From assembly GCF_017814975.1 (NCBI RefSeq), contig NZ_JAGIQA010000003.1, forward strand, positions 124,001-188,000: a stretch of DNA of 64,000 bases. The letters run 5' to 3'. Each line of letters starts with the position of its first letter. The first letter of the stretch is position 1. The position numbers and the translations under genes were made by a program. The notes beneath the pieces are model-generated. The model did not search any database, was not told the origin of the DNA, and saw only the letters and a program-made list of their open reading frames with translations. Below are positions 1 through 64,000 of the stretch, piece after piece. The DNA comes from Cupriavidus consociatus (lineage in GTDB: Bacteria; Pseudomonadota; Gammaproteobacteria; Burkholderiales; Burkholderiaceae).

Positions 1-706
1 TGGCTTCGATCATGCGGCAGGCGGTCTCGAAATTGCTGACCTGGACGCGCCAGCGCAGCTCTCGCTGCAGGTCGGCGGCGGCGCGCTTGAGGAAGTTATG
101 AATGGCACTGGCTTCCGGCAGGCCGATGAAGTCGTAGTCGAGCGTATCGATGAAGTCGACGGTGTCGCGCTCGGCCAGCGGATGGCTCAGTGCGGTCGCA
201 AGCACCAGCCGGTCACGCCGGTAGGGCATGACCTCCAACCCTTCGGTGCGCACATTGCCGGCGATGATGCCGATATCGACCATCCCCTCCTGCACCGCAC
301 GCACGATGTCCGGGCTGAGCCGCTCCTGCATGTCGATGGTCACGTCGGGATTGTTGACGAGGTAGGTGCGCAGCACCGCGGGCAGGAACTCGCTCATCGC
401 CGTGGTGTTGGCAAAGACGCGCACATGCCCCTTTACGCCGGCCACGTATTCCTGCAGATCGCCGCTGAGCTGCTCCAGCTGCCGGATCACGCGGCGCGCG
501 TGGGCCAGCAAGGTCTCGCCGGCACCCGTGATTTTCACGCCCTGGCTGCTGCGGCTCAGCAGCTTGACGCCGACATACTCCTCCAGGTTCTTGATGCGGG
601 TACTGGCCGCGGCCAGCGACAGGTGGGAACGCTGCGCGCCGCCGGTCAGGCTCTGGGCCTCGGCAATATGCGTAAACAGTTTCAGATCGACCAGATCAAA
701 GCGCAT
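1..706 (-). CDS. LysR-family transcriptional regulator (3' part outside window)
   Basis: The gene reads leftwards from an ATG at 706-704 and runs off the left edge, so about 235 codons of a normal ~300 are visible. The product starts MRFDLVDLKLF and has the standard LysR winged helix-turn-helix in its first 60 or so residues, with the recognition-helix stretch SLAAASTRIKNLEE and then YVGVKLLSR. The substrate-binding-like effector domain begins near residue 90 (KGHVRVFANTTAMSEFLP) and includes the typical GMVDIGIIAGNV segment. It is a cytoplasmic DNA-binding regulator. The target is unknown because the downstream neighbour lies outside the window and the 320 bases upstream hold no gene. The family call is firm; ligand and regulon are not known. 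Confidence 0.9.
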   Translation of the reverse strand, partial: MRFDLVDLKLFTHIAEAQSLTGGAQRSHLSLAAASTRIKNLEEYVGVKLLSRSSQGVKITGAGETLLAHARRVIRQLEQLSGDLQEYVAGVKGHVRVFANTTAMSEFLPAVLRTYLVNNPDVTIDMQERLSPDIVRAVQEGMVDIGIIAGNVRTEGLEVMPYRRDRLVLATALSHPLAERDTVDFIDTLDYDFIGLPEASAIHNFLKRAAADLQRELRWRVQVSNFETACRMIEA

Positions 707-1026
707 TACATCGTTCCCTAGCGTGTTACGGGATTATCGCGCAATGGCGGCGCCCGTACACGATGCCGGTGCGAATGCCGCACCGCCGGGGCGAATATCG
801 CCCGGCGTCGGCGGCCTGTCCGCGGGCCGGCAAGTCTGGCTGGAAATCCCGGGAGGGCGCGGAATCGAGGACGCGGATTCCTTCAAGCACCTTGGACATC
901 CCATGCTGGAAGCGATCGTGGCCGCCGCGCGCCTGCCAGTCAACGCAGGCCCCCGCGGTGTTCCGTGCTTCGAAAATGCCGGCCCGCGTCGGCGGGAAAT
1001 GCGGTGCGGAAAACGCGCGACGCGGC
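707..1026. other. gene-free spacer between two regulator genes
   Basis: About 320 bases lie between the LysR start and the end of the AraC-type gene. An open frame of 98 codons exists on the minus strand, but it is arginine/proline-rich, shows no domain and lacks a ribosome binding site. I see no RNA gene, terminator or convincing operator here. Confidence 0.5.
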
Positions 1027-1623
1027 TCACGCTACCGAACGCTGCCTTTCCGGACCGCGGTGCAGCGCGAGACGGCGCGCCGCATCCATGGACAGGCCAA
1101 AGCGGTCATAGAAAGCACAGTGGAGGTCGCTATTGGCGGGCCAGCCGGCAAAGCGCGCCAGGTCGGCCGTCGCCACGTGCCCCGACATGGTTTCGAACAG
1201 CACGCGCATCAGCCGCTGCGTCCGGCACAGGTCGGTCAGCGCGGTGCCTTGCGCGAACAGCGTGCGGCGCACCTGCGCCGTGGACATGCCGAGCCGTTCG
1301 GCGATGAATGCTGCGCTCCAGGCATATTGCGGCTGCAGGAATACCCGCTTGCAGATGCGGAGATGCAGCGCTGCCTGTGCCGCCGCGGGCATCACGCCGT
1401 GCAGTTCGAGACAGCAAGCAGCGGGTTGCGCGCCGCTGCCGTCGAGGTGCAGTTCGGTGGCTTCGAAGGCCGCCACGGCGATCTCCTGGCCCGGCAGCAG
1501 CACGCGCTCGTAGCCGCGCCGCCTGACCACCACCCGCCCGTGCGTGGCAGCGACCGACAGCGGAAATGCCAGCAGCAGCCGCTGCAGGCTGATATGCATG
1601 GGGGACTGCAGATGGACGCGCAT
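1027..1623 (-). CDS. AraC-type transcriptional regulator (short, 198 aa)
   Basis: A 198-residue protein ending in a double helix-turn-helix of AraC/XylS type. The first HTH is around residues 104-130 (AAFIAERLGMSTAQVRRTL). The second, more degenerate one is around 150-185 (ATADLARFAGWPANSDL, then FYDRFGLSMDAARR, matching the family's FxxxFGxxPxxxR signature). The N-terminal ~95 residues look like a cupin-type sensor (residues 30-55 with VVVRRRGYERVLLPGQ), shorter than the usual 150-170, so the total is below the family's common 250-300. There is no clear ribosome binding site at 1623, and a second in-frame ATG eight codons later is an alternative. Target unknown. Confidence 0.75.
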   Translation of the reverse strand: MRVHLQSPMHISLQRLLLAFPLSVAATHGRVVVRRRGYERVLLPGQEIAVAAFEATELHLDGSGAQPAACCLELHGVMPAAAQAALHLRICKRVFLQPQYAWSAAFIAERLGMSTAQVRRTLFAQGTALTDLCRTQRLMRVLFETMSGHVATADLARFAGWPANSDLHCAFYDRFGLSMDAARRLALHRGPERQRSVA

Positions 1624-2167
1624 GATGGCTCGGAAATCGGTCTGTGACGATGGCTATCATCGCCGCCCGCGAGAATTCCTGCCTCTGCAATTTCCGAACG
1701 CCGCATTCGCCGCCACCACACAGGCCCGCATCGCGGATGCTGGCGCGCTCCGCGGCGGTCAGTCGCGATAGGCCCACAGGTCGACCACGCGCTGCCGTCA
1801 TCCGCCAGCAGGCGGAACGCGGCGGGCGCGAAGTGCCAGCACGCCAGTGGCAGGCGTACGCGCCGTCAGCGCCCGGTGTGGTGGCGCTGGCCGGGCGAAG
1901 CGCCCTTTGGTATCCGGTGATGGACGGACGCTGCGTTACCGGTGGCTTGTTACAGTTGCATGAACAACAATGCCGGTGTCCTGACCAGCCGGCGCTGTAT
2001 CGACCGATCGAACAGTGGCCATCGAACGGCGCTGCGTGACCCGGCAGGCGCGGTGCCTGCGAGGCCACTGAAGGCCCGGATTCTTCCCATGTTCCCGCGG
2101 TCCAACCGGAACAGCGCAACCGCGAGGGTTGCTGCAGTTCACGCGAATTCTCTATCAGGACTTCCAG
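1624..2167. other. gene-free spacer, possibly with a decayed gene end
   Basis: About 540 bases without a supportable gene. On the minus strand, 1865-1759 can be read as LPLACWHFAPAAFRLLADDG and then, after a one-base frame change, VVDLWAYRD followed by a stop at 1759. That looks like the C-terminus of a protein broken by a frameshift, but the family is not recognised. The rest shows nothing convincing. The region just before 2168 carries the NUDIX gene's ribosome binding site. Confidence 0.3.
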
Positions 2168-2590
2168 ATGAAGCCGACCAAAGCCTGTCCGATTGTCCTG
2201 AGACGCACGCAGAACGGTCTCGAGATCCTGGCGTTCGAGCACCCCCTCTCCGGATTCCAGATCGTCAAAGGCACGATCGAGCCGGGTGAACCTCCGGCAG
2301 ATGCCGCCGTGCGCGAGCTGCGCGAGGAGTCCGGCATTTCTGGCTTGGTGACTGCCGACCTGGGGTTGTGGGAATCCGGTTACGAACAACAGGTATGGTC
2401 GCTGCATCTCTGCGAGCCATCGCAGCCGCTGCCGGACACCTGGGAGCATCGCACGGCCGATGATGACGGCCACGTGTTCAGGTTTTTCTGGCACCCCTTG
2501 CGAGAGGCCCTCTCCGATCAGTGGCATTCCTTGTACAAGGACGCGCTGTCCACCATCGAAATGCGGCTGGCACGGACAGGAAAGTCCTAG
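2168..2590 (+). CDS. NUDIX hydrolase
   Basis: A 140-residue NUDIX pyrophosphohydrolase. The NUDIX box is complete at about residues 36-58: GTIEPGE, then REL, then REESGI, fitting G-x5-E-x7-REU-x-EE-x-GU, whose glutamates bind Mg2+. Such enzymes cleave nucleoside diphosphates linked to another group; the substrate cannot be read from this sequence. The ATG at 2168 was chosen because AGGA lies seven bases upstream. An in-frame TTG at 2129 is possible but less likely. Its TAG at 2588-2590 overlaps the stop codon of the convergent lipoprotein gene, so the two genes are packed tail to tail with no room for a terminator. Confidence 0.85.
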   Translation: MKPTKACPIVLRRTQNGLEILAFEHPLSGFQIVKGTIEPGEPPADAAVRELREESGISGLVTADLGLWESGYEQQVWSLHLCEPSQPLPDTWEHRTADDDGHVFRFFWHPLREALSDQWHSLYKDALSTIEMRLARTGKS

Positions 2591-3036
2591 AACGACATAC
2601 AGGCGTGGCCGCGCACCCTGAGCACCGCTTCCTGCCGGAAGCGGACCTTGTACTCGCTGGCGATGGCGCGTGCCGCCGCCTCGCTGCGTTGGTCGGGGGC
2701 ATGCACCAGACTGAGCACGCGCGTGGCTTCCCTGACGGCCTTGCCGTCCGCGCCGCGCCATTGGCCGGACGCCGGCCAGACCGTGAAGCCGTCCGGGAAG
2801 CGCGGTGCCACGGAGCCTTGCACAAAGGCGTCCCATTCCGCCTCGGACACCGTTCCGCCGGGCTTTTCCATGCCGAAGTAGATCAGTTCGGCGATTGCGG
2901 CTTGTTCTCCGGCCGCGCATGCGGGAGCCGGCAAGGCCGCGCAACCGGAAAGCGCGAACGCCAGCGCCAGCGCGATGGAGATGGCGATGGCGATGGCATT
3001 CCCGGGACGAGATAAAGACGAGCAGCGAATCCGCAT
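2587..3036 (-). CDS. DUF3574 family lipoprotein
   Basis: A 149-residue exported protein. Residues 1-30 form a signal peptide: basic MRIR start, hydrophobic AIAIAISIALALAFAL, then a lipobox-like LSGC, so the cysteine near residue 31 is probably lipidated and membrane anchored. The mature part carries the DUF3574 pattern: IYFGMEKPGG, VSEAEWDAFVQ, APRFPDGFTVWPASGQW and SLVHAPD. The biochemical role of the family is unknown. I start at the ATG at 3036 rather than 3153, because the longer frame adds a non-signal-like extension in front of the hydrophobic segment. Convergent with the NUDIX gene, stops overlapping. Confidence 0.8.
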   Translation of the reverse strand: MRIRCSSLSRPGNAIAIAISIALALAFALSGCAALPAPACAAGEQAAIAELIYFGMEKPGGTVSEAEWDAFVQGSVAPRFPDGFTVWPASGQWRGADGKAVREATRVLSLVHAPDQRSEAAARAIASEYKVRFRQEAVLRVRGHACMSF

Positions 3037-3118
3037 CCGTGCAGAGTAGTGCAGCGCCCGGCCCGCGTAAATGGCAAGGGATGCCGGATGCGCCAGCTTT
3101 CCGGCAGCTCCTGTGGCA

Positions 3119-4171
3119 TCAGCGGCTGTCGACGTCCAATACCGCCTGCGCAAACGCCACCGGCGCCTCTTGCGGCGGGTTGTGGCCGATCTTGCCGCTC
3201 AGCTGGCGGTGCTCGTAGCGCCCGGTGAACTTGCTCGCATACGAACTGGGCGCCGGGTGCGGCGCGCCGTTTGCGTCGGCTTCAATGGTGATGGTGGGCA
3301 CGCTGATCGTCGGCGCGGTGGCAAGGCGTTTCTCGAACTCGTCGAAGCGCGGCTCGCCGGCGGCAAGGCTCTGCCGCCAGCGGTAGTTGTGGATGGTGAT
3401 CGCCACGTGGTCGGGGTTGTCGAACGCGACGGCGCTACGATTGAAGGTGGCATCGTCGAACTCCCACTTCGGCGACGCCAGTTTCCAGATCAGTTTGGCG
3501 AACTGGTGCGTGTATTGCTGGTAGCCGGCCTGGCCACGGTCGGTGGCGAAGTAGAACTGGTACCACCATTGCAGTTCTGCCTCGGGCGGCAGCGGCTTCT
3601 TGCCGGCGGCCTGGCTGCCGATCAGGTAGCCGCTGACCGAGACCAGTGCCCGGCAACGGTCCGGCCACAGCACGGCCATGATGTCGGCGGTGCGCGCGCC
3701 CCAGTCGAAGCCGGCGACCACGGCGGTCTGGATGCGCAGCGCATCCATCAGCGCGATCATGTCGGCTGCGATCGCCGATGGCTGTCCGTTGCGCATCGTG
3801 GCGGACGACAGGAAGGTAGTCGAACCGAAGCCGCGCAGATAGGGAATGATCACGCGATAGCCGCGTGCCGCCAGCAACGGCGCCACGTCGACGAAGCTGT
3901 GGATGTCATACGGCCAGCCGTGCAGCAGCAGCGCGACGGGCCCGTCGGCCGGCCCGGCTTCGGCATAGCCGACGTTCAGCACGCCGGCATTGACCTGGCG
4001 GAGCGCCGCGAACTTCGTATGGGTGCCTGGCGTGGTCGACGGCAACGGCGCGGTCTTGGCTAGGCCGGCCTCGGGACGGGCGGCTTGTGCCAGGCCGGCG
4101 TGCGCGGCGGCGAGCGTCAGCGCGGCAGCACCGAGGAAGCCGCGGCGCGGCAGGTCGATGGTGTTTGACAT
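3119..4171 (-). CDS. Tat-exported alpha/beta hydrolase, epoxide-hydrolase-like
   Basis: A 350-residue alpha/beta-hydrolase. The N-terminus has a twin-arginine signal (LPRRGFLGAAALTLAAAHAG, residues 7-26), so the folded enzyme is predicted to be exported. The oxyanion-hole motif LLHGWPYD is near residue 87. The nucleophile elbow is GFDWGAR near residue 153, with aspartate instead of serine as in epoxide hydrolases and haloalkane dehalogenases. The catalytic histidine is in KIGHNPPQEAP near residue 330. Aspartate plus HGWP favours epoxide hydrolysis, but the substrate is not known. The start is supported by GGAG upstream of the ATG at 4171. It lies alone, downstream of the ilvD terminator region and in the same orientation. 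Confidence 0.85.
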   Translation of the reverse strand: MSNTIDLPRRGFLGAAALTLAAAHAGLAQAARPEAGLAKTAPLPSTTPGTHTKFAALRQVNAGVLNVGYAEAGPADGPVALLLHGWPYDIHSFVDVAPLLAARGYRVIIPYLRGFGSTTFLSSATMRNGQPSAIAADMIALMDALRIQTAVVAGFDWGARTADIMAVLWPDRCRALVSVSGYLIGSQAAGKKPLPPEAELQWWYQFYFATDRGQAGYQQYTHQFAKLIWKLASPKWEFDDATFNRSAVAFDNPDHVAITIHNYRWRQSLAAGEPRFDEFEKRLATAPTISVPTITIEADANGAPHPAPSSYASKFTGRYEHRQLSGKIGHNPPQEAPVAFAQAVLDVDSR

Positions 4172-4310
4172 CCTTCTCTCCTATCGGGTGATCGAACCAG
4201 CCACCAGTCTAGGAGGCGCTCGCAAGCGCAATGTGTCGGGCACCCCGCCGTCTTGTATCGCTGTGTATCCGGGTGCGGATGCCAGATACGCCGATACAAA
4301 AAACAGGGCG

Positions 4311-4337
4311 AAAAAAGGCCGCTCCGGAGAGCGGCCC
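4311..4337 (-). terminator. rho-independent terminator of ilvD
   Basis: Read on the minus strand, a perfect 8-bp stem (GGCCGCTC at 4317-4324 paired with GAGCGGCC at 4329-4336, 4-base loop) is followed by six U residues (the A run at 4311-4316). It sits about 27 bases after the ilvD stop and should separate ilvD from the hydrolase gene. Confidence 0.85.
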
Positions 4338-4363
4338 TTCCCGCCGGCGCCAAATCCGCGGCG

Positions 4364-6223
4364 TCAGTCGTCCAGCAGCGACAGGTCGCGCACGGCGCCC
4401 TTGTCGGCCGACATGACCAGCTTGGCATAGGCTTTCAGCGCGGCCGACACCTTGCGCGGACGCGCCTTGACCGGCTTCCAGCCCCGGGCGTCCTGCTCCT
4501 CGCGGCGGCGCGCCAGTTCCTCGTCGGACACCAGCACGTCAATGGAGCGGTTGGGAATGTCGATGCGGATCCTGTCGCCATCGCGCACCAGGCCGATCGC
4601 GCCGCCGGCTGCCGCCTCGGGCGAGCAGTGGCCGATCGACAGGCCCGAGGTGCCGCCCGAGAAGCGGCCGTCGGTCAGCAGCGCGCACGCCTTGCCCAGG
4701 CCCTTGGACTTGATGTAGCTGGTCGGATACAGCATTTCCTGCATGCCGGGGCCGCCCTTGGGGCCTTCGTAGCGAACGATCACCACGTCGCCGGCCTTGA
4801 CCTTGTCGTTCAGGATGTTCTCGACCGCCTCATCCTGCGACTCGGTGACATGCGCCGTGCCCTCGAACACCAGGATGCTCTCGTCCACGCCGGCGGTCTT
4901 CACCACGCAGCCGTCGCGCGCAATGTTGCCGCGCAGCACGGCCAGGCCGCCTTCCTTCGAGAAAGCATGCTCATAGGAACGGATGCAGCCCTCCGCACGG
5001 TCCAGGTCCAGGCTCGGCCAGCGGGTATTCTGGCTGAACGCCACCTGCGTCGGGATGCCGGCGGGGCCGGCCATGTAGAAATGGCGGACCGCTTCGTCCT
5101 GCGTGCGGCCGATATCCCACTGCTCCAGCGCATCCTTGAGCGACGGGGCGTGGACCGTCGGCACGTCGGTATGCAGCTTGCCGGCGCGCTCCAGCTCGCC
5201 CAGGATCGCCATGATGCCGCCGGCGCGGTGCACGTCTTCGATGTGGTACTTGTTGGTATTGGGCGCGACCTTGCACAGCTGCGGCACGACCCGCGAGAGG
5301 CGGTCGATGTCGTCCATGGTGAAGTCGATGCCCGCTTCCTGCGCGATCGCCAGCAGGTGCAGGATGGTGTTGGTCGAGCCGCCCATGGCGATATCCAGCG
5401 TCATGGCATTCTCGAACGCCTTGAAGCCCACCGAGCGCGGCAGCACGCGCGCGTCTTCCTGCTCGTAGTACTGGCGTGCCAGTTCCACGATGCGGCTGCC
5501 GGCGCGCTTGAAAAGTTGCTCGCGGTCGGCGTGGGTCGCCACCACCGTGCCGTTGCCCGGCAGCGACAGGCCCAGCGCCTCGGTCAGGCAGTTCATGGAG
5601 TTGGCCGTGAACATGCCCGAGCACGAACCGCAGGTGGGGCATGCGGAGCGCTCCACCTCGGCCACGTCGGCGTCAGAGTAGGCGCTGTCGGCGGCGATCA
5701 CCATGGCGTCGACCAGGTCGAGCTTCTTGAACTCGACGGCCTTGGTGACGGGGTTTGCCAGGCGCGTCTTGCCGGCTTCCATCGGGCCGCCGGAGACGAA
5801 GATCACCGGGATGTTGAGGCGCATCGCGGCCATCAGCATGCCCGGGGTGATCTTGTCGCAGTTGGAGATGCACACCATGGCATCGGCGCAGTGCGCGTTG
5901 ACCATGTACTCGACCGAGTCGGCAATGATGTCGCGGCTGGGCAGCGAGTACAGCATGCCGTCGTGGCCCATGGCGATGCCGTCATCGACCGCGATGGTGT
6001 TGAATTCCTTGGCCACGCCGCCGGCAGCCTCGATCTCGCGCGCGACCAGCTGGCCCAGGTCTTTCAGGTGCACGTGCCCGGGCACGAACTGGGTGAACGA
6101 ATTGACCACCGCGATGATGGGCTTGTTGAAATCTTCGTCTTTCATGCCGGTGGCACGCCACAGCGAGCGGGCCCCCGCCATGTTGCGGCCGGCGGTGGAG
6201 GTTTTGGAACGGTATGTGGGCAT
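4364..6223 (-). CDS. ilvD: dihydroxy-acid dehydratase
   Basis: A 619-residue IlvD, close to the E. coli length. It dehydrates 2,3-dihydroxy-isovalerate and 2,3-dihydroxy-3-methylvalerate to the 2-oxo acids in valine and isoleucine synthesis. Visible family features: the start [32 protein letters not shown] with a cluster cysteine, [20 protein letters not shown] with a second, [14 protein letters not shown], and the C-terminal [15 protein letters not shown]. The cysteines are the expected Fe-S cluster ligands. The longer open frame starting at 6322 is rejected because the family's N-terminus is at the ATG at 6223. It is a single-gene unit ending in its own terminator, divergent from ligD. It is unrelated in position to the ilvC-like gene at 28.9 kb. 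Confidence 0.98.
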
Positions 6224-6521
6224 TGTTTTGCTAAGGAATGTCGCCAGAAAGGTTGCGGGCCACGGGATGAACGGCCTTGCGCGCGCCCGTGCGGACAACC
6301 TCTTGAGCTGCGCCCTGGGCAAACCGGGGATTATCCCATAACAGTTCGTGTCTCAGGTTCCGGCGCGGGCGGCCGATGGGAAGGATCACAAAGATGCCGA
6401 AAAATGCACTTCCATCCTGCGTGATCCTGCGTAAGACACCGCCCGATACACCGCACCCGGGGCGCGCCCCTAGACTTGAATCGCGGGCGCCCTCGTGGCG
6501 CGGCTGAGGCGCGCAAGTCTT

Positions 6522-9062
6522 ATGGCAACGAACCCAAGGGCGACAACGGCCAGGCGCCGCGCTGCGGAGCGGCCGGACAGCCTTCAGGATTACCAGCACA
6601 AGCGGAATTTCCACATCACCCCCGAGCCCGCCGGCATACGGCGCAGGGGGAAGGCGCAGCCGTTGCGTTTCGTGGTGCAGAAGCACTGGGCGCGGCGGCT
6701 GCACTACGATTTCCGGCTCGAACTGGACGGCGTGCTGCTGAGCTGGGCGGTGCCCAAGGGGCCCAGCTACGATCCTGCCGAAAAGCGCATTGCCATCCAT
6801 GTCGAAGACCATCCGCTCGACTATGCGGATTTCGAAGGCGAGATTCCGCCGAAACAGTACGGCGCCGGCTCCGTCATTGTCTGGGACCGCGGCACGTGGG
6901 CGCCGGTCGGCGACGCGCGTGACGGCATGGCAGCCGGCAAGCTGGTGTTCGACCTGTTCGGCGAGAAGCTGGCCGGCCGCTGGGAGCTGGTCCGCATCGC
7001 CAGGCCGGGCGACCAGTCGGAACAGTGGATCCTCTTCAAGAAGCGCGACGCGTGGGCGCGGCCGTTGTCGGAGTTCGACGTGCTGGCCGCGCTGCCGGAC
7101 AGCGTCATCGCCAGGCCACTGGGCGCCCTGAACCAATCCGGGCAAGGCCCGGTTGCAGATGCGGCCGAGGCCATCCGGCACGCCCCGCGCGCGCCGCTCC
7201 CGGCCAGGCTGGCCCCGCAGCTTGCAACGCCTTCGCCCACGCTGCCGGACGGCGCCGGCTGGATCATCGAAACCAAGTTCGACGGCTACCGCATCCTGGC
7301 GAGGATCGACGATGCGCGGGTGACGCTGTTCACCCGCAACGGACATGACTGGACCCGCAAGCTTGGCTCGCTGGCCGCAGAGATCGAGACGCTCGATATC
7401 TCGCAAGGCTGGCTCGATGGCGAGATCGTCGTGCTGCGCGACGGCATGCCGGACTTCAATGCTCTGCAGAATGCCATCGACGGGCAACGCCATGACGCCA
7501 TTGTCTTCTTTGCCTTCGACCTGCCTTACTGGGAAGGCCGCGACCTGCGCGACTTGCCGCTGACGCAGCGCCGGGAAAAGCTGGCCACGCTGGTCGGCAC
7601 GGGCAGTGACCGGGTCCGCTTCAGCGAGGCCTTCGAAGCACCTGCCGCGCAGATGTTCCAGGCGGCGTGCCAGCTCGGGCTGGAAGGCCTGATGTTCAAG
7701 CGGGCGGACGCCGCCTACGTTTCCGCGCGCACGCAGAGCTGGCTGAAGATCAAGTGCAAGCTGCGCCAGGAATTCGTCATCGGCGGGTTCTCGGACCGCG
7801 AAGGGTCGAAGACTGAAATCGGCAGGCTGCACCTGGGCGTATATGGCGAGGGCGACAAGGCTGAGGGCGACAAGGGCGACCTGCTTTACGTCGGCGGCGT
7901 CGGCACCGGCTGGGACAGCGAGATGGCCGCGAAGCTGCACAAGCGGCTGGCGGCATTGCAGGTCGACGACAGCCCTTTCTCCAACGAGGCGCGTGGCAGC
8001 CGGCGCTGGGGCGGTCGCCGCCCCGCCGTGCCGCGATGGGTCAAGCCAACGCTGGTGGCGGAGGTCGAGTTCTCCGACTGGACGCCGGACGGCCAGGTCC
8101 GCCATGCCTCCTTCAAGGGCTTGCGCACCGACCGGCCCGCCAGGTCGATCCGGCGCGAAGCGGTCCAGACCGCCGTGACGCCGCATGGCATGGCCGCCAT
8201 CAAGGTCACCAACCCCGAACGCGTCATCGACAGCTCCAGGGGCATCACCAAGGTCGAACTGGTGCGCTACTACGAGAGCGTCGCCAGCATGATGCTGCCG
8301 CACCTCGCCGACCGCCCGCTGTCGCTGGTACGCGCGCCGGAAGGCATCGACGCGCCAACGTTTTTCCAGAAGCACGCGGAAACGGCAATGCCCGGGCTGA
8401 CCGAGCGCCCGGCCTCGCTCTGGCCCGGCCACGGCGCGCTGCTGACGGCCGACTCGGCCGAAGCCATCGTCGCGGCGGCCCAGATGAATGTGGTCGAGTT
8501 CCATACCTGGAACTCCACCGCACGCCAGATCGACCGCCCCGACCGGGTCATCTTCGATCTCGATCCCGGCGAAGGCGTGCCGTGGGAATCGATGCTCGAA
8601 GCGGCCATGCTTGTGCATACGCTGCTCGATGAACTTGGCCTGCAGTCCTGGCTGAAGACCAGCGGCGGCAAGGGCCTGCACGTGGTGGTGCCGCTGGCGC
8701 CGCGCCGCTCGTACGATGAAGTCAAGGCGTTCTCCCGGGCGGCCGTGCAGCACCTGGCCGCCACCCTGCCCCGGCGCTTCACCGCCCGCCCGGGCGCGGC
8801 CAACCGCAAGGGGCGGATTTTTGTCGACTACCTGCGTAACGGCTTTTCCCAGACCACGGCGGCCGCCTTCTCGGCGCGGGCCAGGCCGGGGCTCGGGGTC
8901 TCGATGCCGGTGTCGTGGGAGCAACTTGGCAAGCTGAAAAGTGGCGCACAGTGGACCATCCGCGATGCGCGCGAGTACCTCAGCTTCCAGGTCGCGGACC
9001 CGTGGCAGTCCTATTGGGACACGCGCCAGACTTTGACCGCCGCCATCGAGCGCTTAAGCTGA
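6522..9062 (+). CDS. ligD: ATP-dependent DNA ligase D (phosphoesterase-ligase-polymerase)
   Basis: An 846-residue multifunctional NHEJ enzyme with all three domains. The 3'-phosphoesterase domain is at about residues 30-190 (LHYDFRLELDGVLLSW, HVEDHPLDYADFEGEIP, YGAGSVIVWD). The ATP-dependent ligase domain is at about 225-525, with the adenylation-lysine motif ETKFDGYRI and ELMFKR-like LEGLMFKRAD. The primase-type polymerase domain is at about 550-840, with the metal-binding VIFDLDPGEG and GGKGLHVVVPL. The order matches Pseudomonas LigD. Together with Ku it fills, trims and seals double-strand breaks. The ATG at 6522 is preferred over an in-frame start nine codons upstream. ku follows 30 bases downstream on the same strand. 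Confidence 0.97.
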   Translation: MATNPRATTARRRAAERPDSLQDYQHKRNFHITPEPAGIRRRGKAQPLRFVVQKHWARRLHYDFRLELDGVLLSWAVPKGPSYDPAEKRIAIHVEDHPLDYADFEGEIPPKQYGAGSVIVWDRGTWAPVGDARDGMAAGKLVFDLFGEKLAGRWELVRIARPGDQSEQWILFKKRDAWARPLSEFDVLAALPDSVIARPLGALNQSGQGPVADAAEAIRHAPRAPLPARLAPQLATPSPTLPDGAGWIIETKFDGYRILARIDDARVTLFTRNGHDWTRKLGSLAAEIETLDISQGWLDGEIVVLRDGMPDFNALQNAIDGQRHDAIVFFAFDLPYWEGRDLRDLPLTQRREKLATLVGTGSDRVRFSEAFEAPAAQMFQAACQLGLEGLMFKRADAAYVSARTQSWLKIKCKLRQEFVIGGFSDREGSKTEIGRLHLGVYGEGDKAEGDKGDLLYVGGVGTGWDSEMAAKLHKRLAALQVDDSPFSNEARGSRRWGGRRPAVPRWVKPTLVAEVEFSDWTPDGQVRHASFKGLRTDRPARSIRREAVQTAVTPHGMAAIKVTNPERVIDSSRGITKVELVRYYESVASMMLPHLADRPLSLVRAPEGIDAPTFFQKHAETAMPGLTERPASLWPGHGALLTADSAEAIVAAAQMNVVEFHTWNSTARQIDRPDRVIFDLDPGEGVPWESMLEAAMLVHTLLDELGLQSWLKTSGGKGLHVVVPLAPRRSYDEVKAFSRAAVQHLAATLPRRFTARPGAANRKGRIFVDYLRNGFSQTTAAAFSARARPGLGVSMPVSWEQLGKLKSGAQWTIRDAREYLSFQVADPWQSYWDTRQTLTAAIERLS

Positions 9063-9092
9063 TTCCAGCCGTACTGCATTGCGGAGACTTCC

Positions 9093-9989
9093 ATGCCTGC
9101 CCGTTCCCTCGCCTCGCTGTCCCTCTCCTTCGGCCTGGTATCGATCCCCGTCAAGCTCTACACGGCCACCGAAACCAGCTCGGCGGTGCGCTTCAACCTG
9201 CTGAGCAAGGAAGGCTCGCGCCTGAAGCAGCAGTACATCTCCGAGCAGACGCAACAGGTTGTCGAGCGGGCCGAGATGGTGAAGGGCTATGAATTCGAAA
9301 AGGGCCGCTTCGTGACCTTCTCGCCCGACGAACTCAAGGCGCTGGAAGAAAGCGCCAGCCACATGGTCGATATCGTCGCGTTCATTCCCGAGCAGAGCGT
9401 CGATCCGCTGTACTACGACAAGGCCTATTTCATCGCGCCGGACAAGCGCGGCGGCAAGCCTTACAGCCTGCTGCGCGAAGCCATGGCCAGGACGGGACGC
9501 TGCGCGATTGCCAAGTGGGCCGCCAAAGGCAAATCGCATATCGTGCAGATCCGGCCGGTCGAAGGCGGACTGGTGTTCCAGCAGTTGCTGTTCGCCGACG
9601 AAGTGCGCAATATCGCGGAATTGCATATCGAGGAGGTAGCGGTCTCGGATGCCGAACTGAAACTCGCGGTCCAGCTGATCGAGCAGGCATCGGAAGAGCA
9701 ATACGACCCGACGCAGTACCAGGACGAAGAAAAGGCGAGGGTTCTCGCCGCCATCGATGCCAAGATCGCCGGCAAGCAGATCGTGTCGCCGGAGCCGGCC
9801 GAGGTTGCCGCCGGCGGCGAGGTCATCGACCTGATGGATGCGCTGCGCGCCAGCCTGTCGAAGAAGGCAGCGCCGGCGGCCAAAGGCAAGGCCGCCGCCG
9901 ACACTGCGTCCGCCCGCCGTCCCGGCAAGCGCGCCGCAACCCCGGCAGCGCCCACGCCGATCCGGCGCACCGCGAAGAAATCGGCGTGA
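9093..9989 (+). CDS. ku: Ku homodimer, non-homologous end joining DNA-end-binding protein
   Basis: A 298-residue bacterial Ku. The N-terminus ARSLASLSLSFGLVSIPVKLY is the family signature, and the core ring domain extends to about residue 235. The last ~55 residues are rich in lysine, alanine and proline (KKAAPAAKGKAAADTAS to TPIRRTAKKSA), the basic tail common in betaproteobacterial Ku that adds DNA contacts. It binds DNA ends and recruits LigD. Its TGA at 9987-9989 overlaps the GTG start of the next gene, suggesting translational coupling. Position directly after ligD makes a ligD-ku-(HTH/TPR) operon. Confidence 0.97.
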   Translation: MPARSLASLSLSFGLVSIPVKLYTATETSSAVRFNLLSKEGSRLKQQYISEQTQQVVERAEMVKGYEFEKGRFVTFSPDELKALEESASHMVDIVAFIPEQSVDPLYYDKAYFIAPDKRGGKPYSLLREAMARTGRCAIAKWAAKGKSHIVQIRPVEGGLVFQQLLFADEVRNIAELHIEEVAVSDAELKLAVQLIEQASEEQYDPTQYQDEEKARVLAAIDAKIAGKQIVSPEPAEVAAGGEVIDLMDALRASLSKKAAPAAKGKAAADTASARRPGKRAATPAAPTPIRRTAKKSA

Positions 9990-10804
9990 ACCGCGGCGAA
10001 GGCCTGACCACGCGGGCGCTGGAGGCGCGCCTGGGCGTGTCGCGCCGGCTGATCGGCAGCCTGGTCAGCGCCGGGCTGGTCACGCCCGCGCGCGGCCCGC
10101 GCGGCGAGCATGTGTTCTCGTTCCAGGACGTGGTGCTGATCCGCACGGCTGCCTCGCTACACCAGGCACGCGTCGCGCCGGCGCAGATCCTGCGGGCGCT
10201 GCAGCGGCTGGAACGGCTCGCGCCGGACCGGCACCTGTCGGGCGTGCGCATGTCCGCCAGCAGCGGCAAGGTCTCGGTGCGCGACCGGCACGGCGCGTGG
10301 CTGGTGGAGAGCGGGCAGCGGCTGATGGAATTCGAGCCGGCGCCGGATGAAATGCGCGTGGTGGAACTGGCGCGTGCCGCCGCCAGCGAAACAGCGGCCG
10401 ACGACGCCTTTGCGCGCGCACAGGCGATCGAGCCCGTCGATGCCGTGGCCGCGGAAGCCGGCTACCGGCGCGCGCTGTCGCTGTCGCCCGGCATGCTGGA
10501 CGCCTACCTGAACCTGGGCTGCCTGCTGTCCGACCAGCAGCGCTTCGACGACGCGATCGCGCTCTATGAAGGCGCGCTGGGCTGGCTGCCGGAGGCACCG
10601 CAGCTGCATTTCAACCTGGGCGTCGCGCTGGAAGATATCGGTGCGCCCCAGTCGGCGCTGGCGGCGTACGATCGTTGCATCGAGCTTGCGCCCGGCGATG
10701 CGGATGCGCATTACAACGCCGCGCGGCTGCATCATGAGCTGGGACACTTCCAGAAGGCGGTGCGGCACTTCAACCAGTATCGCAAGCTCAACCGGGCGGA
10801 CTAG
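9986..10804 (+). CDS. MerR-like HTH plus TPR repeat protein coupled to ku
   Basis: A 272-residue two-part protein. Residues 5-75 form a MerR-type winged helix (TTRALEARLGVSRRLIGSLV, then FSFQDVVLIRTAASL). Residues ~150-265 carry about three tetratricopeptide repeats (AYLNLGCLLSDQQRFDDAI; LHFNLGVALEDIGAPQSAL; AHYNAARLHHELGHFQKAV). The GTG start at 9986 overlaps the ku stop as GTGA; the longer frame starting inside ku is only an extension. It could be a DNA-binding scaffold or a regulator of the repair operon. That role is inferred only from operon position; no biochemical function is established from sequence. Confidence 0.85.
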   Translation: MNRGEGLTTRALEARLGVSRRLIGSLVSAGLVTPARGPRGEHVFSFQDVVLIRTAASLHQARVAPAQILRALQRLERLAPDRHLSGVRMSASSGKVSVRDRHGAWLVESGQRLMEFEPAPDEMRVVELARAAASETAADDAFARAQAIEPVDAVAAEAGYRRALSLSPGMLDAYLNLGCLLSDQQRFDDAIALYEGALGWLPEAPQLHFNLGVALEDIGAPQSALAAYDRCIELAPGDADAHYNAARLHHELGHFQKAVRHFNQYRKLNRAD

Positions 10805-10867
10805 CAGGACGGGCGCACGGCCCCGGGACGAACGAGGCCTATTAGCCTCCGCGAAGCAGCGGCCGCT

Positions 10868-11122
10868 TCAGCTGAAGCGCTCGCGCATCACCAGCGCGCT
10901 GACCTTGTGACCATGCCAGAACATCTGGTGGATGCGGCCCTTGAGCTTGTCCAGGGTCTCGTCGTCAAGCGTGTCGAAGGTCAGCCTGACCGCAGGCCGG
11001 CTGCCGTCGCCATCCATGTGCTCGATGGTGTTGTATTCCGGGAAGCCGTATTTCACCAGAAAGGCGCCGATCTCTTCGTCGGTGACGGCGGCATCGAGGT
11101 TGCTAAGCATGAGAACGGACAT
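10868..11122 (-). CDS. small RRM-like protein
   Basis: An 84-residue protein resembling a single RNA-recognition-motif fold. It begins with an RNP2-like strand (SVLMLSNLD), has a helix (DEEIGAFLVKYGF) and an RNP1-like strand (RPAVRLTFD), and ends with a helix and final strand (KVSALVMRERFS). The usual aromatic residues of RNP1 are mostly missing, so RNA binding is possible but not assured. It is encoded convergently to the ku operon and ~55 bases downstream of the DUF2950 gene in the same direction. It may be read through from that unit or stand alone. Confidence 0.65.
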   Translation of the reverse strand: MSVLMLSNLDAAVTDEEIGAFLVKYGFPEYNTIEHMDGDGSRPAVRLTFDTLDDETLDKLKGRIHQMFWHGHKVSALVMRERFS

Positions 11123-11176
11123 GGATCACCTCCGCAGTCAGTACAAGGGCGACGGACATTCCCTCGCCCGGGGGCG

Positions 11177-12088
11177 TCATGGCTTGACCTCGGTCCACCC
11201 CGGGCCGGGATCGAACGAGCGGATCGCCCGGGCCCTTGCCGCACTGTCCGGACCGAGGTCGCGCTCGTAGACGCGGCCGTCATGGCTCACGATGAAGCTC
11301 TTGATGCCGGTATCTCCATACCGGAGCGGCCACGCGATCACGGCAAACCCGCCAAAGAGCTTGCCATCGACGACATAGTCATACTTCCCGCCCGGCGCGT
11401 GCGAACCCTGCGACGTCAGCAGCCGGTAGTGATAGCCATGGTAGCCCCCGCCCGGCGCGCTGCGATGCTCGGCGCTGAGGAAGGCGGGGCCAAGCGGGCT
11501 TTCCGGTTCGCCGGGTCGCGTTGGCCAGTACAGGCCATCGTGCTTGCCGGGCGAGCTGACCAGCTTCGATGCGTACACCGTCACGCCGCGGTCCTGGCGC
11601 ATCAGCTGCGCATATTCGGCCTGCGCGTCGCGCACGGCGAGCAAGGTCTGCATCACCGCCAGTTCGTTGCGGCCGATGCGGCGCAGGCGCATCTCCTCGA
11701 CACCGGCGCGCGTGTCGAAATGCCAGCCCTTTGCAGTCTTCACCAGCGGAACCGGCATGGTCCAGCCGTCATTGCCCGCGGCAATGCGGGCGCGGTCGGG
11801 CCCGTCGGGGCGAATCGCGTGCGACTGGTGCCAGGCTTCCAGGAACTTGTAGCGGATCTCGGCGCCGACCGGCGGGATCAGGTCGGTATAGCGGGCGCCG
11901 AGCAGCGACTTCATCGCCGCGTCGTCGCTGGTGGCAACCGCTTCGCCGAATGCGTTCATTGCCGCCTCGGGCGTAGCGAAACTCTTTTGTGCCTGGGCCG
12001 GCGTCGTTGCCAGGGCAAGCAGCAGCCCCCCGAGGGACAACGCCCTGCGGCAGGGCCAGGCCAGGCCCGATCGTTGCGTGCGCTGCAT
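11177..12088 (-). CDS. DUF2950 exported protein
   Basis: A 303-residue protein with a signal peptide (basic RTQRSGLAWPCRRA, then LSLGGLLLALATTPAQAQ, cleavage near residue 34) and a DUF2950 body: FATPEAAMNAFGEAVATSD, DGWTMPVPLVKTAKGWHFD, GVEEMRLRRIGRNELA, GYHYRLLTSQG and GGFAVIAWPLRYGDTGI. It is predicted to act in the periplasm or at the envelope; no enzymatic role is known. It starts 16 bases after the DUF3300 gene ends, so the two form an operon. This pairing of DUF3300 with DUF2950 is a recurring arrangement as far as I recall and suggests a joint function. Confidence 0.85.
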   Translation of the reverse strand: MQRTQRSGLAWPCRRALSLGGLLLALATTPAQAQKSFATPEAAMNAFGEAVATSDDAAMKSLLGARYTDLIPPVGAEIRYKFLEAWHQSHAIRPDGPDRARIAAGNDGWTMPVPLVKTAKGWHFDTRAGVEEMRLRRIGRNELAVMQTLLAVRDAQAEYAQLMRQDRGVTVYASKLVSSPGKHDGLYWPTRPGEPESPLGPAFLSAEHRSAPGGGYHGYHYRLLTSQGSHAPGGKYDYVVDGKLFGGFAVIAWPLRYGDTGIKSFIVSHDGRVYERDLGPDSAARARAIRSFDPGPGWTEVKP

Positions 12089-12103
12089 GTCGCTATCCCC
12101 CGC

Positions 12104-13540
12104 TCAACGCCGTCCGCCACGGCCGCCACCGCCACCGCGGCCACCGCCGCCGCCGAAGCCACCGCCACCGCGGCCACCGCCACCACTGAAGCCGCCGCCA
12201 CCGCCGCCGCGCTGCCCGCCACCGTCGCGGAACGAGGCCTGCTGCGTGCTGGCGCGGCCCCGATCCAAGTCACGCTGCGCGGTCGCACCTCCGCCGCCTA
12301 CGCCCTGGAACGCGTTGTCGCGACCACCGCCAGCGGCCCGGTCCGAAGCGCGAGCCCGGTCAGACGCCCCGGCGCGATCGGACACGCCGGCGCGATCGCC
12401 CGCTCCCCCACGATTGCCAGCCCTGTCCGCGCCGCCGCGATCGCCAACACCGCCGCGATCCCCAACGCCACCACGGTCGCCAACGCCGCCACGGTCACCG
12501 CGATCGCCGCCGAGGTCACCGCGCCCGCCGCGATCCCCGCCGGCCATGCGGTCCGACACGCCGCCCGCGCCTTCACGGCCGCGGAATTCGTTGCGGCGGT
12601 TGGCGGCAGCCGCATCGCGCCCGCCAAACCTCTCGCTCGTCGCGTTATCCCGGTACGCCACCCCTTTGCGGTGCGAGGCGTCGTGCTGCCATTTCCCTCC
12701 GCCCTGCACCTTGGTGCGGTCGAAATTGCGGTCGATATTCGCGGCCTTGTTGACGTTGATGTTGACGTCGCCTCCGCCCCAGTTGCAGTTGCCGAAAATG
12801 GCGCCCGCAGCGGCCAGGCCGACGCCCCAGGCAAAGCCGGTCATCAGCGCGGCACCAGGATAGTATGCGGGGTAAGGCGGCCAGTAATACGGCGGGTAGG
12901 CCGGATAGCTCCAGGCACCGTACACCACCGTCGGGTTGTAGGCCGGTACGTAGATGACTTCCGGGTTCGCCGGCTCGATCCTCACGATGGTTTGCGCCGG
13001 CGGTGCCGCCTGCGCTGACTGCGACGGCGGCGGCGCTGGCGCAGGTTCGACAATGACCTTCTGCTGCTCGTTCGACTTGAGATTGCCCGATTGCTGCGCG
13101 CGCGCCCGCAACCGCTGCACGGCGTCGAGCACTTCCTTCTCCTGGCCAATGAACGCGTCGCCCAGCTTCTGCGTCCAGTCGAGCTTGTCGCTCATCGGCT
13201 CCAGCACCTGCGGGAAAGCCACCAGCGACTTGACGCTGACATCCCAGGACTGGCTCTCGACCGCCTTCAGCGCTGCATCGCCCTTCACCTTGGGATTGGC
13301 CTTGACCCAGCGGGCCGCCTGCACGATCTCGAGCGGATAGGTGGAGGCCATCAGCACCTGCGACAGCACTGAATCGGGATAGAGCGCGATGGGGGCGACC
13401 AGCGCCTCCAGTTCTTCCGGCTTGAACGGTGCCGGCTGGGCTGGCGCATTCTGCGCATGGGCATTCAGTGCCAGCCATGCCAGGCCGGCGCACAGGCAGG
13501 CGCCGACACGGCGCCAAAGACGCATTCCCCGCCCCTCCAT
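12104..13540 (-). CDS. DUF3300 exported protein with RG-rich repeat tail
   Basis: A 478-residue exported protein. Signal peptide at residues 6-29 (LWRRVGACLCAGLAWLALNA). The DUF3300 domain at about 38-235 contains EELEALVAPIALYPDSVLSQ, ASTYPLEIVQAARWV, SWDVSVKSLVAFPQVL and NPEVIYVPAYNPTVVYGAW, and then a tyrosine/proline-rich stretch. Residues 335-402 are a degenerate GDRGGV/SDRAGA repeat, and residues 441-478 are almost only glycine with arginines. The tail is low complexity and probably disordered; its function is unknown. Two in-frame ATGs (13540, 13525) both have purine-rich ribosome binding sites, so the start is uncertain by five codons. The DUF2950 gene follows in an operon. Confidence 0.85.
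   Translation of the reverse strand: MEGRGMRLWRRVGACLCAGLAWLALNAHAQNAPAQPAPFKPEELEALVAPIALYPDSVLSQVLMASTYPLEIVQAARWVKANPKVKGDAALKAVESQSWDVSVKSLVAFPQVLEPMSDKLDWTQKLGDAFIGQEKEVLDAVQRLRARAQQSGNLKSNEQQKVIVEPAPAPPPSQSAQAAPPAQTIVRIEPANPEVIYVPAYNPTVVYGAWSYPAYPPYYWPPYPAYYPGAALMTGFAWGVGLAAAGAIFGNCNWGGGDVNINVNKAANIDRNFDRTKVQGGGKWQHDASHRKGVAYRDNATSERFGGRDAAAANRRNEFRGREGAGGVSDRMAGGDRGGRGDLGGDRGDRGGVGDRGGVGDRGGVGDRGGADRAGNRGGAGDRAGVSDRAGASDRARASDRAAGGGRDNAFQGVGGGGATAQRDLDRGRASTQQASFRDGGGQRGGGGGGFSGGGGRGGGGFGGGGGRGGGGGRGGRR
12335..12538 (-). repeat. in-gene tandem repeat coding GDRGGV / SDRAGA units
   Basis: Within the DUF3300 gene, codons 335-402 repeat a six-residue unit. Three near-perfect 18-base copies encode GDRGGV (residues 348-365), followed by diverged copies (GDRAGV, SDRAGA, SDRARA). 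Such a repeat can change copy number by slippage without shifting the frame, so its length may vary among strains. Confidence 0.8.
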
Positions 13541-13885
13541 GGCCGTCTCCCTTGCCCCGTCGCCGGGCGCCGTGCGGGGCTCAACATTCTGGCCTGCCGT
13601 CCGCGCGCTGTCCGCGCCAGGCCAGAAAAAGGTAATCAGCGATCACGACGTATTGCCCTGTCAAACTATAGGTGCCGGTGTCGCCTCCAGAGTTGAAAAA
13701 TTTGGGAAAGTGAAATAGGAAAAACTTTTGTCGCCCGCGGCCTGGAGAACGGGTCCAATACGCGTGGTTATTGCTATTGTGAGGATTGTTGGCGCGTACG
13801 CCAGCACCAGGTGCCGCATGACACAGGCCGGGCCGCCGTACGCCTTGCCGCCTCTCCCGATGCTCGAACCCAATGGAGGAGAACC
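13541..13885. other. divergent promoter region between DUF3300 gene and ppk2
   Basis: 345 gene-free bases. It holds a widely spaced 10-bp inverted repeat (13587-13596 with 13618-13627) and an AT-rich patch at 13690-13740. In that patch TTGAAA (13693-13698) and TAGGAA (13716-13721), 17 bases apart, make a weak sigma-70-like candidate for the ppk2 direction. No RNA gene was recognised. Confidence 0.4.
13587..13627. promoter_or_regulatory. 10-bp inverted repeat upstream of the DUF3300 operon
   Basis: TTCTGGCCTG (13587-13596) is perfectly complementary to CAGGCCAGAA (13618-13627) across a 21-base GC-rich spacer. It sits 47-87 bases in front of the DUF3300 start. It could be a protein-binding site with two half-sites or a 5'-leader hairpin. 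No U tract follows in the minus direction, so it is not a terminator. Confidence 0.45.
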
Positions 13886-14782
13886 ATGGCCAAGCATAAA
13901 GACAAGCGCCACGACAAGGGCAGGGAGCAGTCCGAGGCGGATACCGAGCCGCCCCGCCCGCGCGATGACGCCGAGGACCGGCAGGACGAAGCGCGCGAGG
14001 CGCCGCGCGAACGCATGTCCGAGAAGGCCTACCAGAAGGAGCTTCGGCCCCTGCATGGCGAGCTGGTCAAGCTGCAGCAATGGGTGCAGGCCAGCGGCAC
14101 CAAGGTCTGCGTGGTGTTTGAAGGCCGCGACGGCGCCGGCAAGGGTGGCGCCATCAAGGCCATCACTGAACGCGTGAGCCCGCGCGTGTTCCGCGTGGTC
14201 GCGCTCCCGGCCCCGACCGAGCGCGAAAAGAGCCAGATGTACGTGCAGCGATATCTGCCGCACCTGCCAGCGGCTGGCGAGATCGTCATCTTCGACCGCA
14301 GCTGGTACAACCGTGCCGGCGTCGAGCGCGTGATGGGGTTCTGCAGCGAGACCCAGGCCGAAGAGTTCCTGCGGGCCGTCCCGCTGGTGGAGCGGGCCAT
14401 CGTCCATTCCGGCATCATCCTGATCAAGTACTGGCTGGAGGTCAGCCCGGAAGAGCAGACCCGCCGCCTGAAGGGACGCATCCACGACGACCGCAAGACC
14501 TGGAAGCTCACCGACATGGATCTGCGCTCGTACAGCCGCTGGTACGACTATTCCCGCGCGCGCGACGCCATGTTCGCTGCGTCCGACAGCGACTTCGCGC
14601 CGTGGTTTGTGGCCGATTCCAACGACAAGCGGCGGGCGCGGCTGAATATCATCCGGCACATGCTGGACCAGATCCCGTACCAGCAGGTCGAGCGCAAGCC
14701 GGTCAAGCTGCCCGCCCGGCAAAAGGCGCACGGATACCAGGAGCCCGACTACCCCTACCGGTATGTGGAATCGCGCTACTAG
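13886..14782 (+). CDS. ppk2: polyphosphate kinase 2
   Basis: A 298-residue PPK2-family enzyme that uses inorganic polyphosphate to phosphorylate nucleotides (or the reverse). A charged, probably disordered leader (residues 1-45, many K/R/D/E) precedes the P-loop kinase domain. Walker A is FEGRDGAGKGGAIKA near residue 75, and Walker B IVIFDRSWYNRAGVERVMG near residue 135. The lid region KTWKLTDMDL with DYSRARDAMF follows, and the C-terminus is YPYRYVESRY. GGAGGA lies seven bases upstream of the ATG. Whether it prefers ADP, AMP or GDP cannot be read here. Monocistronic, convergent with the small exported protein gene. Confidence 0.93.
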   Translation: MAKHKDKRHDKGREQSEADTEPPRPRDDAEDRQDEAREAPRERMSEKAYQKELRPLHGELVKLQQWVQASGTKVCVVFEGRDGAGKGGAIKAITERVSPRVFRVVALPAPTEREKSQMYVQRYLPHLPAAGEIVIFDRSWYNRAGVERVMGFCSETQAEEFLRAVPLVERAIVHSGIILIKYWLEVSPEEQTRRLKGRIHDDRKTWKLTDMDLRSYSRWYDYSRARDAMFAASDSDFAPWFVADSNDKRRARLNIIRHMLDQIPYQQVERKPVKLPARQKAHGYQEPDYPYRYVESRY

Positions 14783-14808
14783 GCCAGGGTAGCCAGCGCT
14801 GGCCTAGT
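14778..14808. terminator. hairpin spanning two convergent stop codons
   Basis: ACTAGGCCAG (14778-14787) pairs perfectly with CTGGCCTAGT (14799-14808) over an 11-base loop. The arms contain the stop codons of ppk2 (14780-14782) and of the facing gene (14804-14806). There is no T tract on either side, so it is at most a weak bidirectional terminator or an mRNA 3'-end stabiliser. Confidence 0.45.
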
Positions 14809-15205
14809 CCCGCAGCCTGCGCGACTTCCAGTCGCCGCTCTTTTCCTTGCAGTACCAGCCGGTCCAGCTCTCGGACACGCCGGCACGGCGAAACTCGCTG
14901 TAAAGCTGCCGGCACCGGTCGCCATGGTCCTGCCGGGAACGCAGCGGCGTGAACGCACCTTCGACCTTGCGCTCGCGCGCGTCAGGCGGCAGCGTGAACG
15001 CAACGCGCGCGCCGTCGGCGCCCTGCTCCAGCGTCCGGCGGAAGACGTCGTTCAGCACGTCGAACTGCTTCTGCGTCAGCGTGCCGACAACGGTGCCGGC
15101 TAGGTAGTGATCAAAGTAGGCAATGGCCGTCCCTGCCGGCGCAAGCCCGGCAAGGCATGCGCCGGCGCATGCCAGCGCGTGCAAGACCCGGAATCGGCGC
15201 TTCAT
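14804..15205 (-). CDS. small exported protein, surface-antigen-like C-terminus
   Basis: A 133-residue hypothetical protein. Residues 1-29 are a signal peptide (KRRFRVLHALACAGACLAGLA, then TAIAYF). The mature part has CRQLYSEFRRAGVSESWTGWYCKEKSGDWKSRR near the end. That pattern of two cysteines about 20 residues apart followed by a G-x-W resembles the C-terminal domain of RT0821/17-kDa surface-antigen-type proteins. Function unknown; probably periplasmic or outer-membrane associated. Convergent with ppk2, and a gap of 75 bases separates it from the SulP gene upstream on the same strand. Confidence 0.65.
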   Translation of the reverse strand: MKRRFRVLHALACAGACLAGLAPAGTAIAYFDHYLAGTVVGTLTQKQFDVLNDVFRRTLEQGADGARVAFTLPPDARERKVEGAFTPLRSRQDHGDRCRQLYSEFRRAGVSESWTGWYCKEKSGDWKSRRLRD

Positions 15206-15280
15206 GTCGGCTCCTTCGACGTGGTGCCGTGGCGAACGTGGCGTGCGACCCGCAAGCGCTGGCGCCGGCCGGGAACGGCA

Positions 15281-17023
15281 TCAGTCTTCCTTGCCAAGGT
15301 AATCATCGACCGCGCTACCCACGGTGGGGTGGAACTTGTCGCCGAACGCTTCCATCAGCTCGAAGCGCTTGAGCTTGTCCCGCACCGGATCCTTCATCTC
15401 GGCGAAATGCAGGTCGATGCCGCGCTCGCGCAGACAGCCGCTCAGCTCGCGCAGCATGTCGGCCGACGTGACGTCGACACTGGTCACCGGCTCGGCGGCA
15501 ACCACGACGCGGCGCACGGGCGTCGGCGAGGCGTCGATCGCTTCCATCAGCCGTTCCTGGAACAACTCGGCGTTGGCAAAGAACAGCGGCGCGTCCCAGC
15601 GGAACAGCACCAGTCCGTCGATGCGCCTGGCCTCCGGATAGCGCCCGGTATCGTGGTACCCGCGCAGCCCCTCCACTTTCCCCAGCACGGCATAGTGCGG
15701 CCGCCAGCCATCCCAGAGGAATTCGATCACGGCGATGACCACGGCCAGGAAGATTCCCTGAATGGTGCCGAACACGGCCACCGCGGCGAAGCACACCATC
15801 GACAGCCAGAACTCCCACTGCTGGATGCGGTAGATGCGCTTCAGGTCGGAGAACTCGAACAGGCCGATGGCCGCGGCGATCACCACTGCGGCCAGTGCGC
15901 TGCTCGGCAGGTATTGCAGCAGGTTGGGCGCGAACATCAGCAGCATGGCCACGGCCAGCGCACCGACCACGCCGGTGACCTGGGTCTTGGAGCCGGCGGC
16001 TTCGGCCACCGGCGTGCGCGAGGCGCTGCTGCTGACCGGAAAGCCCTGGAACAGTCCCGCGGCCAGGTTGGCGGCACCCAGCCCCACCATCTCCTGATTC
16101 GGGTCCACGCGGGTATTGGTTCGTGCGGCATAGGTGCGCGACAGCACGCTGGTGTCCGCGAAGGCGATCAGCGCAACCGCACATCCCCCCAGCACGATCT
16201 TCATCACGTCGGCGCCGTCCAGCCACGGCAGGACAAAGGCAGGAAGCCCCTGCGGTGTCTTGCCCAGCACCTTCACGCCATGCTGGTCCAGGCCGAACAT
16301 GCTGACCGCGAGCGTGGCGAGGATCACCGCGATCAGGATGCCCGGCACGCGCTCGAAGCGCTTCAGCGCCAGGATCAGCGCCAGGCTGCCGGCACCGACG
16401 GCAAAGCTGTACCAGTTGGTCTGCCCGTCCAGGATGGCGCTGCCCAGCGCAACCATTTCCCGCAGCGGCCCGGCATCCTCGACCGGAATGGCGAACAGCT
16501 TGGGCAACTGGCTCACCAGCACGGTCAGGGCGATGCCGTTCATATAGCCGTAGCGGATCGGCTTGGACAATAGCTCGGCGACGAAGCCGAGGCGAAGCAG
16601 CCCCATCACGATACAGAACACGCCGGAGACGACGGCCATCATGCTGGCCACCAGCACAGCGCGCGCCGGATCGCCGCCGGCAACCTGCAGGACCACGGCC
16701 AGGATCGGCGCGGCCAATGCCGAGTCCGGACCCAGCACCAGGATCCGGCTCGGCCCGAACAAGGCGTAGACCAGCAGCGGGACCATGGTGGCGTAGAGCC
16801 CGTAGACACCGGGCACGCCGGAGGCCTCGGCGTAGGCGATGCCGACCGGCATCAGCATGGTGGTCAGCACCAGCCCCGCCGCCAGGTCGCGCGACAACCA
16901 GTCCGGCCGATAGGACTTCAGCATCTGGACGCCTGGAAGCCAGCGCAGCCACCCGGCGGCCTTGCCGGCGTCGCGTCCTGCCAGGGGCGTCAGTTTCCGG
17001 GATTCCATGGGCAGCCTTCTCAT
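15281..17023 (-). CDS. SulP-family anion transporter with STAS domain
   Basis: A 580-residue inner-membrane SulP/SLC26-type permease. A short cytoplasmic N-terminus leads to LKSYRPDWLSRDLAAGLVL. About 10-14 hydrophobic segments follow up to residue ~430, including the family segments MLMPVGIAYAEASGVPGVYGLYA and GPDSALAAPI. A C-terminal cytoplasmic STAS domain occupies about 455-570 (IDGLVLFRWDAPLFFANAELF, then VTSVDVTSADMLREL). The substrate may be sulfate, bicarbonate or a dicarboxylate; sequence alone does not decide. The ATGs at 17023 and 17008 both have reasonable ribosome binding sites. Not clearly linked to neighbours. Confidence 0.9.
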   Translation of the reverse strand: MRRLPMESRKLTPLAGRDAGKAAGWLRWLPGVQMLKSYRPDWLSRDLAAGLVLTTMLMPVGIAYAEASGVPGVYGLYATMVPLLVYALFGPSRILVLGPDSALAAPILAVVLQVAGGDPARAVLVASMMAVVSGVFCIVMGLLRLGFVAELLSKPIRYGYMNGIALTVLVSQLPKLFAIPVEDAGPLREMVALGSAILDGQTNWYSFAVGAGSLALILALKRFERVPGILIAVILATLAVSMFGLDQHGVKVLGKTPQGLPAFVLPWLDGADVMKIVLGGCAVALIAFADTSVLSRTYAARTNTRVDPNQEMVGLGAANLAAGLFQGFPVSSSASRTPVAEAAGSKTQVTGVVGALAVAMLLMFAPNLLQYLPSSALAAVVIAAAIGLFEFSDLKRIYRIQQWEFWLSMVCFAAVAVFGTIQGIFLAVVIAVIEFLWDGWRPHYAVLGKVEGLRGYHDTGRYPEARRIDGLVLFRWDAPLFFANAELFQERLMEAIDASPTPVRRVVVAAEPVTSVDVTSADMLRELSGCLRERGIDLHFAEMKDPVRDKLKRFELMEAFGDKFHPTVGSAVDDYLGKED

Positions 17024-17296
17024 GCGTCACACCTCGACTATAGGCGTTGGCGGCACGGTCTTGCCATGCAGCGGGCGTGGTGACATGCCGGCGGCGCCAG
17101 GGCGCGAGCAGCTGCCACGGCCAGCGCCCCCTCGTTTTCCCGCACTGTCCCTGAATGCAAAAGCGTTGTCCCGGAAAGCCAAACCAGAGACCGCCAATCT
17201 TGGATACTTCGCGGGTCGCAACCAATCTGCGCCCACCGCCCGCATGAGCACTGTCTTCCCCTGCTGGCGTTGCCGTGCACTACTGGAAGAGCTTTC

Positions 17297-18637
17297 ATGA
17301 TCGGGCAACCCACTACCCATCGCGTAATTGCAACGCCCTCGGGCAAGGCATCGCCATCCGGCCTGTACGGCTGGATTGTCTTTGCCCTGAGCTTTGGCCT
17401 GCTGCTGTCGGACTACATGTCCCGCCAGGTACTGAACGCGGTATTCCCGCTGCTGAAGGCCGAGTGGTCGCTGAGTGACACCGAACTTGGTGCACTGGGC
17501 GGCATCGTGGCCCTGATGGTCGGCTTGCTGACGTTCCCGCTGTCTATCCTGGCGGACCGCTGGGGCCGGGTCAGGAGCCTGGTGCTGATGGCGGCGCTAT
17601 GGAGCCTGGCCACGCTGGGCTGCGCACTGGCGAATGGCTTCGGGCAGATGTTCATCGCACGCCTGTGCGTGGGTATCGGCGAGGCGGCCTACGGCAGCGT
17701 CGGCATCGCCGTGGTGCTGTCGGTATTCCCGCGCCACCTGCGGGCGAGCCTGAGTTCGGCCTTTATCGCCGGCGGCGCGTTCGGCTCGGTGCTGGGCATG
17801 GCGCTGGGCGGTGCGTTGTCGGCCCATTTCGGCTGGCGCTGGGCCTTTGCCGGCATGGCGCTGTTCGGGCTGGTGCTGGTGGCGGTGTTCCGCCTGATCG
17901 TGACCGAACCGCGGCTGCAGGCCCGGCGCAAGGCGCTGGGCGAGGACACCGAGACCGCATCGCGCGAGCCCGCCATGGCCCTGCGTGCGCTGCTCGCCGC
18001 CCTGTTCTCGGCGCGCTCGATCCTCTGCGCCTATGTCGGCAGCGCCATGCAACTGCTGGTGATGGGCGCCCTGATCACCTGGATGCCGAGCTACCTGGCG
18101 CGCTACTACGGCATGGCGACGGATCGCGCCGGCGCGGTCGCGGCGGGCTTCGTGCTGGCAGGCGGCATCGGCATGGTGCTGTGCGGGGCGATGACCGACT
18201 GGATCGCCCGCCACGCGCCGCGCCGCAAGTGGGTGGTCGCGGTGGCCTACAGCCTGACCTGCTGCATCCTGCTGTCGGCGGCGTTCCGGCTGCCCGCGGG
18301 CGGCCTGCAACTGGCGCTGATCGGTGCGGGCATGCTGTTTGTCGGCGGCGCCGCCGGCCCCGCCAGCGCCGCCGTCGCCAACCTGACGCGCCCGGCCATC
18401 CACGCCACCGCCTTTGCCACGCTGACGCTGGCCAACAACCTGCTGGGCCTGGCGCCCGGGCCCTTCGTCACCGGCCTGCTCGCCGACCACATCGGCCTGC
18501 GCGGCGCATTGCAGTGGGTGCCGCTGGCATCGCTGGTTGCCGCCGCCGCCTTCCTTGCCGGCCGCCGCTATTACGCAGGCGACCTGCGCCGCCTGGAGTG
18601 CCGGCACGATGCTGCCGCTCCCGCTACTTCTCACTGA
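17297..18637 (+). CDS. MFS permease
   Basis: A 446-residue 12-segment major facilitator. TM1 begins near residue 24 (YGWIVFALSFGLLLSDYMSR). The loop 2-3 signature LADRWGRVRSL is present, and the second half opens near residue 235. The N-terminal motif with DYMSRQVLNAVFPLL resembles organic-acid/aromatic-acid or hexuronate transporters of the MFS. The substrate is unknown. The ATG at 17297 was chosen over the upstream in-frame TTG because GGAAGAG precedes it. The hydrolase gene starts nine bases after its stop, so the two are probably co-transcribed. Confidence 0.85.
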   Translation: MIGQPTTHRVIATPSGKASPSGLYGWIVFALSFGLLLSDYMSRQVLNAVFPLLKAEWSLSDTELGALGGIVALMVGLLTFPLSILADRWGRVRSLVLMAALWSLATLGCALANGFGQMFIARLCVGIGEAAYGSVGIAVVLSVFPRHLRASLSSAFIAGGAFGSVLGMALGGALSAHFGWRWAFAGMALFGLVLVAVFRLIVTEPRLQARRKALGEDTETASREPAMALRALLAALFSARSILCAYVGSAMQLLVMGALITWMPSYLARYYGMATDRAGAVAAGFVLAGGIGMVLCGAMTDWIARHAPRRKWVVAVAYSLTCCILLSAAFRLPAGGLQLALIGAGMLFVGGAAGPASAAVANLTRPAIHATAFATLTLANNLLGLAPGPFVTGLLADHIGLRGALQWVPLASLVAAAAFLAGRRYYAGDLRRLECRHDAAAPATSH

Positions 18638-18646
18638 CCTGAAACC

Positions 18647-19216
18647 ATGAGCCTTTCCCCTGACACCACCGTGCTGCTGGTACCCGGCCTGCGCGACCAC
18701 GTTGCCGAGCACTGGCAGACCCTGCTCCAGGCGCAGTTGCCCAACGCACGCTCGGTGCCGCCGCTGGAGCACGACAAGCTCAGCCGCGATGCCCGCGTCG
18801 CCGCGCTGGACGCCGCCCTGGCCGGGATCGACGGCCCGGTCGTGCTGGTCGCGCATAGCGCCGGCGTCATGATCACCGCGCACTGGGCCGCACAACACCG
18901 CCGCGAGATCCGCGGCGCACTGCTGGCCACGCCCGCCGACCTCGAATCCCCCATGCCGGCGGGCTACCCGGACATCGCCACGCTGGCGCAGCACGGCTGG
19001 CTGCCGATTCCCAGGAGTCCCCTGCCCTTCCCGACCATCCTCGCCGCCAGCCGCAACGATCCGCTGGCGACCTACCAGCGCGCCGCGGAAATGGCCGGCG
19101 ACTGGGGCAGCAGGCTGGTCGACCTGGGCGAAGTCGGCCACCTCAATCCCGCCGCGGGCTACGGCCCATGGCCGCGCGCGACCGCGTTGATTGACGAGTT
19201 GCTGCGCGCCGGCTGA
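18647..19216 (+). CDS. RBBP9/YdeN-type alpha/beta hydrolase
   Basis: A 189-residue small serine hydrolase of the RBBP9 family. It opens with the strand TVLLVPGLRDHVAEHWQ, carries the nucleophile elbow VAHSAGV near residue 67 and an acid in ASRNDPLAT, and ends with the catalytic histidine in GEVGHLNPAAGYG. It is cytoplasmic (no signal). The physiological substrate of this family is not known. Located nine bases after the MFS gene, so possibly a partner acting on the imported compound; that is inference from spacing only. Confidence 0.85.
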   Translation: MSLSPDTTVLLVPGLRDHVAEHWQTLLQAQLPNARSVPPLEHDKLSRDARVAALDAALAGIDGPVVLVAHSAGVMITAHWAAQHRREIRGALLATPADLESPMPAGYPDIATLAQHGWLPIPRSPLPFPTILAASRNDPLATYQRAAEMAGDWGSRLVDLGEVGHLNPAAGYGPWPRATALIDELLRAG

Positions 19217-19308
19217 CCCAGCGCATTGATTTGCAGTACCCGGCAATACCAAAGCAGACGGAAATATCCGCATCTCAACAACCAAAGGAAACAAGTGGAG
19301 AAGAATCC

Positions 19309-20475
19309 ATGAAGATCAGGACCCTGGCTGCGGCCGCGGCGCTAGCCTGCTCGGGCAGCGCCCTCGCGCAGTCATCGACCGTCACGCTGTATGGCGTGGT
19401 GGACATCAACGTCGAATACGCCAACCATGTTGGCGCGGTGCCAGTGGCGGGCAACCAGTTCAACCGCGGCCCCGCAAACGACGTCTACCGCATGAACTCG
19501 GGCGGCATCTCCGGCTCGCGCTGGGGCATGCGCGGCACCGAGGATCTCGGCGGTGGCCTGAAAGGGCTGTTCGTGCTGGAAAGCGGCTTTAACCTCGATA
19601 CCGGCACGATGCAGCAAAGCAACCGCCTGTTCGGCCGCCAGGCCTTTGTCGGCCTGCAGAAGGCAGGCATCGGCCAGATCAGCCTGGGCCGCCAGTACAC
19701 CTCGATGTTCGAGGCGCTGGCGAACTTCTCGCCGGCCGCCTATGCCACCCAGTACGAGCCGGTGGTGCTGCAGTCCGGCCCGAACTTCCGCGCCGACAAC
19801 ACCGTCAAGTACACCGGCCAGTTCGGCCCGGTCACGGCGCTGGCGCACTGGTCCTTCGGCACCGGCCTGGCCCTGCCTGCGACCGTGGGTATCGCCACGC
19901 CGATCGGCGGCAACGGCGAAGTGCCCGGGCAGTTCCGGCGCGACACCGCCTGGGGCGCCGCGGTGGCCTACCAGGGCGGTCCGTTTGGCGTGACCTTCGG
20001 CTACGACCAGTGGAACCCGACCATCGGCACGAGCAACGGCGAGGTCAAGAAGGCCGTGGTCGGCGCGAGCTATTCGTATGGCCCGGCAAAGATCATGGGC
20101 GGCTATCGCTGGGGCCAGAACAAGAACGCGGCGGACGTGGTGATCCAGCGCGACGATTTCTACTGGATCGGCGGCACCTACCAGGTCACCCCGGCCATCG
20201 GCCTGACGCTCGAATACGCCTACGACAACGTCAAGACCCTGTACGGCGATACCCATGTCCCCAACCCGTGGCAGGTCGCCTTCATCGCCAACTACGCCTT
20301 CTCCAAGCGTACCGACGTGTACCTGACCACGGCCTACGCCAAGAACGCCGGCCTGATGCTGGAATCGCTGGCCACGGCCTACGCCAACAGCCTGTCGCTG
20401 GGCAACAGCTACGCGCTGGCCAACGGACAAAGCAACATGTTCGGCGCGGCAGTGGGCATCCGCCACAAGTTCTGA
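19309..20475 (+). CDS. outer-membrane porin (Gram-negative porin, OmpC/Bp-type)
   Basis: A 388-residue trimeric-porin-family protein. The signal peptide is KIRTLAAAAALACSGSALAQ. The mature start SSTVTLYGVVDINVEYA is the hallmark of betaproteobacterial porins. SRWGMRGTEDLGGGLKGLF and the LFGRQAFVGLQ-like strand follow, and the end is AAVGIRHKF with the C-terminal phenylalanine required for outer-membrane assembly. It forms a diffusion channel for small solutes. GGAG precedes the ATG at 19309; the frame is open further upstream but without a signal peptide. A strong terminator follows at 20517. Confidence 0.95.
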   Translation: MKIRTLAAAAALACSGSALAQSSTVTLYGVVDINVEYANHVGAVPVAGNQFNRGPANDVYRMNSGGISGSRWGMRGTEDLGGGLKGLFVLESGFNLDTGTMQQSNRLFGRQAFVGLQKAGIGQISLGRQYTSMFEALANFSPAAYATQYEPVVLQSGPNFRADNTVKYTGQFGPVTALAHWSFGTGLALPATVGIATPIGGNGEVPGQFRRDTAWGAAVAYQGGPFGVTFGYDQWNPTIGTSNGEVKKAVVGASYSYGPAKIMGGYRWGQNKNAADVVIQRDDFYWIGGTYQVTPAIGLTLEYAYDNVKTLYGDTHVPNPWQVAFIANYAFSKRTDVYLTTAYAKNAGLMLESLATAYANSLSLGNSYALANGQSNMFGAAVGIRHKF

Positions 20476-20516
20476 CAACGCGTCTCGCGGCATCGATCCT
20501 GCAACCGATGCTCTTT

Positions 20517-20553
20517 GCGGCCGCCCGGGTTCCGGGACGGCCGCTTTTTTTTT
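20517..20553 (+). terminator. rho-independent terminator after the porin gene
   Basis: GCGGCCG (20517-20523) and CGGCCGC (20538-20544) form a perfect 7-bp stem, extended inside by CCCGG/CCGGG, followed by nine T residues (20545-20553). It is the strongest intrinsic terminator in the window. Confidence 0.95.
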
Positions 20554-20603
20554 GACGGTGGAACTTGACGATGGAAATGCAGCGCGCGCCTTGCGCGCGC
20601 CGC

Positions 20604-21437
20604 CTATCGGCGCAGGAAGCCGTGGACGATGCCGGCCGCGTGCTCCGGCCCGGTCACCAGGAAGAGGTGGCCATCATCGACCATGCGCAGCGTCGAGTCA
20701 GGAATGCGGGCGGCCAGGATCCTGGCATTGACCGCGGGAACGATCGGATCGTCTGTGCCGTGCATGACCAGCGTAGGCTGGCGCAGCGCGCCCAGCCACG
20801 GCAGGCTGCTCCAGCCCCATGCCGCGAGCAGCTGGTAGAGATAGCCGCGGCCGGGCGGCGGCTGCATGTGCCGGCCGTGTTCGTCGAGCAGGGAAGGATC
20901 GTGGCGGAAAGCGCCGCCGTAGAGGTCGGCGCCGACGCGGCGGAGGTATTGCGGATCGGTATAGCGGCGCACGCCGATCATCCTGGCGAGTACCGACAGG
21001 CGACCCGGCACCATGATCACGCCGGGCGACGTGGCCGCCAGCACCAGGCGCCGGCACCGCGACGCATAAAGACGGGCGAACTCCTGCGCCAGCGCCCCAC
21101 CCCACGACACGCCCAGCGCATCGACCTGGCCCGTATAGCCAAGGTGCGACAGCAGGCGGTCGGCCAGCACGCATAGACTGGAAAAGCGGTACGGCACCAT
21201 CGGCGCGGGCGAGCCGCCGGCGCCGGGAACGTCGAAAAGAATGACTTCGATGCCCGGGAGGGCATCGACAAAGGGGGCGAGCAGTTCGAGATTGGCGCCG
21301 ATGCCGTTGAAGATCAGCAGCGGCGGCCCGGTATCGCTGCCGGGCCGGATGCCGGCCCGCACGACCTGGCCGTCCAGGTCGACGGTCAGCACCTGCAGCG
21401 TTTGGCCGGCATGCGTGCCGGCGTCTGTTGTTGTCAT
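20604..21437 (-). CDS. phaZ: intracellular PHA depolymerase, medium-chain-length type
   Basis: A 277-residue alpha/beta hydrolase that matches, segment by segment, my memory of the Pseudomonas mcl-PHA depolymerase PhaZ: PLLIFNGIGANLELL, then VILFDVPGAGGS, the nucleophile elbow LGVSWGGALAQEFA, MVPGRLSVLARMIGVRRY, LYGGAFRHDP, YLYQLLAAWGWSS and the histidine in DDGHLFLVTGPE. It would release 3-hydroxy acids from stored polymer in the cytoplasm. The ATG at 21437 has AGGA eight bases upstream; the longer frame is a non-coding extension. It is the last gene of the hydratase-synthase-phasin-depolymerase series. Confidence 0.85.
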   Translation of the reverse strand: MTTTDAGTHAGQTLQVLTVDLDGQVVRAGIRPGSDTGPPLLIFNGIGANLELLAPFVDALPGIEVILFDVPGAGGSPAPMVPYRFSSLCVLADRLLSHLGYTGQVDALGVSWGGALAQEFARLYASRCRRLVLAATSPGVIMVPGRLSVLARMIGVRRYTDPQYLRRVGADLYGGAFRHDPSLLDEHGRHMQPPPGRGYLYQLLAAWGWSSLPWLGALRQPTLVMHGTDDPIVPAVNARILAARIPDSTLRMVDDGHLFLVTGPEHAAGIVHGFLRR

Positions 21438-21496
21438 CAGCTTGTCCTGGAGAGTGCACACGGGCATGGCCGGCGCGCGGCCATGCCCGTCGCAAT

Positions 21497-21928
21497 TTAT
21501 TGCTTCGGGCGCAGAATCCCCTTCACCTCCTCCACATTCTCGGCGAGGCGGCGTCCGACCACGGTAATGCTGTCTGCCTGCGCCTTGTACAGCGTGTCGG
21601 TCAGGCCGCGCACGCCGGCAACCGCCTTCTGCAGCGAGCGCGGCAGCGCTTCCGCCAGCTTCGCGGGGGCCTTGCCATCGGCAGCCTGGCCGCCGCGCGA
21701 CAACGCCTGCAGGTCGGCGGCGGCGTCGCACAGGAACTCGGCCTGCTGGCGTACCAGCGATTGCAGGCCTCCCAGCAGCATGACGTTGACGCTGGCAAGC
21801 GCCTCGATGTCCTTGCGGCGCGATTCCAGGACCGCGGCCGGGTCCAGGCGGTTGTTGCGCACGAAGTCGAACAGCTTCTTGTGCGGGGCCTGCGCGGCCG
21901 ATGCGCCTGCGGTATTGGTCGATTCCAT
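21497..21928 (-). CDS. phasin-family granule protein
   Basis: A 143-residue phasin-like protein: helical, without membrane segments, with LFDFVRNNRLDPAAVLESRRKDIEAL, ASVNVMLLGGLQSLVRQQ and a C-terminal helix AQADSITVVGRRLAENVEEV. These match phasin (Phasin_2/PhaP-like) amphipathic helices that coat PHA granules and limit coalescence. Length is typical for small phasins. It lies between the PHA synthase and the depolymerase on the same strand (79 bases after phaC, 59 before phaZ). It is not the classical 190-residue PhaP1. Confidence 0.8.
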   Translation of the reverse strand: MESTNTAGASAAQAPHKKLFDFVRNNRLDPAAVLESRRKDIEALASVNVMLLGGLQSLVRQQAEFLCDAAADLQALSRGGQAADGKAPAKLAEALPRSLQKAVAGVRGLTDTLYKAQADSITVVGRRLAENVEEVKGILRPKQ

Positions 21929-22007
21929 ATTGCTTTCTCCTGACAGTTGGTTGGGAATTCAGATTGCGTTGTTGCGGTGTTGCGATGTTGAGGCGTCACG
22001 CCAGGCG

Positions 22008-23678
22008 CTACGCCTCGGTCACATAGCGGCCCGGCGCTTCGCCGCAGGGGGCGAAACGCAGGCTGCCAGGCGCAGCGGGCGCATTGCGCTTCGGGCCGGA
22101 GCGCTTCTTCAGCCACTGGGTCCAGTGCGCCCACCACGAGCCCTGCTCGGCGGTCGCGCCATCCAGCCAGGTCTCGGGCTCCGCATCGGGCGTGCCGTTG
22201 CAGAAATACTTCGCCTTGGGATTGCCCGGCGGATTGACCAGGCTTTGCACGTGGCCGCTGGAACTCAGCACGAACTCGGTGCGCCCGCCGAACGCTTGCG
22301 CCGAGCGGTACACCGCCTTCCACGGCGTGATGTGGTCGGTCATGCCAGCCAGCACGTACTTGTCGCAGTCCACGTCGGACAGCGAAATGGCGTGGCCGAG
22401 CACCTGCAGCGCGCCCGGCGTGGCCAGCTGGTTCAACGTCAGCATGTCCAGGAACTGGCCATGCAGGCCGGCCGGCAGGCGCGTGGTGTCGTTGTTCCAG
22501 TAGAGGACGTCGAACGCGGGCGGCGCATTGCCAAGCAGGTAGTTGTTGACCCAGTAATTCCACACCAGGTCGTTGGGGCGCAGCCACGCAAAGACCCGGC
22601 CCAGCGTCTCGCCGTCGAGCACGCCGCGCGACGCGCTGCCGTGCCGCGCCGCCGTGACCGCCTCGGGCGTGCTGAACAGCCCGAGTTGCGACTCGGCATC
22701 GAGGCCGAACACCGCCACCATCAGCGTGACGGCATGCACCAGCTTCTCGCCGCTGGCTGCGCAATAGCCCAGCAGCGCCGCCATCGTCATCGCACCGGAG
22801 CAGGCACCATGCAGGTTGACATCGGCACTGCCGGTGATATCGCGTATCACATGGATCGCTTCGACCAGCGCGCCGACATAGGTATCGAGATTCCAGTCGC
22901 GCTGCGCCGCCGTGGGATTGCGCCAGCTGACCACGAAGACCTGGAGCCCCTGGCTCAGCATGTACTCAACCATGCTCTTGCCCCGCGCAAGGTCGAATAC
23001 GTAGAACTTGTTGACCTGCGGCGGCACGATCAGCTGGGGCCGGGCATGCACTTTCGCGGTGGTCGGGGCGTACTGGATCAGCTCCAGCACTTCATTGCGG
23101 AACACCACCGCGCCAGGCGTGGTGGCCAGGTTCGTGCCGACGCTGAATGCGTCCTTGTCGACCTGCGCGGGCATGCCGCCGTTGGTCAGGACATCGCTGG
23201 CCAGGTTGAACATGCCGCTGACCAGGTTCATGCCGCACGACTCGAAGGTCTTGCGCAGCGCCGCCGGGTTGCCCGCCAGGGTGTTGGTCGGCGCCAGTGC
23301 GTCGGCCAGCAGCGACATGAAGTATTGCGCGCGATGCTTGCTGCGCGGATCCATCACCGAACGCCGCACCGTGCCCTCGAGCGCGTCGCGCCAGGCCTGG
23401 TAGCCCTGCAGCGACATCCGGAACAGCGGAAGGTCGCGCCAGGCGTCGTCGCTGAATCTGCGGTCGCGTGCCGACGGCATCGGTGCCGAGCCGTCCAGCA
23501 CGCTGACCAGGTCATGGGTGAGCTGCGCCTGCTGCTCGAGCACCAGCACCGGCTCCTGCACGCACTGTGCGCCGATCTGCCGGGCGGCCGTGATGAAATC
23601 CTCGGGACGGATCCCGACAAAGGGATTGGGTCCTGCCAGAAAATCGGTTGGCGCCTCCATGTTGGCTGTACTTGTCAT
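22008..23678 (-). CDS. phaC: PHA synthase of class II (mcl) type
   Basis: A 556-residue poly(3-hydroxyalkanoate) synthase. Long stretches match Pseudomonas class II PhaC rather than class I: RDRRFSDDAW, APTNTLAGNPAA, SWRNPTAAQRDWNLDTY, FAWLRPNDLVWNYWVNNYLL, VLYWNNDTTRLP and SSSGHVQSLVNPPGNPKAKY. The catalytic triad is visible: Cys293 in GACSGA, Asp448 in GMTDHITPW and His476. The last residue of the lipase-like box is alanine where GACSGG is usual. It polymerises (R)-3-hydroxyacyl-CoA on the granule surface. AGGAG lies seven bases before the ATG at 23678. It corresponds in type to the second synthase (phaC2) of Cupriavidus, to my recollection. Confidence 0.93.
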   Translation of the reverse strand: MTSTANMEAPTDFLAGPNPFVGIRPEDFITAARQIGAQCVQEPVLVLEQQAQLTHDLVSVLDGSAPMPSARDRRFSDDAWRDLPLFRMSLQGYQAWRDALEGTVRRSVMDPRSKHRAQYFMSLLADALAPTNTLAGNPAALRKTFESCGMNLVSGMFNLASDVLTNGGMPAQVDKDAFSVGTNLATTPGAVVFRNEVLELIQYAPTTAKVHARPQLIVPPQVNKFYVFDLARGKSMVEYMLSQGLQVFVVSWRNPTAAQRDWNLDTYVGALVEAIHVIRDITGSADVNLHGACSGAMTMAALLGYCAASGEKLVHAVTLMVAVFGLDAESQLGLFSTPEAVTAARHGSASRGVLDGETLGRVFAWLRPNDLVWNYWVNNYLLGNAPPAFDVLYWNNDTTRLPAGLHGQFLDMLTLNQLATPGALQVLGHAISLSDVDCDKYVLAGMTDHITPWKAVYRSAQAFGGRTEFVLSSSGHVQSLVNPPGNPKAKYFCNGTPDAEPETWLDGATAEQGSWWAHWTQWLKKRSGPKRNAPAAPGSLRFAPCGEAPGRYVTEA

Positions 23679-23726
23679 TCTGCTTCTCCTGTCTCTTGCT
23701 TTCCTGCTTCTGCTATTGCTGCTTCT

Positions 23727-24191
23727 TCACGCCATGACAAGCGCCAGGGCTTCGGCCACCATGGCCGGCTTGGCTTCGCCCTCGATTTCCATCGTGTTTT
23801 CCGTGCGCAACAGCACGCGGCCGTCGCCCTTGCTGTCGGCTGACATCAGCCGGACGCGATTGCGCACGCGTGCCCCGGCCTTGACCGGCGCCAGGAAGCG
23901 CGTCTTCTCCACGCCATAGTTGACCGCGGCGCGCGCATCCGCAGGCACCACGCCCATGTCGACCAGCTTTCCTGCCAGCAGCGACAGCGTCAGATAGCCG
24001 TGCGCGATGGTGCCGCCGAACGGGCTCTCCCGGCGCGCGCGCTCCACGTCCACGTGGATCCACTGCTGGTCCCCGGTGCATTGCGCGAATGCATCGATAC
24101 GCGCCTGGTCCACTTCCATCCACGCCGACACGCCGAGTTCCTTGCCGACGAATGCGCCGAGCGTGCTCATGCTGTAGCCTTCAATTGCCAT
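23727..24191 (-). CDS. MaoC-like (R)-specific enoyl-CoA hydratase
   Basis: A 154-residue hot-dog-fold hydratase. The hydratase-2 signature is clear: FAQCTGDQQWIHVDVERA, then SPFGGTIAHGYLTLSLL, with the catalytic Asp and His in TGDQQWIH. It resembles NodN/MaoC hydratases and, by position 48 bases upstream of phaC, probably serves as a PhaJ-type supplier of (R)-3-hydroxyacyl-CoA from beta-oxidation intermediates. That assignment to PHA supply is from context. It is the first gene of the minus-strand PHA cluster, and about 460 bases of gene-free sequence lie upstream. Confidence 0.8.
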   Translation of the reverse strand: MAIEGYSMSTLGAFVGKELGVSAWMEVDQARIDAFAQCTGDQQWIHVDVERARRESPFGGTIAHGYLTLSLLAGKLVDMGVVPADARAAVNYGVEKTRFLAPVKAGARVRNRVRLMSADSKGDGRVLLRTENTMEIEGEAKPAMVAEALALVMA

Positions 24192-24649
24192 ATGTTTCCT
24201 TGCTTACCGTGGTTATCCGTGCATACCGACCGTTTCGGACGCACGCTTGTCTGTCTGTCGCATCGTAGGGGCGCGGCGCGCAAAGACAGCTACCAAAACC
24301 GGCCCAATTGCTGACAATGCTTGCCTGCTTTGCAGGGCCGTGGCATGGCGCGCGTGCAATGCGCAGCCGCGGGCGCACGGAATGGCAGGATTTGTCAGTC
24401 AGGCGGCCGGCATTGCCAGCCCGGTGCGGCGCCGCAGGAAGCGGAATTTGCTGGATTGGGGGTGCGGCGGAGGGACTCGGTGCGGCCAGTCAGAAGAAGT
24501 GCTGTCGGCCAGCATCGCCTTCTTGGCGCGACGAAGCGAAGGGGCCGTGCTCAGTAAACTTTCTGCCAATCGTCCAGGTGGCGTTTGATGGCACCTTTCA
24601 GATCTCGATGGCTTGAAGTCACTTCGACGAGATGAACTTGAGGAAAGCG
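24192..24649. other. gene-free spacer upstream of the PHA cluster
   Basis: About 460 bases between the hydratase start and the LysR stop. Open frames of up to 113 codons on both strands have no domain character and no ribosome binding site. The PHA-cluster promoter should lie in its left part, but I could not pick out a clear -35/-10 pair. No RNA gene or terminator was recognised. Confidence 0.4.
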
Positions 24650-25549
24650 CTACAGACGATCTCGCACGCCAAGCTGTTCGAGCAGCCACTGGACGAATGC
24701 GCTGACCTTGTGCAAATGCGCTTCGTTCTGCCGGAAAGAAAGGAAATGGGTCTCACGCGCAACGTGCTCGAACTCTTCCTCGCCCAGTGCAATCAGGTCG
24801 CCCTTTGACAGCTCCCGCTCTGCCAGCCGGATGCTCTCCAAAGCGATGCCCATGCCATCGACCGCTGCAGAGATGGCAAGCGCCCCCCGGTCGAATGACG
24901 CCCGCGGTCGCGTCGGGCAGACCATGCCGTTAGCACCAAACCAATCTGCCCAGGTCACCCGGCTCAGTTGCGAATCAATCAGCGGAAGCTTTTCCATCTG
25001 AGTGCGCAAGGACTCCTTTGCATCGAGCAGCGAAGGCGAACATAGCGGGAGGATGCGCTCCATTCCCAAGGGACGAACGATAAGGCCCGCGCGGGAATGC
25101 GCCGAACCGTACGTAATGGCAACGTCCACTTCGCGGGCGCGCGTCAGGTCGATCGCTTCGGCCCCCGACGACAGCCGGATCGTGATGTCGCCATGCGTCT
25201 GCATGAACTGCGGCAACCGAGGACCGAGCCATTTCACGGCAAAACTGGGCGCGCAGTAGACCGCAAGCACTTGCGATTGAGGCGCGAGCGCGACCTCATT
25301 GCAAGCGGCCTCGATCACATCGAAAACACGCGACAGGCTTTCCTGCAGGCGCTTGCCTTCCGGTGTCAGCTCAACGCGGCGCGTGCGCCGGTCAAAAAGC
25401 CTTCGTCCGAAGTACTCCTCCAATTCCTTGACCTGGTGGCTGATCGCCGATTGCGTCAGGCAAAGCTCCTTGGCGGCGAGCGTGAAGCTCTCCAGTCGTG
25501 CTGCAGCCTCGAAGGCGCGAAGCAGCACAAAGTTTGGAACACGTCTCAT
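24650..25549 (-). CDS. LysR-family regulator (GcvA-like)
   Basis: A 299-residue LysR protein of the GcvA subgroup: N-terminus RRVPNFVLLRAFEAAARLESF, HTH AAKELCLTQSAISHQVKELE and YFGRRLFDRRTRRVELTPEG. The effector domain contains VAVYCAPSFAVKWLGPRLPQ-like sequence, and near the C-terminus ISAAVDGMGIALESIRLAE. It is divergent from the class II aldolase gene (166-base intergenic region), which is therefore its most likely target. An inverted repeat with GTTCATG arms lies 25 bases upstream of its start. Ligand unknown. Confidence 0.9.
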   Translation of the reverse strand: MRRVPNFVLLRAFEAAARLESFTLAAKELCLTQSAISHQVKELEEYFGRRLFDRRTRRVELTPEGKRLQESLSRVFDVIEAACNEVALAPQSQVLAVYCAPSFAVKWLGPRLPQFMQTHGDITIRLSSGAEAIDLTRAREVDVAITYGSAHSRAGLIVRPLGMERILPLCSPSLLDAKESLRTQMEKLPLIDSQLSRVTWADWFGANGMVCPTRPRASFDRGALAISAAVDGMGIALESIRLAERELSKGDLIALGEEEFEHVARETHFLSFRQNEAHLHKVSAFVQWLLEQLGVRDRL

Positions 25550-25573
25550 CGCAGAGCTTTATACATGAGTGTG

Positions 25574-25591
25574 GTTCATGCTTTCATGAAC
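25574..25591. promoter_or_regulatory. inverted repeat between LysR and aldolase genes
   Basis: GTTCATG (25574-25580) and CATGAAC (25585-25591) are perfect 7-bp arms with spacer CTTT. The site lies 25 bases upstream of the LysR start and 124 upstream of the aldolase start, where an autoregulatory LysR operator would be expected. No other role for it is evident. Confidence 0.5.
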
Positions 25592-25714
25592 ACCCATCGT
25601 TTGTCAATCAACTTCCTCGCGACGACTATGAAGGCGTACCGCAGGCGTCCCGCCATGAAACGCGCGTCTTGCGAACACCAACCAGTCCTTACACATTTCT
25701 ACCGAGGAGTCGAC

Positions 25715-26557
25715 ATGGCAGCAGTACTTGAGCGCGCCCCGCAGGTCTTCAACGACACGGAGCGCACCTCCATCTACCAGCCGGAACAGATGGGGCTGAT
25801 CTATCCCTGCGTTCCGACATTTGCCACGCCCGCCGAAGCGCGGCAGCATCGCAAGGAGCGCCTGGTCGCGGCCTGCCGCGCCTTTGCGCTGGAAGGTTTC
25901 GACTACGGCTTCGCCGGCCACCTGACGGTGCGCGACCCCGAGCATCCGGAGTTGTACTGGACCAACCCGATGGCGGTTCACTTTGCACAGGTGAATATCT
26001 CGAACCTCATCTGCGCCGACCACGAGGGCCGTGTGGTCGAAGGCGACTATGCCATCAATCGCGCCGGCTTCGTGCTGCACGCCGCGGTGCACGAGATGCA
26101 CCAGGACATCGTTGCCATGTGCCACGCGCACACCGAGTACGGCACGGCGTTTGCCTCGCTGGGCAAGGGACTGGACCCGATCACGCAGGACGCAGCGGCC
26201 TTCTACGAGGATCACGTGGTGATCGGCGACGAGGCCGGCAAGGTTGCCGTCGAAGTCAAAGGCGGCCACAAGGTGGCCAACGCCTTCAAGGGCGTCAAGG
26301 CGGCGATTCACCAGAATCACGGCCTGCTCACGGCGAGCCGCCACAGCATTGAAGCGGCGGCCTTCTGGTTCATCGCCCTGGAACGTTGCTGCAAGCAGCA
26401 ACTGATGATCGAGGCGACGGGCATCACGCCCCGCCTGGTAACGCCCGAGCGCGCCCGCTACAGCCGCGAGCACGTCGGCAGCGACTACATCGGCTGGCTG
26501 CATTTCCAGCCGATCTGGGACCACCTGCGCGTGACCCAGCCAGACATGTTCGATTAA
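25715..26557 (+). CDS. class II aldolase/adducin family protein
   Basis: A 280-residue class II aldolase/adducin-fold protein. Visible zinc-site features: GFDYGFAGHLTVRDPEHP, the HTEYGTAFAS segment (CHAHTEYG, two metal histidines) and IHQNHGLLTASRHSIEAAAFW, with another histidine pair. Family members act as sugar-phosphate aldolases/epimerases or on small hydroxy-oxo acids. The long N-terminus (IYPCVPTFATPAEARQHRKE) resembles members found in catabolic clusters. GAGGAG lies six bases upstream of the ATG at 25715. The ACS-family permease follows 124 bases later, suggesting uptake plus cleavage of a carboxylate. Actual substrate unknown. Confidence 0.85.
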   Translation: MAAVLERAPQVFNDTERTSIYQPEQMGLIYPCVPTFATPAEARQHRKERLVAACRAFALEGFDYGFAGHLTVRDPEHPELYWTNPMAVHFAQVNISNLICADHEGRVVEGDYAINRAGFVLHAAVHEMHQDIVAMCHAHTEYGTAFASLGKGLDPITQDAAAFYEDHVVIGDEAGKVAVEVKGGHKVANAFKGVKAAIHQNHGLLTASRHSIEAAAFWFIALERCCKQQLMIEATGITPRLVTPERARYSREHVGSDYIGWLHFQPIWDHLRVTQPDMFD

Positions 26558-26681
26558 GCACCGGCATCGCACGCCGGGTCCGCGTCCGCGCGGACTCGGC
26601 AACCGGCCCCAACCCACCGTGGCGCAATGCCAGGGCCGGCTTCCCTCCAGATCGATAAATACAGCCCCAAGGAGACACCCC

Positions 26682-28001
26682 ATGCAAACCACAACCACCG
26701 TGGTGACGCCTTACGTCGCCACCGAATCGGCTACCTATGCAAAGGTCATGTGGCGGTTATTGCCGTTCCTGTTCCTCTGCTATATGTGCGCGTACCTTGA
26801 CCGCATCAATGTCGGCTACGCCAAGCTGCAGATGATGCAGGACCTTGGCCTAAGCGACGCGATCTATGGGCTTGGGGCGGGCATCTTCTTTGTCGGCTAC
26901 CTTCTGTTCGAAGTGCCCAGCAACCTGATCCTGCTGCGCGTGGGCGCGCGACGCTGGATCGCACGCATCATGGTGACCTGGGGCCTGATCTCCGCGGCCA
27001 TGATGTTCGTGAAGAGCCCGACAAGCTTCTACATCATGCGCTTCCTGCTAGGCGTGGCGGAAGCGGGCTTCATCCCGGCAATTCTGCTTTACCTGACCTA
27101 CTGGTTTCCGGCATCGCGCCGAAGCAAGGTCACCGCGCTGTTTCTGACCGGCATTCCGATGTCCGGCGTCATCGGCGGCCCGCTGTCTGGCTGGATCATG
27201 AGCGCCATGCACGGCTCGCACGGCATGGCTGGATGGCAATGGCTCTTCTTGCTCGAGGGTATTCCCACGGTGCTCGTCGGCGTCATGGCCTACTTCTACC
27301 TGGATGACAAGGTCGCGGATGCCAGATGGCTCAGTGCCGAGCAGCGCACGATGATCGAGAAGAACCTTGCAGCGGAAAGCAAAGGGCATGCGCTGCATTC
27401 CATACGGGACGGCCTGACCAACCCCCGCATCCTGCTGCTCAGCCTGATCTATTTCTTCTTCACCATGGGGCTATATGGGGTGAGCTTCTGGCTGCCGACC
27501 ATCGTCAAGGCCAGTGGCGTCTCGGATCCCCTCGACATTGGCTTGCTATCCGCAATTCCTTATGCCGCGGCGACCGCCGCGATGATTCTGGTCGGCCAAA
27601 GTTCGGATACCCGCGGTGAGCGTCGCTGGCATCTGGCCCTGCCCGGGGCAATCGGTGCGCTCGGCCTGTGCGTCAGTGTGGCATACGCAACCAATACGGC
27701 CGTGGCAATGCTGGCACTGACGATCGGCACGATGGGGATCATGACCACCATCTCGCAGTTCTGGACGCTGCCCCCGGCGATTCTCGGCGGCGCGGCCGCT
27801 GCAGCGGGTATCGCGCTGGCGAATTCCGTGGGCAGCATCTCCGGTGTCATCAGCCCCTACCTTATCGGCTGGGTGCAAACGAACACCGGCACGACGGGCA
27901 ACGGCGTGCTGGTACTGGCTGGAAGCCTGGTGATCGGCGGCCTGCTGGTGTTCACGGTGCCCGCGCGCCTCGTAAATATCGGCAGGCGGGACAACCGGTA
28001 A
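26682..28001 (+). CDS. MFS transporter, anion:cation symporter (ACS) family
   Basis: A 439-residue, 12-segment permease. The ACS-family start is clear: PFLFLCYMCAYLDRINVGYAK in TM1, then LGAGIFFVGYLLFEVPSNLI. The loop 2-3 segment RVGARRWIARIMVTWG and AGFIPAILLYLTYWFP follow. Members import organic anions such as phthalate, 4-hydroxyphenylacetate, glucarate or tartrate. AAGGAG is eight bases before the ATG at 26682. It sits after the aldolase gene and convergent with the GntR gene. Its substrate is probably that of the adjacent catabolic genes (inference). Confidence 0.9.
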   Translation: MQTTTTVVTPYVATESATYAKVMWRLLPFLFLCYMCAYLDRINVGYAKLQMMQDLGLSDAIYGLGAGIFFVGYLLFEVPSNLILLRVGARRWIARIMVTWGLISAAMMFVKSPTSFYIMRFLLGVAEAGFIPAILLYLTYWFPASRRSKVTALFLTGIPMSGVIGGPLSGWIMSAMHGSHGMAGWQWLFLLEGIPTVLVGVMAYFYLDDKVADARWLSAEQRTMIEKNLAAESKGHALHSIRDGLTNPRILLLSLIYFFFTMGLYGVSFWLPTIVKASGVSDPLDIGLLSAIPYAAATAAMILVGQSSDTRGERRWHLALPGAIGALGLCVSVAYATNTAVAMLALTIGTMGIMTTISQFWTLPPAILGGAAAAAGIALANSVGSISGVISPYLIGWVQTNTGTTGNGVLVLAGSLVIGGLLVFTVPARLVNIGRRDNR

Positions 28002-28018
28002 CGCTGGCGCCCCCCTGA

Positions 28019-28702
28019 CTATGCCGTCTGGCGCGTGTCGCCCAGATACTCGTCCAGGCGGCTGGCCAGGTTTTCCCTGGCGCGGGTGGTGTGCAGATCA
28101 GTCAGTTCGGCGGCACGGGCGGGATCGCCCGCGGCAATGGCCTCCGCAATCGCTTCGTGTTCGTCCCAGATGGTTTTGCGTTGCTGCGCCGAGGATTGCA
28201 GAACGGCTCCCATGGCCCGCCGCAGATGCACCCAGTAGTTCTGGGCGCTCTGCTCCAGGAATGGATTGCCTGCCGCGCGGTAAATGGCGTGATGGAAGGC
28301 CATATCCGCATCGATCATGGCTTTCACATCCTTGCCCTGCGCCGCGCGACGGCCGTTCGCAATGATTTTTGGATCGACCTTGAAATGCCGCTGTGCCGCC
28401 AGCCGCGCAGCCAGCGCGTCCAGCGAACCGCGGATTTCATACAGATGCCCGATCGAGACCGCGTCGAGCGGCGTGACCAGTACCCCGCGGCCAGGCGCGT
28501 CCTGAACGAAACCATCCTTCTTGAGGATCCTCAGCGCCTGGATGACCGGGGAACGCGACACCTGCATCTGCTCGGCGATTTCCTCTTGCGTGAGGCGGGT
28601 TCCGGGTGCCAGCGTGCCATCGCTGATGGCATCAAGAAGCATCTTGTACACCTCATCCACAAAGTCGGGACGGGATTGAATCTTTGGAAAAGTGGTTGCC
28701 AT
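28019..28702 (-). CDS. GntR-family regulator (FadR/FCD subfamily)
   Basis: A 227-residue GntR protein: winged HTH at about residues 10-75 (PGTRLTQEEIAEQMQVSRSP, then RILKKDGFVQDAPGRGVLVTP). The all-helical FCD ligand domain covers about 85-215, with the metal-binding-type D...H...H pattern (MIDADMAFHHAIYRAAGNPFLEQ, then HEAIAEAIAAGD). It is predicted to bind a carboxylate and release DNA. It is divergent from the reductoisomerase/oxygenase genes; palindromes sharing an ACTCTG-type core occur before its own gene (28716), before the reductoisomerase (28821) and before the oxygenase (29959). It is therefore the likely repressor of all three. Confidence 0.9.
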   Translation of the reverse strand: MATTFPKIQSRPDFVDEVYKMLLDAISDGTLAPGTRLTQEEIAEQMQVSRSPVIQALRILKKDGFVQDAPGRGVLVTPLDAVSIGHLYEIRGSLDALAARLAAQRHFKVDPKIIANGRRAAQGKDVKAMIDADMAFHHAIYRAAGNPFLEQSAQNYWVHLRRAMGAVLQSSAQQRKTIWDEHEAIAEAIAAGDPARAAELTDLHTTRARENLASRLDEYLGDTRQTA

Positions 28703-28715
28703 GGCATTGCCCTTT

Positions 28716-28733
28716 GCACTCTGTATTCAGTGC
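28716..28733. promoter_or_regulatory. candidate GntR operator at its own promoter
   Basis: GCACT (28716-28720) and AGTGC (28729-28733) flank a core CTGTATTC. The left part ACTCTGTAT is identical to the left half of the operator at 29959. It lies 14 bases upstream of the GntR start, suggesting autorepression. It is less symmetric than the other two sites. Confidence 0.5.
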
Positions 28734-28791
28734 ATTCTGGTTGAACGGCGCTCTCCATGCAATGCCATCGTGCTGGCTTCCAACAACCTCC

Positions 28792-28821
28792 TTGACTTTG
28801 CGAAGCCTTGGCACCAACAAT
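28792..28821 (+). promoter_or_regulatory. sigma-70-like promoter of the reductoisomerase gene
   Basis: TTGACT (28792-28797) and AACAAT (28816-28821) are separated by 18 bases. The -10 element touches the first base of the GntR palindrome, so the transcription start would fall inside the operator. That geometry fits repression. Confidence 0.45.
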
Positions 28822-28846
28822 CTGAACTCTGAATACAGAGTTCAGA
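28821..28846. promoter_or_regulatory. GntR operator upstream of the ilvC-like gene
   Basis: Perfect 11-bp inverted repeat: TCTGAACTCTG (28821-28831) and CAGAGTTCAGA (28836-28846) around AATA. It is 34 bases before the reductoisomerase start. The inner 18 bases differ from the 29959 site only at the centre. Confidence 0.75.
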
Positions 28847-28879
28847 TTTCAAAGTATAGTAATCGACAGGAACAGACCC

Positions 28880-29896
28880 ATGAACGTTTTCTACGAGAAA
28901 GATGCTGATATGTCACTTCTGCGCGATCAACAGGTCGCCGTGATCGGATATGGCTCCCAGGGCCATGCCCATGCCCTGAACCTGAAGGACAGCGGCATCA
29001 ACGTTGTGGTCGGGCTGCGCGAGGGGGGCGAGTCCTGGAGAAAAGCAGCCTCTGCAGGCCTGCAGGTCGCCACGATGGAGAAAGCGGCCGCCGCCGCTGA
29101 CCTTGTCATTCTTCTCATCCCCGACGAGACCATTGGCAAGGTCTATCGGGAGGTCATCGAGCCGGCCATGCGCCCTGGCGCCACGCTGGCATTCGCGCAC
29201 GGCTTCAACATCCACTATGGGCAGGTGATACCGCGCACGGACCTCGATGTCGTCATGATCGCGCCCAAGGCGCCGGGTCACACGGTACGCGCGACATACG
29301 CGGAAGGCGGCGGCGTCCCGGGCCTGATCGCCGTCGCGCAAGACCGCTCCGGCCGCGCGCGGGATATCGCTCTGGCCTATGCCGCGGCCATCGGCTGCGG
29401 GCGTTCTGGCGTAATCGAAACCAATTTCCGGGAGGAGACCGAGACCGATCTCTTCGGTGAACAGGCGGTGCTGTGCGGCGGTACGGTGGAGTTGATCAAG
29501 GCCGGATTCGATACGCTGGTAGAAGCGGGCTATGCCCCGGAGATGGCCTACTTCGAGTGCCTGCACGAACTCAAGCTGATCGTCGACCTGATCTACGAAG
29601 GCGGCATCGGCACGATGAACTACGGCATTTCCAACAACGCCGAGTTTGGTGAATACCTGACCGGCCCGCGCATCGTCACCGATGACACCCGTGCCGCCAT
29701 GAAGGCCGTGCTCGCATCAATTCAATCGGGCGAGTACGCAAAATCATTCATCCTCGAGAGCCACGCCGGAGGCCCGACTCTGCAATCCCGCCGGCGGCTG
29801 ACGGCAGCGCATCCGATCGAGGTCGTTGGCGAAAAGCTGCGCGAGATGATGCCGTGGATTCGCAAGTCTGCCATGGTCGACAAAGCCAGGAACTGA
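28880..29896 (+). CDS. class I ketol-acid reductoisomerase paralogue in a catabolic cluster
   Basis: A 338-residue NADPH-dependent ketol-acid reductoisomerase (IlvC family), class I length. Features in order: [10 protein letters not shown] start, nucleotide-binding [20 protein letters not shown], cofactor-specificity loop [25 protein letters not shown], metal-binding [16 protein letters not shown], and [18 protein letters not shown] with a further glutamate. IlvC normally converts acetohydroxy acids in branched-chain amino acid synthesis. Here it is not next to ilvBN but between a GntR regulator and a Rieske oxygenase. All key residues appear intact, so it is probably active. A specialised substrate is an inference from context; an ordinary second ilvC remains possible. 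Confidence 0.9.
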
Positions 29897-29958
29897 TCAC
29901 TCAATAAGGGCCCCGGTTCAACGTATACCCCAACTTACACGGCGAAACCACGCCACTA

Positions 29959-29976
29959 AACTCTGTATACAGAGTT
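29959..29976. promoter_or_regulatory. GntR operator upstream of the Rieske oxygenase gene
   Basis: An 18-bp perfect palindrome made of AACTCTGTA and its complement TACAGAGTT, 47 bases before the oxygenase start. It shares the ACTCTG/CAGAGT arms with the 28821 site. Its presence indicates the oxygenase has its own promoter in addition to any read-through from the reductoisomerase gene. Confidence 0.75.
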
Positions 29977-30023
29977 CAGAACTCAGTAGTCAAAGATAGT
30001 CCGAAACCCACAGGAGACTTACC

Positions 30024-31580
30024 ATGCCCACCACACCTTTCGACAAGCATGACGCCGGCAAGACCACGGGAGGCAATGCCGCCAACACCCCCGTCGTCAA
30101 GAAGCTGATCCCCTTCGGCGGCTACTACACCAACCGTGTGCCCGACCACGACCCGGAACTGACCGAAACCGGCCCCGGGACACCGATGGGCGAATACATG
30201 CGCCGCTTCTGGCATCCGGTCTGCATGTCGATGGAGCTGACCGACACGCCGCGCTTCCTGAAGATCCTCAACGAGGAACTGGTCGCATTCCGCGACGGCA
30301 GCGGCCGCGTGGGCTTGCTGCATGCGCATTGCTGCCATCGCGGCGCATCGCTCGAATATGGCGCGATCCAGGAACGCGGCATCAAGTGCTGCTACCACGG
30401 CATGGTGTTCGATGTCGACGGCGCCTGCCTGCATGTGCCCTTCCCCGAAGGCGAGGAGAAGGAAGCGGAGAAATACGCCTGCTCGATCCGCCAGGGCGCG
30501 TACAAGGCCATCGAGCGCAACGGCCTGGTGTTCGCTTACATGGGTCCGCCCGAAGAAGAGCCGCCGTTCCCGGAGTGGGAGCAGGACTTCACGGTGCTGC
30601 CGACGGATGAGCTGGTGGCCTACAGCAACTTCCAGCACTGCAACTGGCTCCAGGTGCAGGACAACGCCGCCGACAACTTCCACCCGACCGCGCTGCACGC
30701 CGCGAAGAACGTGGTGGGTGGCAAGTTCCAGAGCACGACCTTCGACGAGGTCGGCGCCGCATCGATGGAAGTCGCGCCCGACATGCAGTTCATTCCCGTC
30801 CACGGCGGCCGCGGCCTGGCCTGCGCCGGCGCGCGCCGCGTGGACAAGGACAAGATGTTCCTGCGCATCCAGCACCAGGTGCTGCCCAATCTCAGCCTGC
30901 ACGCGTACACATCGGAGGACGGCTCGCAGAAGAAGCTGTTCAGCCGGTTCCACATCATCCGCTGGACGGTGCCCGTCGACGACGAGAACAGCAAGATGAT
31001 CGGCTGGCGCGTGATGGGGCCTGGCATCGACACGCGCGGCGTGGGCGACAAACGCCTGGTCGGCTACGAGAGCATCGACTTTCTTGACGGCCAGGTCGCG
31101 ATGCGCCGCCCTGAACGCTTCGGCAAGTACACGCTCGAGGACATGCCGCCGATTCCGTCGAACCACCGCGAACGCGAGAACTACAAGAATGCGCAGTATG
31201 CCCCGGGCGACTATGAAGCCATCATCAGCCAGCGTCCGATCGCGGTGCATTCCCTGGAAAATCCGACCAAGTTCGACGCTGGCCTGTTTGCCTTCCGCAA
31301 GATGCTGCGCGATGCCGTGCGCGGCAACAACGCCGCCGCCGCGGCCCAGGGCTTTGCGGAATGGCTGCGAGCGGTCAACGGCGCCCCGAACAGCTACTGC
31401 TCGGGCAACGTCTTCGAGCTGCCTCAGGCCGACACGATGGAGCAAGAGGTCGCCAACCGGCGCCTGCTGGCGCGCAAGGCGGTCGCCATCCTGACCGAGG
31501 CCGACAGTCTCAAAGGCGAGGCTCGCGCGGCGTTCGTCAAGGCGAAGTTCGATGAACTGGAGCAAAGCCTCAAGGCTTGA
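30024..31580 (+). CDS. Rieske non-heme iron ring-hydroxylating oxygenase, large subunit
   Basis: A 518-residue oxygenase of the phthalate-dioxygenase-like group. The Rieske ligands fit C-x-H-x16-C-x2-H exactly (Cys103, His105, Cys122, His125; HCCHRGASL and CCYHG). The mononuclear iron site is D-x2-H-x4-H at Asp217, His220, His225 (DNFHPTALH). It should accept electrons from the reductase encoded next and hydroxylate or demethylate an aromatic or related acid. It is longer than the ~430-residue norm, with ~80 extra C-terminal residues (FAEWLRAVNG to KAKFDELEQSLKA). No small subunit is visible, as in group I enzymes. The GntR operator lies just upstream and the start is preceded by AGGAG. Confidence 0.93.
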   Translation: MPTTPFDKHDAGKTTGGNAANTPVVKKLIPFGGYYTNRVPDHDPELTETGPGTPMGEYMRRFWHPVCMSMELTDTPRFLKILNEELVAFRDGSGRVGLLHAHCCHRGASLEYGAIQERGIKCCYHGMVFDVDGACLHVPFPEGEEKEAEKYACSIRQGAYKAIERNGLVFAYMGPPEEEPPFPEWEQDFTVLPTDELVAYSNFQHCNWLQVQDNAADNFHPTALHAAKNVVGGKFQSTTFDEVGAASMEVAPDMQFIPVHGGRGLACAGARRVDKDKMFLRIQHQVLPNLSLHAYTSEDGSQKKLFSRFHIIRWTVPVDDENSKMIGWRVMGPGIDTRGVGDKRLVGYESIDFLDGQVAMRRPERFGKYTLEDMPPIPSNHRERENYKNAQYAPGDYEAIISQRPIAVHSLENPTKFDAGLFAFRKMLRDAVRGNNAAAAAQGFAEWLRAVNGAPNSYCSGNVFELPQADTMEQEVANRRLLARKAVAILTEADSLKGEARAAFVKAKFDELEQSLKA

Positions 31581-31600
31581 ACGAGCCGTTGACTGAAATC

Positions 31601-31625
31601 GCCGGGCGGCACTGAACCGCCCGGC
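31601..31625 (+). promoter_or_regulatory. intercistronic hairpin between oxygenase and reductase
   Basis: GCCGGGCGG (31601-31609) and CCGCCCGGC (31617-31625) form a perfect 9-bp stem with a 7-base loop, 20 bases after the oxygenase stop and 28 before the reductase start. No T tract follows. It may act as a partial terminator or mRNA-end stabiliser that lowers reductase relative to oxygenase. Confidence 0.6.
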
Positions 31626-31653
31626 AGGTGTACCTGGAGACTTGAGGTTCCAC

Positions 31654-32646
31654 ATGAACGCCCCCACCAATGAGCGCGAAGCGCTGACCCACCTTGAACT
31701 GGTCCTCCGGCAGGTTCGCATGGAAGCCGCCGGGATCAATTCTTTCGAGTTCGTTGATCCCGACGGGAACGAGCTGCCCGCCTTCACACCCGGCGCTCAC
31801 ATCGATGTTCACATCGCCCCGGGTGTCATCCGGCAATACTCGCTGTGCAACAGTCCTGAAGAACGCCATCGCTATGTCGTGGCTGTCCTGCGCGATGAGT
31901 CTGGACGCGGCGGATCCCGCGGAATGCACGAAACCCTGCGTGTTCCCAACCGGGTCAGGGTGGGCGTGCCTCGCAACAATTTCCCGCTCGCCGAGGGCGC
32001 AAGGAAGGTCATCCTGATCGCCGGTGGCATCGGTGTCACCCCGCTTAAAGCCATGGTTCACCAGCTCGAGGCCGAGTGCAGGGATTATGCGTTGCACTAT
32101 TGCGCCAAAGGCCCCGAGTACGCCGCCTTTGAAGCCGAGCTGCGGGGCATGGCGAGGACTGGCACGGTCCAATGCCACTTTGACGGTGGCAATCCAAAGA
32201 ACGGTCTGGATATTGCGAAGCTGCTCGAACACCCAGAGCCCGATACCCATGTCTACTATTGTGGGCCCGGCGGCTTTATGGAGGCCTGCAAGCAGGCTGC
32301 GGCGCACTGGCCGCCGGCTTCCGTACATTGCGAACACTTCAAGGCCCCGGTGCAAAAGGCGCCCAGTGAAGGCAGTCCTCCCATGGAAGGCTATGCAGTC
32401 GAACTGGCTCGCTCGGGCCTGACGCTGACTGTCGCACCGGACCAGAACCTGGCCGAAGTTCTCCAGCAAGCCGGTGCGCCCGTAGAGACTTCGTGCCAAT
32501 CCGGCCTGTGTGGCACTTGCAAGGTGCGGCATCTTTCAGGTGAAGTCGACCACCAGGACTTCATCCTGGATGATGGCGAGCGTGAAAGCTTTATGACGCC
32601 ATGCGTGTCACGAGGTTGCGGCGGCACCCTTGTCCTGGATCTGTAG
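31654..32646 (+). CDS. phthalate-dioxygenase-reductase-type FMN/2Fe-2S oxidoreductase
   Basis: A 330-residue three-domain electron-transfer protein. The FMN-binding domain has R60-Q-Y-S63 and GGSRGMHETLRV. The NAD(P)H-binding domain has LIAGGIGVTPLKAM (about 121-134) and YYCGPGGFME. The C-terminal plant-type 2Fe-2S ferredoxin domain has Cys281, Cys286, Cys289 and Cys317 (SCQSGLCGTC). This FMN-NAD-ferredoxin order is that of phthalate dioxygenase reductase. It passes electrons from NADH to the preceding oxygenase. The ATG at 31654 is preferred to an in-frame TTG four codons upstream. End of the oxygenase transcription unit. Confidence 0.93.
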   Translation: MNAPTNEREALTHLELVLRQVRMEAAGINSFEFVDPDGNELPAFTPGAHIDVHIAPGVIRQYSLCNSPEERHRYVVAVLRDESGRGGSRGMHETLRVPNRVRVGVPRNNFPLAEGARKVILIAGGIGVTPLKAMVHQLEAECRDYALHYCAKGPEYAAFEAELRGMARTGTVQCHFDGGNPKNGLDIAKLLEHPEPDTHVYYCGPGGFMEACKQAAAHWPPASVHCEHFKAPVQKAPSEGSPPMEGYAVELARSGLTLTVAPDQNLAEVLQQAGAPVETSCQSGLCGTCKVRHLSGEVDHQDFILDDGERESFMTPCVSRGCGGTLVLDL

Positions 32647-32668
32647 TCATGTTCGACGGAGCCCGGCC

Positions 32669-32806
32669 ATGCGAAGCGACAGCAGCACATTCGCACTTGT
32701 TCTTCTTTTCTGTGGCCTGGCTTCCGCGGCCGCACCCGTGGTGGCCCCCGCACTTGCACGTGCCGCCAATTCGGCTTCCGCGTTAACCCTGATAAGAAAT
32801 CCGTGA
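32669..32806 (+). CDS. possible 45-aa signal-peptide-like ORF
   Basis: A short frame coding MRSDSSTFALVLLFCGLASA and about 25 alanine-rich residues, which looks like a signal peptide with almost no mature part. It has no good ribosome binding site (GGAGCCC nine bases upstream is weak). It could be the remaining 5' end of an exported protein gene, a tiny membrane peptide or chance. Confidence 0.2.
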   Translation: MRSDSSTFALVLLFCGLASAAAPVVAPALARAANSASALTLIRNP

Positions 32807-32850
32807 CTTTGACAGTTTGCTGACAGCCTTCCCCTCCTAGAATCTGGGCC

Positions 32851-32867
32851 CTGATCAGCTGGATCAG
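32851..32867. promoter_or_regulatory. inverted repeat in the leader of the isocitrate-dehydrogenase-like gene
   Basis: CTGATC (32851-32856) and GATCAG (32862-32867) around AGCTG. It sits eight bases after a TAGAAT (-10-like, 32838-32843), so it would overlap the transcription start of the gene at 32911. Candidate operator; no regulator gene is adjacent. Confidence 0.35.
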
Positions 32868-32910
32868 GCGACGCCGGCCAGCGACTCTCACTCTACGACA
32901 GGAGATGCAA

Positions 32911-33951
32911 ATGGAAGACGGTGCACGCGAACGGATCCCGGCCACGCTGATCCCCGGTGACGGGATCGGTCCCGAAGTAGTGGACGCCACCGTCAGGGTA
33001 CTGGACGCGCTCGGTGCCCCGTTCGCCTGGGACATCCGGCGCGCAGGCATGGCCGGCGTCGAATACAGCGGCGAGCCCATGCCGGAAGACACGCTCGACA
33101 GCATCCGCCGCACCGGCCTTGCGCTGAAGGGGCCGCTGACCACCCCGGTGGGCGGTGGCTTCCGCTCAGTCAATGTGCGCCTGCGCGAAGCGTTCAACCT
33201 TTACGCCAATGTGCGCCCGGTGCGAACGATCGTCCCCGGCCGCTTCGACAACATCGACCTGGTGCTGGTGCGCGAGAACGTCGGCGGCTTCTACGTGGCG
33301 CACGACTACTACATCCCGGTCGGCGACGACCCGCATGCGGTGGCGGTGTCCACGGGCACCAACACGCGCGACGCCTGCCGCCGCATTGCCCGCTTTGCGT
33401 TCGAGTACGCCGTCACGAACGGCCGCAAGAAGATCACGGTAGTGCACAAGGCCAATATCCTGAAGGCGCTCACCGGCATCTTCCTGGAAGCGGCGCGGGA
33501 AGTCGCCAGCGACTACGCCGGCCGCGTCGAGATGGACGACATCATCGTAGACGCCTGCGCGATGCAGCTGGTGCTCAATCCGTGGCGCTTCGACATGCTG
33601 CTCTGTACCAACCTGTTCGGCGACATCCTGTCGGACCAGATCGCCGGCCTGGTAGGCGGGCTCGGCATGGCACCGGGCGCCAACATCGGCGACGACGTGG
33701 CGATCTTCGAAGCAGTCCACGGCTCGGCACCCGACATCGCGGGCAAGGGCATTGCCAACCCGATCTCGCTGATGCTGGCGGCGGGGCTGATGCTTGACCA
33801 CGTCGGACGCCAGGACCTTGCCACGCGGCTGCGCTCGGCCATCGAGCTCACCGTCAGGGAAGACCAGGTGAAGACCGGCGACCTGCATGGCTCGGCATCT
33901 ACGCTGCAGTTCGCGGACGCGGTAGTGAAACGCATCGCTTCCGCCGGCTGA
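32911..33951 (+). CDS. isocitrate/isopropylmalate-type dehydrogenase
   Basis: A 346-residue beta-decarboxylating dehydrogenase. Motifs: LIPGDGIGPEVVDATVRVL, substrate-binding SVNVRLREAFNLYANVRPVR (the S-x-N-x2-LR-x4-LYAN-x-RP form found in isocitrate rather than isopropylmalate dehydrogenases), the VVHKANILK lysine, and the metal/cofactor site CTNLFGDILSDQIAGLVGGL with EAVHGSAPDIAGKGIANP. The cofactor loop suggests NAD. GGAG lies six bases before the ATG at 32911; an ATG at 32905 has no space for a binding site. The citrate transporter follows 221 bases downstream, consistent with citrate/isocitrate use. Homoisocitrate or tartrate as substrate cannot be excluded. Confidence 0.85.
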   Translation: MEDGARERIPATLIPGDGIGPEVVDATVRVLDALGAPFAWDIRRAGMAGVEYSGEPMPEDTLDSIRRTGLALKGPLTTPVGGGFRSVNVRLREAFNLYANVRPVRTIVPGRFDNIDLVLVRENVGGFYVAHDYYIPVGDDPHAVAVSTGTNTRDACRRIARFAFEYAVTNGRKKITVVHKANILKALTGIFLEAAREVASDYAGRVEMDDIIVDACAMQLVLNPWRFDMLLCTNLFGDILSDQIAGLVGGLGMAPGANIGDDVAIFEAVHGSAPDIAGKGIANPISLMLAAGLMLDHVGRQDLATRLRSAIELTVREDQVKTGDLHGSASTLQFADAVVKRIASAG

Positions 33952-34172
33952 CTTCCCGCCCCGGCAGCACGCGGCATCCCCTGCGGAACGCGACAAGCCG
34001 CCAGCGCGGCGGCCCGCGTTCAGGACTGCCATCCTCCAGGGTCATTTCATGCTCCGGCACGCACTGCCGCGCCGGCGGGATGACCGCGCCCTGAACTTAG
34101 TGCGCCAGTCAGGCGCACGCACGTCCGTCCAGCCACCCACGCGGCCTGGCCGGCAAAGAGATATAGAAGACG

Positions 34173-35549
34173 ATGTTGACCCTGCTCGCCTATTCGATGG
34201 TGGTCGTGTTCATGGCACTGATCATGACCAAGCGGCTCTCCGCCATGGTGGCGCTGATCCTCGTCCCGATTGCGTTCGGCGCGATCGGCGGCTTTGGCCC
34301 GGAGCTCGGCCCGATGATGCTGGATGGAGTCAAGAAGCTGGCGCCGACCGGCGTGATGCTGATGTTCGCCATCCTGTATTTCGGCGTGATGATCGATGCC
34401 GGCCTGTTCGATCCGGTGGTGCGCTGCATCCTCAAGATGGTAGGCGGCGATCCGGTCAAGATCATTATTGGCACCTTCATGCTGGCCGTGCTGGTGTCGC
34501 TCGACGGCGACGGCTCGACCACCTATATGATCACCTGCGCCGCCATGCTGCCGCTCTACAAGCGGCTGGGCATCAGCCGGCTGGTGCTGGCCTGCGTGAT
34601 CATGATGGCAGGCGGGCTGATGAACATCCTGCCCTGGGGCGGCCCGACCGCGCGTGCCGCCAGCGCACTGGGCGTGGACGTGGGCGCGCTTTTCGTGCCG
34701 ATGATCCTGCCGATGATTGTCACCGGCATGTGGGGTCTGTTCGTGGCCTTCCTGCTCGGCCGCCGCGAACGCGACCGGCTCGGCAGCATCGCGCTGATGA
34801 GCGCCGGGACCGCTCCGCCGGTTCATTCGGTGACTTCGGTTCATTCGGGCACTTCGGTTGATTCGGGTCCTGCGGGTCATGACATGCAGGAGCCTGGCGC
34901 CGGCGATCCGCAGATCGCCAGGCCGAACCTGCTGTGGTTCAACTTCCTGCTGACCATCGGCCTGATGGCGCTGCTGATCCTCGGCATCTTTCCCCTGCCT
35001 GCGCTGTTTATCGTGGCCAGCGCCATCGCGCTGATGTTCAACTACCCGACCCTGCACGAACAGAAGGAGCGAATCGCCGCGCATGCGGCCAACGTCGTGC
35101 CGGTGGTGTCGCTGATCTTCGCCGCCGGCATCTTCGTCGGCATCCTGTCGGGCACGAAGATGGTTGACGCGATCGCAAACAGCGTCATCGGCGCGGTGCC
35201 GGACTGGATGGGCCCGTACATGGCTGTCGTGACCGGCGTGCTGAGCATTCCGTTCACGTTCTTCATCTCGAACGACGCCTTTTACTTCGGCATCCTGCCG
35301 ATCCTGGCCAAAGCCGCCGCCGTCTATGGCATCAGTGCCGCCGAGATCGGCCGCGCATCGCTGATCGGCCAGCAGGTCCACCTGTTGAGCCCGCTGGTCG
35401 CATCGACCTATCTGCTGGTCGGCCTGGCCGAGGTCGAGTTTGGCGATCACCAGCGCTACACCTTGCTATGGGCGCTGTCGGCTGCGGCAGTCATGATGTT
35501 GGCCACCGTTGCCTTCGGCGTGATCCCCGTTATTGGCCAGGCGGCCTGA
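34173..35549 (+). CDS. CitMHS-family citrate (metal-citrate):H+ symporter
   Basis: A 458-residue inner-membrane transporter with about 11-12 hydrophobic segments. CitMHS features: LAYSMVVVFMALIMTKRLSA, AILYFGVMIDAGLFDPVV, VSLDGDGSTTYMITCAAML, MNILPWGGPTARAASAL in the first half and SLIFAAGIFVGILSGTKMVD, FFISNDAFYFGILP, IGQQVHLLSPLVASTYLL in the second. It imports citrate as a metal complex with protons. The central cytoplasmic loop (residues ~210-245) contains an 18-base triplicated repeat. It pairs functionally with the upstream isocitrate-dehydrogenase-like gene. Confidence 0.9.
   Translation: MLTLLAYSMVVVFMALIMTKRLSAMVALILVPIAFGAIGGFGPELGPMMLDGVKKLAPTGVMLMFAILYFGVMIDAGLFDPVVRCILKMVGGDPVKIIIGTFMLAVLVSLDGDGSTTYMITCAAMLPLYKRLGISRLVLACVIMMAGGLMNILPWGGPTARAASALGVDVGALFVPMILPMIVTGMWGLFVAFLLGRRERDRLGSIALMSAGTAPPVHSVTSVHSGTSVDSGPAGHDMQEPGAGDPQIARPNLLWFNFLLTIGLMALLILGIFPLPALFIVASAIALMFNYPTLHEQKERIAAHAANVVPVVSLIFAAGIFVGILSGTKMVDAIANSVIGAVPDWMGPYMAVVTGVLSIPFTFFISNDAFYFGILPILAKAAAVYGISAAEIGRASLIGQQVHLLSPLVASTYLLVGLAEVEFGDHQRYTLLWALSAAAVMMLATVAFGVIPVIGQAA
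34821..34874 (+). repeat. three 18-base repeats inside the citrate transporter gene
   Basis: Units at 34821-34838, 34839-34856 and 34857-34874 each begin GTTCATTCGG or GTTGATTCGG. They encode VHSVTS, VHSGTS and VDSGPA in the central loop. The frame is preserved, so copy number may vary without loss of function. Confidence 0.75.
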
Positions 35550-35561
35550 GACAAAGCGCGC

Positions 35562-35720
35562 ATGGACGAGGCCATCCGCACCATTCCCTGTGCCATTCCC
35601 TGTGCCGCTGGGCTTGACGAGAACGCGTTCGCTGCGCTGCTCGAAACCTGCTTCCGACGAAGCACGCAAAGGTTCCGTTATGCCGCAGACATTTCTACCT
35701 TCTCCCGCTACGTTTCTTAA
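35562..35720 (+). CDS. possible 52-aa ORF of unknown function
   Basis: The frame starts 12 bases after the citrate transporter stop and encodes MDEAIRTIPCAIPCAAGLDE, then NAFAALLETCFRRSTQ and an ending SRYVS. The first half, with a 12-base tandem duplication coding PCAI/PCAA, has gene-like codon use; the second half does not. There is no clear ribosome binding site. It may be the truncated head of a lost gene. Confidence 0.2.
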   Translation: MDEAIRTIPCAIPCAAGLDENAFAALLETCFRRSTQRFRYAADISTFSRYVS

Positions 35721-35763
35721 ATGAAACTTAGAACAGTGCTGTAATGAACTGTGAGGGAAGGCC

Positions 35764-35937
35764 GTGTACGATCGTGACTTGCTCTTTGCCGCACTTGGGG
35801 TGATTGTGTTCCTGGGCTACCTGTTTTTCGGTGGTGTGCCGCTCTATGAGAAGGTGACTGCCGGCATCAATGCCATCAGTGCCGTCGTCCAGTCAGCAAA
35901 TCAAGCAGGCGAAGACCGCGCCGGACGCGTGCGCTAG
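35764..35937 (+). CDS. small single-span membrane protein (57 aa)
   Basis: A GTG-started frame coding 57 residues. After VYDRD comes one hydrophobic span, LLFAALGVIVFLGYLFFGG, then PLYEKVTAGINAISAVVQSA and a charged end. AGGGAAGG lies directly upstream, and a good terminator (35953-35997) follows 15 bases after the stop. Both support a real gene. The predicted orientation puts the short acidic N-terminus outside or inside with no strong bias. I do not recognise the family and no neighbour suggests a role. Confidence 0.5.
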   Translation: MYDRDLLFAALGVIVFLGYLFFGGVPLYEKVTAGINAISAVVQSANQAGEDRAGRVR

Positions 35938-35952
35938 TCCCGGATATTGGCG

Positions 35953-35997
35953 CAAGGGGCCTGGCTGTGCAAATGCATGCCAGGTCCTTGTTTTTTT
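35953..35997 (+). terminator. rho-independent terminator after the small membrane protein gene
   Basis: CAAGGGGCCTGGC (35953-35965) pairs with GCCAGGTCCTTG (35979-35990), with one unpaired base, and is followed by seven T residues (35991-35997). It ends plus-strand transcription before the convergent AraC gene. Confidence 0.85.
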
Positions 35998-36032
35998 GGA
36001 AAACCTGGTCTCGCGAATTCCGATCGCAGGCG

Positions 36033-37031
36033 CTACGGTGTGCGGCGGTAGGCGTTGGGCGTGCTGCCGGTCCAGTGCCGGAACGCCCGGTGGAAGGCTG
36101 TGGGATTGTCGAAGCCCACGTCGAAGGCAATAGCCGTGATCGCGTCATTGGAGCGCGTCAGGCGCTGGATGGCGATGTCGCGCCGCACGCTGTCCTTGAT
36201 CGCCTGGAAGGTGGTGCCTTCCGCCGACAGCCGGCGGCACAGGGTGCGCACGGAGCAGTGCAGCGCCGCGGCCACGGCTTCGATGGTCGGCGCTACGGGC
36301 AGGCAATCCGCCACGTACTGCCTGACGCGATGGCAGGTCATGGGCTCGGCGAACGTGACGAAGATCCAGTCCTCGGGCGCGCGTGCGAGGAATTTCTCCA
36401 GGTCGGCCTTGCGTTGCCGCACCGGCATGTCGAGGAATGACGCGTCGAAGACAATGCCGCCGCGCTCGCCGCCGAAATGCACCGGGCCGGGAAACAGGTA
36501 GAGATGGTCACCGGCCCGCGCGGGCCGCCCCGACGGCAGTTGCACCGCCTCCAGCGGGATCTTGTGGCGGATCAGCCATGACGCCACGCCATGCACCAGC
36601 TTCAGCATCAGCTCGCGCGCCATCGGGCTCACGGCCGGCCCCGCCGCGGCCTCCACCAGTTCCACATGCGCGGCGTTTCCTTCGCGCCGCGACTCCACGC
36701 GGAATTCGTCCAGCAGCAGGCGGAAGAATTGGCCGAAGCGATGCAGCGCCACTTCGAGCCGTGGCGCATCCAGCAAGCTCAGGCACAGGTACTTGAGCGT
36801 GCCGTTGCGCAGCGGACGGCTGAAGATGCCGGGCATCTCGTCGTCGAGCTCGTGCGCCAGCAGCCGGTACAAGGTCGAGAACTGCTCCTGCGTCACGCGC
36901 GCCGCGGGCTCGTCCATCAGCTCCGCGGCAATGCCCGAGCGCGCCGCCAGCTGCGCGATCAAGGCGGGATCGGCACCGGGCAGGAAGCCGTGGACGAAGG
37001 AAACCGGGACGGTGGGAGACAGGAAATTCAC
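36033..37031 (-). CDS. AraC-family regulator with arabinose-binding-type N-domain
   Basis: A 332-residue AraC/XylS protein of the OruR/ArgR-like group. An N-terminal ligand domain covers about 20-210 (ARVTQEQFSTLYRLLAHELD, then MPGIFSRPLRNGTLKYLCLS). The C-terminal double HTH includes TIEAVAAALHCSVRTLCRRL and ITAIAFDVGFDNPTAFHRAF, and ends RHWTGSTPNAYRR. The GTG at 37031 was chosen; the frame stays open far upstream but lacks any domain there. It is divergent from the BKACE gene. A pair of direct repeats 21 bases apart lies in the shared intergenic region and is its likely operator. Confidence 0.88.
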   Translation of the reverse strand: MNFLSPTVPVSFVHGFLPGADPALIAQLAARSGIAAELMDEPAARVTQEQFSTLYRLLAHELDDEMPGIFSRPLRNGTLKYLCLSLLDAPRLEVALHRFGQFFRLLLDEFRVESRREGNAAHVELVEAAAGPAVSPMARELMLKLVHGVASWLIRHKIPLEAVQLPSGRPARAGDHLYLFPGPVHFGGERGGIVFDASFLDMPVRQRKADLEKFLARAPEDWIFVTFAEPMTCHRVRQYVADCLPVAPTIEAVAAALHCSVRTLCRRLSAEGTTFQAIKDSVRRDIAIQRLTRSNDAITAIAFDVGFDNPTAFHRAFRHWTGSTPNAYRRTP

Positions 37032-37143
37032 TGGAAAACCGGCATCGGATGCCGCGGATGGGAACGAAAATACGGCGCTTCTGCGCCATCGCTCCGACAC
37101 TGTGCAACGTTGCCCCGGCCGCGCACATCGTGTTTTCCCTGAC

Positions 37144-37180
37144 TGTCCCGAAATGTCAAGCGATCGTCCCGGATCGTCAA
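37144..37180. promoter_or_regulatory. direct repeats, 21-base period, AraC-type operator candidate
   Basis: TGTCCCGAAATGTCAA (37144-37159) and CGTCCCGGATCGTCAA (37165-37180) agree at 12 of 16 positions and are exactly 21 bases apart, two helical turns. That is the typical spacing of paired half-sites for AraC-family activators. It lies 121 bases upstream of the BKACE start and 112 upstream of the AraC start. Confidence 0.65.
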
Positions 37181-37301
37181 ATTGATTCATGCCGTTCGCC
37201 GATACTTCGGGACATCCGAATGACGATGAAAACAGGCTGACGGACCGCGAACCAGCAGGTTCTGGCTGGACCGCTTGCCGACTACACCCAGGAGCAATAG
37301 C

Positions 37302-38357
37302 ATGCAATTCCTCGACGATTCCCTGCATCCCGAGAACATGGACAAGGTCGTTATCACCGTGGCCCCCTATGGCCCGGAGTGGATGCCCGAGGATTTCCCG
37401 GAAGATATTCCGGTCACCATGGAAGAGCAGGTGCAGAAGGCCGTGGACTGCTACAACGCCGGCGCCACCGTGCTGCACCTGCATGTGCGCGAACTGGACG
37501 GCAAGGGTTCCAAGCGCCTGTCGAAGTTCAACGAACTGATCGCCGGCGTGCGCGCCGCGGTGCCCGACATGATCATCCAGGTGGGCGGCTCGATCTCGTT
37601 CGCCCCGGAAAGCGATGGCGAAGCCGCCAAGTGGCTGTCGGACGACACCCGCCACATGCTGGCCGAACTGACACCGAAGCCCGACCAGGTGACCGTGGCG
37701 ATCAACACCACGCAGATGAACATCATGGAGCTGCTGTACCCCGAATACCTGAAGGGTACGTCGCTCGAGAATCCGGCCTACCAGGCGGCCTACAGCGAGA
37801 TGACCGTGCCGGCCGGCCCGCAATGGGTGGCCGAGCACCTGCGCCGCCTGTCGGCGGCCGGCATCCAGCCGCACTTCCAGCTCACCGGCATCCACGCGCT
37901 GGAAACGCTGGAGCGCCTGGTCCGCAACGGCACCTACATGGGCCCGCTGAACCTGACCTGGATCGGCATCGGCGGCGGCTTCGACGGCCCCAACCCGTTC
38001 AATTTCTTCAACTTCATCCATCGTGCGCCGGATGGCTGCACCCTGACCGCGGAATCGCTGCTGAAGAACGTGCTGCCGTTCAACATGATGGCGATGTCCA
38101 TGGGCCTGCACCCGCGCTGCGGCATCGAGGACACCATCATCGACCAGCACGGCAACCGCATGACGTCGGTGCAGCAGATCGAGCAGTGCGTGCGCGTGGC
38201 CAGGGAACTCGGCCGCGAGATCGCCTCGGGCAAGGAAGCGCGGGAGATCTACCGCATCGGCACGTGGTACGACAGCGCCGAGGAAACCCTGGCGGCGCAC
38301 GGCATGGCGCCCAACCGCAAGGCCGGGCAGAAGAACCTGCCGCAGCGCGCAGCCTGA
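37302..38357 (+). CDS. beta-keto acid cleavage enzyme (BKACE, DUF849)
   Basis: A 351-residue BKACE-family protein, the family of 3-keto-5-aminohexanoate cleavage enzyme. These Zn2+ enzymes condense a beta-keto acid with acetyl-CoA and split it into a CoA ester and acetoacetate. Visible: VVITVAPYGPEWMPED, the zinc-binding TVLHLHVREL (His59, His61), PDMIIQVGGSISFAPES, GIQPHFQLTGIHALETLER, LNLTWIGIGGGF and MAMSMGLHPRCGIEDTI. AGGAG precedes the ATG at 37302. Dehydrocarnitine cleavage is one known activity in the family; the substrate here is not determined. First gene of a series with DUF1289, DsbA-like and Bug genes. Confidence 0.92.
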   Translation: MQFLDDSLHPENMDKVVITVAPYGPEWMPEDFPEDIPVTMEEQVQKAVDCYNAGATVLHLHVRELDGKGSKRLSKFNELIAGVRAAVPDMIIQVGGSISFAPESDGEAAKWLSDDTRHMLAELTPKPDQVTVAINTTQMNIMELLYPEYLKGTSLENPAYQAAYSEMTVPAGPQWVAEHLRRLSAAGIQPHFQLTGIHALETLERLVRNGTYMGPLNLTWIGIGGGFDGPNPFNFFNFIHRAPDGCTLTAESLLKNVLPFNMMAMSMGLHPRCGIEDTIIDQHGNRMTSVQQIEQCVRVARELGREIASGKEAREIYRIGTWYDSAEETLAAHGMAPNRKAGQKNLPQRAA

Positions 38358-38441
38358 CGCGCATCGCCTGGCCGCGGGCGTCCCGCTCCGGCCGGGCGTT
38401 CGCCGCCCGCGCACCTAGCAAACCACGACACCGCTGAAGTC

Positions 38442-38642
38442 ATGACTCCTGCCCCCGCCGCCAATCCGTGCCTCAACATCTGCCGCCTCGACGTGGCCGG
38501 CAAGTATTGCCAGGGCTGCGGCAGGACACCACTGGAAATCGGCACCTGGGACCGCATGACCGAGGCCTGGCGCGCCGAGGTGCTGGCCGAGCTGCCGGCC
38601 CGCCAGCCCTGGCGCCGCGCGCAAGCCGCGTCCGCGCCCTGA
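38442..38642 (+). CDS. DUF1289 small cysteine-rich protein
   Basis: A 66-residue DUF1289 protein. The four-cysteine pattern is plain: NPCLNICRLDVAGKYCQGCG, then RTPLEIGTWDRMTEAWR. Two C-x-x-x-C / C-x-x-C pairs suggest metal or Fe-S binding. Family function is unknown. It is 84 bases after the BKACE gene and 57 bases before the DsbA-like gene on the same strand, so probably in the same operon. Confidence 0.85.
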   Translation: MTPAPAANPCLNICRLDVAGKYCQGCGRTPLEIGTWDRMTEAWRAEVLAELPARQPWRRAQAASAP

Positions 38643-38699
38643 TTCCCCCTCGCCCGCCGCAGGCACGCACGCGCCGGCGGGCGTCATCAAGCTGCTGCC

Positions 38700-39398
38700 A
38701 TGAACAACCCCACGACGCTTACGGTCGATGCCTACTTCGACCTGATCTGCCCCTGGTGCATGATCGGCAAGAAGCACCTGGAAACCGCCATCGAATGGCT
38801 TGCCCGGGAGCACCCGAACGTTGCCGTCCGGGTGGCCTGGCACTCCTACCCGCTGATCCCGACCACGCCACCTGAAGGCCGGCCTTACCGCGAGTTCTAC
38901 CTGGCACGGCTGGGAGGACCCGAGGCCCTGGCAGCGCGGCAGGCGCAAGTCTGCGCCGCGGCACGCGAAGCCGGCATCACGCTGGCGCTGGACCGCATCG
39001 AGACCTTTCCCAGCACGCTGCTGGCCCACCGGCTGGTACGCCACGCGGTGAATCAAGCCGGCCCCGATACCGCTTCGGCACTGCTGGACGAGCTGTTCAC
39101 GCGCTACTTCGTCGGCGCCGAGAACATCGGCGACCCGCAGGTCCTGCGGCGCGCGGCGGCAGCGTGCGGCATCGCCTTGCCTGACGCAAGCGCCAATGAC
39201 GGCCCGCCTGACCTTGACTGGCTGCCGCCGCTCCACGATCCGGAGCAGCGGGCGCTGCGCGCCGGCTTCGGCGTGCCGCATGTGGTTTTCAACGGCACGC
39301 ACAGCGTGTCGGGCGCCCGGCCGCCGATGGTGCTGGTCGAAGCCATGCAGCGGGCCCTTGCGCGCGCGAAGCAGCGCGCCACCCTGGCTGCCGGCTGA
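38700..39398 (+). CDS. DsbA-family (FrnE-like) thiol oxidoreductase
   Basis: A 232-residue cytoplasmic DsbA/FrnE-type protein without signal peptide. It has the thioredoxin-like start VDAYFDLICPWCMIGKKHLE with active-site CPWC near residue 19. A helical insertion runs about 60-165 (GRPYREFYLARLGGPEAL), and the cis-proline region is GFGVPHVVFNGTHSVSGARP. FrnE-like proteins act as disulfide isomerases/oxidoreductases, and some are 2-hydroxychromene-2-carboxylate isomerase relatives. Target unknown. It lies in the BKACE series, 124 bases before the Bug gene. Confidence 0.88.
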   Translation: MNNPTTLTVDAYFDLICPWCMIGKKHLETAIEWLAREHPNVAVRVAWHSYPLIPTTPPEGRPYREFYLARLGGPEALAARQAQVCAAAREAGITLALDRIETFPSTLLAHRLVRHAVNQAGPDTASALLDELFTRYFVGAENIGDPQVLRRAAAACGIALPDASANDGPPDLDWLPPLHDPEQRALRAGFGVPHVVFNGTHSVSGARPPMVLVEAMQRALARAKQRATLAAG

Positions 39399-39522
39399 AC
39401 CTGCCCGCGCCGGTACACGAACCGGCGCGCGCCACCGATCTCTTCAACCTGATCCCATGACTATCCCGGCGAGAAGGCTGGCATGGGCCAGTTCCATCAC
39501 ATATCTTTAAACGGAGACAACC

Positions 39523-40500
39523 ATGCCAACCCGCCCCACCCTGTTCCGTCCCCGCCACGCGGCGGTTGCCGCCATGCTCGCGCTGGCGATGCCGGCTGCG
39601 ATGGCCTGGACCAGCAAGCCCGTGCGCATGCTGGTGCCGGCGCCTGCCGGCGGCACCATGGACGTGATCGCACGCCTGCTGGCCGACCAGCTTTCGGCCG
39701 ATCTCGGCACGCCCGTGGTGGTCGACAACAAGCCAGGCGCCGGCGGCGGCATCGCGATCAGCGCGATGCTGGCCGCGCCGCCCGACGGCCAGACCATCAT
39801 GGTGGCCGCGAGCAACGTGCTGACCGAAGTGCCGCACGTGCTGAAGACCCCCTACAACACCATGAAGGACATCCGGCCGCTGGCCGCGGTGGCGCGGTCG
39901 CGGCTGCTGCTGGTGGGCTCGCCCACACTGCCCGCCAAGGACTTCACCGGCCTGGTGAGCTACGCGCGTGCCAATCCCGGCAAGTTGAGCTTCGCTTCCT
40001 ACAGCGCCGGCACGGCGTCGCACTACGCGGGCGTGATCGTGAACCAGAAGGCCGGCATGGACCTGCAGCACGTGCCGTTCGCCGGCTCGGCGCCGGCGCT
40101 GGCCCAGGTGATGGGCGGCCAGATCGCCGTGATGTACGACGGCATGGTGACATCGCTGCCGATGATCAAGGCCGGCAAGCTGCAGCCATACGCCGTGGCG
40201 TCGAAGAACCGCTCGCCGCTGCTGCCGCAGGTGCCGACCTTCGCGGAACTGGGCTATCCCGACGTGGAATTCAGCAACTGGGTCGGCGTGCTCGCCTCCG
40301 CGCGCGTGCCGGTCGAACTGGCGCAGAAGATCCAGACCGCCACCTACAAGGCCGCGGCGACGCCCAAGATGCAGGAACGGATGCAGGCGCTGAGCTACGA
40401 GCCGATGGCGGCGCAGTCGTTGCAGCAGCTCGGGCAGTCGCTGCACGACGAGTTCGAGCGCAATGGGGCGATTGTGAAGGCGTTCAATATCCAGCCTTGA
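39523..40500 (+). CDS. Bug-family periplasmic substrate-binding protein (TctC-like)
   Basis: A 325-residue Bug receptor. Signal peptide: RPRHAAVAAMLALAMPAAMA. The mature part starts WTSKPVRMLVPAPAGGTMDV, followed by VVVDNKPGAGGGIAISAML, FASYSAGTASHYAG and HVPFAGSAPALAQVMGGQIA, the usual carboxylate-binding loops. Bug proteins bind small carboxylates, amides or aromatic acids for TctAB-type transporters. No TctA/TctB gene is present in the window, so this is an orphan receptor, the common situation in this bacterial group. GGAG precedes the ATG. It ends the BKACE series and a hairpin follows. Confidence 0.92.
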   Translation: MPTRPTLFRPRHAAVAAMLALAMPAAMAWTSKPVRMLVPAPAGGTMDVIARLLADQLSADLGTPVVVDNKPGAGGGIAISAMLAAPPDGQTIMVAASNVLTEVPHVLKTPYNTMKDIRPLAAVARSRLLLVGSPTLPAKDFTGLVSYARANPGKLSFASYSAGTASHYAGVIVNQKAGMDLQHVPFAGSAPALAQVMGGQIAVMYDGMVTSLPMIKAGKLQPYAVASKNRSPLLPQVPTFAELGYPDVEFSNWVGVLASARVPVELAQKIQTATYKAAATPKMQERMQALSYEPMAAQSLQQLGQSLHDEFERNGAIVKAFNIQP

Positions 40501-40520
40501 CCTTGCCTGGCAGCGCCTCG

Positions 40521-40543
40521 CGCCTCCTTCGGGAGGCGTTCTT
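40521..40543 (+). terminator. probable terminator after the Bug gene
   Basis: CGCCTCC (40521-40527), loop TTCG, GGAGGCG (40532-40538), then TTCTT. A 7-bp perfect stem with a stable UUCG loop but an imperfect T tract, 20 bases after the stop. Confidence 0.65.
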
Positions 40544-40662
40544 CATTGCGTTTCGCAAGGTCTTCACAGTCCAATCGGTCGCCTGCGCCCTGGCCAGCCA
40601 TGCACCAGGAACCGGGAGAAACGCTGTACCACCAGTCCCAGGGCGCTGCCAGTGAGGCTGCG

Positions 40663-42078
40663 CTAGGAAAACTTGCGGATCAGCTGTCGCAAGCGATCGC
40701 AGGCAGCCGGAACCTGTTGTTCAATCGCTGTGGCGACACCAAGAAGCAGGCCAGACCGCTGCGTGGCGGCAGAGCAATACCAGCCGGATAACGGTGCGGG
40801 CGCCAGCCCGTAGGCATAGGCTTCCCGAGCGATCCGCTTGTCGTCGGCGCCGTCCGGCAGCCTCGCCACGACGGCAAGGCCCGCCGGATAGGCGTGGAAT
40901 CCCCGGACACCGAGCGCTGCCAGAAGCGCATCGCTCCGGGCTGCATAAATGCGTTTCATACGACGCAGATGCCGCATATAGTGCCCATCCCGCATGAACT
41001 CGGCCGTCGCCCTCTGCACCGCGGGGCCGGGCGCGGAAGCAAGGCAGGCGACGACTTCTTCGAAGCGCGACACCAGGCCGGTCGGCACGACGACGAAGCC
41101 GAGCCGCAGCGTCGGGCTGAGCGTCTTGCTGAAAGACCCTATGTGGATGACCCGTCCCGCCCGATCCTGTGATGCCAGTGCGGGAGCCGCCCGGCGCCTG
41201 AGCTGGAGTTCGCCGAGGTAGTCGTCTTCGATGATCCAGGCACCCGCGCGGTTTGCCCATTCGAGGAGTTGCACGCGACGACCGAGCGATAGCGTCGGAC
41301 CCAGGGGCGCCTGTTGTCCTGTGGTGACCAGGGCCACCGCGGCATCCGGTGCATGCTCTTCGCCATAGCTGACGTCGATGCCATCTTCGTCGACCGGGAC
41401 GGGAACCGTCGTGAGCTGGCACAGTGCCATGGCCCTGCGGCTGGGCAGGAATCCCGGGTTCTCGACCCAGGCTTTTCGGCCTTCCGCCTGAATCACCCGC
41501 AGCGCGACACCGAGCGCCCCCGAAAAGCCGGCGGTAATGAAGACCTGCGAGAGCTGGCATTCAATACCCCGTGACAAGGCCAGGTGCGCCGCGATTTCCC
41601 GCCGCAGTTCATGTTCGCCGCGCGGATCCGGGTAGGCCGCTGGCGCCTCCACCTCATCACGTGCCGCACGCGATCGCAGCCTTGCGAACAAGGTGGCCGG
41701 GAAGCAGTCCGATGCCGGCACGCCCATCTGAAAGACCGCGGGGCCGGGCAGGAAGTGCTGGTACAACTCCGAGCGCAGATCCGTCTCGACCGAGCGCGCC
41801 GGTACCGCGACGGGCCTTGCGACCGCGGTATGGTCGGAAACCCTGGTCCCGCCGGCACGCGACGAAACGACCAGTTGCGCATCGGTCAGCCGCTCGTACG
41901 CGGTCTTGACGGTGCCTCGCGACACGCCAAGCTGCGCGGCAAGGTCTATCCACGACGGCAATCGGGCACCCGGAACGAGTACGCCACTCTCGATAGCACC
42001 GGTAATACCAAGCCGTATCTGATCTGCCAGTGAAGTCTTGGACGCACGGTCCAGTTTCAGGCCCAGGATCTTCGTCAT
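40663..42078 (-). CDS. MocR-family regulator (GntR HTH fused to aminotransferase fold)
   Basis: A 471-residue MocR/PdxR-type protein. A GntR winged HTH at about 15-80 (SLADQIRLGITGAIESGVLV, then DLAAQLGVSRGTVKTAYERL) is followed by a class I aminotransferase-like domain. PLP-site features are AWIIEDDYLGELQL and the Schiff-base lysine in GSFSKTLSPTLRLGFVV. Such regulators sense PLP or amino compounds. It is divergent from the cupin/AhpD-like pair, with an inverted repeat in the 87-base gap. The gene pair opposite is its most probable target. Confidence 0.92.
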   Translation of the reverse strand: MTKILGLKLDRASKTSLADQIRLGITGAIESGVLVPGARLPSWIDLAAQLGVSRGTVKTAYERLTDAQLVVSSRAGGTRVSDHTAVARPVAVPARSVETDLRSELYQHFLPGPAVFQMGVPASDCFPATLFARLRSRAARDEVEAPAAYPDPRGEHELRREIAAHLALSRGIECQLSQVFITAGFSGALGVALRVIQAEGRKAWVENPGFLPSRRAMALCQLTTVPVPVDEDGIDVSYGEEHAPDAAVALVTTGQQAPLGPTLSLGRRVQLLEWANRAGAWIIEDDYLGELQLRRRAAPALASQDRAGRVIHIGSFSKTLSPTLRLGFVVVPTGLVSRFEEVVACLASAPGPAVQRATAEFMRDGHYMRHLRRMKRIYAARSDALLAALGVRGFHAYPAGLAVVARLPDGADDKRIAREAYAYGLAPAPLSGWYCSAATQRSGLLLGVATAIEQQVPAACDRLRQLIRKFS

Positions 42079-42108
42079 CGCCGCTGGTGCATTCAGAAAT
42101 TGCGTTTT

Positions 42109-42128
42109 TGGTTCTTTTTTGTGAACCA
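42109..42128. promoter_or_regulatory. inverted repeat in the MocR/cupin intergenic region
   Basis: TGGTTC (42109-42114) and GAACCA (42123-42128) flank a T-rich 8-base spacer. It is 30 bases from the MocR start and 37 from the cupin start, the right place for a shared operator. Confidence 0.5.
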
Positions 42129-42165
42129 GGTGGAGCGCATGATTCTAGCCTCCAAGGAGCCAATC

Positions 42166-42582
42166 ATGAAACTGCAACGCATTCTTCTCTCCCTGCTGGC
42201 AGCGACGGGGATAGCCTTCACCGGGGTCGCCGCGGCTCACGGTACTGGCGACACGGTCAAGCCGAATTTTTCAAGGGAGATTCCGAATATCCCGGGCAAG
42301 TCGCTCATTGCCGTGGAGGTTCTCTATCCGCCTGGCGGCGCTTCGCTGCCGCATACCCATGCCAAGTCGTCGTTCATCTATGCATACGTTGTCTCGGGCA
42401 GCATCGCGAGCAAGGTGAATGACGAGCCGGAACGTGTGTACAAGGCGGGGGAGAGCTTCTTCGAGACGCCCGGCTCCCGCCATCCGGTGAGCCGCAATGC
42501 GAGCAAGACCAAGCCGGCAAAGCTGCTGGCCGTGTTCGTAGTCGACTCGGCCGACAAGGCACTGACGATCAACGACCACTAG
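42166..42582 (+). CDS. exported cupin-domain protein
   Basis: A 138-residue single-cupin protein with a signal peptide (KLQRILLSLLAATGIAFTG, then VAAAHG). The cupin metal motifs are visible: LPHTHAKSSFIYAYVVSGSI, with two histidines, and ETPGSRHPVSRNAS, with another. It is predicted periplasmic. AAGGAG lies six bases before the ATG at 42166; the upstream in-frame ATGs lack a signal sequence directly after them. It starts an operon with the AhpD-like gene (gap nine bases). Role unknown, plausibly binding or modifying a small molecule or protection from oxidants. Confidence 0.88.
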   Translation: MKLQRILLSLLAATGIAFTGVAAAHGTGDTVKPNFSREIPNIPGKSLIAVEVLYPPGGASLPHTHAKSSFIYAYVVSGSIASKVNDEPERVYKAGESFFETPGSRHPVSRNASKTKPAKLLAVFVVDSADKALTINDH

Positions 42583-42591
42583 GAGTTTGAA

Positions 42592-43053
42592 ATGAGACTG
42601 GATTACACCAAGGCATCGCCGGGCGGTGTCAAGGCATTTGGCGCCGTGTACGGCTATGTCATGCAATCAGGCCTTGAAGACGTGCTCGTCGAACTGGTCT
42701 ATCTGCGCGTGAGCCAGATCAACGGGTGCGCATATTGCCTCGACATGCATACGCGTGACCTTGCCAAGAAGGGCGTCACGCCTGCAAAGCTCGCGCTCGT
42801 GCAAGCCTGGCATGAAGCAGGTCCATTGTTCAGTGACCGCGAGAAAGCCGCGCTCGCATGGGCCGAGTCGGTCACCCTGGTGGCGGACACACATGTGCCC
42901 GAGGAGGACTTCAAAGCCGCGGCCGCGGTGTTCAGCGAGAAGGAACTCGCTGACCTGACCATGGCGATCAGCCTGATGAACGCTTATAACCGGCTTGCCA
43001 TCAGCTTCCGCCGCGCACCGGATTCCGCGTTGGCTTCGAAGACCGAGGCCTGA
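42592..43053 (+). CDS. carboxymuconolactone decarboxylase / AhpD-like protein
   Basis: A 153-residue AhpD-fold protein. The redox motif is INGCAYCLDMHTRDL near residue 42, with C-x-x-C and a histidine three residues later, as in AhpD-type alkylhydroperoxidases, followed by KLALVQAWHEAGPLFSDRE. It is probably a cytoplasmic peroxide-defence protein or an oxidoreductase. AGGAG precedes the ATG. Second gene of the MocR-controlled pair; MocR next to AhpD-like genes is a frequent arrangement as far as I recall. Confidence 0.88.
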   Translation: MRLDYTKASPGGVKAFGAVYGYVMQSGLEDVLVELVYLRVSQINGCAYCLDMHTRDLAKKGVTPAKLALVQAWHEAGPLFSDREKAALAWAESVTLVADTHVPEEDFKAAAAVFSEKELADLTMAISLMNAYNRLAISFRRAPDSALASKTEA

Positions 43054-43072
43054 CGTCCTTCCGGCATTGAAT

Positions 43073-43108
43073 AAAAAAAAGCGCCAGTCCCCGCCTGAGG
43101 ACTGGCGC
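43073..43108 (-). terminator. rho-independent terminator of the acyl-CoA ligase operon
   Basis: On the minus strand, a perfect 10-bp stem (GCGCCAGTCC at 43081-43090 with GGACTGGCGC at 43099-43108) is followed by eight U residues (A run 43073-43080). It is 21 bases after the ligase stop. Plus-strand genes lack a T tract here. Confidence 0.92.
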
Positions 43109-43128
43109 CAAGCTCCTTACCTTCCCTC

Positions 43129-44781
43129 TCAGGCTACGTCTTCCCGCAGCTGCTTCTTGTTGATCTTGCCGACGCTGGTCTTCGGGATCGCCTCGACGAA
43201 CGTGATGCGGTCGGCTTCGGGCACTGCGTACTTGCTGATACGCTGCGATTCGACGTGTCCCAGCAGGTGCCCGCGGACCTGTTCCGCATCCACGTTGGCG
43301 CCCGGCTTGCGCACCACGAATGCCATCGGCCGTTCACCCCACCTGGCATCGGGGACACCGATCACCGCGCATTCGAGCACGCCGGGCACTTCAGTGATCA
43401 GGTTCTCCACCTCGATCGACGACACCCACTCGCCGCCGGTCTTGATCACGTCCTTGATGCGGTCGACGATCTGCACGAAGCCGTCCTGTCCCATCACCGC
43501 GACGTCCTGCGTGTGCAGGTAGCCGCCGGCCCACAGGTCTTCCGATGCCGCCGGCTTGCCGAAATACGCCTTGGTCAGGAACGGCGCGCGCAGCACGATC
43601 TCGCCGCGGCTCTTGCCGTCGCGCGGCAGGTCCTCCATGTCTTCGCTGACGATGCGGTAGTCCACCAGCGTCACCGGACGGCCGGTGGAGCAACGCATGC
43701 GGACTTCCTCGGCTCGGTCCTTCGGCACGCAGCCGGGCGGCAGCTGCGCCAGCGACACGATCGGGCCGGTCTCCGACATGCCGTAGCCGGCGAAGATGTC
43801 GATGCCGCGAGCCAGCGCCGCCTCGCACAGCGCGGGCGGCAGCGCCGAGCCACCGATGATGATCTTCCACCCGGACAGGTCCGGCTTGCCGTCGGCGCAG
43901 GCCTGCAGCAGCATCTGCAGGATCGTCGGCACGCAGTGCGAGAACGTGACCTTCTCGGTGTCGCGCAACTTCAGCAGCTGGTCGGGCACGTAGCGGCCCG
44001 GCAGCACCGTGCGCAGCCCCAGCATCACGGCAACATACGGAATGCCCCACGCCAGAACGTGGAACATCGGCGTGATCGGCATGTAGACATCCTCGCGATG
44101 CATGCGCTGCCCTTCGCGCGGCGAGCACAGGCTCGTCGCCGATGCCAGCGTGTGCAGCACGATCTCGCGGTGGCTGTAGCAGACGCCCTTCGGATCGCCG
44201 GTAGTGCCGGTGGTATAGAAGGTGGCCGCCTTGGTGTTCTCGTCGAAGTCCGCGAACTCGAAGTCTGCCGGCGCCTGCGCCAGCAGCGCTTCGTACTCGC
44301 CGGCGAACGGCACGCTGGACTTGGGCACGTCCTGGCCATCGGCCAGCAGCACGAAGCGCGGGTTGCCGGTGAGCTGCGGGCGGATCTGCTCGATCACCGG
44401 CAGGAAGTCCGGGTGCACCAGCACGATCGCGGCGCCGGCATCGTTGAGCGTGTACAGGATCTGCTGGGGCGACAGCCGCACATTGACGGTGAACAGCGTC
44501 GCTCCCATCATCGGCACGCCGAAATAGCATTCCAGGTAGCGGTGGCTGTCCCAGTCCATCACGGCCACGGTGCTGCCGTGGCGGATGTCCAGCGCAGCCA
44601 GCGCCGAGGCCAGCTTGCCGATGCGGTGGCGGAAATCGCGGAAGGTGTAGCGCATCTCGCCGCGGTAGCTGATCTCCTGGTCGCCGTAGAGGCTCAGGGC
44701 ATTGGTCAGCAGCTGCTTGACCAGCAGCGGATAGGCGTAGGCCGACTTGGCCGGTGTGATCAGGTTGTCTTGCATGTTCAT
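43129..44781 (-). CDS. AMP-forming acyl-CoA ligase
   Basis: A 550-residue member of the AMP-binding superfamily. The phosphate-binding motif is TFYTTGTTGDPKGVCYSH. The A5-type motif is GYGMSETGPIVSLAQ, the A7/A8 hinge region GGYLHTQDVAVMGQDGFVQI, VDRIKDVIKTGGEWVSS, and the catalytic lysine is in PKTSVGKINKKQLRE. This pattern is typical of medium/long-chain fatty-acyl or aryl-acyl CoA ligases. It activates a carboxylate with ATP and CoA in the cytoplasm. It lies 17 bases after the TauD-type gene in a three-gene minus-strand operon ending in a strong terminator. Substrate unknown. Confidence 0.92.
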   Translation of the reverse strand: MNMQDNLITPAKSAYAYPLLVKQLLTNALSLYGDQEISYRGEMRYTFRDFRHRIGKLASALAALDIRHGSTVAVMDWDSHRYLECYFGVPMMGATLFTVNVRLSPQQILYTLNDAGAAIVLVHPDFLPVIEQIRPQLTGNPRFVLLADGQDVPKSSVPFAGEYEALLAQAPADFEFADFDENTKAATFYTTGTTGDPKGVCYSHREIVLHTLASATSLCSPREGQRMHREDVYMPITPMFHVLAWGIPYVAVMLGLRTVLPGRYVPDQLLKLRDTEKVTFSHCVPTILQMLLQACADGKPDLSGWKIIIGGSALPPALCEAALARGIDIFAGYGMSETGPIVSLAQLPPGCVPKDRAEEVRMRCSTGRPVTLVDYRIVSEDMEDLPRDGKSRGEIVLRAPFLTKAYFGKPAASEDLWAGGYLHTQDVAVMGQDGFVQIVDRIKDVIKTGGEWVSSIEVENLITEVPGVLECAVIGVPDARWGERPMAFVVRKPGANVDAEQVRGHLLGHVESQRISKYAVPEADRITFVEAIPKTSVGKINKKQLREDVA

Positions 44782-44798
44782 TTGCTCGAATCCAGGGT

Positions 44799-45647
44799 TC
44801 AGTACGGCCTGGTGCCGATGATGCCGGCCCGCTCCATCTTGCGGTGGCACGGCGGATAATCCATCACCGCGTAATGCTGCGTCGCGGTGTTGTCCCAGAT
44901 CGCCATGCTGTCGGGCGCCCAGCGCCAGCGGACCTGATACTCGGGGATATAGGCCTGGCTCACCAGGTAGCGCAGCAGGTCGGCGGCGCCCGGATTGGCG
45001 TCCTGCCCGAAGCGCACGCGCGCGGCGGTGTGGTAGTTGGTGAAGTGCGTGGTAAAGGCGTTGACGTAAAGCACCTTCTCGCCGGTGTCCGGGTGCGTGC
45101 GCACGACCGGATGCTCGGCATCGGGATACTGCGCCTTCAGCGCCAGGCGCTTCTCGATCGGCATGGCCGCGCCGAAGCTGGCTTCGATGCTGTGGCGCGC
45201 GCGCAGGTCGGCGATCTCTGCCTTGACGTGGTCGGGCAGCCGTTCGTAGGCCAGCGCCATGTTCGCCCACATGGTGTCGCCGCCCACCGGCGGGCATTCC
45301 ACGCAGCGCAGCACCGCGCCGAACTGCGGCGCCTCGCGCCACGTGGTGTCGGAGTGCCAGGCGTTCTCGTAGCGGTCGTTCGGCTGGTCGGGCGTCTTGT
45401 AGATGCGCACCAGGCCCGGGTGTTCCGGATCGCTGCCGGCCACCGGATGATCCTCCAGTTCGCCGAAGCGGCTGGCGAAGGCAACATGCTCGGCCCGGCT
45501 GAGCTTCTGGTCACGCAGGAACAGCACGCGGTGCTGCAGCAGCAATGCGCGGATCTCGGCGAACAAGGCGTCGTCGCGCACGGCATCGGCCAGGTTGACG
45601 CCGCTCAGTTCGGCGCCCAGCGCGCAAGTGAGTTGTTGGACTCGCAT
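44799..45647 (-). CDS. TauD/TfdA-family 2-oxoglutarate-dependent dioxygenase
   Basis: A 282-residue Fe(II)/2-oxoglutarate dioxygenase. N-terminal LTCALGAELSGVNLADAV is the family start. The iron ligands are in NAWHSDTTWRE (HxD) and the distal IWDNTATQHYAVMDYP; the oxoglutarate-binding arginine would be in the last 20 residues (HRKMERAGIIGTRP). Members release sulfite from taurine, cleave 2,4-D or hydroxylate other acids. GAGGAG precedes the ATG. Between a quinone-oxidoreductase gene (12 bases) and the acyl-CoA ligase (17 bases) in one operon. Confidence 0.9.
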   Translation of the reverse strand: MRVQQLTCALGAELSGVNLADAVRDDALFAEIRALLLQHRVLFLRDQKLSRAEHVAFASRFGELEDHPVAGSDPEHPGLVRIYKTPDQPNDRYENAWHSDTTWREAPQFGAVLRCVECPPVGGDTMWANMALAYERLPDHVKAEIADLRARHSIEASFGAAMPIEKRLALKAQYPDAEHPVVRTHPDTGEKVLYVNAFTTHFTNYHTAARVRFGQDANPGAADLLRYLVSQAYIPEYQVRWRWAPDSMAIWDNTATQHYAVMDYPPCHRKMERAGIIGTRPY

Positions 45648-45659
45648 GGCATTGGCTCC

Positions 45660-46640
45660 TCAGATGACAAAGATCGACGAACCGGTGGTCTTGCGCGACT
45701 CCAGGTCGTGGTGCGCCTGCACCGCGTCTTCGAGCGCGTAGCGCTGGTTGATCTCGATCCGGATGCGGCCCGAGCCGACGTGATCGAACAGTTCCCCGGC
45801 CAGCTGTGCCTTCTCTGCCGGATCGAAGATGTAGTCGGCCAGTGCCGGCCGGGTCAGGAACAGCGAACCCTTCATGGCCAGCAGCACCGGGTCGAACGGC
45901 GGGATCGGGCCGGAGGCGGTGCCGACGCAGACCATGGTGCCGCGGCGCCGCAGCGAATCCAGCGATGCCGCGAAGGTGCTCTTGCCGACGCTGTCGAACA
46001 CCACCGACACGCCGACGCCGTCGGTCAGTTCGCGCACGCGCTTGGCCACGTCTTCATGGCTGTAGTTGATGATGTGGTCGCAGCCATGGGCGCGCGCCAC
46101 TTCGGCCTTGGCCTCGCTCGACACCGTGCCGATCACGGTAAGGCCCAGCAGCTTGGCCCATTGCGAGACGATCAGTCCGACGCCGCCGGCCGCGGCATGC
46201 AGCAGGATGGCGTCGCCGGCCTTGAACGCATGGATGCGGCGCATCAGGTACGCTGAGGTCAGGCCGCGCATGGTCATTGCCGCCGCGGTCTCGAAGCCGA
46301 TGGTATCCGGCAGGCGGATCAGCGGTGCCGCCGGCACCAGGCGCTCGGTGCTGTAGGCGCCCAGCGTGTTGATGAAGCCCGTATACGTGACGCGATCCCC
46401 CACGGCGACGTTGGTCACGCCCGGACCGATGGCCTGGACCACGCCCGCGGCCTCGACGCCCATGCCGGACGGCAGCGGCACCGGGTAGGTGCCATTGCGG
46501 AAGTAGGTGTCCGCGTAGTTCAGGCCCACCGCCACGTGGCGGATGCGCACCTGCCCTGCGCCGGGCTCTCCCACCGACGCGTCTTCATAACGCAATACCT
46601 CGGGGCCGCCAGTCTCATACATGCGGACGATCTTTGCCAT
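45660..46640 (-). CDS. zinc-independent quinone oxidoreductase (MDR superfamily)
   Basis: A 326-residue medium-chain dehydrogenase/reductase of the QOR type. It has MYETGGPEVLRYEDASVGEP, NYADTYFRNGTYPVPLPSGMG and the NADPH-binding AILLHAAAGGVGLIVSQWAK near residue 145. It lacks the catalytic-zinc cysteine cluster, as expected for QOR. It reduces quinones or alpha,beta-unsaturated carbonyls. AAGGAG lies nine bases before the ATG at 46640. First gene of the operon with the dioxygenase and acyl-CoA ligase; divergent from the AraC gene at 46833. Confidence 0.92.
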   Translation of the reverse strand: MAKIVRMYETGGPEVLRYEDASVGEPGAGQVRIRHVAVGLNYADTYFRNGTYPVPLPSGMGVEAAGVVQAIGPGVTNVAVGDRVTYTGFINTLGAYSTERLVPAAPLIRLPDTIGFETAAAMTMRGLTSAYLMRRIHAFKAGDAILLHAAAGGVGLIVSQWAKLLGLTVIGTVSSEAKAEVARAHGCDHIINYSHEDVAKRVRELTDGVGVSVVFDSVGKSTFAASLDSLRRRGTMVCVGTASGPIPPFDPVLLAMKGSLFLTRPALADYIFDPAEKAQLAGELFDHVGSGRIRIEINQRYALEDAVQAHHDLESRKTTGSSIFVI

Positions 46641-46707
46641 GCACTTGTCTCCTTGGATCACTGCGGCACCGGTGTGTGCCGCGCATGCATGCAATGTAGG
46701 TCGCAGC

Positions 46708-46746
46708 GGCCCCGTTGGCTTTGCAATAGGCTCCAGCGGCTTTGCA
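46708..46746. promoter_or_regulatory. 18-base direct repeats, 21-base period, AraC-type operator candidate
   Basis: Repeats at 46708-46725 and 46729-46746 share GGC and the 9-base GGCTTTGCA and agree at 14 of 18 positions; the period is exactly 21. An inverted TGCAAAG half-site follows at about 46776. The site lies between the QOR operon and the AraC gene. A related GGCTTGCATTTC occurs at 47892, just before the second AraC gene. Confidence 0.7.
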
Positions 46747-46832
46747 TTTCATGCCAAGCCCGCCTATCATGCCGCTGCAAAGACAATGCGGCGGCCTTAC
46801 CGAGGGCCAGCCGCCATAAGCGGGAGACAACC

Positions 46833-47867
46833 TTGGACACCCTGGTACGTGCGGCTGCACTGACCAACTTCTTTGAAGTGGCCGGCGCGCTCGGCCTCAA
46901 TACGCAGCCCTTGCTGCGCACCGCCAGGCTCAGCCGGGCGCTGCTGGCGGAGCCGGACCAGCGCATCCCGGTGGGCGCCTGCGCCACGCTGCTGGAAGCC
47001 GCCGCCAAGGCCGCGGACTGCCCGACCTTTGGCCTGCGCATGGCGGAATCACGGCAGCTGTCGGACTTTGGCGTGATGAGCCTGCTGATCAGCCAGCAGC
47101 CCACGCTGCGCGCCGCGCTCGCCACGATCATCCGCTACCGGCACCTGGTCAACGAATCGGTGTCGATCCTGCTGGAAGAGGCTGGCGGCGCGGTCATCAT
47201 CCGCCAGGAAATCGTGCTTGACCAGCCTTCGCGCCAGGGCACCGAACTGGCGCTGGGCGTGGTGTTCCGCCTGTGCCGGGCCTTGCTCGGCTCGCACTGG
47301 CGCCCGCTGAGCATCAACTTCACGCACGCGGCGCCAGATGACCTGCGGGTCCACCGGCGCATCTTCGGCTGCCCGCTTGAGTTCGACAGCGAATTCAACG
47401 GCATCGTGTGCCGGGCAGCCGACCTCGACGCGCCCAACCCGACTGGCGATCCGGCCATGGCGCGCTATGCCCAGCAGTTTGTCGACACGCTGCCGCGCTT
47501 CAACGCGCCGAGCATCGGCCGGGACGTACGCAATGCCGTCTACCTGATGCTGCCGATGGGCCGCGCCACCTCTGAAGGCGTGGCCCAGGGACTGGGACTC
47601 AGCCTGCGCACCATGCAGCGCCAGCTCGATGAAGCCGGTGAAACCTTCACCGACATCCTCAACGAGGTACGGCGCGAACTGGCGCTGCGCTATGTGGAGA
47701 ACCCGCATTACGCGATGTTGCGGGTGGCGGAACTGCTGGGCTACAGCTCGGCCAGCACGTTCACGCGCTGGTTCTCGATCCAGTTCGGTGAACCGCCGCT
47801 GGCATGGCGCCGGCGGCACGCAAACGGCAACACAAGCGCTGCTGGCGCTGAAGCCGTGCAACGATGA
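46833..47867 (+). CDS. AraC-family regulator, first of a tandem pair
   Basis: A 344-residue AraC/XylS regulator. The arabinose-binding-type N-domain spans about 10-190 (LTNFFEVAGALGLNTQPLLR, then FGLRMAESRQLSDFGVMSLL). The double HTH at the C-terminus includes SEGVAQGLGLSLRTMQRQLD and MLRVAELLGYSSASTFTRWF, ending FGEPPLAWRRRH. The TTG start at 46833 is supported by GGGAG eight bases upstream; the open frame further up is out of domain. It probably activates the divergent QOR-dioxygenase-ligase operon. Confidence 0.9.
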   Translation: MDTLVRAAALTNFFEVAGALGLNTQPLLRTARLSRALLAEPDQRIPVGACATLLEAAAKAADCPTFGLRMAESRQLSDFGVMSLLISQQPTLRAALATIIRYRHLVNESVSILLEEAGGAVIIRQEIVLDQPSRQGTELALGVVFRLCRALLGSHWRPLSINFTHAAPDDLRVHRRIFGCPLEFDSEFNGIVCRAADLDAPNPTGDPAMARYAQQFVDTLPRFNAPSIGRDVRNAVYLMLPMGRATSEGVAQGLGLSLRTMQRQLDEAGETFTDILNEVRRELALRYVENPHYAMLRVAELLGYSSASTFTRWFSIQFGEPPLAWRRRHANGNTSAAGAEAVQR

Positions 47868-47927
47868 GCGGCCAGCCCTTAGAAGGCCCTCGGCTTGCAT
47901 TTCGCGACACTTGGATAACGTAACGCG

Positions 47928-48935
47928 ATGTCTTACTACCTGCGCAGCGCCAGCCTTACCAACTATGTCGAAGTGGCTCGTGCCGTTGGCCTCGATCCAC
48001 ACCAGCAGATGCGCGCGGCCAAGATCAGCCGCGACGTGCTGCTCGATCCCGATATCCGCATTCCCGCCGCGCTGGTGGGACGCCTGCTGGATTCCTCCGC
48101 ACGTGCCGCGCAGGTGGACGATTTCGGCCTGCGCATGGCGGAGCTGCGCCAGTTCTCGAACCTCGGGCCGCTGGCCTTCGTGGTGCGCGAGCAGCCCACA
48201 CTGCGCCGCGCGCTGGAGTCCATGGTGCGATACATGGGCCTGCAGAACGAATCACTGGCCATGCGCCTGGAGGAATCCGAAGGACTGGTCATCATCCGGC
48301 TCCAGGTCCTGAGCGAGGAGTCCGGCGTGCTGCGCCAGGCCACCGACCTCGCCGTGGGCGTGATGTTCCGCATGCTGAGCCTGTTCCTGGGCACCTCGTG
48401 GCGCCCGCGCAGCATCTGCTTTACCCACGCGGCACCCGCGAGCGCGGCGACCTGCATGCGCGTGTTCGGCATCGACCCGCTGTTCAACCAGGACTTCGAC
48501 GGCATCGTCTGCGTCGCCGCCGACCTCGAGGCCCCGCTGCCCTCCTACGACCCGGCGATGGCCGGCCAGGTCAAGCGCTACCTCGGCAGCCTGCTGGCCC
48601 AGGCCAATGCGACCGCGCCGGACAAGGTGCGCAAGCTGGTCTACGTGCTGCTGCCAACCGGCATGTGCTCGGTCGACCGGGTGGCCCAGCACCTGGGGGT
48701 GGACCGGCGCACCATCCACCGCCGCCTGGCGCGCGACCAGACCAGCTATTCCGAGATCCTGAACCAGGTACGTGCGGGGCTGGTGGTGGGCTATATCGAG
48801 AACCCCGACAGGCCGTTGTCGGAGGTGGCGACGCTGCTGGGATTTACTTCACTGAGCACGTTTTCGCGCTGGTTCAGCGGCGAGTTTGGCTGCAGCGTGT
48901 CGAAGTGGCGGTCGCAACAGGCCCAGCGGGCGTAG
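47928..48935 (+). CDS. AraC-family regulator, second of a tandem pair
   Basis: A 335-residue paralogue of the preceding regulator with the same layout: ASLTNYVEVARAVGLDPHQQ, FGLRMAELRQFSNLGPLAFV, then SVDRVAQHLGVDRRTIHRRL and LSEVATLLGFTSLSTFSRWF, ending FGCSVSKWRSQQ. It is clearly related to its neighbour, indicating tandem duplication followed by divergence. The gap is 60 bases. No strong ribosome binding site precedes the ATG. It may control the same operon or a distant one. Confidence 0.9.
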   Translation: MSYYLRSASLTNYVEVARAVGLDPHQQMRAAKISRDVLLDPDIRIPAALVGRLLDSSARAAQVDDFGLRMAELRQFSNLGPLAFVVREQPTLRRALESMVRYMGLQNESLAMRLEESEGLVIIRLQVLSEESGVLRQATDLAVGVMFRMLSLFLGTSWRPRSICFTHAAPASAATCMRVFGIDPLFNQDFDGIVCVAADLEAPLPSYDPAMAGQVKRYLGSLLAQANATAPDKVRKLVYVLLPTGMCSVDRVAQHLGVDRRTIHRRLARDQTSYSEILNQVRAGLVVGYIENPDRPLSEVATLLGFTSLSTFSRWFSGEFGCSVSKWRSQQAQRA

Positions 48936-48955
48936 GCGCGGGACCGGCAACCGGA

Positions 48956-49438
48956 TCATGCACCACGCCGGGCCGCCTCGATTTTTGCGATATCGATTTT
49001 CCGCATCGTCATCATGGCGTCGAACGCGCGCTTGGCGGCCGCGCGATCGGGATCGGTGTACGCCGCGGTGAGCGCGCGCGGGGTGATCTGCCACGACACT
49101 CCCCAGCGGTCCTTGCACCAGCCGCACTCGCTTTCCTGGCCGCCATTGCCGACGATCGCATTCCACAAGCGGTCGGTCTCGGCCTGGTCATCCGTCGCGA
49201 TCTGAAATGAGAAGGCCTCGCTGTGCTTGAAATGGGGACCGCCGTTCAGGCCAATGCAGGGAATGCCGGCGACGGTGAACTCGACTGTCAGGACATCGCC
49301 CTCCTTGCCATCGGGATAATCGCCGGGGGCGCGATGCACGGCCGTGACAGCGCTGTCGGGAAAGGTCTCGGCATAGAAGTTCGCGGCGTCAAGGGCGTCG
49401 CGGTTGTACCACAAACAGATCGTATTCTTGCTCGGCAT
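48956..49438 (-). CDS. VOC-superfamily PhnB-like protein
   Basis: A 160-residue PhnB/3-demethylubiquinone-methyltransferase-like (glyoxalase-fold) protein: NTICLWYNRDALDAANFYAE, FPDSAVTAVHRAPGDYPDG, then GIPCIGLNGGPHFKHSEAFS and ESECGWCKDRWGVSWQITPR. Despite the database-style name, proteins of this type have no proven methyltransferase activity. AGGAG precedes the ATG at 49438. Convergent with the AraC gene; the gap of 20 bases holds no terminator. Confidence 0.88.
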   Translation of the reverse strand: MPSKNTICLWYNRDALDAANFYAETFPDSAVTAVHRAPGDYPDGKEGDVLTVEFTVAGIPCIGLNGGPHFKHSEAFSFQIATDDQAETDRLWNAIVGNGGQESECGWCKDRWGVSWQITPRALTAAYTDPDRAAAKRAFDAMMTMRKIDIAKIEAARRGA

Positions 49439-49593
49439 GTTGTGTCTCCTGGAAGGGTGAGCACGGGGCATCCGTGGTCATCGAACACTCAAGAGCGCCG
49501 GCCGGACACGGTATGCCGGTCGTCCGCCTCAGGCGTCGATATTAGACCTATCTCGCCGCATCCCCAACATGCCGTGAACGCCACAAGCAGGCC

Positions 49594-51006
49594 CTAGCGT
49601 CCCTGCACCGCCTCGCGCTTCACGCACTTCGGATTGATCTGCCTGGCATCGAGGCGGCGGAAAACCAGTCCCGACAGTACCGTAACCAGGCCCATGCCGA
49701 GGAAGGCGAGCCGGTAGGCCGGCGCCGCCGTGCCCAGCTTGGCCGAGAACACGCTGACGAGTCCGCCGCCGATCGTCACGCCCAGTCCGATCGCCAGCAT
49801 CTGCACCATCGAGAACAGGCTGTTGCCGCTGCCGGCGTCCTCGCGCGACAGGCCCTTCAGCGTGACACTGTTCATCGCGGCGAACTGCATCGAATTGGCG
49901 CAGCCGAAGACCGACAGTTGCAGCATCGACAGCGCCAGCGGCCAGCCCGGCGACATGGCCGCGAACGATGCAATGGACACGCCGACGATCCACGTGTTGA
50001 CCAGCAGGAACATGTCGTACCCGAACCGGTTCACCAGCGGCACGATCCAGCGCTTGGAAATCGTGCCCGCGATGGCGATCGGCAGCAGCATCAGGCCCGA
50101 ATGAAATGGCGAATAGCCGAGCTGCAACTGGAACAGCAACGGCAGCAGGAACGGAACGGCGCCCGAGCCGATCCGGCACACCAGGTTGCCGATCAGGCCG
50201 ACGCTGAAGTTCGGTTCGCGGAACAGCGCCAGCCGGAACAGCGGCTCGGCGTGCCGCCTGGCATGCGGAATATAGAGCAGTCCGCTGCCAATGCTGACAG
50301 CGGCCAGCAACGCGCTCCACGGGCTATGCGCGCCGTTCTCGAGCGCCAGCGAGAACGTGACCATGCACAGCGACAGCAGCCCGCAGCCGATCCAGTCGAA
50401 TGGCGGCGCCGTGCCCGCCTCACCCCGCGGCAGATAGCGGCGCACCGCGAACAGGCCCACCATCCCCACCGGCACGTTGATCAGGAAGATCCAGTGCCAC
50501 GAGGCGCCCTGCACCAGCCATCCACCCAGGACCGGCCCGAAGATCGGCCCGACCTGGCCGGCAATGGAGACGAAGGCCAGCGCCGCGATGTACTGCTCGC
50601 CCGGGACATTGCGCAACACGGCCAGGCGGCCGATCGGCAGCAGCATCGATCCGCCGATGCCCTGCAGCACGCGCGCGATCACCAATTGCGAGAGCGTCGA
50701 GGCGGCGGCACAGAACACCGAGCCGAGCACGAAGATCAGGATGGCGCTGAAATAGACGCGCCGCGTGCCAAACTTGTCCGCCAGCCAGCCCGAGGCCGGC
50801 GTCAGCATCGCCATGGTCAGGGTATAGGCCACTACCACCGGTTTCAGGTCGAGCGGACTCTCGCCGAGACTGTGCGCCATCGAGGGCAGCGCGGTATTGA
50901 CGATCGTGGTGTCCAGCGTCTGCATGAAGAAACCGGCAAAGACGATCCATAGCATGGCCTTGCGGGAAAAATCCTGGCCGGCGGCGGGGGCTGAGACGGT
51001 ATGCAT
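49594..51006 (-). CDS. mdtD: MdtD-like MFS multidrug exporter (DHA2 type)
   Basis: A 470-residue, ~14-segment exporter. It follows my memory of E. coli MdtD closely: AGFFMQTLDTTIVNTALPSM, LGESPLDLKPVVVAYTLTMA, PASGWLADKFGTRRVYFSAI, VLQGIGGSMLLPIGRL, QVGPIFGPVLGGWLVQ, ASWHWIFLINVPVG and GYSPFHSGLMLLPIAIAG. E. coli MdtD is 471 residues. It is predicted to expel small toxic or metabolic compounds with proton influx. There is no mdtABC next to it. Divergent from a LysR gene; a 10-bp-arm palindrome lies in the gap. Confidence 0.85.
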   Translation of the reverse strand: MHTVSAPAAGQDFSRKAMLWIVFAGFFMQTLDTTIVNTALPSMAHSLGESPLDLKPVVVAYTLTMAMLTPASGWLADKFGTRRVYFSAILIFVLGSVFCAAASTLSQLVIARVLQGIGGSMLLPIGRLAVLRNVPGEQYIAALAFVSIAGQVGPIFGPVLGGWLVQGASWHWIFLINVPVGMVGLFAVRRYLPRGEAGTAPPFDWIGCGLLSLCMVTFSLALENGAHSPWSALLAAVSIGSGLLYIPHARRHAEPLFRLALFREPNFSVGLIGNLVCRIGSGAVPFLLPLLFQLQLGYSPFHSGLMLLPIAIAGTISKRWIVPLVNRFGYDMFLLVNTWIVGVSIASFAAMSPGWPLALSMLQLSVFGCANSMQFAAMNSVTLKGLSREDAGSGNSLFSMVQMLAIGLGVTIGGGLVSVFSAKLGTAAPAYRLAFLGMGLVTVLSGLVFRRLDARQINPKCVKREAVQGR

Positions 51007-51104
51007 GAGGGGGTCTTCGGTGAGGCGTGGCCGGAGAACTCCGGACAGCTGCCTGGATGCTACGCAGGGGCCGCCTCATCGGGAACCCGTCTGGTCTTAT
51101 TGAC

Positions 51105-51127
51105 TGTCATCGGAAAATCCGATGACA
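51105..51127. promoter_or_regulatory. perfect palindrome between mdtD-like and LysR genes
   Basis: TGTCATCGGA (51105-51114) and TCCGATGACA (51118-51127), spacer AAA. It ends eight bases before the LysR ATG and starts 98 bases from the exporter start. Likely operator of the LysR protein, for autorepression and exporter control. Confidence 0.75.
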
Positions 51128-51135
51128 ATGCCGCG

Positions 51136-51993
51136 ATGCTCAATCCCGTATGGATCCAGACCTTCGCCACGGTTGCCACGGCGCGCAGCTTCACGGACGC
51201 CGGACGCCTGCTCGGCCTGTCGCAGTCATCGGTCAGCGATCACATCCGCCGGCTGGAACAGAGCGTGAACCGGCGGCTGTTCGTGCGCGACACGCACTCC
51301 CTGTCGCTGACGCCCGACGGCGAGGCGCTGCTGGTTCATGCGCGGCTGATCCTCGAATCGCTGGCGCGCGCCGAGGCGCAGTTCAGCGGTCCGCGGCTGC
51401 AGGGCCGGGTCCGGCTGGGTACCTCCGAAGACCTGGCGCAGGGGCCGCTTCCCAACCTGCTGGCGGCGTTCCGGGCCACGCACCCGGATGTCGAGCTCGA
51501 GATCACGATCGCCATGACCAGCAAGCTGTACGAGGGCATCGAGGCCGGCACGCTCGACCTGATCGTCGGCAAGCGCCGCGAAGGCGAGCGCCGGGGCGTG
51601 CCGCTGTTCCTGGGCCAGCTTGAATGGCTGGCGCGGCCCGGCACCGTGGTCGACGTGGGCCAGCCCCTGCCGCTGATCCTCGTCAACGAGCCCAGCGTGA
51701 CCCGCTCGGTAGTGCTGGACACGCTGGCCAAGGCCGGCTGGCGCTGGCGGGTGGCCTGCACCAGCAGCAGTCATTCGGGCTGCATAGCGGCGGCGCGCGG
51801 CGGACTCGGGATTACGGTACGGGCGCAGAACCTGACCGGCGGCGGGCTGGTGCCCCCGGTCAACGTCGATGCCCTGCCGCCGCTGCCCGGCATCGAATTC
51901 ATCACGCTGGCGGCGCGGCGGCTGACGCGCCCTGCCGAGACGCTGCAGCAGCTGATCCGCAAGAGCGACCTGCGCGCGGGGCGGGTGGACTGA
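51136..51993 (+). CDS. LysR-family regulator divergent from the exporter
   Basis: A 285-residue LysR protein: LNPVWIQTFATVATARSFTD, AGRLLGLSQSSVSDHIRRLE, NRRLFVRDTHSLSLTPDGEA. The effector domain begins near residue 90 (RVRLGTSEDLAQGPLPNLLA) and includes GIEAGTLDLIVGKR. The ATG at 51136 starts right at the family N-terminus; the in-frame ATG at 51001 would add 45 unrelated residues. It is convergent with the D-aminoacylase gene and divergent from the MdtD-like exporter. Confidence 0.92.
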   Translation: MLNPVWIQTFATVATARSFTDAGRLLGLSQSSVSDHIRRLEQSVNRRLFVRDTHSLSLTPDGEALLVHARLILESLARAEAQFSGPRLQGRVRLGTSEDLAQGPLPNLLAAFRATHPDVELEITIAMTSKLYEGIEAGTLDLIVGKRREGERRGVPLFLGQLEWLARPGTVVDVGQPLPLILVNEPSVTRSVVLDTLAKAGWRWRVACTSSSHSGCIAAARGGLGITVRAQNLTGGGLVPPVNVDALPPLPGIEFITLAARRLTRPAETLQQLIRKSDLRAGRVD

Positions 51994-52005
51994 ACGCCAT
52001 GGCGT

Positions 52006-53454
52006 TCAGTCCGAGCGACCATGCCGCAGCACCCTGCCGGCGTGCGCATCGACCGTCCCGCCGTTCCGGCAGGCAAGCCTGCCATTGACGAACACCGCAA
52101 GAATGCCGGTACTGACTGCAGTCGGGTTCTCGTAAGTCGCCGCTCCGCTGACGGTCTCTTCATCGAATACGACGACGTCGGCGTGCGCGTTCTCCGCGAG
52201 CACCCCCCGCCCTGCCAGGCCAAAACGCCCTGCACTCAATCCGGTCATCTTGTGGACCGCCAGTTCCAGCGCAAGGATGCGCCTTTCGCGCACATAGTGC
52301 CCCAGCACCCTCGGAAACGTGCCCCACAGACGCGGGTGCGGGCTCACGTCATGCGCCAGCCCATCGGACCCGACCATGGTCAGCGGATGCTGCAGGATGC
52401 GGCTGACGTCGTCCTCGCTCATCGCGAAGTAGATCGCGCCGGCCGGCTGCAGCGTCTGCGCCAGTTCTTCAGGCGTCACGCCGCGCTCGCGTGCGAGGGC
52501 AAACAACGAGCGTCCTGCGGCGGCTGGATCCGCCTTCGACCAGGTTACCCGCACATCGTCCGACTGCGCCACGCGGCCGGGCAGCAGCATGGTGGACGAG
52601 GCATTGTAGGGATAGCAGTCCAGGCACACCGGCTGGCTGCGCGACGCGTTTTCGATCAGCGCCAGCGTCTCCACCGAACGTCCATGGTTGGCCTTGCCGA
52701 CCAGCTTGTGGTGCGACAGCACGGTGTCGATGCCAAGGGCGCGTCCGATCAGCAGCGCCTCGCGCAGGGCGCTGTCGATGGCATCGCCCTCGTCGCGGAT
52801 ATGCATGGTGATGATGCCCCGGGCGTTCGTCAGCGGCGCGCCCACCGCGATGACCTCGTCAGTGCTGGCGGCCTGTGCCGGCGGGTAATAGAGCCCGGTA
52901 GACATGCCAATGGCGCCGGCCTCCAGCGCCATGGACAGGTCCAGTGCCATCAGCCGCGCTTCATCCGCGCTCGCGGCGCGGTCCAGACGGTCCATGCGCC
53001 GCACGCGCAGCGTGGTGTGGCCCACCAGGCAGGCGGCATTCACCGCCGGGCCGGACTGCTCCAGCGCATCCAGGTAATCGCCGAAGCGGCCGTAGCGCCA
53101 GGCGTCGGCTCCCAGCAGATCAAGGGGCGCCGGCGGCGCGGCCACGGCATGCAGCGGAGCCAGGCTGATGCCGCAATTGCCTGTGATGACCGTCGTCACG
53201 CCTTGCGACAGCTTGGGATGCGGGCCTGCGGGGGCATCGAGCAGCAGCCGGTCGTCGTGCGTGTGGACATCGATGAAGCCGGGGGCAACGATGCGGCCCC
53301 GCGCATCGAAGCGCTCTTTGGCAGGCACACCCGAAAGATCTCCGAGCCCGGCGATGCGGCCCTGGACGATGCCGACATCCGCCTGCCGGCGCGGTGCGCC
53401 AGTCCCGTCGATCACCGTGCCGCCTTCGATGATGAGATCCAGCATGGTTTTCAT
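52006..53454 (-). CDS. N-acyl-D-amino-acid deacylase (D-aminoacylase) family amidohydrolase
   Basis: A 482-residue amidohydrolase. Metal-site motifs: IVAPGFIDVHTHDDRLLL, TTVITGNCGISLAPLH (the cysteine bridge ligand of D-aminoacylases), ITMHIRDEGD, VLSHHKLVGKANHGRS and TMVGSDGLAHD. It hydrolyses N-acyl-D-amino acids or related amides in the cytoplasm. It is 26 bases after the asparaginase gene, the last of a Bug-asparaginase-deacylase operon. This suggests catabolism of D-amino-acid derivatives or amides (inference). Confidence 0.88.
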   Translation of the reverse strand: MKTMLDLIIEGGTVIDGTGAPRRQADVGIVQGRIAGLGDLSGVPAKERFDARGRIVAPGFIDVHTHDDRLLLDAPAGPHPKLSQGVTTVITGNCGISLAPLHAVAAPPAPLDLLGADAWRYGRFGDYLDALEQSGPAVNAACLVGHTTLRVRRMDRLDRAASADEARLMALDLSMALEAGAIGMSTGLYYPPAQAASTDEVIAVGAPLTNARGIITMHIRDEGDAIDSALREALLIGRALGIDTVLSHHKLVGKANHGRSVETLALIENASRSQPVCLDCYPYNASSTMLLPGRVAQSDDVRVTWSKADPAAAGRSLFALARERGVTPEELAQTLQPAGAIYFAMSEDDVSRILQHPLTMVGSDGLAHDVSPHPRLWGTFPRVLGHYVRERRILALELAVHKMTGLSAGRFGLAGRGVLAENAHADVVVFDEETVSGAATYENPTAVSTGILAVFVNGRLACRNGGTVDAHAGRVLRHGRSD

Positions 53455-53480
53455 TCAGTCGCCCCGCTCGTCATTGGCTT

Positions 53481-54563
53481 TCATTGCTGCGCGAAGAAGT
53501 CGGAGATCTGCCGGATATCCCTGGTCCTGGTCAACGCCAGCATCAGCAGGATCCGCGCCTTGGCCGCCGTCAGCGCGCCGGCCGCCATGCTCCCCGAGAC
53601 CTTCGGCGTCACGATGCCGCTTACCACGCGCGAGCCGCGCACGATCGGGATGCCTTTGCCGCCGAACTCACGGATCAGCGCTTCGTGATCCGGGCTGGCA
53701 TTGCCGTTGCCGGTGAAGCCGATGACCACGCCCTGCGCGCCCTCGTTCACCGCATCGCGCACCAGTTGCATTTCCTGCCCCTGGTAGCGGTACACCAGCT
53801 CGACACGCGGCAGCCTGGTGACGCCCGAGACGTCGAAGTACAGCTCGCCCTTGGCGCGCGCCGGCTCGTAGTAGTAGATCACCCGCTCCCCTGCCACGGC
53901 ACCGAGGTAGCCTTGCTCGACGGAGCCCATGGCATCAACATTGAGCGTGTTCATCTTGGTGACGTACCGCGCCGCACTGATGCGGTCGTTCATCACCACC
54001 ATGACGCCACGGTCGCGCGAATCCCGGTCGGCGGCCACCATGACGGCATCGAGAAGGTTCACCGGTCCGTCCGCGCTGAGCGACGTTGCGGGGCGCATCG
54101 AACCCGTCACGACGACGGGCTTGCTGGACCGCGTGGCCAGGCTCAGGAAATAGGCTGTTTCCTCCATCGTGTCCGTGCCGTGCGTGACCACGACACCGGC
54201 GACGTCCGGCTCCGCCAGCACCGCATTGACCCGCTTCGCGAGGTTGAGGATGTTCTCGCTGGTGATGACGTTGCTGCCGACATTGACGATCTGCTCGGCC
54301 CGCACGTTGGCGTAGTTGTGGATCTGGGGCACCGCCTTCAGCAGGCTGTCGACGCCAGCCAGCTGGCCGCTGTAGTTGGCCATGTCGGTCGGCGAGCGTG
54401 TCGAACTCACAATGGTGCCGCCGGTGGCAAGGATGACCACGCCTGGCCTGGGCGCGGCGCCGGCCGGCTGCTGCGATTCCTTTGCCGGCTGGGCGGCGGC
54501 GGGAAGAATGAACATGTTTGTCACGGCGAACCACGCCAGCAGTGCGCGAAATGAGGTCTTCAT
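53481..54563 (-). CDS. ansB: periplasmic type II L-asparaginase
   Basis: A 360-residue asparaginase/glutaminase with a signal peptide (KTSFRALLAWFAVTNMFILP, then AAAQ). The two catalytic threonine motifs are ILATGGTIVSS and VVTHGTDTMEETAYFL; the neighbouring VVVTGSMRPATSLSADGPVN is also typical. It hydrolyses asparagine (and often glutamine) in the periplasm. Length is usual for exported type II enzymes. Between the Bug receptor and D-aminoacylase genes with gaps of under 30 bases. Confidence 0.92.
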   Translation of the reverse strand: MKTSFRALLAWFAVTNMFILPAAAQPAKESQQPAGAAPRPGVVILATGGTIVSSTRSPTDMANYSGQLAGVDSLLKAVPQIHNYANVRAEQIVNVGSNVITSENILNLAKRVNAVLAEPDVAGVVVTHGTDTMEETAYFLSLATRSSKPVVVTGSMRPATSLSADGPVNLLDAVMVAADRDSRDRGVMVVMNDRISAARYVTKMNTLNVDAMGSVEQGYLGAVAGERVIYYYEPARAKGELYFDVSGVTRLPRVELVYRYQGQEMQLVRDAVNEGAQGVVIGFTGNGNASPDHEALIREFGGKGIPIVRGSRVVSGIVTPKVSGSMAAGALTAAKARILLMLALTRTRDIRQISDFFAQQ

Positions 54564-54592
54564 GATTTCCAGTCGGTTGGGAGGGTCGGTGC

Positions 54593-55582
54593 TCAGTCCA
54601 CTTGCGCACCGGAGCGCTGCACTACGCTGGCCCAGAGCGGGGTTTCGCGCGCGACGCGTTCGGTCAGCCGCTCGGGCGCGCCGGTCAGTGTCTCGAAGCC
54701 GATGGCGGCATACCTTTCACGGACAGACGGCTTCGCCAGCACGGTGTTGATGACGCTGTTCAGCTGCGCGACGATGGCCCTTGGCGTCTGGGCGGGTGCG
54801 ACAATGCCGCCCCAGGCCACGATGTCGTAGCCCGGCACGCCCGATTCGGCGATCGTCGGCGTCTCCGGAAACAGGCGGCTGCGTTGCGCGCCAGTCACGG
54901 CCAGCACCGTGAGCCGCCCAGCCTTGATATGCGGCGAGATTGAACTGAGGTTGTCGAACATCAGGTCCACCTGCCCGCCCATCAGGTCCTGGATGGCTTG
55001 CGGGCTGCCGCGATACGGCACATGCGTCATCGAGCTGCCGGTCATGGCCTTGAACAGTTCCCCGCTCAGGTGTCCGGTCGTGCCGTTACCGGCGGAGCCC
55101 ATGGTGAGCATGCCAGGCTTCGACTTCGCCAGTGCGATGAGTCCCTTGACATTGCTCACGCCAAGATCCTTGCGCACCACCAGCGCGTTCTGGACATAGC
55201 CGAGCAGCGCGACCGGCACGAGCTGCCGGTCCGGGTCATAGGGCAGCTTCCTGAACAGGGCCTTGTTGATGGCCAGCGTGCCCACGTTGCCATAGCCGAT
55301 GGTGTAGCCGTCCGGCGCGGCATTGACCAGGTCGACCATGCCCACGTTGCCCGCGCCGCCAGGTTTGTTGTCCACGATGAAAGACTGGCCCAGTGAAACG
55401 GACAGTTCTTCCGTCAGCAGACGACAGATGGCATCGGGCGATCCGCCCGCGGCCGACGGCACCACCAGCCTGACCGGGCGGCCGGGCCAGCCGGCGGCAC
55501 GCGGCAGCCCGGAAATGCCAAGGGACGCCGCCGCGATGCCGAGCTTCAGCACCTCGCGGCGGGTTAGTTGTTTCATGGGCAT
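54593..55582 (-). CDS. Bug-family receptor with Tat-like signal
   Basis: A 329-residue Bug substrate-binding protein. The signal is twin-arginine-like (LTRREVLKLGIAAASLGISG). The mature part has WPGRPVRLVVPSAAGGSPDA, FIVDNKPGGAGNVGMVDLVN, GSAGNGTTGHLSGELF and HVPYRGSPQAIQDLMGGQVD. It likely binds a carboxylate or amide for uptake; its neighbours suggest asparagine, an N-acyl amino acid or similar. Starts at 55582 and 55576 are both possible. First gene of the asparaginase operon, divergent from the LysR gene at 55754. Confidence 0.9.
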   Translation of the reverse strand: MPMKQLTRREVLKLGIAAASLGISGLPRAAGWPGRPVRLVVPSAAGGSPDAICRLLTEELSVSLGQSFIVDNKPGGAGNVGMVDLVNAAPDGYTIGYGNVGTLAINKALFRKLPYDPDRQLVPVALLGYVQNALVVRKDLGVSNVKGLIALAKSKPGMLTMGSAGNGTTGHLSGELFKAMTGSSMTHVPYRGSPQAIQDLMGGQVDLMFDNLSSISPHIKAGRLTVLAVTGAQRSRLFPETPTIAESGVPGYDIVAWGGIVAPAQTPRAIVAQLNSVINTVLAKPSVRERYAAIGFETLTGAPERLTERVARETPLWASVVQRSGAQVD

Positions 55583-55675
55583 CGACTCACTTCTCCTCGT
55601 TGGAATCACTGGGTGTGTTCAGCCGGATGGTAGAAGGGGTGTCGGGGTTGGACAAACCACATTTACTGCGGCTGG

Positions 55676-55692
55676 CATGAGGAATCCTCATG
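55676..55692. promoter_or_regulatory. T-N11-A palindrome between Bug and LysR genes
   Basis: CATGAGGA (55676-55683), A, TCCTCATG (55685-55692): perfect 8-bp arms, centre one base. It contains the LysR-type T-N11-A core. It lies 61 bases upstream of the LysR start and 93 upstream of the Bug start, so it is a likely activator site for the asparaginase operon. Confidence 0.7.
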
Positions 55693-55753
55693 ACCGGGCA
55701 GGTAATTCCCCTGTATCCTGAGCCTTCATCACGGGCTTGCCCCCGCTTTTCTC

Positions 55754-56653
55754 ATGAACCTTCACGTACGCGCCCCATCGACGATGTCGTTGCTGTGCCT
55801 GGAAGCCAGTGCGCGCCTGCATTCCTTCACGGCAGCCGCGAAGGAGCTGCAGCTGACGCAGGGAGCCGTGAGCCGGCAGATCCAGACGCTGGAAGACCGG
55901 CTCGGCGTGAGGCTCTTTACGCGCACGCGCGAAGCGCTGGTCCTGACGGATGCCGGGCGCTACTACCTGGGAGAGATCGGGCCGCTGCTGCAGAAGCTCG
56001 AGCGTGCCACTGCCAGCGTGATGGCGCTCAAGGGCCGGGGGGGTGCGCTTTCGTTGTCGGTCGGGGCCTCGGTGGGCACGTATTGGCTGATTCCGCGTTT
56101 GCCCGCCTTTACACGCGCGCATGGCGAAATCACGCTCAACCTCGGCACGCGCGTGGGCCCTGTCGATTTCCGCACCACGGCTGTCGACGCATCCCTGGAA
56201 TTCGGCGATGGCCAGCGCGCGGGCCTGCACAACGAGTTTGTATTGCCGCTGATGCTTTCGCCCTATGCCGCGCCGGCGTGGATCGCCAGCAACGGGAAGG
56301 CGGTCGACGCCGATACGCCCCGCGCGTCCCTGATCCACCATCAGACCTTGCCCGACGCATGGGACGAATGGTTCCGGCTGGATGGCATCGCCGGCGAAGC
56401 CGGCCGGGAAGGCCCCCGCTATGAAATCATGTCGATGGCGCTGAATGCTGCCGTAGCCGGCATGGGCGTGGCGCTGCTGCCGCCGTATATGGCGGACGAC
56501 ATGGTGGCACTGGGGCGGCTGAGGCGCCTGTCGCGCCGCAAATGGCGCTATGCCAAGGGCTATTACCTGGTCTATCCGGAAGAGTCCGCGGCGCTGCAAG
56601 CGCTGCAGGTGTTCAGGGAGTGGCTGCAGGAACAGGCATCGGAGAGCGCGTAG
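55754..56653 (+). CDS. LysR-family regulator (GcvA-like) of the asparaginase operon
   Basis: A 299-residue GcvA-like LysR protein: LLCLEASARLHSFTAAAKEL, LTQGAVSRQIQTLEDRLGV, RLFTRTREALVLTDAG. Effector-domain features are LSLSVGASVGTYWLIPRLPA and AVAGMGVALLPPYMADDMV. It is divergent from the Bug-asparaginase-deacylase genes, its likely target, and convergent with the enoyl-CoA-hydratase-like gene. Confidence 0.92.
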   Translation: MNLHVRAPSTMSLLCLEASARLHSFTAAAKELQLTQGAVSRQIQTLEDRLGVRLFTRTREALVLTDAGRYYLGEIGPLLQKLERATASVMALKGRGGALSLSVGASVGTYWLIPRLPAFTRAHGEITLNLGTRVGPVDFRTTAVDASLEFGDGQRAGLHNEFVLPLMLSPYAAPAWIASNGKAVDADTPRASLIHHQTLPDAWDEWFRLDGIAGEAGREGPRYEIMSMALNAAVAGMGVALLPPYMADDMVALGRLRRLSRRKWRYAKGYYLVYPEESAALQALQVFREWLQEQASESA

Positions 56654-56693
56654 CTGCCCGTTCCGCGGCGTTGCCGCCTTTGAAATGCCCGGT

Positions 56694-57464
56694 CTATTCC
56701 CGCCACTGTGGCCGACGCTTTTCCACGAACGCCGCAATCCCCTCCTTTGCGTCGTCGGTCGCGGCCACCTGGCAGAACGTATCCACGGCGTACGAGACCC
56801 CGCGGCGGTAATCGCTGTCCGCGGCACGGTGGAACGCCGCGCGGCCGATCGTCATCGCCGAGCGTGACTTCGACGCGAGCGTCCTTGCCAGGCGGCGCGC
56901 CTCGGCCAGGACCTCGTCGTCGGGCACCAGGCGGTTGACCAGGTGCAGCGCCTGCGCCTCGGCGGCATCGAAAGTGCGCCCCGTGAACAGCAGGTCGAAC
57001 GCAACATGCCGGCCGACAATGCGCGGCAGATGGGTGAAGTGAATGGCGGGCAGCATGCCGACATCGATCTCCGGATAGCCGAAGCTCGCGCTCCCTGCGG
57101 CAACGATCAGGTCGCAGGATATGGCCACGGTCATGCCGCCCCCCCGCGCCGCGCCGGCCACCGCCGCGATCGAGGGCTTGCCCAGCTGGTATTGCGCATC
57201 GCTCAGCCGCACATAGAGCTTGTCGAGCAACGCATGGATGTCGGCCGCGCAGGCGCCCTGCAGCGCGCTGATATCGAGCCCGGCGCAGAAGCGGCCCGGC
57301 GCCTTGCTGGCGATGATGACGGCACGCGCGGAATCGTCAGCGGCGGCGCGCTGCAATGCCTGGATCAAGGCATCGACCATCGGGATGGTCAGGGCATTGA
57401 CGGGGGCGTTGTCCAGCAGGATTTCGGCGACGTGGTCGCTTACGGTGTAGGTGACGAGTGACAT
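56694..57464 (-). CDS. enoyl-CoA hydratase/isomerase family protein
   Basis: A 256-residue crotonase-fold protein: NAPVNALTIPMVDALIQALQ, the oxyanion segment GRFCAGLDISAL, then AGAARGGGMTVAISCDLIVA and ASFGYPEIDVGMLPA. In classical hydratases a glutamate follows GGG (GGGCEL); here that position is threonine (GGGMTV), while the second glutamate (PEI) is kept. It may therefore be an isomerase, a hydrolase or another crotonase activity. Last gene of the Bug-CoA-transferase operon, gap 29 bases. Confidence 0.85.
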   Translation of the reverse strand: MSLVTYTVSDHVAEILLDNAPVNALTIPMVDALIQALQRAAADDSARAVIIASKAPGRFCAGLDISALQGACAADIHALLDKLYVRLSDAQYQLGKPSIAAVAGAARGGGMTVAISCDLIVAAGSASFGYPEIDVGMLPAIHFTHLPRIVGRHVAFDLLFTGRTFDAAEAQALHLVNRLVPDDEVLAEARRLARTLASKSRSAMTIGRAAFHRAADSDYRRGVSYAVDTFCQVAATDDAKEGIAAFVEKRRPQWRE

Positions 57465-57493
57465 GGTGAAGTTGGTGAGAGTGAACAGCCGAT

Positions 57494-58705
57494 TCAGGCG
57501 GCGCGGGCTTGCGCCACGCCGATGCCGATCGTGCCATCGTCGGCGAGGCGACGGACTTGTTCGGCCGAGAAGCCTGCTTCATGCAGGATTTCACCGCTAT
57601 GTTCGCCCAGCAGCGGCGCGGGCCGGTGCGCCGCACGCGGCCCTTGCCGGAAGCGTACCGGCAGCCCGACGTTGCTGACCATCCCCAGCACCGGGTGGTC
57701 GGACTCGACGATCAGTTGCCGCGCCTGCACCTGCGGATGGGCCAACGCCTGGTCCAGCGTCTGGATCGGCGAGCATGGCACGCCGGCCTGGCGCAACCGG
57801 TCCAGCCAGAAGGCTGTCGTATCCCTGCCGATGCGGTCCTGCACCAGTGCCACCGTGCGCGTGAAGTGCCTGACCCGGCTGGCGTTGGTGGCAAAGTCCG
57901 GATGGTCCACCCACTGGTCGAGTCCTGCCACGGCACAAAAGCGCCGCCACTGCGCGTCGTTGCCGACGCCGAGCATCAGCGGGCCATCGGCGGCCTCGAA
58001 GGCCTGGTATGGCGACATCGACGGATGGGCCGTTCCCATTTTCTGCGGCACCTGCCCCGTGCGCCAGTAGTTTTGCGCCATATAGCCCATGAAGCCGAGC
58101 GCCGTTTCCATCAGCGCCACTTCAAGGTAGACGCCTTTGCCGGTCGACTGGCGCTCGATCAGCGCGGCCAGGATGCCGCTGAAAGCATGCATGCCGGTGC
58201 CCAGGTCGACCGGCGAGAAGCTCGCCCGTGCAAAGCTGCCGCCGGGCTCGCCCATGGTGCTGATCATGCCGCTGAAGGCCTGCAGCATGACGTCGTAGCC
58301 CGGCTCCTGCCCGAGCGGACCATCGCGGCCGTAGCCCGAGATCTCGCAGTAGATGAGCCGCGGGTTGAGCGCATGCAGCGTGTCGTAGTCCACGCCAAGC
58401 CTGGCCGCGGTGCCGCCGCCGAAGCCCTGCAGCACGACATCCGCCTGCGCCGCGAGGCGCTGCACGACCTGCTGCCCGGCACTGGTCTTCAGGTCGACCG
58501 CGATGCTGCGCTTGTTGTGGTTGACGGACAGGAACACCGCCGACTGGCCCGCCTCCTGCGGCAGCCAGGCGCGGGTGTCGTCGCCCTGGCCCGGGGGTTC
58601 TACCTTGATGACATCGGCACCCAGCTCGCCGAGATACTGGCCGCAAAGCGGCCCGGCCAGGACCTTGCTCAGGTCCAGCACGCGAATGCCTTTCAGTGGT
58701 TGCAT
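57494..58705 (-). CDS. family III CoA transferase (CaiB/BaiF)
   Basis: A 403-residue CoA transferase of family III. It starts LKGIRVLDLSKVLAGPLCGQ and carries LGELGADVIKVEPPGQGDD, FLSVNHNKRSIAVDLKT, ISGYGRDGPLGQEPGYDVML (with the catalytic aspartate in YDV) and YLEVALMETALGFMGYMAQ. It moves CoA between carboxylates such as succinate, formate or a catabolic acid. The ATG at 58705 has GGAGG eight bases upstream and is chosen over 58726. It lies between the Bug gene (17 bases) and the hydratase-like gene. Confidence 0.92.
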   Translation of the reverse strand: MQPLKGIRVLDLSKVLAGPLCGQYLGELGADVIKVEPPGQGDDTRAWLPQEAGQSAVFLSVNHNKRSIAVDLKTSAGQQVVQRLAAQADVVLQGFGGGTAARLGVDYDTLHALNPRLIYCEISGYGRDGPLGQEPGYDVMLQAFSGMISTMGEPGGSFARASFSPVDLGTGMHAFSGILAALIERQSTGKGVYLEVALMETALGFMGYMAQNYWRTGQVPQKMGTAHPSMSPYQAFEAADGPLMLGVGNDAQWRRFCAVAGLDQWVDHPDFATNASRVRHFTRTVALVQDRIGRDTTAFWLDRLRQAGVPCSPIQTLDQALAHPQVQARQLIVESDHPVLGMVSNVGLPVRFRQGPRAAHRPAPLLGEHSGEILHEAGFSAEQVRRLADDGTIGIGVAQARAA

Positions 58706-58722
58706 TGTCAGGTCCTCCGGTG

Positions 58723-59697
58723 TCATTCAGGCCGGATGCCGAGGCCGCGGGCCACGGAGGTCCAGCGCTGCGCGTCATTGCGCACGAAGGCGACCAGCTC
58801 GGCGGGCCGGGTGGCCATCGGCTCGGCGCCGCGCGCGCGCAGGGCCGCGATGTAGCCGGGATCGTTGACTGCGCTGGCGGCCGCGGCGCGCAGCCGTTCG
58901 ACCACTGCCTTGGGCGTCTGCGCCGGTGCCTGCAGCGAGAACCAGTATTTCAGGTCCACGTCGGGGTAGCCGGCCTCTTTCAGCGTCGGCACGTCGGGCA
59001 GCAGCGGCGAGCGCTGCGAGGCAGTGATTGCCAGCGGGCGCAGCTTGCCGCCCTGGATCTGGCCGATGCAGGTGGTAAATGAGTCGAAGACGAAATCCAC
59101 CTGCCCCGCCATCACGTCGGTCAGCGCGGGTGAGCTGCCCTTGTACGGCACCGCCACCGCGCGGAAGCCGGCGGCCTTCTGCAGCAGCGCCCCGTAGATA
59201 TGCGGCGAGGTGCCGGCGCCAAACGTGGCATAGGTGAGCCCGTTCGCGCTGTTCTTGCCAAGCCGGACCAGGTCGGCGAGCGACTTCACCGGCAGTCTGG
59301 CCGGATGCACCACCAGCACATTGGGCATCGCGGCCGTGGTCGCGATGGGGACGAAGTCGCGCGCAGGCTGGAAACGGGCCTGCGGGTACATCAGCGGATT
59401 GACCGCCTGCATGCCCACGGTGTTGTGCAGCAGCGTGTAGCCATCGGCCTCGCCATCCAGCACATTCTGCGCGCCAAGGTTGCCGCTGGCGCCGGGGCGG
59501 TTCTCGATCACCACGGGCTGGCCCAGCGCCTGGGACAGCGGCGTCGCCAGCAGCCGGGCGATGAAATCGGTGGGCCCGCCCGCGGCGAAGGGCACCACCA
59601 GCCGGATCGGCCGGCTGGGCCAGTCGCTGGCAAGGGCAGGCCGTGCCAGCGCGGCAGCGGCGGCGCCCAGCAGCAAAGTGCGTCGTCTTGGATTCAT
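58723..59697 (-). CDS. Bug-family periplasmic substrate-binding protein
   Basis: A 324-residue Bug receptor with a twin-arginine-like signal (NPRRRTLLLGAAAAALARPA). It has WPSRPIRLVVPFAAGGPTDF, VVIENRPGASGNLGAQNVL, TFGAGTSPHIYGALLQ and AVPYKGSSPALTDVMAGQVD. It probably captures the carboxylate later activated by the CoA transferase. No membrane partner is encoded nearby. AGGAG precedes the ATG at 59697. First gene of the operon; divergent from the LysR gene at 59843. Confidence 0.92.
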   Translation of the reverse strand: MNPRRRTLLLGAAAAALARPALASDWPSRPIRLVVPFAAGGPTDFIARLLATPLSQALGQPVVIENRPGASGNLGAQNVLDGEADGYTLLHNTVGMQAVNPLMYPQARFQPARDFVPIATTAAMPNVLVVHPARLPVKSLADLVRLGKNSANGLTYATFGAGTSPHIYGALLQKAAGFRAVAVPYKGSSPALTDVMAGQVDFVFDSFTTCIGQIQGGKLRPLAITASQRSPLLPDVPTLKEAGYPDVDLKYWFSLQAPAQTPKAVVERLRAAAASAVNDPGYIAALRARGAEPMATRPAELVAFVRNDAQRWTSVARGLGIRPE

Positions 59698-59842
59698 CCG
59701 GTGTCTCCTGAGCGGATATGAGCGAATTCGTGAGCCGATCATGGCAGCGCGCCAGCCATAAGTCCAAGACAGATACTGGATGCCTGATATAAGATTTCAC
59801 GATACCCCGGGGACGCCCCCCGCTATTTCCGGAATCCAACCC

Positions 59843-60808
59843 ATGGCAATGGACCTGCGCGCCCTGCGTGCCTTCATGGCTGTCGCTTCCGCCGGTTCCA
59901 TCTCGCGGGCCGCCGAGCGCATCCACATCGCGCAGCCGGCGCTGAGCCTGCAGATTAAGAACCTGGAAGAAGAGCTGGGTACCGCGCTGTTCGAGCGCAC
60001 GCCCCGCGGCGTCACGCCCACCGCCGCCGGCAACATGCTGCTGGCGCATGCGTCCGACATCCTGCGCCGTGTCGACGTGGCCTGCGAAGACATCCGCACC
60101 GCGGTGAAAGCGCCGCAGGGACGGGTGGCGGTCGGCCTGCCCCAGTCGCTGGCCAAGCTGGTGACGGTGCCGCTGGTGCGGCAGGTGGTCGCACGCTGGC
60201 CCGGGATCGACTTGCAGATCATCGAGCAGAGCACGGGCTATATCCCGCAGAACCTGCTCACCGGCCATATCGATATCGGCATGACCTTCGGCGCCGCGCC
60301 GGAGCCGGGGCTGCGCAGCGAGGTGCTGCTGGAGGAAGACTTGCTGCTGGTTGCCGCGCCGGGCCTGCTCTCGGGCTTCGGCGAAGGCCGCATCGCGCAG
60401 GCGATGGTGGTGACATTCGCCGAGCTGCCCGGCTTCCCGCTGGTCTTGCCCGCAGGCCTGCACGGCTTGCGCAGCCTGATCGACCACCACAGCGCCATGC
60501 ACCGGACCGCGCTGAACGTGATCGCCGAGGTCAACGCGATCCCGGAACTGATCGCGCTGGCCGCGGCGGATGTCGGCTTCACCATCCTGTCACACGCGGC
60601 AGTGCAAGAGGAATGGCGCGCCGGGCAGGTGTCATGCGCACGCATCGTGCAGCCGGCCATGAGCCGGCAGGTCTGGATCTGCCGGTCGGCGACGATGCCG
60701 GTTTCGCTCGCCGCGAGCACGGTGTGGACGCAACTGGTGGACATCACCGCGGGGCTGGTCGACAACGGTGCCTGGCCAGCGCGTTCAGTCCACACGTCGG
60801 GCGCCTGA
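59843..60808 (+). CDS. LysR-family regulator of the Bug-CoA-transferase operon
   Basis: A 321-residue LysR protein, CysB/Nac-like: MDLRALRAFMAVASAGSISR, AAERIHIAQPALSLQIKNLE, ELGTALFERTPRGVTPTAAG. The effector domain has VGLPQSLAKLVTVPLVRQVV and GHIDIGMTFGAAPEPGL. Starts at 59843 or 59849 are both possible. Its position, divergent from the Bug gene with 145 bases between, makes that operon the likely target. The intergenic region has GAGC direct repeats around CGAATTCG but no palindrome as strong as at the other LysR genes. Confidence 0.92.
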   Translation: MAMDLRALRAFMAVASAGSISRAAERIHIAQPALSLQIKNLEEELGTALFERTPRGVTPTAAGNMLLAHASDILRRVDVACEDIRTAVKAPQGRVAVGLPQSLAKLVTVPLVRQVVARWPGIDLQIIEQSTGYIPQNLLTGHIDIGMTFGAAPEPGLRSEVLLEEDLLLVAAPGLLSGFGEGRIAQAMVVTFAELPGFPLVLPAGLHGLRSLIDHHSAMHRTALNVIAEVNAIPELIALAAADVGFTILSHAAVQEEWRAGQVSCARIVQPAMSRQVWICRSATMPVSLAASTVWTQLVDITAGLVDNGAWPARSVHTSGA

Positions 60809-61106
60809 GCAAACCTGCCCCGTTCGGGCCATGATCTCGCCGCGCATTTCTCATCGTGAAAGCGTCGCTTGATCGCCATTGCGGGGAGCCATCACCGTCG
60901 CCTATCCTGTCCTAACCGACACGGCAAACTGTGCGGAACAAGACATAGCCGAACAAGACTGAACAATAACAAGGGGAAATTCCCCAAATGCGGGCTGATG
61001 CGACAAGCATGCGCTGTCCGCGCGATCGGCCTGACTGGAATCACGGGGTGAAACCATCGCACGCGGTGCCGTACCGGCCGTGAGCGGGATATTCCGTTGA
61101 CAAAAC

Positions 61107-62504
61107 ATGGCCGATGCTTTCCTGTTCAGCAAGCCCTTCACGTTTCTCGCCTGTCCCGGCATGTCGGAAGTCAGGGCCGGCGTGGATGCACTTGAATCCC
61201 TGCCCGGACATATGTTCTGGCTCGAGAACGAGGACTTCATCCGGCACGTCCACGTGCCGGACTTCCTCGCGCAGAGCCGTGCCGCGCTCGAGGCTGTGAT
61301 GCCCGGCGGCGCCGCGCTGGTCGACGCGAAGGCCGACGAGATCCGGCGCAGCACGCACCTCATCCCCGCCCTGCAGCGCCTTGGCCCGGAAGCGGCCGCT
61401 GCCGCCCACTCGTATTGCTACTGGCGCTATTCCGCTGACGTGCTCGGACGTTCGCAAGGCATTCCGCGCAGCGCGATCGAGCGCCAGTTCGACCGCGCGG
61501 TCGCGCCCCGCGACGGTGCGCACAAGCTGGAATGGATCTGTCCATGCTGCGATGGCCAGGCGCACTACCAGGTCGACGGACTGCTCGCGTCGCAACGCGC
61601 GGCACGGCAGGGTGGCTTCTCGGTGGAATGCCCCCATTGCGGGCATCGGGAGCGCCTGTATGCCGGCTTCCTGCACGCCGGCCGGCTGGAGTGTCACTGC
61701 AGCATCTGCACCGGCTTTATCCAGACCCTGGCAGGCCAGCTTGCCAGGCCCGCGCGCAAGCTGGCGGGCGGGCTGGAAGCGTTTGCCTGGAAGCATGCCG
61801 TCGATACCGTCGCGGAGATCCACGAACTGAAGGAAGCCGCCTTGCAGCGGCTGGCACGCGGCGACGCGCCCTCGGACAACGCGATGGCGTTCGCGCATGC
61901 CGTGCAGGCGGACGGCGAACGCCCCCTGCCTGACATCCTTTGCCAGATCGATCCCACGCTCGAAGGCCGGCTCGACAAGAACCCGCGGGTGTGGGCACTG
62001 CTGTGCGAGCTGCTGCAGGAAGGCGTGCTTGACTGCCAGTGCACGATCTACGACCAGGACAAGTGCCAGCAGGTCGCGCTGGAGCTTGCCTTGCTTGACG
62101 ACGACCCGGCCTCGGCCAACCCGGCTGCCCACGACCAGCTCAATACGCTGCTGAAGGGCTACGCGCCATCGGAGCGCGACGCCTTCATTGGCTGGCTGCA
62201 GGCGATGAAGCGCTTGCGGCTGTGCGCGGCGCGTTTCAATGTCGCCGTCGACGTGGCATGGCGGCCCAGCGTGGAGCATTGCCGCATCGTGACCGCGCGG
62301 CAACCGGATGCCCCGGGCGCGGCGGTCTTTCATGCCAGCGCGCTGCCGCTATGGCAGCCCGTTCCGCGCATGCGTCGACCGGACCGGCCGGTTTACCTCG
62401 ATGCCGAGCTGGAAGCGGTGCAGCTGCTGAAGGCGCTCGGGTATATCGTGTTCAGTCCGGAGGATATCCGCTCGCAACAGGACAACCTGGAAGACATCGC
62501 ATAA
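61107..62504 (+). CDS. unknown cysteine-rich protein with zinc-ribbon-like pairs
   Basis: A 465-residue soluble protein I do not recognise. Its middle has several paired cysteines: WICPCCDGQAHYQVDG near residue 145, VECPHCGHRERLYAG near 174 and LECHCSICTGF near 195, the spacing of zinc ribbons. The N-terminus (FLFSKPFTFLACPGMSEVRA) and C-terminus (DAELEAVQLLKALGYIVFSP) have no assignable domain, and there is no signal peptide or membrane span. It lies 32 bases before the isochorismatase-fold gene and is probably co-transcribed. A nucleic-acid-binding role is possible from the ribbons alone but is not shown. The start has no clear ribosome binding site. Confidence 0.8.
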   Translation: MADAFLFSKPFTFLACPGMSEVRAGVDALESLPGHMFWLENEDFIRHVHVPDFLAQSRAALEAVMPGGAALVDAKADEIRRSTHLIPALQRLGPEAAAAAHSYCYWRYSADVLGRSQGIPRSAIERQFDRAVAPRDGAHKLEWICPCCDGQAHYQVDGLLASQRAARQGGFSVECPHCGHRERLYAGFLHAGRLECHCSICTGFIQTLAGQLARPARKLAGGLEAFAWKHAVDTVAEIHELKEAALQRLARGDAPSDNAMAFAHAVQADGERPLPDILCQIDPTLEGRLDKNPRVWALLCELLQEGVLDCQCTIYDQDKCQQVALELALLDDDPASANPAAHDQLNTLLKGYAPSERDAFIGWLQAMKRLRLCAARFNVAVDVAWRPSVEHCRIVTARQPDAPGAAVFHASALPLWQPVPRMRRPDRPVYLDAELEAVQLLKALGYIVFSPEDIRSQQDNLEDIA

Positions 62505-62536
62505 CGCAGTAACGCATTGACTTGCTGAAGCACGAT

Positions 62537-63121
62537 ATGGCCTCCGCTGAGCTGAAACTCGATCCTGCAACGGCGGCGCTCGTCCTGATCGACCTGCAAT
62601 ACGGCATCGTCGCCATGGACGTGCAGCCGCAGCCGGGCAGTGAGATCGTCGCCAGGGCGCGGCAACTCGCGGCGGCATTCCGCCGCGTGCAGGCACCCGT
62701 CGTGCTTGTCACCGTTGGCAATGCCCCCGACGGCAAGGATGCGCTTGCGCCTGCGCTCGACACACCCATTCCCGCGGGCCGCCGCGGCCCCGACTGGTCG
62801 ACCCTGGTTGCCGAGCTGGACGCCCAGCCGACCGACCTGCGTGTCATGAAGCGCCAGTGGGGAGCCTTCTATGGCACCGACCTGGACCTGCAGTTGCGCC
62901 GCCGGGGCATCCGCAGCCTCGTGCTGGCCGGAATTTCCACCAACATTGGGGTGGAGTCGACCGCCCGCGACGCCTTCGAACGAGGCTATGACCAGGTATT
63001 CGTGACCGACGCGATGGGCTCGCCGTCCGCGGAAGCGCACGCCAATACGCTGAAATACACCTTCCCCCGGATCGGCCGCCTGCGGACCACCGACGAAGTC
63101 ATCGCCGCGCTGCCGACCTGA
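62537..63121 (+). CDS. isochorismatase-fold protein lacking the nucleophile cysteine
   Basis: A 194-residue cysteine-hydrolase-fold protein. The aspartate (Asp19, ALVLIDLQYG) and lysine (Lys105, VMKRQWGAFYGTDLD) of the triad are present. The cysteine position, usually GxxTxxCVxxTA, reads GISTNIGVESTARDA with Gly138. Some relatives such as E. coli YecD are, to my recollection, similar. It may be a non-hydrolytic member or use another mechanism. The ATG at 62537 is preferred over a TTG at 62522. Follows the cysteine-rich unknown gene; the cyclase gene starts 105 bases later. Confidence 0.85.
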   Translation: MASAELKLDPATAALVLIDLQYGIVAMDVQPQPGSEIVARARQLAAAFRRVQAPVVLVTVGNAPDGKDALAPALDTPIPAGRRGPDWSTLVAELDAQPTDLRVMKRQWGAFYGTDLDLQLRRRGIRSLVLAGISTNIGVESTARDAFERGYDQVFVTDAMGSPSAEAHANTLKYTFPRIGRLRTTDEVIAALPT

Positions 63122-63226
63122 CCTGGCCGCCGGTTGCGGCCGACGGCAACGCCTCCTGGCGACGCCTCTTGCGATGGACGGCTTTGGGCACTAATCCTAT
63201 GAAGGAAGCGTCCCCAAGGAGGCCCC

Positions 63227-64000
63227 ATGGCGCAGTGCACAAAGTGCGGATGCGATAACCCCGCGGGCGCCAACTTTTGCCAGCAGTGCGGCAGCCCCCT
63301 CGCCCGCCAATGCCGCCGCTGCGGCCATGCCCTGGCGCCGGCGGCGCGCTTCTGCAGTGCATGCGGCGAACCTTGCGGCGACGTGGCGTCCGCTGCGCCC
63401 GGCGCGACCGGCATGCCCGGAATGCCGGGCTCTGCGGTCTCGCCCGTGTCTTATACGCCGCCCCACCTGGCAGAGCGCATCCGCAGCGAGCAGGCAGCGC
63501 TGGAAGCTCGCGGCGAGCCCGCCGGCGAGCGCAAGACCATCACCGTCCTGTTCGCTGACATGGCCGGGTCGACCGCCCTGATCCACGACCTTGACCCCGA
63601 GGACGCCCACCGGCTGATCACGCCGGTGATCGACCTGATGATGGAGGCGGTGCACTACTACGAGGGCTACGTTGCCAAGTCACTGGGCGACGGCATCCTG
63701 GCGCTGTTCGGCGCACCGATCGCCCACGAAGACCACCCACAGCGTGCGCTCTACGCCGCGCTGCGCATGCAGAAGGCAATGCAGCGGCACAGCGACCGGC
63801 TCAGGCTGGAGCAAGGCATCTCGCTGCAGATCCGGGTCGGCATCCACACCGGCGAAGTGGTGGTGCGCTCGATCCGCAAGGACGATCTGCACACCGACTA
63901 CGATCCGGTCGGCCACACCATCCACATCGCGTCGCGGATGGAGACCATGGCGGCGCTCTCGTCGATCTTCGTCAGCGAATCGACACAACGGCTTGCCGAA
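63227..64000 (+). CDS. zinc-ribbon class III adenylate/guanylate cyclase (5' part only)
   Basis: The first 258 codons of a larger gene that runs off the right edge. Two or three zinc ribbons come first (CTKCGCDNPAGANFCQQCG, CRRCGHALAPAARFCSACGE, residues 4-48). After a linker the class III cyclase domain starts near residue 105: KTITVLFADMAGSTALIHDL with the first metal aspartate, VAKSLGDGILALFGAPIAHE with the second, then IRVGIHTGEVVV and HIASRMETMA. Larger relatives often continue into an AAA/TPR region, which cannot be seen here. AAGGAGG lies directly before the ATG at 63227. It would make cAMP or cGMP in the cytoplasm. Confidence 0.92.
   Translation, partial: MAQCTKCGCDNPAGANFCQQCGSPLARQCRRCGHALAPAARFCSACGEPCGDVASAAPGATGMPGMPGSAVSPVSYTPPHLAERIRSEQAALEARGEPAGERKTITVLFADMAGSTALIHDLDPEDAHRLITPVIDLMMEAVHYYEGYVAKSLGDGILALFGAPIAHEDHPQRALYAALRMQKAMQRHSDRLRLEQGISLQIRVGIHTGEVVVRSIRKDDLHTDYDPVGHTIHIASRMETMAALSSIFVSESTQRLAE

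Follow-up and report, generated by a model that had tools for sequence, protein, structure and literature searches.

In the araI1-I2 operator, AraC occupies 17-bp half-sites that recur with a 21-bp period and acts as an activator overlapping the -35 element. Precedents for such direct-repeat geometry are described, in the available excerpts of the cited papers, for XylS (PMC4225500), ArgR (PMC10963909; PMC4997734), CdhR (PMC5806209), and SphR (PMC3900636). The XylS-dependent promoter Pm carries two direct repeats, the second of which overlaps the -35 element by two bases, an overlap reported as essential for initiation (excerpt of PMC4225500), and ArgR of Pseudomonas recognizes a tandem TGTCGCN6GNAA box with 5 bp between the copies (i.e., a 21-bp period) in which A15 and A16 are highly conserved (excerpt of PMC10963909). 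In Pseudomonas aeruginosa, the CdhR gene lies divergent from a catabolic operon, and the caiX site consists of GGTCGC direct repeats with a 15-bp spacer, again a 21-bp period; CdhR was also proposed to inhibit its own gene (excerpt of PMC5806209). SphR of the same species uses two direct-repeat half-sites, and induction is lost when the first TG is mutated (excerpt of PMC3900636). The sites of CdhR and SphR are tested direct-repeat sites in the family (PMC5806209; PMC3900636). For SlfR, a PF12625 regulator of plasmid pP62BP1, TTGA(N6)AGGACA repeats were predicted and likened to XylS sites (excerpt of PMC3346939).

In the current study, we describe a candidate operator of this kind in the window, that is, the stretch of 64,000 nucleotides of Cupriavidus consociatus DNA that was analysed as a whole (Table 1). 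An AraC-type activator very probably binds the repeat between the QOR and AraC1 genes and thereby turns on a small metabolic operon. More specifically, we consider it highly likely, judging from sequence comparison, that positions 46719–46756 form an operator with two half-sites, to which an AraC1 dimer would bind so as to activate the QOR-TauD-ligase operon and, in Cupriavidus, repress AraC1. QOR is a quinone reductase of the zinc-binding-dehydrogenase family, and the nearest solved chain to TauD is 5vn6, named ‘Taurine dioxygenase’ (E 1e-165). The gaps of 12 and 23 bases between the three leftward genes suggest that QOR, TauD, and the ligase form one operon. Our literature search found no publication that treats Cupriavidus TauD together with acyl-CoA synthetase, nor QhpR with AraC.

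Table 1. Features of the candidate operator region and neighbouring genes (window coordinates).
Feature	Position	Strand	Remarks
Acyl-CoA synthetase (AMP-binding; ligase)	43129..44775	-	Third gene of proposed operon
TauD/TfdA-family dioxygenase (TauD)	44799..45647	-	Second gene of proposed operon
QOR, NADPH:quinone reductase-like	45660..46640	-	First gene of proposed operon
QOR -10-like hexamer	46693..46698	-	TACATT (4/6); 20 bp from half-site 1
QOR weak -35 position	46716-46721	-	AAGCCA (3/6); best hexamer at spacing 16-18
Half-site 1, QOR-promoter-proximal (candidate)	46719..46735	-	Plus strand CTTTGCAATAGGCTCCA; QOR sense TGGAGCCTATTGCAAAG
Spacer, 4 bp, giving a 21-bp period	46736..46739	.	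Invariant columns 0/4; length constant
Half-site 2, QOR-promoter-distal (candidate)	46740..46756	-	Plus strand CTTTGCATTTCATGCCA; QOR sense TGGCATGAAATGCAAAG
AraC1 sigma-70-like promoter	46741..46770	+	TTTGCA/18/TATCAT or TTGCAT/17/TATCAT; -35 within half-site 2
AraC1, AraC-family regulator	46833..47867	+	PF12625 + HTH_18; TTG start; proposed binder
Half-site-like remnant before AraC2	47893..47909	-	Plus strand GCTTGCATTTCGCGACA; aligns with AraC2’s own element elsewhere
AraC2, second PF12625 AraC regulator	47928..48935	+	

The tandem repeat and its conservation

The original prediction of two 18-base repeats with an identical 9-base block, spaced by 21 bases between divergent genes, is borne out: the copies at 46708–46725 and 46729–46746 are 78% alike, with complete identity over GGCTTTGCA (46717–46725 and 46738–46746), and lie between the starts of QOR (46640) and AraC1 (46833). 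The exact GGCTTTGCA pair with 8–16 bases between its members occurs once in the whole genome, and single 9-mers with at most one mismatch are about as frequent in the window as expected (21 vs. 19.4). When the 192-base intergenic region was shuffled with dinucleotides preserved, a run of at least 9 identical bases appeared at period 21 in 3 of 5000 shuffles; the best 17-base match in the window alone was equal at periods 43 and 21 (13/17 each). The single-sequence case against chance is moderate and suggestive, not decisive, and we accept the repeat as real because conservation decides. The reading of a chance repeat, or of leftover promoter-region similarity without regulator binding, draws on the 267 of 5000 shuffles in which a period between 10 and 60 gave such a run, and is countered by the alignments as follows.

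AraC1 was searched in 60 genomes including the window’s own, 47 of which gave some match, and the intergenic regions of 22 loci with divergent QOR and AraC1 genes (L002–L013 and L015–L024, the window’s own among them) were aligned. The arrangement GCTTTGCA-N13-CTTTGCATTTCATGCCA and its 21-base period are kept unchanged in all 22; measured from CTTTGCA to CTTTGCA, the variable stretch is 14 bases. All 17 columns of half-site 2 are invariant, as are 8 of the 17 in half-site 1, including CTTTGCA in 22/22, compared with 10 of 142 columns in the remaining intergenic region once the two -10 hexamers are left out. This contrast, together with the retention of the half-sites in other genera, leaves chance or leftover similarity a vanishingly small probability. 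Period 21 also ranks top on average across 27 Cupriavidus loci and likewise across 8 loci of other genera. Outside this set of 22, the operator of L014 carries a single mismatch, and the leftward neighbour there is a ligase match instead of a QOR match; QOR is absent beside the AraC1 of L025 (65% identity).

The same alignment places the half-site boundaries as first drawn out of register. No column of 46708–46717 is invariant (the best, 46708 and 46716, agree in 19/22), 46718 is invariant, and 46747–46756 (TTTCATGCCA), beyond the interval first drawn, is invariant in 22/22. The half-site therefore appears better defined as 17 bp, CTTTGCA-N5-TGCCA, at 46719–46735 and 46740–46756. This register was fixed because the proximal half-sites of the eight other-genus loci, which are closer to TGGC-N7-TG-N2-AAG, in most cases approach the full form (e.g., CTTCGCAAGTCGCGCCA); the proximal half-site of the window has TGGA in place of TGGC. 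In half-site 2, TGGC and A15A16 are invariant in 35 of 35 loci, a count favoured by a site-finding pattern that prefers these letters. What is found is two direct half-sites of about 17 bp at a 21-bp period, the form of an AraC-type tandem operator. The inverted half-site proposed near 46776 (TGCAAAGAC at 46776–46784, matching the inverted word in 8/9 bases) is retained in only 4 of the 22 intergenic regions and was ruled out as part of the operator.

Two search patterns were set aside. CTTTGCA-N14-CTTTGCA with 3 mismatches was too loose (471 matches vs. 261 for the reversed control), and TGCA-N5-TGCCA-N7-TGCA-N5-TGCCA with 2 mismatches gave, genome-wide, many matches that seemed coding as read from the letters, with a reversed control that matched most genomes; from the loose-pattern matches, mainly those with CTTTGCA-like second halves were pursued. 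A scan of genome contigs supplied 20 named relatives, of which 14 have a site at threshold, two (L199 and L200) have one only with 5 mismatches, and four (Pseudomonas, Citrobacter, a second Variovorax, and Streptomyces) have none at threshold. QOR adjoining AraC1 with a 21-bp-period element was found, using a simple and partly wrong script for the gene calls around sites, in Polaromonas, Variovorax, Xenophilus, a Curvibacter MAG, a Dechloromonas MAG, a Comamonadaceae bacterium, an uncultured beta-proteobacterium MAG, and a bacterium MAG; six of these eight loci pass the site threshold, the exceptions being L199 and L200.

Two promoters and the direction of control

In 40 of 40 loci, namely the 22 aligned loci, L014, five further Cupriavidus loci, eight outgroup loci, and four operon copies without AraC1, a TANANT hexamer faces QOR (in L014, the ligase match) at a distance of exactly 20 bp from the operator. 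This set of 40 omits L189 and L195 (judged to duplicate L006 and L010), L192 (where the operator is present), and L203, L206, L207, and L208, which have no site at threshold (L203 and L206 have weaker period-21 look-alikes); since the genomes are related, neither 22/22 nor 40/40 is a set of independent counts. The hexamer at 20 bp matches in only 4/6 positions, and in a few loci (e.g., L196) another 4-of-6 hexamer ties with it. Among the 35 loci measured, the best -35 hexamer at spacings of 16–18 has 3/6 matches in the window and no more than 1 or 2 in each of the remaining 34. If the spacer is 17 bp long, the -35 position shares 3 bp with half-site 1. A fixed -10 distance without a good -35 points to an activator-type geometry of the operator.

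The proposed mechanism would work as follows. Each subunit of an AraC1 dimer would take one 17-bp half-site (TGGCATGAAATGCAAAG in the QOR sense), and the direct repeats, 21 bp apart, would present both to the same helix face. With half-site 1 overlapping the poor candidate -35 of the QOR-TauD-ligase promoter, AraC1 would recruit RNA polymerase and turn the operon on, probably upon binding the operon’s substrate or product as ligand. In Cupriavidus, the operator would also cover the -35 element and part of the spacer of AraC1’s rightward promoter, and repression of AraC1 is expected because that -35 is covered. Binding by AraC1, the ligand, activation, and autorepression are what we infer from these features, and autorepression in Cupriavidus is plausible.

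A different weighting of the two promoters would make the operator serve chiefly AraC1’s own rightward promoter, with control of QOR secondary or absent. The AraC1 promoter is the sole promoter-like, consensus-like sigma-70 site found in 46400–48100 (0.2 expected), its -35 falls within half-site 2, and all 28 Cupriavidus loci that have AraC1 retain a rightward TATNAT. On the plus strand, moreover, TGCA-N5-TGCCA resembles the XylS half-site TGCAN6GGNTA and follows the XylS box order, which would aim the operator at AraC1, not QOR. We ranked this plus-strand reading second because the constant partner of the operator is the QOR-facing -10, on whose fixed position the proposed orientation toward QOR rests. 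The operon copies that lack an adjoining AraC1 (L108, L109, L181, and L182; QOR, TauD, and ligase at 86–93% identity, the ligase of L181 being in two overlapping pieces) speak against service chiefly to AraC1. No AraC1 ortholog is present in the 13–17 kb around them, and all four retain the operator and the QOR-facing -10 without the rightward AraC1 -10, as do the eight outgroup loci; 3–15 bp beyond the operator, no hexamer in these twelve loci exceeds 3/6. The operator would thus belong to the operon, since copies that lack the AraC1 -10 keep it, and service chiefly to AraC1’s own promoter is very improbable.

AraC1, AraC2, and the operators of related regulators

AraC1 scores 183.2 bits against PF12625 (cut-off 27.6) and 56.9 against HTH_18 (33.6), which places it in the PF12625 AraC family; its closest solved chain is VirS (8rcx, E 2.9e-28). 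AraC2 likewise has a PF12625 domain together with an AraC HTH domain. Among NCBIfam equivalogs, it falls below the cut-offs of QhpR (207 of 250), GliR (135.6 of 570), and CypR (74.1 of 500), as does AraC2 for the same three. The genome of the window holds 25 sequence matches to AraC1, and four of its regulators (AraC1, AraC2, and the ones in L103 and L105) were confirmed to carry PF12625. The extended operator pattern with at most 3 mismatches occurs in the window’s own genome and in every one of the 22 same-genus genomes whose AraC1 reaches 73% identity, and the 12 genomes without such an AraC1 all lack it; G012, whose AraC1 homolog is 65% identical and whose genome is 54% complete, has no site. 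The pattern also matches in 2 of 24 genomes of other orders, the reversed control has one match in each of 9 genomes, and part of the co-occurrence is automatic because most sites adjoin AraC1. The predicted AraC-type tandem operator for the QOR-dioxygenase-ligase operon finds support, by comparison, in these two half-sites at a 21-bp period, which lie beside AraC1 and appear to be inherited together with it.

Cross-control of the two tandem regulators, also predicted originally, fares less well. The shorter copy before AraC2 exists (GGCTTGCATTTC at 47892–47903), but it was rejected as a copy of the AraC1 operator, since it aligns with half of AraC2’s own element. Ten regions upstream of AraC2 were aligned (eight detached copies and two tandem ones, L099 and L113). 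The eight detached copies carry a different conserved element, with TTGACGATCCGGGAC... and TTTACATTTCGGGACA in most, for which period 21 ranks top, alone or tied, in 7 of 8 (L096 favours 22). Only the second half of this element is alignable in L099, L113, and the window (47893–47909), and no 21-bp partner was found for it in L099 and L113 (7 and 8 of 17) or, judged by eye, in the window. The segments that we take to be the first recognition helices also differ, LSLRTMQRQL in AraC1 versus VDRRTIHRRL in AraC2. With an element of its own and a differing helix, AraC2 lends no support to cross-control on the sequence evidence.

AraC2 might nevertheless bind the 46719–46756 operator instead of AraC1, or both might do so: the two are PF12625 AraC regulators, and in the window TTGCATTTC occurs both in half-site 2 and in the 47893 element. 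AraC2 also lies close to the operon in seven of the eight wider loci; it adjoins AraC1 in one of them and is found about 2.5–7 kb past the operon in the other six, and in L094, the remaining locus, the AraC2 candidate falls outside the stretch fetched. Two of the four AraC1-less operon copies (L108 and L109) have an AraC2 ortholog about 3.8 kb away from the ligase gene. AraC1 and AraC2 stand side by side in only 5 of the 22 aligned loci (L002–L006). The distinct element upstream of the eight detached copies and the dissimilar helix, as we assign it, make binding by AraC2 very improbable, and AraC1 stays the preferred binder. In the one locus scanned, a detached AraC2 (L092:12697-13752) is divergent from a gene for a beta-keto acid cleavage enzyme (BKACE), which is perhaps AraC2’s original target; in the window, AraC1 and no such gene lies upstream of AraC2.

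Elements before other paralogs extend the picture. In paralog group P1, a clear 21-bp direct repeat precedes the regulator in 11 of 13 members. Group P2, convincing by eye, was dropped as support because it fails the count: period 21 is the single best in 1 of 12 members, with an average score of 9.83 against 9.33 for the next period. Among 11 hand-picked half-sites in operon sense, 9 start with TG.C and 7 contain A15A16, with A16 missing from the two of P1, a pattern resembling the tandem ArgR box TGTCGCN6GNAA as given in the excerpt of PMC10963909. It is conceivable, if doubtful, that Cupriavidus PF12625 AraC regulators share one operator grammar (17-bp half-sites that start with TGKC in operon sense, in tandem at 21 bp before a divergent promoter), in which a few bases such as TGGC or TGTC and the first recognition helix would choose the paralog; if so, sequence would suffice to assign operators and regulons, even dispersed sites that have no regulator next to them.

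The 17+4+17 grammar was also seen at L102:5707-5744 and L100:8559-8596, with similar sites in L110, L111, L169–L179, L183, and L184. These dispersed sites precede a PF03601 (YeiH-like) membrane protein gene in six loci with a full match and in L169 with a partial one, and in 10 loci an orphan 110-aa protein without a Pfam match. They adjoin no AraC1- or AraC2-like gene (L100 has one about 3 kb off) and are perhaps a small regulon of another AraC paralog. A close variant at L111:8359-8396 (CTTTGCATGGACTGCCG-N4-CTTTGCATTTGATGCCA), near a sodium:sulfate symporter gene, recurs at L112:2750-2787 and L188:6188-6225.

Comparison with known AraC-family systems

The candidate operator is a well-conserved, ordinary example of a known bacterial switch, and the mechanism proposed for it is a textbook one. 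Its value is that the QOR-TauD-ligase operon, which many Cupriavidus keep (QOR and TauD, at least, also some other bacteria), now has a proposed regulator and operator, together with two proposed promoters. Positions 46719–46756 offer a precise 38-bp target for binding tests, and the operator, together with the elements before the paralogs, is a natural set for studying AraC-type site choice.

Compared with AraC at araI1-I2, the ligand and the operon differ. Relative to the ArgR box, as far as the excerpt describes it (PMC10963909), TGGC...A15A16 at a 21-bp period is alike, whereas the third base is G, not T, the distal half-site lacks GC at positions 5–6, and the regulator and operon are others; a TGTCGC start at positions 1–6 is absent from the distal half-site, which begins with TGGC in 35 of 35 loci, and is found in one proximal half-site (L200). 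The putative overlap of about 3 bp with the -35, if the spacer is 17 bp, recalls XylS at Pm, but the reading direction relative to the promoter would be opposite to that of TGCAN6GGNTA, unless the first box is taken to be TGGCA (excerpt of PMC4225500). Like CdhR, AraC1 is encoded divergently from a catabolic operon with a 21-bp repeat period, although CdhR is described as a class I (upstream) activator with another half-site (excerpt of PMC5806209). SphR shares AraC-family membership and two direct-repeat half-sites but, in the excerpt, has the half-site TGNCCSNNRNNSNCC with 6–8 bp between half-sites (PMC3900636). Finally, SlfR likewise belongs to PF12625 and is encoded divergently from a catabolic operon that includes an acyl-CoA ligase gene, and its operator, like the one described here, is a predicted one; the SlfR operon differs in having an alkyl sulfatase and dehydrogenases (excerpt of PMC3346939).
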